From contig JANQHY010000017.1 in NCBI GenBank assembly GCA_028282395.1, positions 1-6,628 on the forward strand: DNA of 6,628 bases, read 5' to 3'. The DNA is from Gammaproteobacteria bacterium (lineage in GTDB: Bacteria; Pseudomonadota; Gammaproteobacteria; UBA12402). The position numbers and the translations under genes are program-made. The notes under the pieces are model-generated. The model was not told the DNA's origin. It saw only the letters and a program-made list of their open reading frames with translations, and ran no database searches. Below, piece after piece: positions 1 through 6,628 of this stretch (position 1 is its first letter; every line of letters starts with the position of its first letter).

Positions 1-12
1 AGTACAATTTAG

Positions 13-255
13 GGCCATGATGATGTGGTGTATAATTTGACGACACCCTCTAGAGGAATGGATGTTAATGGCAAGATTGTTAATAAGCAAATGTTATCAT
101 ATAGAGTAAAAAAGAATGTTGTTGTACTTAAATCTACAGCAAAAGCTATTAAGGATACATGGTCAACTAAAGAAACAATATTTCAATCTGAAGGGGGTGG
201 TACCCAATACTTTTCAGCGGATAAAAATGCATTTGAGGTGTTAGGAAATGAGTAG
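13..255 (+). pseudogene. C-terminal fragment of a TNT/Tse6-like NAD(P)+-glycohydrolase toxin
   Basis: This frame encodes about 80 residues with the look of the end of a secreted polymorphic toxin. Seen: a Y-x-V strand (LSYRVKKNVVVL) followed by a Trp-Ser segment and EGGGTQYF near the C-terminus. In the tuberculosis necrotizing toxin (TNT) family a GGG-x-Q motif carries the glutamine that takes part in NAD+ cleavage. An in-frame stop at 10-12 cuts the frame off, and no other frame continues upstream, so the N-terminal half of the fold and any delivery domain are missing from this reading. Initiation could only be at a GTG (25 or 28) or the ATG at 58. The stop overlaps the start of the next gene by 8 bases, the arrangement expected of a toxin and its immunity gene. 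I infer an orphan or displaced toxin tip, probably inactive. The toxin family is suggested by short motifs plus the neighbour, not by a search. Confidence 0.55.
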
Positions 256-529
256 TATCGAAGCACGTAATAATATTAGGCAGCCATTGTATGACGCTAT
301 TGTTGAGACAAGCAAACTCCTAGGAAAAAACCCTGGAGAGCCCATGCTGTTATCGATAAATGAACAGTTACAGGCAATAAACATGTGTGTGACAACTGGG
401 TCAGTTCCTGCTGAAAATTTTAAAGAAGCTATAAATATAGGGGTTATAGCTATCCGTGAGTTTGAGGCCAGCCACCCAGTTTATGCAGCGTCATTGATGA
501 AAGTGAATTACTACTTTACGCAATATTGA
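248..529 (+). CDS. Tsi6-family immunity protein
   Basis: Small soluble protein of 93 residues with no signal peptide or membrane segment, predicted to be mostly helical. Its pattern matches what I recall of Tsi6, the cytoplasmic immunity protein that blocks the NAD(P)+-glycohydrolase Tse6 of Pseudomonas aeruginosa: P-x-x-x-x-LLS-x-x-x-QLQ-x-I at residues 29-44, then G-x-IA-x-(K/R)EF-x-x-x-x-P at 65-77, then a short Tyr-rich tail. The length is also typical (about 93 residues). The start ATG is preceded by GAGGTG at 235-240 with a 7-base spacer, and the gene overlaps the end of the toxin fragment by 8 bases, so translation is probably coupled. The likely role is to bind and neutralise a TNT/Tse6-like toxin delivered by kin cells or competitors. 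Because the cognate toxin here is truncated, the gene may persist as an orphan immunity gene. Family assignment is from memory of the sequence pattern. Confidence 0.7.
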   Translation: MSSIEARNNIRQPLYDAIVETSKLLGKNPGEPMLLSINEQLQAINMCVTTGSVPAENFKEAINIGVIAIREFEASHPVYAASLMKVNYYFTQY

Positions 530-556
530 AGTTATATATGTGAATAGAATTTTAAC

Positions 557-584
557 AAATCAGAGCTAAGAGCTGATTTATTTT
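557..584 (+). terminator. Weak hairpin with T-rich tail after the immunity gene
   Basis: AAATCAG (557-563) can pair with CTGATTT (573-579) around a 9-base loop, and the right arm runs into TTTATTTTC. The stem is short and AU-rich, so it would at best be a partial terminator between the immunity gene and the SseB-like gene. Confidence 0.3.
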
Positions 585-601
585 CATTGGAGAGTTTGTA
601 A

Positions 602-1438
602 ATGATCTTGCCTATAAAAGATATCGATAAGTGGGATGGCCAATTAGATAGCCTATTGAAAGAAGCAGCGCGTGACCCAGGCATGCGTCCGACCTTCTAC
701 ATGCAATTACTCAATTCAGTGATCTTTACACTGGGTAAAGTTGGCCAAACAGGAAAAAGTATTTCGGTGATACAGAAGCAAACCTCTGAAGGGGGAATAT
801 ATATCCCTATCTTTACCGCACGTGCTCATATTTATGAGTTAGAAGGAAGTACATGTCAGCAGGATATATTGGGCATATATGGAAGTACAGCATTTGAAAT
901 AGCAAAAGATTTTAATTGTAGTGTTATTGTTAATTATGGGCAGCCTTATGGGAAAGAATTTTCTATTGAGGAGATTCATGCCTTGCTCACAGAAAAGTAT
1001 AGTACGATTCAGGTTGAGTCAGACTTGCAATCGAAATTTATTGTGCACCCATTTAAAAAGCCACCTACACAAATGTGTAATGCCTTATCTAGTTGGTTTT
1101 CTAAAAACCCTGTAGTTAAAGCTGCTTATCTTGTGAAGGTAAATGAGCATGACAAAACTGCCACTCAATCCCAGACACTACTACACATATTGGTGAGCAA
1201 TGAACCGCTGATAGCTGATATTGAGAAAACACTCGACGGTGTTGAAATGATTATTGGCGAGTTAAGTGTATCGATACGGAAAAAGTTAGGCCGTATACAT
1301 ATCAATGCTGGAGAGACGTTTGACTTAATTAACAGGCTATCTAACAGAGAAAGAAGCGCCATAAAGCCTTTTTATCTCCAACACAAGCCTGATAAAAAAT
1401 CTTTCCTTATTAAAACACCATTTGACAAGAAACATTAA
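602..1438 (+). CDS. SseB-family protein (enhanced serine sensitivity), toxin-locus type
   Basis: A 278-residue cytoplasmic protein with the layout of the SseB family (E. coli SseB is about 260 residues). The N-terminal SseB domain covers roughly residues 12-135. It includes P-x-FY near 30-33, a conserved 'IPIFTAR' strand at 68-74 (the family's PVFTS-like motif) and NYGQPYGKEFSIEEI at 111-125, which corresponds to the family's N-P-G-x-x-x-G-K-x-F-x-x-x-E-I block. The C-terminal SseB domain covers roughly 145-265 and ends in FYL-x-x-KP. The start ATG has GGAG at 589-592. Outside the core genome, SseB-like proteins are frequent in immunity gene arrays of polymorphic toxin loci, and the position just after a Tsi6-like gene fits that. 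The biochemical activity of SseB is not well defined. I infer an accessory or immunity role from the neighbours only. Confidence 0.75.
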   Translation: MILPIKDIDKWDGQLDSLLKEAARDPGMRPTFYMQLLNSVIFTLGKVGQTGKSISVIQKQTSEGGIYIPIFTARAHIYELEGSTCQQDILGIYGSTAFEIAKDFNCSVIVNYGQPYGKEFSIEEIHALLTEKYSTIQVESDLQSKFIVHPFKKPPTQMCNALSSWFSKNPVVKAAYLVKVNEHDKTATQSQTLLHILVSNEPLIADIEKTLDGVEMIIGELSVSIRKKLGRIHINAGETFDLINRLSNRERSAIKPFYLQHKPDKKSFLIKTPFDKKH

Positions 1439-1463
1439 TAAATGCCCTACCAATAAGCAAAAA

Positions 1464-1610
1464 CTAAATATACCTATCCGCCAAAGCCAGCCATTGCACA
1501 ATCACACCAACAAGATCGAGCGTGCGCAACACTGCTTTGTGCTTGAATTCATTGGCATGATTGGGTGAAAGTACCATTTGACTATAAGTAAGTATCAGGA
1601 TAAAACCGTT
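1464..1610 (-). pseudogene. Possible 3' remnant of an unidentified gene on the minus strand
   Basis: Read on the minus strand this stretch is open for 48 codons and ends in TAG at 1466-1464. It encodes a regular-looking C-terminal piece containing NHANEFKHKAVLRTLDLVG and then a hydrophobic IVQWLALADRYI end. The codon choice (GTG, CTG, GCG, CGC, CTC) is richer in G+C than in the surrounding genes, which suggests DNA of different origin. A minus-strand stop at 1613-1611 removes any upstream part. I do not recognise the family. It is most likely the tail of a gene lost by deletion, but chance cannot be ruled out. Confidence 0.25.
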
Positions 1611-1913
1611 TTACAATTGGAGATTATTCCTAGAGGAATGAATAAAGTACAGTGACGCGCCTTAATTACTGCACATGCTGCTGACACTCAGGCTTACCTG
1701 ATCGCAGCCAGCCAACTTAGCCTGCATGAAAATCACTGGAAAAGCTACGCCAGTTCAATGATTGTTGAGCTTTGGAGCACAATGTTACCCCATCGTGTTG
1801 ATGGGCGATGCCTGTCCATAAATCAACAAAAAGTTGGAGAGCTATTGCCATTTATAGGTGTTAGTTTTTTGTCTGGACTGAACCCCAAATTCATATTTAC
1901 AGCTAAAATTTAA
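1569..1913 (+). pseudogene. Possible decayed coding sequence, unidentified
   Basis: One plus-strand frame stays open from 1569 to the TAA at 1911-1913 except for a single TGA at 1653-1655. The part after that stop (85 codons) reads like protein, with AHAADTQAYLIAASQLSLH near its start and ENHWKSYASSMIVELW following, and its codons look coding-like. The only internal ATGs (1758, 1782) lack ribosome binding sites. I could not identify the family. Together with the minus-strand remnant, this explains most of the roughly 520-base gap between the SseB-like gene and the exporter gene as debris rather than functional sequence. Confidence 0.25.
1873..1886 (+). promoter_or_regulatory. Single TTGGAC-type site upstream of the exporter operon
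   Basis: CTGGACTGAACCCC lies 77 bases before the exporter start. It matches the downstream 20-base repeats (consensus TTGGACTRANNCCC, from 6345) at 10 of 14 positions against each of the first two units. It could be a binding site shared by both ends of the operon, for example for the TrfA-like protein. One copy of this length can also arise by chance. Confidence 0.25.
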
Positions 1914-1947
1914 GTTATTTCTTGCTAAAATTACTATCATTAACCTG

Positions 1948-1956
1948 TGTTAAATT
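1948..1956 (+). promoter_or_regulatory. Candidate extended -10 promoter for the exporter operon
   Basis: TGT followed by TAAATT forms an extended -10 element (TGn plus a hexamer with 4 of 6 matches to TATAAT). I see no good -35 at the normal distance, which is tolerated with an extended -10. The expected transcript start, about 7 bases after the hexamer, falls on or beside the ATG at 1963, so the transcript may have almost no leader. Confidence 0.35.
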
Positions 1957-1962
1957 ATCTTC

Positions 1963-3159
1963 ATGAGAAAAAGCAATAATAAATTAACTATCATAATGTT
2001 ATGTTTACTTATTCCCTTAAGTGGTGTGGGTATTGATGTTTATGTTCCTTCATTACCTGCGATCTCTCATGTTTTTGATGTGCCTGATAAATACGCACAA
2101 TACTCAGTGTCAGTTTACTTATTTGGATTTGCTCTGGCTCAGCTAATATTAGGACCATTATCAGATACATATGGCCGTAAAAAAATATTATTGCTGGGTT
2201 TATTAATCTTTAATTTAGGCTGTTTTATGTCATTATTTTCATTTGGTATGGGCATGTTTTTAATATCAAGATTTATTCAAGGAGTGGGAGTCACAGCTCC
2301 AGTTGTAATAGCGAAGGCTGTTGTTACTGATAGATTTGTTGGAGAACAGTTAAAGGTAGTTTCCACCTACTTGGTAACAGCTTGGTCTGTCGGGCCAATT
2401 GTTGCTCCTGCAATTGGTGGTTTTTTACAACATTATTACGGATGGCACGCTGGGTTCTATTTTTTGGTAACTCTGGCCTCTTTGTTGATGGTTCTAGTGA
2501 TATTATTCTTCCAGGAAACTAATGATAATCCAGTGCAACTTAAATTATTTAAGATTTTTATGAGTTATAAAGAGATATTGAAAAATATTGATTTTATTCT
2601 TTGTATTTTATGCATGTCGATGACCTATTCCTTTATTACTATTTTTAATGTCTTGGGGCCTTTTTTAATACAAAAAGTCTATCATCAGTCGGCTTTAGCT
2701 TATGGTCATATTGCATTGTTATTAGGAGTTGCTTGTTTTATGGGGAGTTTATTTAATCGCTATGTTGTTATGAGACTAAGTCAGCTAGTTATTGTCTCAT
2801 TTGGAACTAGTTTACTTATTACTTTGAGCCTGTTAACTCTTATGCTTTCCTATGTTTCAAATAGTCTATTCGTTTTGTTGTTACCCGTTTTCATGATTAT
2901 GTTCGTTGTTGGTTTTTTATTTCCTAACTTTTCTTCCTATACGCTGGGTCGGTTCGTTACAATGGCCGGTGTTGCCAGCGCAATTATAGGTGTTGTTAAT
3001 ATAGCAGGTAACGTAATTACAACATCATTGGTAGGTGTTACAGACAGTAAATCAGTGCAGGAATTGGCAATTTTTTATGTTTCTATTTCAGTTATTACGC
3101 TGATGCTTTATTTGACTGTCAGACTGGCCCCCTTCGCAAAGCGGAGGATTAATGATTAA
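1963..3159 (+). CDS. MFS exporter, Bcr/CflA-type (DHA1) efflux protein
   Basis: A 398-residue, very hydrophobic inner-membrane protein, the usual length for the 12-TM drug:H+ antiporter family 1. TM1 (about residues 9-31) carries GIDVYVPSLPAI, the Bcr/CflA signature (D-x-Y-x-P-x-LP) with an acidic residue, D25. Motif A, GPLSDTYGRKK, spans 64-74 in the loop after TM2. The antiporter motif C (GPIVAPAIGG) is at 144-153. The central loop is about residues 185-209, and the protein ends in a short basic tail (KRR). Bcr/CflA proteins export drugs, amino acids such as cysteine, and secondary metabolites in exchange for protons. As first gene of a biosynthetic-looking operon it probably exports the product. 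The ATG at 1963 has no Shine-Dalgarno sequence, only TAAATTATCTTC in front, but it is placed correctly before TM1. The last 8 bases overlap the start of the methyltransferase gene. Confidence 0.9.
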   Translation: MRKSNNKLTIIMLCLLIPLSGVGIDVYVPSLPAISHVFDVPDKYAQYSVSVYLFGFALAQLILGPLSDTYGRKKILLLGLLIFNLGCFMSLFSFGMGMFLISRFIQGVGVTAPVVIAKAVVTDRFVGEQLKVVSTYLVTAWSVGPIVAPAIGGFLQHYYGWHAGFYFLVTLASLLMVLVILFFQETNDNPVQLKLFKIFMSYKEILKNIDFILCILCMSMTYSFITIFNVLGPFLIQKVYHQSALAYGHIALLLGVACFMGSLFNRYVVMRLSQLVIVSFGTSLLITLSLLTLMLSYVSNSLFVLLLPVFMIMFVVGFLFPNFSSYTLGRFVTMAGVASAIIGVVNIAGNVITTSLVGVTDSKSVQELAIFYVSISVITLMLYLTVRLAPFAKRRIND

Positions 3160-3788
3160 CCTTAATGCCATCAAAGAAACATTTAATAAATGGGCGCTAA
3201 ATGGTAGGTCAGAGCAAATGGCTGCTGGGCATGCGTATTCTGTTGCTCATATGCTGCAATCGATAACAATCTTATATGAGAGATATTAACTTTTTGGATA
3301 TTGGATGTGGTAATGGCTGGGTTGTAAGGAAAGTAGTTGATAGTCCTGTATGCCAATATGCATATGGTATTGATGTCTCAAATGAAATGGTTAAATTGGC
3401 AAATGAAAGACGAGAAACGCAAAAAGAATTTTTTGTGTGTTCTGACTTCAACTCTTGGGAATATGATGGTCAATTCGATGTGGTGTTTTCAATGGAGACA
3501 GTTTATTACATTAACCCTTTAGAGGAAGCTGTCCGTAAAATACATAAACTTACCAAGCCAGATGGTATCGTGATTGTAGGTATTGATTATTACGAAGAAA
3601 ATAATAGCAGTAAATCTTGGTCTGATATGGTCGGTCTCGAAATGATACGAAAAAATATACCTTTTTGGAAAGAGGTATTTCTTCAGTCCGGCTTTAAAGA
3701 CGTAACTATATCAAATATCTGTGATCCTAATGCCACTGAGCGCTGGAAACAGCAGTTTGGTACTTTGGTGATAACGGCTAAAAAATAA
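3152..3788 (+). pseudogene. Class I SAM-dependent methyltransferase, split by a frameshift
   Basis: Translation should start at the ATG at 3152, which has a perfect GGAGG at 3143-3147 and overlaps the exporter stop by 8 bases. That frame gives a typical N-terminal helix region (FNKWALNGRSEQMAAGH) but stops at TAA 3287-3289. The catalytic domain continues one frame over, open from 3267: FLDIGCGNGW (SAM-binding motif I), YGIDVSNEM (motif II with acidic residue) and FDVVFSMETVYYI. Restoring two bases in the GA tract at 3278-3283 joins the halves into a 212-residue protein, a normal size for this family. Without it, a 170-codon frame from ATG 3276 remains, lacking both the N-terminal part and a ribosome binding site. 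The intact enzyme would transfer methyl from SAM to an unknown small molecule. The next gene overlaps its stop by 1 base (TAATG). It may be a true mutation, a sequencing error or a recoding site. Confidence 0.8.
3278..3283 (+). repeat. (GA)3 tract at the methyltransferase frameshift
   Basis: GAGAGA lies inside the 20-base overlap (3267-3286) of the two methyltransferase frames. A fourth GA unit would give an uninterrupted LYERDINFLDIGCG reading. Loss of one dinucleotide by slippage is therefore the simplest explanation of the break. Confidence 0.5.
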
Positions 3789-4588
3789 TGTGGGGCAAAA
3801 CGGTGTTTTATAAAATGGTGAGCGGAGCAGATAAAATAGAGACTGCATTGCCGCTAGTGCTGGTCTCGGGGATTATGTGTACTAAAGATATGTGGGCAAA
3901 ACAGGCCGCATACTTTGATAAGGTGACTGAGGTTATTATAGTTGAAACAATAACAGAGAGTTCTATTCCAGCGATAGCTGAGAGTATTATTTCGCAAGTC
4001 AAAGGCAGATTTAATATGGTCGGCTTTTCTTCTGGTGGTTACGTTGCTCAAGCCTTAGCATTATCATTTTCAGATAGAGTAAACAAGTTAATTTTAATGA
4101 ATACGTCGGGTGCAGGTTTTTCTGAATCATTGCAAGCAAATCGGGTTAAATTAATTGATCTTTGTAAAACAGTAGGTGTGGTTACAGGTTTAAAAGCCTT
4201 TGAAGAGAAGTTAAATTCAACCTATATTTCAGATGACACAATCGTAGCATTCAATCGTTCTATGATTTGTAGTATCGATAAACATATCTTTTATAACCAG
4301 ATGTGTGCTGTTGTTGAATTTAATAAGCTTCGTGCTGAAGTAGAACTTATTACATGCCCTACATTAATTGTAGCTTCAGACAATGATCCATTTATGAAAG
4401 TAGATGAAGCGCATAAATTGGTAAAGTCGATAAAACCCTGCCAATTGAAATTATTCTCTGGCGGTGGGCATATGTTGCCAATAACCATGTCAGATGAGGT
4501 TAATGGTGTTATCGAACAATTTTTTGGTTATTCACACTATCCATCCAAAAAAGCGAAGGGAGATAGTTATGCAGTCTATACATGCTAA
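3788..4588 (+). CDS. Alpha/beta-fold hydrolase
   Basis: A 266-residue cytoplasmic protein, the normal size for a single-domain alpha/beta hydrolase. Seen: the first strand and oxyanion region LPLVLVSGIMC (21-31), a nucleophile elbow GFSSGG (79-84) with Ser81, a cap region about 115-185, an acid strand LIVASDNDPF (193-202) with Asp200 as likely acid, and GGGHML (225-230) with His228. The complete Ser-Asp-His triad points to an active enzyme such as an esterase, thioesterase, amidase or lyase-type hydrolase. The substrate cannot be told from the sequence. The start ATG shares one base with the methyltransferase stop (TAATG), so translation is coupled. The C-terminal tail (SKKAKGDSYAVYTC) is encoded by the same bases as the ribosome binding site and start of the next gene, a 20-base overlap. 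Role inferred: release or tailoring of an intermediate in the opine-type pathway, or self-protection by hydrolysis. Confidence 0.88.
   Translation: MWGKTVFYKMVSGADKIETALPLVLVSGIMCTKDMWAKQAAYFDKVTEVIIVETITESSIPAIAESIISQVKGRFNMVGFSSGGYVAQALALSFSDRVNKLILMNTSGAGFSESLQANRVKLIDLCKTVGVVTGLKAFEEKLNSTYISDDTIVAFNRSMICSIDKHIFYNQMCAVVEFNKLRAEVELITCPTLIVASDNDPFMKVDEAHKLVKSIKPCQLKLFSGGGHMLPITMSDEVNGVIEQFFGYSHYPSKKAKGDSYAVYTC
4556..4562 (+). promoter_or_regulatory. Ribosome binding site that sets the TrfA-like start
   Basis: AAGGGAG sits 6 bases before the ATG at 4569. The same frame is open further upstream to an ATG at 4494, but that start lacks such a site and would overlap the hydrolase by 95 bases, so 4569 is preferred. 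Confidence 0.75.
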
Positions 4589-5330
4589 ACCGGTTGATAT
4601 TTTTAGAGTTAAATCAACAGTTCCTAAGTATCTATTACAAGGATCACTTTTTGCTGCTTCCAGAATTGCAACCCCACCTATAGATAACATAATACAAATG
4701 TATGATGGTAAAGAGCTTGAGGTACATCACCGAGGATTTACTCAATTCGATTTGGCCGTATCCCTTGCTTATAAGAGAATCATTAATCAACATCGCAATT
4801 TTGATGACATTAAATTTTCTATAGCTGAATTTGCAAGAGCGCTTAATCGTATTGATGGTGGTAAAACAAGACAGTTTATCCTTGAAGCATTCCGTAAGAG
4901 TAATGATTTTCACTTGTGTTTTGATTTTGGTACAGGTCGTTCATTTGATGGAAGTCGGCTTAATAGTTTTCGTGAAACAAGAAAAAATGTCTTCAACGTT
5001 TCATTCAATATGGACTATTTGTCGATGACTTATGACTCTACAGATACTTGTGATATTGATATAGACATGTTCATGAGCCTTCAGTTAGGTTTGCAAAGCT
5101 GGCTGTATGGCTTCATCTGTTCTGTGCCAGAACTAGACCATATTGATATTGATCTTTTATATCGTTTTTCTGGGTCAAATTACAAAAATTCGTCGGATTT
5201 TAGGAAAGCCATCAAAGAAGCATTAAGTGCATTATATAAAAAAGGGATATTGGGTTGGCGTCATGGTATAACCAGGTATGGAGAGGTTTTTTGGGAATAT
5301 AAGAATCCCTTTCAACGATTTTTGGGGTAA
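4569..5330 (+). CDS. TrfA-like replication initiator homologue within a metabolic operon
   Basis: A 253-residue soluble protein resembling the TrfA initiators of broad-host-range plasmids, which have tandem winged-helix domains and bind iterons. Visible matches, in order: VPKYLLQGSLF (18-28), like the family's ilRSaLF block; YDGKELE (45-51) then FTQFDLAVSLAYKR (57-70), the 'tGe-x-L-x-Q-x-D-x-x-V' block; FSIAEFARAL (83-92) and a helix with KTRQFILEAF (99-108), probably a DNA-binding helix; VFNVSFNMDYLSM (141-153); and FSGSNYKNSSDFRKAIKEAL (200-219), corresponding to the GS...FR..l..AL end block. True TrfA starts plasmid replication by opening the origin. Here the gene sits between a hydrolase and an opine dehydrogenase in a tight operon, so a co-opted transcription or copy-number regulator is plausible. 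It overlaps the hydrolase by 20 bases and ends 6 bases before the next start. Family call is moderately firm; function is inference. Confidence 0.7.
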   Translation: MQSIHAKPVDIFRVKSTVPKYLLQGSLFAASRIATPPIDNIIQMYDGKELEVHHRGFTQFDLAVSLAYKRIINQHRNFDDIKFSIAEFARALNRIDGGKTRQFILEAFRKSNDFHLCFDFGTGRSFDGSRLNSFRETRKNVFNVSFNMDYLSMTYDSTDTCDIDIDMFMSLQLGLQSWLYGFICSVPELDHIDIDLLYRFSGSNYKNSSDFRKAIKEALSALYKKGILGWRHGITRYGEVFWEYKNPFQRFLG

Positions 5331-5336
5331 CTTTGT

Positions 5337-6353
5337 GTGATTGCTGTTGTAGGAGCTGGGTCTGTCGGATGTGTGTTTGCTGCATATCTATCAACGATTA
5401 AACAAAAACGAGTAATTCTATATCATGACGGTAATCACAAAGGTCATGTACCTTTTATTCAGTTGGATCAATTTAAAGTATCAGGCGCATTAAACTTTTG
5501 CTCCCAGCCTTTTGAAATTACGACTGATATTGGATACGCTTGTAGTAGTAAGGTCATTTTTATTTGTTTACCATCTTTTGCCCAGTATGAAATCTATGAG
5601 TCTTTTAGTTCTTACCTCACTATAGACCATAAGGTTGTCTTTATTACAGGAAACTTTGCTGCTTTACGTATTGCTACAGAATACAGAGGGATTGATATTC
5701 CTAAATTAGCGGAAGTATCTGTTTCGCCATTTGCTTGTAGAATTATTGACGGGCATGCCGTTATTTTGGGTGTGAAAAAATGTTGTCACTTTGGAGTGTT
5801 CGGTCAGTGGCAAAAAAATGAAATTACTGAGGTGATTAAGTTATTCCCCTGTGAGCTGCATCATTGTAATAATATTCTTGCGGTAGGTTTACAAAATATG
5901 AATGGGCTTTGCCATCCAGCTTCAATGATTTTTAATGCTGCCCGAATCGATAATGGAGAGCAATTTTATTATAGTCGTGAAGGAGTGAGCACCATGATTG
6001 CACGATATATTGAGCAGATTGATAAAGAGAGATTGACTATTTGTCAAGCTTTAGGAATTTCATCTGGCAGTTTTTTGGAGATAATGGCGGCTTATTATGG
6101 TGAAGAATTTAATACTGTTGGCGAATTTTTCAAGTGTAATACGGTACTTAACAAGTCAAAAATCTGCCCAAGTATGTTAAACCATCGCTATCTTACAGAA
6201 GATGTTCCTTTTGTTCTTGTACCTTGGTTGAAAATGGCAGAACGTTTTAAAATTAACGTGCCGTATTTAAAAAACTTGGTTAACATGGCTTCGCTGTTAT
6301 TGAATCAAAACTTTTATAATTTAGGGTTCGAGCCATCTAATTGTTTGGACTGA
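5337..6353 (+). CDS. Opine dehydrogenase (octopine/nopaline dehydrogenase family)
   Basis: A 338-residue NAD(P)H-dependent enzyme, slightly short for the family (about 350-430). The N-terminal Rossmann domain starts at residue 2, with GAGSVG at 6-11 and a nucleotide-domain strand VIFICLPSFAQYE (73-85). The C-terminal opine-dehydrogenase domain carries GLCHPASMIFNAARID (190-205) with catalytic-type His193, FYYSREG (210-216), IDKER (228-232), HRYLTEDVP (283-291) and a helical end with LVNMASLLL. The R-x-x-x-x-D spacing of Arg284 and Asp289 equals that of Arg324 and Asp329 in scallop octopine dehydrogenase, where His212 completes the catalytic set. The family reductively condenses the amine of an amino acid with a 2-oxo acid, giving opines or opine metallophores such as staphylopine. 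The start is GTG at 5337, 6 bases after the previous stop, behind a weak TGGGG. No nicotianamine synthase-like gene is present, so substrates are unknown. Confidence 0.88.
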   Translation: MIAVVGAGSVGCVFAAYLSTIKQKRVILYHDGNHKGHVPFIQLDQFKVSGALNFCSQPFEITTDIGYACSSKVIFICLPSFAQYEIYESFSSYLTIDHKVVFITGNFAALRIATEYRGIDIPKLAEVSVSPFACRIIDGHAVILGVKKCCHFGVFGQWQKNEITEVIKLFPCELHHCNNILAVGLQNMNGLCHPASMIFNAARIDNGEQFYYSREGVSTMIARYIEQIDKERLTICQALGISSGSFLEIMAAYYGEEFNTVGEFFKCNTVLNKSKICPSMLNHRYLTEDVPFVLVPWLKMAERFKINVPYLKNLVNMASLLLNQNFYNLGFEPSNCLD

Positions 6354-6404
6354 TAACCTACACATTGGACTAAGGCCCGATATCTTGGACCAGTGCCCAG
6401 AACC
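6345..6404 (+). repeat. Three direct repeats at exact 20-base period, iteron-like
   Basis: TTGGAC occurs at 6345, 6365 and 6385, exactly 20 bases (two helical turns) apart. The units also share CC at positions 13-14, and units 2 and 3 share GCCC at 11-14, giving TTGGACTRANNCCC. The first unit covers the last two codons and stop of the opine dehydrogenase gene; the others are intergenic. Spacing and size resemble iterons bound by replication initiators, or a tandem operator before the gene at 6494. Confidence 0.5.
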
Positions 6405-6422
6405 AGCAAGCTCTCTTGTTTT
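6405..6422 (+). terminator. Weak hairpin after the operon
   Basis: AGCAAG (6405-6410) pairs with CTTGTT (6415-6420), including one G-U pair, around a CTCT loop, and only a few T residues follow. It is too weak to be a confident terminator, but it is the only hairpin-like structure I see between the opine dehydrogenase and the next gene. Confidence 0.2.
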
Positions 6423-6493
6423 CGCGCCTATAAGCGTTAAAAATAACTATACAGATAGACACAAATGTTTTATTTGCTAACAAGGGAGTAGGT

Positions 6494-6628
6494 ATGGTCA
6501 AGATAATCGGTAAATTTGGAAGTGATGGTAACCAATCACTTTTACTAGAACTACCGAGTTCACTTTTACAAGATATTGAAATTGCAGCCGATGGCACTGT
6601 TGAAATAGGGTCATTAATACGAGTGCTC
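6494..6628 (+). CDS. Start of an unidentified gene, cut by the window edge
   Basis: The ATG at 6494 follows AAGGGAG at 6482-6488 with a 5-base spacer, the same strong ribosome binding site used by the TrfA-like gene. The frame is open for all 45 remaining codons and runs off the right edge. It begins MVKIIGKFGSDGNQSLLLEL and continues with a short acidic region; no signal peptide or membrane segment is visible. I do not recognise the family. It is separated from the opine dehydrogenase by 140 bases holding the 20-base repeats, so it may have its own promoter (a TATACA at 6448-6453 is a possible -10) and could belong to the same pathway. Confidence 0.6.
   Translation, partial: MVKIIGKFGSDGNQSLLLELPSSLLQDIEIAADGTVEIGSLIRVL

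Follow-up and report, generated by a model that had tools for sequence, protein, structure and literature searches.

Background

Can a gene of the type that starts plasmid replication become an ordinary regulator of a metabolic operon, or does an operon with such a gene in its midst simply travel on a replicon that depends on it? This question is raised by a gene at positions 4569..5330 of a gammaproteobacterial contig of 6,628 bases (G+C 0.366), analysed here in its entirety and called the window below (window coordinates refer to the forward strand, on which its genes described below lie). Plasmid initiators are known to repress their own promoters. Among the literature matches listed, none reports a TrfA-type gene within a metabolic operon. 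The original prediction had recognised TrfA-like blocks in this gene and had left the choice between a regulator and a replicon to be made; our analysis bears out its reading of fold and family. On that choice we lean towards a recruited DNA-binding regulator, with a probability of about 0.45.

A diverged member of the TrfA superfamily

The open reading frame running from an ATG at 4569 to a stop at 5330 encodes 253 amino acids, is preceded by GGGAG, which resembles a ribosome-binding site, and contains the blocks GSLF, TQFDLAV and GSNYKNSSDFRKAIKEAL just as they had been described. A chance, non-coding frame was considered and rejected on the basis of 13 homologues, all with E 3.5e-58 or better in our first protein search, and of the 47 columns that are invariant when the window protein is aligned with 12 homologues (P0001, 99% identical to the window protein, is omitted from this alignment); judging from these comparisons, the gene is real. 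Its family is rare: a profile search retrieved 15 proteins from 5.8 billion sequences, 12 of which come, according to the source column, from a single assembled collection (lgn) only and one from a 76-kb NCBI contig, and for 4 of the 13 homologues the contigs measure between 8 and 76 kb (P0004 8 kb, P0002 16 kb, P0013 26 kb, P0006 76 kb). No match was found for the window protein at E 1, or for the member P0006 at E 0.1, in phage records, nor was any convincing relative found among solved structures searched by sequence. Pattern scans (two over GTDB contigs, one over IMG/VR) gave 0 confirmed members; such scans, like word searches, rely on conserved words, and diverged members may escape them. 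As far as its sequences tell, this is a sporadic family of strongly diverged members.

The profile check proposed earlier, against PF07042 (TrfA), came out negative, since a Pfam scan at the gathering score did not pick up the window protein with this model. Similarity to TrfA by profile is nevertheless present: hhalign aligns the family profile with that of 12 TrfA sequences over 234 columns, nearly the full length, with a probability of 99.3% and E 2.3e-20, and the same family profile matches plasmid TrfA proteins of Methylobacter (2.2e-16) and Arsenophonus (1.1e-15). When the member P0008 was used as the query, 46 of 72,556 plasmid records matched at E<=1, the best at E 1e-7, and 16 of the 20 among the matches listed are annotated as trfA; in a second set of homologues this holds for 11 of the 12 among the matches listed. 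There is also some likeness to RPA (PF10134): at E<=0.1 this model picks up 7 of the 13 proteins of the family (best 9.2e-6); P0008, the best of them, stays under the curated cut-off (25.8 vs 27 bits), and the window protein itself has no such match. In a tree from which P0001 and the short P0016 are omitted, and which carries its own warning that long branches meet, three branches are seen: the window family (support 100/99), the plasmid TrfAs (100/99) and chromosomal copies from another gammaproteobacterial order (83/86). The window family thus differs from plasmid TrfA in forming a separate deep branch.

The structure prediction suggested earlier gave a confident model (pLDDT 88.6) with two predicted winged-helix domains of the initiator type, whose structural matches are RepE54, RctB and Pi, with TrfA as a weaker one. 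RepE54 of mini-F, RctB and Pi of R6K initiate replication at known origins, and differ widely from the window protein (about 8-13% identity). Taken together, the profile kinship and the predicted model make the assignment to the TrfA superfamily firm; the fold by itself cannot separate a regulator from an initiator.

A gene run with an exporter and an opine-type dehydrogenase

The gene (rep hereafter) is the fourth of five. The run opens with a Bcr/CflA-type MFS exporter (1963..3159; TIGR00710 above cut-off, PF07690), followed by a SAM methyltransferase gene (3152..3788) which apparently occupies two frames, 3152-3289 and 3276-3788, overlapping at 3276-3289. PF08241 matches the second of these; the first has no Pfam match, and we infer that it belongs to the same gene, the split being apparently either a real frameshift or a sequencing error. 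Then come an alpha/beta hydrolase of 266 amino acids (3788..4588; PF00561), rep, and an octopine/nopaline-type dehydrogenase starting with GTG (5337..6353; PF02317 with E 4.1e-37, PF02558). The 20-base overlap with the hydrolase frame and the near-abutment to the dehydrogenase gene, 6 bases away, are both as first reported. With junctions of -8, -1, -20 and +6 bp the five genes are likely one transcription unit, co-transcription being deduced from the spacing, and rep has the co-directional, tight arrangement with enzyme genes that one would look for in a regulator of the operon.

The remainder of the window is of a different kind. A C-terminal fragment of an Ntox46 toxin domain (25-255, by Pfam), which we take to be Tse6-like, begins just past an in-frame stop close to the contig end, and is followed by a Tsi6-like gene (248-529, by Pfam) and an SseB-like gene (602-1438), whose product passes the PF14581 and PF07179 cut-offs and falls far below that of the NCBIfam SseB model. 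By our reading of the frames, the stretch 1440-1962 holds no long gene; its frame is broken and it may be a gene remnant. At the other end, a frame without a Pfam match opens at 6494 and is cut short by the contig end. Rfam gave 0 matches in the window at the gathering score, and the DNA of the whole window matched neither plasmids nor E. coli genomes. The idea of a defence island found no support: a PADLOC scan of 5 of the 8 window proteins gave no match at 0.01 for rep, the dehydrogenase, the hydrolase or the SseB-like protein, and matched the methyltransferase to mads_2 (4.6e-14) and MTase_II (0.0019).

A protein search with the dehydrogenase, which needed exact five-residue words, found nothing beyond the protein of the window itself (1 of 2,970 candidates), so that the linkage of rep with the dehydrogenase looks specific to this contig; judging by sequence, other family members do not detectably share this neighbour. 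More distant relatives do occur, in 2 of 369 genomes drawn from the class at 1e-10 (31% and 27% identity) and in 271 of 72,556 plasmid records (best identity 30.6% among the matches listed). An exporter is near the dehydrogenase relative at three of four loci inspected: an overlapping MFS-like frame, by our reading of it, in the 31% genome (G360, L031), an adjoining MATE gene in Paraburkholderia, and a MATE gene two genes upstream in Agrobacterium; at the 27% locus (G168, L032) none was recognised. It is a fair guess that the operon makes an opine-like product which is exported.

A possible plasmid or integrated-element initiator

The chief alternative to a recruited regulator, and one we regard as quite possible, is that rep serves to initiate replication of a plasmid or integrated element with the operon as cargo; the origin would then lie off the contig or be the short TTGGAC array. 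In its favour are a predicted full-length initiator fold with TrfA kinship, named homologues that are mostly annotated as plasmid TrfA, and a sporadic, strongly diverged family; the 271 plasmid records with distant dehydrogenase relatives and the three direct repeats described below point the same way. The window protein itself, on the other hand, has no match at 1e-5 in the 72,556 plasmid records, and partition, mobilisation and transfer families are absent from the 8 window frames scanned. No end-to-end overlap of the contig is found among the repeats listed.

The repeat tests found no periodic array of iterons in the 6.6 kb, which extend 4.6 kb to the upstream side of rep and 1.3 kb to its downstream side, and the window's top periodicity value was reached by 39 of 100 shuffles; the periodic direct repeats expected near the initiator gene of an iteron replicon were not found there. 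What does exist, as the original prediction had noted at 6345-6404, is TTGGAC in three copies with an exact 20-bp period (6345..6390, at 6345, 6365 and 6385, the only occurrences in the window with both strands counted), candidate binding sites that lie 1,015 bp downstream of rep, share bases with the 3' end of the dehydrogenase gene and are situated ahead of the 6494 frame. Of 100 whole-window shuffles, 2 contained any 6-mer triple with a constant period of 15-30 bp; outside the TTGGAC core the copies match poorly (26 of 46 columns at lag 20), and the 66-column periodicity test does not single them out. The word is absent upstream of the operon. These repeats could be operator sites for the 6494 frame or the remains of an origin. 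One exact DnaA box, TTATNCACA at 4528-4536, was discarded as evidence for an origin, one-mismatch matches being fewer than expected (6 vs 11.7).

We compared the window with 11 plasmid trfA loci, taking flanks of 1.5 to 4 kb (L025 is clipped at the record start, and a twelfth TrfA, L033, was left out of the repeat tests). In nine of them, no farther than about 1.1 kb from trfA, there is an array with a period of 21-23 bp that exceeds every one of 100 shuffles, with plasmid values of 41 to 66 of 66 columns, and the window gene differs from these in having no detected array beside it and in sitting between enzyme genes. The other two (L026, L030), like the window, have no array in the flanks examined, which speaks for the plasmid alternative, as does the fact that in RK2 the origin is far from trfA. 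As regards spacing, an annotated same-strand gene starts <=50 bp downstream at none of the 11 plasmid loci, against 6 bp in the window, and one ends <=25 bp upstream at two (L022, L029); these counts are soft because the PLSDB gene table is incomplete. A contig as short as this one (6,628 bases) may be part of a plasmid.

TrfA-like genes apparently off plasmids

A profile search at 1e-8 matched 3 of the 369 genomes from the class, each twice. These 3 belong to one other gammaproteobacterial order, in which two TrfA-like paralogues are present in all three genomes examined, with profile E values of 4.0e-22 to 5.8e-25; hhalign relates them to the window family at 99.4% (E 5.3e-21). PF07042 is passed by one of the four copies scanned (23 vs 22 bits). 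In G321 a single contig of 3.05 Mb carries both paralogues; those of G104 and G221 lie on smaller contigs, 8 to 58 kb long, and the genes around them are alike by eye where seen. Their neighbours, also by eye, are housekeeping-like (Hsp33-like, SRP54-like, PEP carboxylase-like, MurB-like, HldE-like). The closest pair of each paralogue has a dN/dS of about 0.11, which indicates purifying selection. At two of two loci checked (L017:6060-7272, L013:5729-6796) a Phage_TAC_7 (tail assembly chaperone) gene follows the TrfA-like gene; no other phage genes were recognised by eye in the surroundings.

No exact 8-mer array was seen at any of the five loci tested out of the six (all but L016). A looser test found weak periodicity at L015 (21 bp, 37 of 66 columns, reached by 0 of 100 shuffles, about 1.5 kb from the gene) and at L016 (37 of 66 columns, reached by 1 of 100), both below the plasmid range; the periodicity result for L018 is void because the self-match is full from the first base, as in all its shuffles, which we read as a masked stretch, and its 8-mer result stands. 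Among 394 genomes from the E. coli order there were 0 matches at 1e-8, 299 genomes of the phylum gave 1 at 1e-6 (E 1.4e-9), and 274 relatives of G321 gave 4 at 1e-5, three of them already known genomes (the genome draws overlap and their counts are not additive).

TrfA-type genes apparently off plasmids thus exist, in a family distinct from that of the window. These paralogues resemble the window gene in profile and, at the five tested loci, in the absence of an exact-repeat array; they differ in their separate branch, and in standing alone among apparent housekeeping genes whereas the window gene sits in a metabolic operon.

Discussion

The regulator side rests on three observations, namely the lack of an iteron array in the 6.6 kb, the tight embedding of rep on both sides, and the relatives on a contig of chromosome size elsewhere. 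There is also a precedent, since in Pseudomonas aeruginosa a plasmid TrfA is reported to bind a host promoter and to repress it (PMC12691604). Two points count against it: the chromosomal homologues are on a separate branch, and one of their loci (L015) shows weak 21-bp periodicity. The more specific claim that rep regulates its own operon is weakened because the TTGGAC repeats come after the operon and because no relative of the dehydrogenase was found in the protein search, the latter being the strongest objection to a conserved regulator.

Under the regulator reading, a strongly diverged DNA-binding protein of the TrfA superfamily would have been captured into an operon for the synthesis and export of a small molecule; the captured protein would be co-expressed with the operon and would most likely act as a local transcription regulator, contacting DNA through its second winged helix, and the TTGGAC repeats may mediate control of the operon or of the frame that follows it at 6494. 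That a TrfA-type initiator was domesticated here as a regulator of an opine-like operon, in parallel to a separate chromosomal domestication, with two paralogues, elsewhere, is a more tentative proposal, which we consider rather doubtful as it stands.

It is improbable that rep is a mere passenger, a mobile-element initiator gene recombined into the operon without a functional link and possibly decaying: the dehydrogenase linkage seemingly confined to this contig, the hydrolase reaching 9 to 20 residues beyond its two best profile matches (ends 257 and 246) and into rep, as might result from gene ends having fused, and the signs of a disturbed region (the frameshifted-looking methyltransferase, the toxin-domain fragment at the contig start) would fit such an event, but the rep frame is intact and keeps the invariant residues of its family, a 99% identical copy (P0001) is present on another contig, and the G+C of rep (0.354) matches that of the operon genes (0.345-0.368).

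A copy built into a metabolic operon, together with chromosomal copies that lack origin repeats, would show that the initiator fold can leave plasmids and turn into an ordinary regulator, and would caution against taking a trfA-like gene by itself as the mark of a plasmid.
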